Assembly (NCBI GenBank): GCA_022827165.1
Contig: JAJDTN010000135.1
Coordinates: 1 to 5,590, forward strand
Length of the DNA: 5,590 bases
Direction of reading: 5' to 3'
Origin: Candidatus Latescibacterota bacterium
Lineage (GTDB): Bacteria > Latescibacterota > UBA2968 > UBA8231
In this document: piece by piece, positions 1-5,590 of the stretch
Layout of the letters: the number at the start of each line of letters is the position of its first letter
How positions within the stretch are numbered: the first letter of the stretch is position 1
The notes under the pieces: model-generated
Database searches by the model: none
What the model was told of the DNA's origin: nothing
Seen by the model: only the letters and a program-made list of their open reading frames with translations
Program-made: the position numbers and the translations under genes

Positions 1-193
1 CCGCGGCGCGGGCGGCCTCGACGGCGGTGGTCACCGACGCCGTGTCGCCCCGGAAGCTGAGGGAAACGAACCCGCCGCCGATGCGCTCGAACCCGAGCAG
101 GCGGACATCGGCCGTCTTGGCCGCGGTATCGGCGGCTTCGACGACGCCGACCAGGCCGCGGGTCTCGATCAGTCCGATGGCCGACCCGGGCAC
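1..193 (-). CDS. Bacterial microcompartment (BMC) shell protein, hexamer-type, C-terminus cut by window edge
   Basis: Sixty-four residues are visible. After a short V-P-G-S lead they match a single BMC domain (Pfam BMC, PduA/EutM/CcmK type) almost from residue 5. Visible hallmarks are AIGLIETRGLVG (5-16), the helix EAADTAAKTADV with its conserved Lys, the beta strand VRLLGFERIGGGFV with a pore loop IGGGF, and FRGDTASV followed by the next helix. Family members are about 90-100 aa, so roughly 30 residues lie beyond the left edge. Such proteins form hexagonal tiles that build the shell of metabolic organelles; the Gly-rich pore loop lines the central pore. The GTG start at 193 gives the usual few residues before the domain, but no Shine-Dalgarno sequence precedes it. 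It follows rpsR by 15 nt in the same frame, so translation is probably coupled to rpsR. Which microcompartment it belongs to cannot be told; no encapsulated enzyme is visible here. Confidence 0.85.
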   Translation of the reverse strand, partial: MPGSAIGLIETRGLVGVVEAADTAAKTADVRLLGFERIGGGFVSLSFRGDTASVTTAVEAARAA

Positions 194-208
194 GGGTGAA
201 AAGAGGGG

Positions 209-430
209 CTAACGCGTATCGTTGATGCTGTAGGGCAGCAGCCCGAGATAGCGGGCCCGCTTGATGGCGCGCACGATCCTGGTCTGCTGGGAGCGGGTGG
301 CGCCGGTACGGCGGGCCGGCTCGATCTTGCCGAAGGGAGTGAGGAAGCGGGACAGCACGTCGAGCCGCTTGTAGTCGATCTCTTCGGGCTTCAGCTTGGC
401 CGTGAACTCTTTGCGATTGACCCGGGCGAT
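209..430 (-). CDS. rpsR: 30S ribosomal protein S18, apparent ATC start codon
   Basis: The 73-residue product aligns with S18 along its whole length: (I/M)ARVNRKEF at the N-terminus, EEIDYKRLDVLSRFLTPFGKI (positions 16-36), ARRTGATRSQQTRIVRAIKRARYLGLLPY (39-67) and a short polar tail. S18 binds 16S rRNA in the platform of the small subunit, next to S6. The start is unusual. The frame is open from about 525 but has no ATG, GTG or TTG upstream of the S18 homology. The first in-frame GTG (codon 24) would delete a third of the protein. ATC at 430 lines up exactly with Met1 of Escherichia coli S18 (MARYFRRRKF) and has AGGAG nine nt upstream. The usual partners rpsF, ssb and rplI are not adjacent; the downstream gene is a BMC shell protein. 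An ATG-to-ATC base error remains possible. Identity is near certain, start well supported. Confidence 0.92.
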   Translation of the reverse strand: MARVNRKEFTAKLKPEEIDYKRLDVLSRFLTPFGKIEPARRTGATRSQQTRIVRAIKRARYLGLLPYSINDTR

Positions 431-439
431 GGCGCTTGG

Positions 440-444
440 CTCCT
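440..444 (-). promoter_or_regulatory. Shine-Dalgarno site deciding the rpsR start
   Basis: On the minus strand AGGAG is followed by nine nt and then ATC at 430. It is the only purine-rich anti-SD match just upstream of the S18 homology, and it supports initiation at the ATC rather than at an upstream CTG (487-485), which has no SD. Confidence 0.6.
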
Positions 445-494
445 GTGCGGCGTGGAGGGGCCGCCGGCGGGAGGGCCGATGCGGCAGGTGAGCT

Positions 495-1829
495 TTGGAA
501 GCTAGGGAACATGCCTCTCTCCGTCAACGATGGAGGCGGGCCTCCGGCCTCGCCCGCTGGGCCGCCTTCTGCCTGGGAATCGTCGCCCTCCTGCCCCCCG
601 CGGCAGGCTCCCGCGGACCACTGGCCGCCGGGTTGACGGCGACGGCGGTGCTCCTCGCGGCGGGGCTCCTCCGCCGCTCCCCGGAACGGCCTCCGCGCCG
701 CCTGCTGTGGCCCGCCGCCGCCTGGCTCGCCGGCCTGGGGATCAGCTTCGCCCTCGGCGGGTCCTCCGAGCCGGCCCCCCTGCTGCCGCCCCTGCTGGGG
801 ACGGCGGCCCTCTTCGTGGGCTGGCAGCTGCGGCGCGCGCCCGACGCCGCGGTCGCCATGGCCGGCATCGGCGCCGGTGCCGTGGCGGCCTCCCTGCACG
901 CCGCCGCCCAGCACGCCGGTTGGGACCCGGTCCCCCGGGCCGACTTCTTTCCCGACCGCGTGGTGGGACCCTTCGCCAACCCCAACCACCTCGCCGGCTT
1001 CCTGGCGGCGGCCCTGCCGCTGCTGCTGACCGCCGGCCTGGGCGCAGGCAGCTCCCCGGGCGGGGTCCGCTGGCGGCCGGCCCTGGGCCTGGGGCTGGCG
1101 GTCCTGCTGATCCTCGGGATCCTGCTGCTGGCGGGCAGCCGCGGGGCGCTGGCCGGCTGCCTGGCGGGGACCACCGTGGTCTTCGCCGGCTACGTCCGCG
1201 GCGCGCGGCTGGGCCGGCTCCGGGCGAGGCCCTCGGGATGGCTGCTGCTGCTGGTCGGCGCGGCGGGGGTGGCGCTGCTGCTCCGCCACGAGCCGGTCAT
1301 GAGCAACCGCCAGGGGCAGACCTCGGTCGGCCAGCGGCTGAAGGCGATGCTCAACGTGGCCGGGGATGAGGCCGACCGGGACGCCACCCTGGTGCACCGG
1401 CGGGTGCTCCGGAGCCTCGCCTGGCGCATGTTCGCCGCCGACCCCTGGCTCGGCGCCGGACCCGGGCAGTTCCGGACGGCGGGCGCCCTGGCCGACGAGG
1501 CCGAGACGCGGCTGCTGGCCTCGGTGAGGGGGGGCCTGCCCCGCCACGCCCACAACGAGCTGCTGCAGACGGCGGCCGAGTCGGGCCTGGCGGGCCTGCT
1601 GCCGCTGGTCGTCCTGCTCGCCGCGGGCGGCCTCGGCGCCCTCGGGCCCGCCTGGCGCACGGGGGATCCGGTGACCTGGGCGGCCCTCGGCGGATGCGCC
1701 GCGGTCATGGTCCACGGGCTGGTGAGCTACCCGCTGCACATGCCCGCCACGGCGGGGGCCTTCTGGGTGCTGCTCGGTGTCCTGTTCCGGCGCGGGGAGC
1801 CCCGGGGGGCGGGCGCTCGGAGCGCCTAG
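495..1829 (+). CDS. O-antigen ligase/polymerase family membrane protein (Wzy_C / WaaL-like)
   Basis: A 444-residue polytopic inner-membrane protein with roughly twelve hydrophobic segments: about residues 21-38, 42-60, 70-88, 98-112, 118-138, 163-184, 196-213, 216-233, 248-264, 363-383, 393-410 and 418-432. It has the signature order of the O-antigen ligase/polymerase family: FANPNHLAGFL (160-170), GSRGA (214-218), a large periplasmic loop of about 100 residues, then PWLGAGPGQF (317-326) and HAHNELLQTAAESGL (351-365). Family members transfer or polymerise undecaprenyl-linked glycans at the periplasmic face; whether this is a ligase (WaaL), polymerase (Wzy) or protein glycosyltransferase cannot be told from sequence alone. 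The TTG start at 495 is chosen because AGGTGA (486-491) precedes it at good spacing and because no in-frame ATG occurs before residue 122. No glycosyltransferase or flippase gene is adjacent, so it is an orphan in this window. Its stop overlaps that of the converging creatininase-family gene. Confidence 0.87.
   Translation: MEAREHASLRQRWRRASGLARWAAFCLGIVALLPPAAGSRGPLAAGLTATAVLLAAGLLRRSPERPPRRLLWPAAAWLAGLGISFALGGSSEPAPLLPPLLGTAALFVGWQLRRAPDAAVAMAGIGAGAVAASLHAAAQHAGWDPVPRADFFPDRVVGPFANPNHLAGFLAAALPLLLTAGLGAGSSPGGVRWRPALGLGLAVLLILGILLLAGSRGALAGCLAGTTVVFAGYVRGARLGRLRARPSGWLLLLVGAAGVALLLRHEPVMSNRQGQTSVGQRLKAMLNVAGDEADRDATLVHRRVLRSLAWRMFAADPWLGAGPGQFRTAGALADEAETRLLASVRGGLPRHAHNELLQTAAESGLAGLLPLVVLLAAGGLGALGPAWRTGDPVTWAALGGCAAVMVHGLVSYPLHMPATAGAFWVLLGVLFRRGEPRGAGARSA
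499..527 (-). promoter_or_regulatory. Candidate sigma-70-type promoter for rpsR-BMC
   Basis: Read on the minus strand, TTGACG (527-522, five of six to TTGACA) is followed by a 17-nt spacer and TAGCTT (504-499, three of six to TATAAT, keeping the TA...T positions). Transcription would start near 492, giving a leader of about 60 nt before rpsR. The site lies inside the first codons of the divergent membrane-protein gene. The -35 and spacing are good, the -10 is weak. Confidence 0.35.
1826..1829. other. Shared CTAG: overlapping convergent stop codons
   Basis: The palindrome CTAG holds the TAG stop of the plus-strand membrane-protein gene (1827-1829) and the TAG stop of the minus-strand hydrolase gene (1828-1826). 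There is no space for a terminator between the two genes, so each transcript must run into the other gene's 3' end. Confidence 0.9.
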
Positions 1830-2638
1830 CGGCAGAAGCTGCCGAAGTCGCGGTAGTGGCGGACCGGCAGCTCGTGGTAGCGGCGGGCCAGCGCCTCCAG
1901 CCGCTGGCAGGCCAGCTCGTAGATCCGCCGGCCCTTCTCCGCCGAGGCGGCAAGGGCGTCGCCCATGATGCCGGTGCCCCCGGCGGTGTCGCGGCGGCGC
2001 TCGGCGAAGACGGCGAAGGGCAGCTCCTCGAAGGGGGCCGTCAGGGAGTCGTCGGCGGCGGCGCGGCTCATGTCGACCATGTGGGCCCGCAGATGCAGCT
2101 GCACCGCCGTCTCCCACTCGCCGCCGTGACCGACCATCTCGTCGGTGGCGCTCCACTCCCGCATCTCCGCCTCGACGGCGTCCCACCAGCTGAAGCTGAG
2201 GGTGAAGACGTCCTCCTCGGCCAGCTGCCAGCTGACGGCGCGGCAGGGCGCGGCGTTGCCGCCGTGGCCGTTGAGGGTGACGATGCGCTCGAAGCCGTTG
2301 GCGTGGATGCTGCGGCAGACGTCGGCCACCAGGGCCTGGAAGGTCTCGAGGCCCAGGGAGATGGTGCCGGCGAAGCCCATGTTGTAGTGCGTGAACCCCG
2401 ACCAGATCGGCGGCGCCACGATGACCGGGAAGTCCTCCACCCGCCGCGCCACCTCGGCGGCCATGTGGAAGGGGGCCGAGATGTCGACGTCCATGGGGCA
2501 GTGGGGGCCGTGCTGCTCCACCGAGCCCACCGGCACGATCACCACCGGCGCCTGCTCCACCGCCTCCTCGAACTCGTGGCGGAGCATCTCCTGCCACATG
2601 ACCTTGCGGTTGGAGCCGTCGTAGGAAACCGAGTACAT
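1826..2638 (-). CDS. Creatininase-family metal-dependent amidohydrolase
   Basis: A 270-residue cytoplasmic protein, close to the usual 240-270 aa of the creatininase (creatinine amidohydrolase) family. Metal-site motifs are all present and in order: GSVEQHGPH (38-46, ligand candidates Glu41 and His43), Asp52 in PMDVD, NGHGGN (123-128, His125), and HGGEWET (171-177, Glu174). These match the dinuclear Zn/Mn ligand set known for creatininase. The family also contains MftE, FAPy deformylase and the IolN-type keto-inositol hydrolases, so the name does not mean the substrate is creatinine. It is the second gene of a two-gene operon, starting 1 nt after the stop of the Gfo/Idh/MocA oxidoreductase, with a good GGAGG inside the end of that gene. 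The ATG at 2638 is firmly set by this spacing. Inference: it hydrolyses the product of the oxidoreductase or a related C-N or C-C bond. The family call is secure, the substrate unknown. Confidence 0.9.
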   Translation of the reverse strand: MYSVSYDGSNRKVMWQEMLRHEFEEAVEQAPVVIVPVGSVEQHGPHCPMDVDISAPFHMAAEVARRVEDFPVIVAPPIWSGFTHYNMGFAGTISLGLETFQALVADVCRSIHANGFERIVTLNGHGGNAAPCRAVSWQLAEEDVFTLSFSWWDAVEAEMREWSATDEMVGHGGEWETAVQLHLRAHMVDMSRAAADDSLTAPFEELPFAVFAERRRDTAGGTGIMGDALAASAEKGRRIYELACQRLEALARRYHELPVRHYRDFGSFCR

Positions 2639-2639
2639 G

Positions 2640-3815
2640 CTATTCCTCCATCTCCTCGTGCAGCCGCCTCATGGCCTCGCCGTGGGCCACTCCCTCGCGG
2701 CGCAGGGCCCTGTAGCGGTCCCGGTCGATGCCCTCCCAGCTCTTGTAGCCGCGGATGTCGCGGCCACCCTCGGCCTCCACCGGCAACTCCCCCGCCTCGA
2801 TCATGAGCCCCAGGGGGTACTCCTTCTCCTGCAGCGGGAAGTGGATCACCCGCCGGCGCCGGGCCGACTCGTAGAGACCCATCATGATCTCCACCGTGAT
2901 CCGCGCCTGCGCGCCGGAGCCGCGGTGCTCGTCGACCTCGCCCTCGAGCCACTGCACGAGCTCGCGCACCTGGGCGGCGTTGGTGTCGCCGCCGATCGCC
3001 TGGCCACCCTCCCCGAGGCCGAGATCGATCTCCTGCCAGCCGGCGGCGCCGGCGTTCATCAGGCGCACCCGGCCCTCGTTGACGTCCATCAGCCCCTCGG
3101 TGCCGCGGATCTGAAAGCCGCCGGCGGTGGCCCCCTCGCGCATCAGGTCGGACTGGATGAAGAGCTGCACGCCGCCGTCGAAGTGGACCAGCCCCAGGCA
3201 GGAGTCCTCGATCGCCGTGCCGCGCTCGTAGCGGTCGGTGAGGCGCTCGACGGCGCCCATCACCCACCGGGGGTCGGGATCGCCGAGGACGAAGCGCGAG
3301 CCGTCGATGGAGTGGGTCCCCCAGTTCGACAGCCCGTCGGCGACCTTGTTGGTCACCATCAGGGGCTCGCCCACGGCGCCCTGCCGCACCAAGCCGCGGG
3401 CCTTCTCCCAGCCCCTGGTGAAGCGCCGCTGGTGGCTGACCACGAGCTTCGTACCGCTGGCCTCGCAGGCCTCCACCATGCGGTCGGCGGCGCCGAGGCC
3501 GATGGCCATCGGCTTCTCGCAGATCACCGCCTTCACGCCGGCCTCGGCGGCGGCGATCGTCGGCCCCGGATGCAGCAGGTGCCAGGTGCAGACGCTGACG
3601 ATGTCGGGTTTCGCCTCGGCGAGCATCTCCTCGACGCTCTCGAAGCCCCGCAGGTTCAGGTGGGGATAGACCTCCTCGATGTAGCGGTTCCGGGCCTCGG
3701 CCACGGGATCGGCCACGGCCACCACCTCGACTCCGTCGACGAGGGCATAGCCCTCCATGTGGGCCTGTCCGATGCCGCCGCAGCCGACGATGGCGGCTCT
3801 GTATTTCGCGGGCAT
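2640..3815 (-). CDS. Gfo/Idh/MocA family NAD(P)-dependent oxidoreductase
   Basis: A 391-residue soluble dehydrogenase. The N-terminal Rossmann fold has AAIVGCGGIGQAH (7-19, the GxGxxG dinucleotide loop), an acidic end of beta-2 at AVADP (33-37) that suggests NAD preference, and the family's CEKPMA (99-104), whose Lys101 is the conserved catalytic/cofactor lysine. The C-terminal substrate domain starts near 126 with SHQRRF and includes GTHSID (166-171), where His168 and Asp171 are the usual catalytic and substrate-binding positions. Family members oxidise or reduce sugars, inositols and related polyols. The frame stays open far upstream (to about 4121), but ATG 3815 is preferred: it sits five residues before the first Rossmann strand, as usual, and the extension would lie antisense inside arfB. 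There is no Shine-Dalgarno sequence. Instead a TATACT box lies eight nt before the ATG, which fits a leaderless mRNA. It forms an operon with the creatininase-family gene. About 65 extra residues at the end (after IHFPLQ, 324-329) are probably an extension that packs on the substrate domain. Specific substrate unknown. Confidence 0.9.
   Translation of the reverse strand: MPAKYRAAIVGCGGIGQAHMEGYALVDGVEVVAVADPVAEARNRYIEEVYPHLNLRGFESVEEMLAEAKPDIVSVCTWHLLHPGPTIAAAEAGVKAVICEKPMAIGLGAADRMVEACEASGTKLVVSHQRRFTRGWEKARGLVRQGAVGEPLMVTNKVADGLSNWGTHSIDGSRFVLGDPDPRWVMGAVERLTDRYERGTAIEDSCLGLVHFDGGVQLFIQSDLMREGATAGGFQIRGTEGLMDVNEGRVRLMNAGAAGWQEIDLGLGEGGQAIGGDTNAAQVRELVQWLEGEVDEHRGSGAQARITVEIMMGLYESARRRRVIHFPLQEKEYPLGLMIEAGELPVEAEGGRDIRGYKSWEGIDRDRYRALRREGVAHGEAMRRLHEEMEE
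2645..2649 (-). promoter_or_regulatory. Shine-Dalgarno site of the creatininase-family gene, inside the upstream gene
   Basis: On the minus strand GGAGG overlaps the last codons of the oxidoreductase gene and is followed by six nt, including its TAG stop (2642-2640), before ATG at 2638. This layout indicates translational coupling of the two genes. Confidence 0.75.
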
Positions 3816-3839
3816 GACGGGATAGTATAGACAGCGCCC
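3816..3839. promoter_or_regulatory. 24-bp divergent promoter region, probably giving two leaderless transcripts
   Basis: Only 24 bp separate the ATG of the oxidoreductase (minus) from the ATG of arfB (plus). On the minus strand TATACT (3829-3824, five of six to TATAAT) ends eight nt before its ATG, with a weak TGGAGA -35 candidate (3853-3848, 18-nt spacer). On the plus strand TATAGA (3826-3831) also ends eight nt before ATG 3840; TAGTAT (3823-3828) is an alternative. Neither gene has a Shine-Dalgarno sequence. The minus -10 is convincing; the plus one is weaker. Confidence 0.5.
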
Positions 3840-4286
3840 ATGGACCCTCTCCAGAGCCGCGACGGAATCGACCTGCCCGGGGGCCTCCGCATTCCCCTCT
3901 CCGAGCTGCGGTTCTCCTTCAGCCGCAGCCCCGGACCCGGGGGGCAGCACGTGAACAAGGTCAACACCCGCGTCGAGCTGCGCTTCGACCTGGCGGCCAG
4001 CCCCGGTCTCCCCGCCGAGTTGCGCCAGCGCGCCCTCGCCCGGCTCGCAGACCGCCTCAACCGCGCCGGCCAGCTCGTGGTCGCCTCCTCCCGGCACCGG
4101 TCCCAGACCCGCAACCGCCACGACTGCATCGAGCGCTTCCAGGCGCTCATGGCCGAAGCCCTGCGTCCTCCCGGCCCCCGGCGGCGGCGCACGCGGCCGG
4201 GCCGTGCGGCGATCGCCCGCCGCCGCGAAGCCAAGATCCGCCAGTCCCGGAAGAAGAGCCTGCGCCGGCGCCCCGATTCCGAGTGA
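3840..4286 (+). CDS. arfB: Ribosome-rescue peptidyl-tRNA hydrolase ArfB (YaeJ-like)
   Basis: A 148-residue protein with a class-I release-factor-type catalytic domain and a basic tail, close to the 140 aa of E. coli ArfB. The N-terminal part has LRIPLSELRFSFSRSPGPGGQHVNKVNTRVELRFD (16-50), in which GGQ (34-36) is the peptidyl-tRNA hydrolysing motif and HVNK is the typical follow-on. SRHRSQTRNR (84-93) is the second conserved block. A linker is followed by a highly basic C-terminus (about 113-144, rich in Arg/Lys), which in ArfB enters the empty mRNA channel of stalled ribosomes. It has no stop-codon-recognition domain, so it is not RF1, RF2 or the RF-like PrfH. ATG 3840 is forced: an in-frame TAG at 3828-3830 excludes any longer form. 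It is transcribed divergently from the oxidoreductase operon and is probably leaderless. A GC hairpin 30 nt after its stop may end its transcript. Confidence 0.92.
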   Translation: MDPLQSRDGIDLPGGLRIPLSELRFSFSRSPGPGGQHVNKVNTRVELRFDLAASPGLPAELRQRALARLADRLNRAGQLVVASSRHRSQTRNRHDCIERFQALMAEALRPPGPRRRRTRPGRAAIARRREAKIRQSRKKSLRRRPDSE

Positions 4287-4315
4287 ACCGATTCGCTCCT
4301 TGAGGCGTCAGACCT

Positions 4316-4347
4316 GGGAGGGCTTGCCAATGTGCGGCTGCCCTCCC
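4316..4347 (+). terminator. GC-rich hairpin after arfB (possible terminator or attenuator)
   Basis: GGGAGGGC (4316-4323) and GCCCTCCC (4340-4347) are perfect inverted repeats. Inside the loop GCC (4326-4328) can pair with GGC (4336-4338), extending the stem across a small internal loop. It starts 30 nt after the arfB stop. The following bases (TATCGTTACCTT) are U-containing but not a clean U-tract, so an intrinsic terminator is possible rather than clear. The arms also interleave with the promoter of the next gene. Confidence 0.45.
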
Positions 4348-4353
4348 TATCGT
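4324..4353 (+). promoter_or_regulatory. Sigma-70-like promoter of the sigma-factor gene
   Basis: TTGCCA (4324-4329, five of six to TTGACA) is followed by 18 nt and TATCGT (4348-4353, four of six to TATAAT, keeping TAT...T). Transcription would start near 4360, leaving a leader of about 43 nt with a consensus Shine-Dalgarno sequence. The -35 begins directly after one arm of the hairpin repeat and the -10 directly after the other. Confidence 0.5.
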
Positions 4354-4354
4354 T

Positions 4355-4376
4355 ACCTTAACGTTCACGTCAAGGT
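4355..4376. repeat. 22-bp imperfect palindrome at the predicted start of the sigma-factor transcript (operator candidate)
   Basis: ACCTTAACGT and ACGTCAAGGT are inverted repeats, ten positions per arm with one mismatch, separated by TC. The dyad starts one base after the predicted -10 and covers the expected transcription start. This is a typical place for a repressor site. In RNA it could also fold into a hairpin with a UUCA loop at the 5' end of the leader. No regulator for it is identified. Confidence 0.5.
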
Positions 4377-4393
4377 TGGTCCCGGACAAATTC

Positions 4394-4398
4394 GGAGG
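4394..4398 (+). promoter_or_regulatory. Consensus Shine-Dalgarno site of the sigma-factor gene
   Basis: GGAGG followed by five nt and ATG 4404. This is one of the two consensus SD sites in the window, unlike the adjacent arfB and oxidoreductase starts, which have none. It fixes the sigma-factor start. Confidence 0.75.
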
Positions 4399-4403
4399 GC
4401 GGA

Positions 4404-5249
4404 ATGACCGCCAGCAGGTCCACGAGCACCATCGACGCCGCCGAGCTCTACTGGCGCGAGATCAAGGACAACGAGCCCCTCAGCCGCGAGCGCGAGGTCG
4501 AGCTGTTCACCCGTCTGCGCGCCGGGGACGAAAGCGCGCGGCAGCGGATCATCGAGGCCAATCTGCGCTTCGTGGTCAGCGTCGCCCGCGACTACAAGGA
4601 CTACGGCCTCTCCCTGGGTGAGCTGATCTCCGAGGGCAACGTGGGCCTCCTGGAGGCGGTGAAGCGCTTCGACGAGACCCGCGGGTTCAAGTTCATAACC
4701 TACGCGGTGTGGTGGATCCGGCAGGCGATCCTCAAGGCCCTGGCCCTCCAGGGCCGCGTGGCGCGGCCCCCCATGAGCCAGATCAACGACCTGCAGAAGA
4801 TCGAGCGCGAGGCCGGGCAGCTGGCCCAGAGCCTGGGCCGCTCGCCCACGAGCGCCGAGATCGCCGAGCGCGTCGACATCAGCCCCGAGCGCACCCGCAA
4901 CGCCCTCGACGTGGGCCAGCACGACCTGTCCCTCGACGCGCCCGCCTACCCCGACGAGGCGGCGCCCCTGCTGTCGGGCTACGCGGCCCCCGAGGCCGGC
5001 GCCGACGACCGCTTCGAGAAGACGGAGATGCGCGACCGCCTGTCCTCGTGCCTGAGTCAGCTCGACGAGCGCGAAGGCGAGATCGTGCGCGCCTACTTCG
5101 GCCTCGGCGACGCCGAGCCCATGACCCTCGAGCAGATCGGCGACTGCCTGGGCGTCACCCGCGAGCGTGTGCGCCAACTGCGCAACCGCGCCCTGACGAA
5201 GCTGCGCGACAACTGCGGCGAGATGCTCGGCGAGTTCTCCCCCAACTGA
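4404..5249 (+). CDS. Sigma-70 family RNA polymerase sigma factor, short RpoD/SigA-like (group 1 or 2)
   Basis: A 281-residue sigma factor with regions in order: 1.2 (about 11-43, [31 protein letters not shown]), 2.1-2.4 (44-120, with NLRFVVSVA at 53-61, [16 protein letters not shown] at 75-90, and [16 protein letters not shown] at 95-110), region 3 (128-170), the 3.2 finger ([16 protein letters not shown], 175-190), and region 4 (204-270) with an HTH at [21 protein letters not shown] (240-260). Region 1.1 and the large non-conserved insert of proteobacterial RpoD are absent, as in Bacteroidota-type primary sigmas. The -10-reading helix keeps Gln107 (equivalent of E. coli Gln437) but has Leu110 at the Thr440 position. 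The segment after it ([16 protein letters not shown]) departs from the strongly conserved AEQSR(I/V)VRLP of FCB housekeeping sigmas. So it may be a group 2 (non-essential) relative rather than the housekeeping factor. It binds core RNA polymerase and selects promoters. The elaborate leader suggests regulated expression. The family is certain, the group uncertain. Confidence 0.93.
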
Positions 5250-5262
5250 GCGGCTCCGTGCC

Positions 5263-5590
5263 TCAGCTGCGGCCGCCCGGCCGCGGCGCCTGCCGCGACC
5301 ACAGTTCCTCCAGCCGCTCGATCGGCTCCCGGAGGGTGTCGATCGCCTCCAGCCAGAACCGGGGCGACTCCAGGTCGGCGCCGATCGACTCGCGGGCCAC
5401 GTTCTCGGCCGTGTCGGAGCCCGCGCGCCGCAGGAACTCCTCGTAGCGGGGCAGGAAGGCGGCGCCCTCCTGGCGGAAGCGGGCGAAGAGCCCGCGGCTG
5501 AGGAGGAAGCCGAAGGTGTAGGGGAAGTTGTAGAAGGTCAGGCTGGTGATGTAGAAGTGCAGCTTGGAGGCCCAGAACAGGGGATCCTCA
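5263..5590 (-). CDS. Oligoendopeptidase F-like M3-family metallopeptidase, C-terminal 108 residues
   Basis: Only the C-terminus is in the window; the start lies beyond the right edge. The visible part, beginning EDPLFWASKLHFYITSLTFYNFPYTFGFLLSRGLFARF, matches the end of M3B oligoendopeptidase F proteins, especially the SL(S/T)FYNFPYTFGFLLS block that follows the HExxH catalytic region, and then the typical PRYEEFLRRAGSDTAENVARESIGADLESPRFW tail. The zinc-binding HExxH motif itself is expected outside the window and cannot be checked. These cytoplasmic enzymes cleave short peptides. It ends QAPRPGGRS with a TGA at 5265-5263, 13 bp from the stop of the convergent sigma-factor gene. No terminator with a U-tract is visible between them. 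Confidence 0.88.
   Translation of the reverse strand, partial: EDPLFWASKLHFYITSLTFYNFPYTFGFLLSRGLFARFRQEGAAFLPRYEEFLRRAGSDTAENVARESIGADLESPRFWLEAIDTLREPIERLEELWSRQAPRPGGRS

Follow-up and report, generated by a model that had tools for sequence, protein, structure and literature searches.

The window, the whole 5,590-nt stretch of DNA that we analysed, carries on its minus strand an rpsR gene encoding a bS18 protein of 73 residues (209..430, stop TAG at 211-209). It is followed by a gene for a BMC-domain shell protein (1..193, minus strand, start GTG at 193, PF00936 72.3 bits) that runs off the window. The rpsR frame was assigned to bS18 by both TIGR00165 (70.4 bits, cut-off 38.75) and PF01084 (68.9 bits, cut-off 21), and it reads ...CACAGGAGCCAAGCGCC-ATC-GCC-CGG-GTC-AAT... 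on the minus strand. Residue 9 of the protein corresponds to position 10 of TIGR00165, so the ATC and the start of the model are at most about one position apart. The first-pass annotation had proposed that rpsR begins with this ATC, nine nucleotides after an AGGAG, and that the S18 frame offers no ATG, GTG or TTG upstream. All three points held: the AUC start codon lies at 428..430, the Shine-Dalgarno AGGAG ends 9 nt before it (440..444), and no NTG occurs between the in-frame TGA at 526-524 and the ATC. Further upstream on the same strand, a −35-like TTGACG (522..527) and a −10-like TAGCTT (499..504) form a promoter-like site from which transcription is predicted to start near 492. The predicted 5' untranslated region (431..492) contains no in-frame NTG.

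We compared codon 1 in rpsR of close relatives, as the first-pass annotation had suggested, and found ATC in 22 of 22. The phylum to which G009 (an uncultured Latescibacteria record) belongs is represented by 64 genomes, 59 of which have an S18 match, of the window type in 22 and of an ordinary type in 37. Counting the window together with all 22 Latescibacterota genomes that have this S18 type, rpsR codon 1 is ATC in 23/23 sequences; the orthologues L001-L021 come from a DNA-level scan of genome contigs that returned 31 loci. The ordinary-type S18 has an NTG start and a Shine-Dalgarno in 37 of 37 outside genomes (scored by profile as 32 ATG and 5 GTG, with ATG preferred where more than one Shine-Dalgarno-led NTG was present). 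The records of L001, L002, L003, L006, L011-L013, L015, L016 and L018 bear Gemmatimonad names, and the genomes belong to the same phylum as G009. Ambiguous bases occur within the rpsR of G052 (L015/L053), where one TAA is reported.

Beyond the start, 35 columns with an invariant residue lie within a 64-column stretch, and a single codon is used throughout in only one of the 35. Judged from the alignment, the invariance of the start codon is suggestive, a pointer and not a proof. We dropped invariance as sole proof of AUC over AUU or AUA, as ATC makes up 109 of the 119 isoleucine codons elsewhere in rpsR, so that ATC rather than ATT or ATA is uninformative by itself.

A search of ∼5.8 billion proteins yielded 69 S18 matches. 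At the position of the window ATC, 41 of these have isoleucine, four have their annotated Met1, five start downstream and five have something else; the remaining 14 lack the anchor motif. The residues preceding the isoleucine are not conserved across the protein set, as expected if gene callers pick chance upstream NTGs. Gene-caller lengths of S18 among the relatives run from 49 to 128 residues, compared with 73 here, and a few of these proteins are partial or chimeric. Some public annotations appear to take the ATC as the start already: P0013 and P0015 have Met1 at this position and we infer that they are identical to L007 and L009, whose DNA reads ATC (P0003 and P0053 fall outside this identification). 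Across an entire branch, gene callers appear to misplace the start of this universal marker.

As controls we used 23 genes (21 ribosomal protein genes, tuf and rpoA) from the S10/spc/alpha regions, covering 20 of the 22 clade genomes. In a reference-anchored alignment of 424 control starts, an NTG stands at the reference position in 382 and no more than six codons from it in 37, 419 in total; in the other five, the reference position falls outside the open frame. When this automated test was applied to rpsR, a two-residue indel threw it out of register: 9 of the 23 sequences showed ATC in the aligned column, 12 showed other codons, and two (L003 and L005) had an NTG no more than six codons away. 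The count of 23/23 ATC codons rests on direct codon reading.

The AGGAG lies 7 to 9 nt upstream of the ATC in all 23 sequences (7 nt in seven, 8 nt in six and 9 nt in ten). A Shine-Dalgarno of at least 5 nt is found at 23/23 rpsR starts (5 nt, AGGAG) as compared to 98/419 control starts, 331 of which have one of at least 4 nt; the counts are given without a p-value because the sequences are related. The promoter-like site is equally constant. The pattern TTG[AC][CT]N followed by TAnnnT, composed after viewing the aligned upstream regions and allowing a spacer of 16-18 nt, has exactly one match within 150 nt upstream of the ATC in 23/23, always with a 17-nt spacer and always 74-105 nt upstream. 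The first hexamer is TTGACA in 16 sequences, TTGACG in three, TTGCTT in three and TTGACT in one. Across both strands of these loci, the pattern has a background frequency of 0.43 per kb, promoter matches included. Within the window, the TTGAC form with a spacer of 15-19 nt occurs once against 0.01 expected, and a generic 9-of-12 promoter scan of the window returned no promoter. The predicted mRNA start lies 39-70 nt before the ATC. We considered a conserved structure in the 5' leader and make no claim for one: a hairpin looks as if it has been kept in one subclade, but only 2 of 18 leaders folded clearly better than their shuffles (z below −2). Loci L013-L021 have a GC-rich hairpin ∼20-45 nt upstream of the rpsR ATC, just 5' of the Shine-Dalgarno, with stems that differ in sequence.

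The infC gene, which encodes IF3, starts with AUU, AUC or AUA and is autoregulated by IF3. The first-pass annotation had cited infC as the precedent for a non-NTG start, and the precedent proved firmer than claimed, as infC of this same clade has ATC at the expected start in 24/24 genomes. Twenty-two of these have a Shine-Dalgarno of at least 5 nt and 22/24 have no NTG within six codons. Clade rpsR therefore resembles infC in pairing a non-NTG start with a good Shine-Dalgarno; it differs in that its product is a 30S ribosomal protein, so that any autoregulation would be indirect. We examined 71 ortholog groups from 100 kb in four clade genomes, and in 60 of these an NTG column is common to the members. 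In the other 11, infC alone of the identified genes yielded no NTG start. For G009_595 the Met of G009 lies just beyond the searched interval, and for G009_639 a position with NTG in 17/17 members does; G009_596 is a small frame; and the other seven groups have NTGs at differing positions, one member lacking an NTG in the interval in four of them. Among the genes tested in the clade, infC and rpsR account for the AUC starts.

G009 has a tRNA-Met (CAT) with an initiator-type loop, as identified by ARAGORN. The pattern GGGCTNATAACCC, which we take to be the fMet anticodon loop, has matches in 53 of 64 genomes, most of them with CAT, and nine matches have GAT or AAT. A special AUC-reading initiator tRNA was rejected as a candidate: ARAGORN called no tRNA at six loci with GAT matches from among these nine (five in clade genomes, one outside).

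The ATC genomes form one side of a single branch. In an IF3 tree of 43 loci (43 of the 46 chosen, with G017, G018 and G020 left out, and including 18 of the 37 outside genomes), a branch with 100/100 support separates the 22 ATC genomes and three genomes without a detected S18 from 18 NTG genomes. The unrooted tree is consistent with a single switch of start codon. Gene position, N-terminal cysteine motif and start codon all differ across this branch. The rpsF and rpsR genes are adjacent in 36/37 outside genomes versus 0/20 clade genomes that have both; in the latter they are far apart on one chromosome in two genomes and on different contigs in 18. All 37 outside S18 sequences contain CxxC, while the 23 clade sequences contain no cysteine at all. 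An Rfam scan for the S6:S18 leader at 20 rpsF loci (11 clade, 9 outside) gave no match at E ≤ 0.5, the outside loci included. By PF01084, no S18 was found in G051, G056 and G058.

Taken together, the sequence comparisons make it close to certain that AUC in clade rpsR is a genuine, conserved translation start. The first-pass annotation had named a single-base error, ATG read as ATC, as the main alternative. An error of sequencing or assembly is conceivable in a single draft genome, but its probability is now negligible because the codon is ATC in every one of the 22 relatives, two chromosome-level assemblies (L019 and L020) among them. Translation might instead begin at an upstream or internal NTG, giving an N-terminus longer or shorter than thought. 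An in-frame upstream NTG of some sort exists in 12 of 23 rpsR sequences, such starts are the ones chosen by gene callers, and in two sequences an NTG lies no more than six codons from the ATC, namely a GTG at codon 4 in L003/L035 and a GTG at −9 in L005/L038. Against this, 11/23 sequences have no NTG between the upstream in-frame stop and the ATC, and in L013, L015 and L054 that stop is just five codons away. Within the predicted mRNAs an in-frame upstream NTG occurs in 6/23 and is led by a Shine-Dalgarno in 0/23, the codon-4 NTG is confined to 1/23, and the residues encoded upstream of the ATC are not conserved across the set. These sequence features largely refute an NTG start, which we regard as very improbable.

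It is hardly credible that the window-type S18 is a decaying or secondary copy whose working counterpart starts with AUG elsewhere. In two clade genomes, G011 and G060, a sigma-70-type gene is indeed followed directly by another S18, which starts with ATG (L063:2194-3350 and L064:2309-3477; the sigma-70-type gene was called by Pfam for L063 and by likeness for L064), and G004 has a partial second S18. But the AUC copy is the only S18 in 19/22 clade genomes by two profiles, PF01084 being one, and these include the two chromosome-level assemblies; G009 and G010 have no second complete S18, and the protein of the AUC copy keeps the 35 invariant residues of the 64-column stretch. A further account accepts the AUC start as real and denies it any regulatory role, holding that it was fixed once rpsR had left its operon, with the gene's own promoter compensating. 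The switch to AUC does coincide with the displacement of rpsR, and the promoter-like site is present in 23/23. However, ATG is one base change away and occurs in 0/23, although 34 of the 35 columns of other invariant residues show more than one codon, and infC retains AUC in the same genomes. We judge this account unlikely, without finding it far-fetched.

The reading we favour, with a probability of roughly 0.7, is that the AUC of rpsR is a genuine start that is throttled by IF3 and offset by the gene's own promoter and Shine-Dalgarno. Comparison among relatives shows the codon and its conservation, the Shine-Dalgarno, the promoter-like site and the absence of any usable NTG, and it shows the restriction to one branch, where rpsR is also displaced from the rpsF operon and S18 has lost the cysteine motif; the inferred steps that link these to IF3 are as follows. 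The usual initiator tRNA, with its CAU anticodon, would presumably decode the AUC as fMet. Published work reports that IF3 selects against non-NTG starts (PMC5472188, PMC4611024) and that this selection applies where a start codon has no 3' G (PMC4611024), so each rpsR mRNA would be expected to initiate weakly and in an IF3-sensitive manner. On these biochemical grounds, IF3 sensitivity of the rpsR AUC start is very likely; a regulatory role for it is plausible. The gene's own promoter and better-than-average Shine-Dalgarno may make up for the weak initiation, and the amount of S18 made would thereby depend on how active IF3 is on the 30S subunit, the control that infC applies to itself. Control through IF3 possibly substitutes for the S6:S18 leader control lost when the operon split. 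What counts against the favoured explanation is that every ribosome needs one copy of S18, so that weak initiation on its mRNA is surprising. A conserved AUC in rpsR, shared with infC, raises the possibility that IF3 start-codon discrimination governs ribosome assembly, beyond the synthesis of IF3 itself.

A feedback by S18 itself is a more speculative extension, and we consider it doubtful. In such a circuit, 30S subunits poor in S18 would be less strict and would initiate better on the rpsR AUC until S18 was restored. They might be less strict because S18 sits by the Shine-Dalgarno helix on the platform where the N-terminal domain of IF3 docks: the N-terminal region of S18 is described as contacting the Shine-Dalgarno helix (PMC4611024), and bS18 as lining the exit channel, with the IF3 N-terminal domain at the platform and in possible contact with uS11 (PMC5037330). 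Loss of S18 could equally weaken Shine-Dalgarno-led initiation instead. If true, the circuit would be a ribosomal-protein feedback with start-codon fidelity as its sensor.

To our knowledge, the bacterial genes with non-NTG starts are few and include no ribosomal one. Among the matches listed from open-licence PMC papers, we recognised none describing rpsR or another ribosomal-protein gene of bacteria as starting at a non-NTG codon. The nearest parallels come from other classes of gene. In Streptomyces, the GTC start of sigR is reported to be repressed by IF3, and like the rpsR start it is described as a conserved non-canonical start outside infC that is misannotated in genomes (PMC5472188). 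Unlike sigR, a sigma factor gene of one genus for which the IF3 effect was shown (PMC5472188), rpsR encodes a ribosomal protein, its AUC start spans a deep branch of a phylum, and the IF3 effect would be a predicted one. In S. aureus, cvfC1 (AUU) and ccpN (AUA) are reported to have conserved AUH starts with strong Shine-Dalgarnos, the same pairing as in clade rpsR, and reporters gave ∼10% of AUG activity, rising to as much as 30% for ccpN in rich medium (PMC13009471). In contrast to rpsR, cvfC1 is described as encoding a small protein of little-known function and ccpN a transcriptional repressor (PMC13009471).

Two known systems concern the small-subunit proteins more directly. The rpsU gene is reported to be autoregulated by ribosomes lacking bS21, and strong Shine-Dalgarnos are reported at rpsR in some Bacteroidia orders (PMC9976891). 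Like bS21, S18 is a platform protein near the anti-Shine-Dalgarno whose mRNA has a special initiation signal; unlike rpsU, where that signal is described as a very strong Shine-Dalgarno (PMC9976891), rpsR would use its start codon, and its Shine-Dalgarno is 5 nt. The S6:S18 leader of rpsF-rpsR operons also controls the amount of S18, as described in two reports (PMC4647458, PMC7247131), but clade rpsR differs from these operons in not being adjacent to rpsF in any of the 20 genomes that have both genes.

In 21 of 23 clade loci the next gene after rpsR is the BMC gene. We could resolve where it starts in 14 of the 23, with ATG in 12 and GTG in two (the window and L001). The distance from the rpsR stop to the BMC start is 10-29 nt in 13 loci and 145 nt in L012, and the two genes are likely to be co-transcribed. 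The first-pass annotation had proposed that an AUC start could bring both S18 and a coupled BMC gene under IF3 control; for the BMC gene, such control and translational coupling to rpsR would be conjectural. The rpsR-linked BMC gene of G009 and G010 is distant from the main BMC cluster. At G008:C105:143965-145065, and similarly in G007, G009 and G010, four BMC domains share one open frame of ∼400 residues, possibly encoding a quadruple-BMC shell protein.
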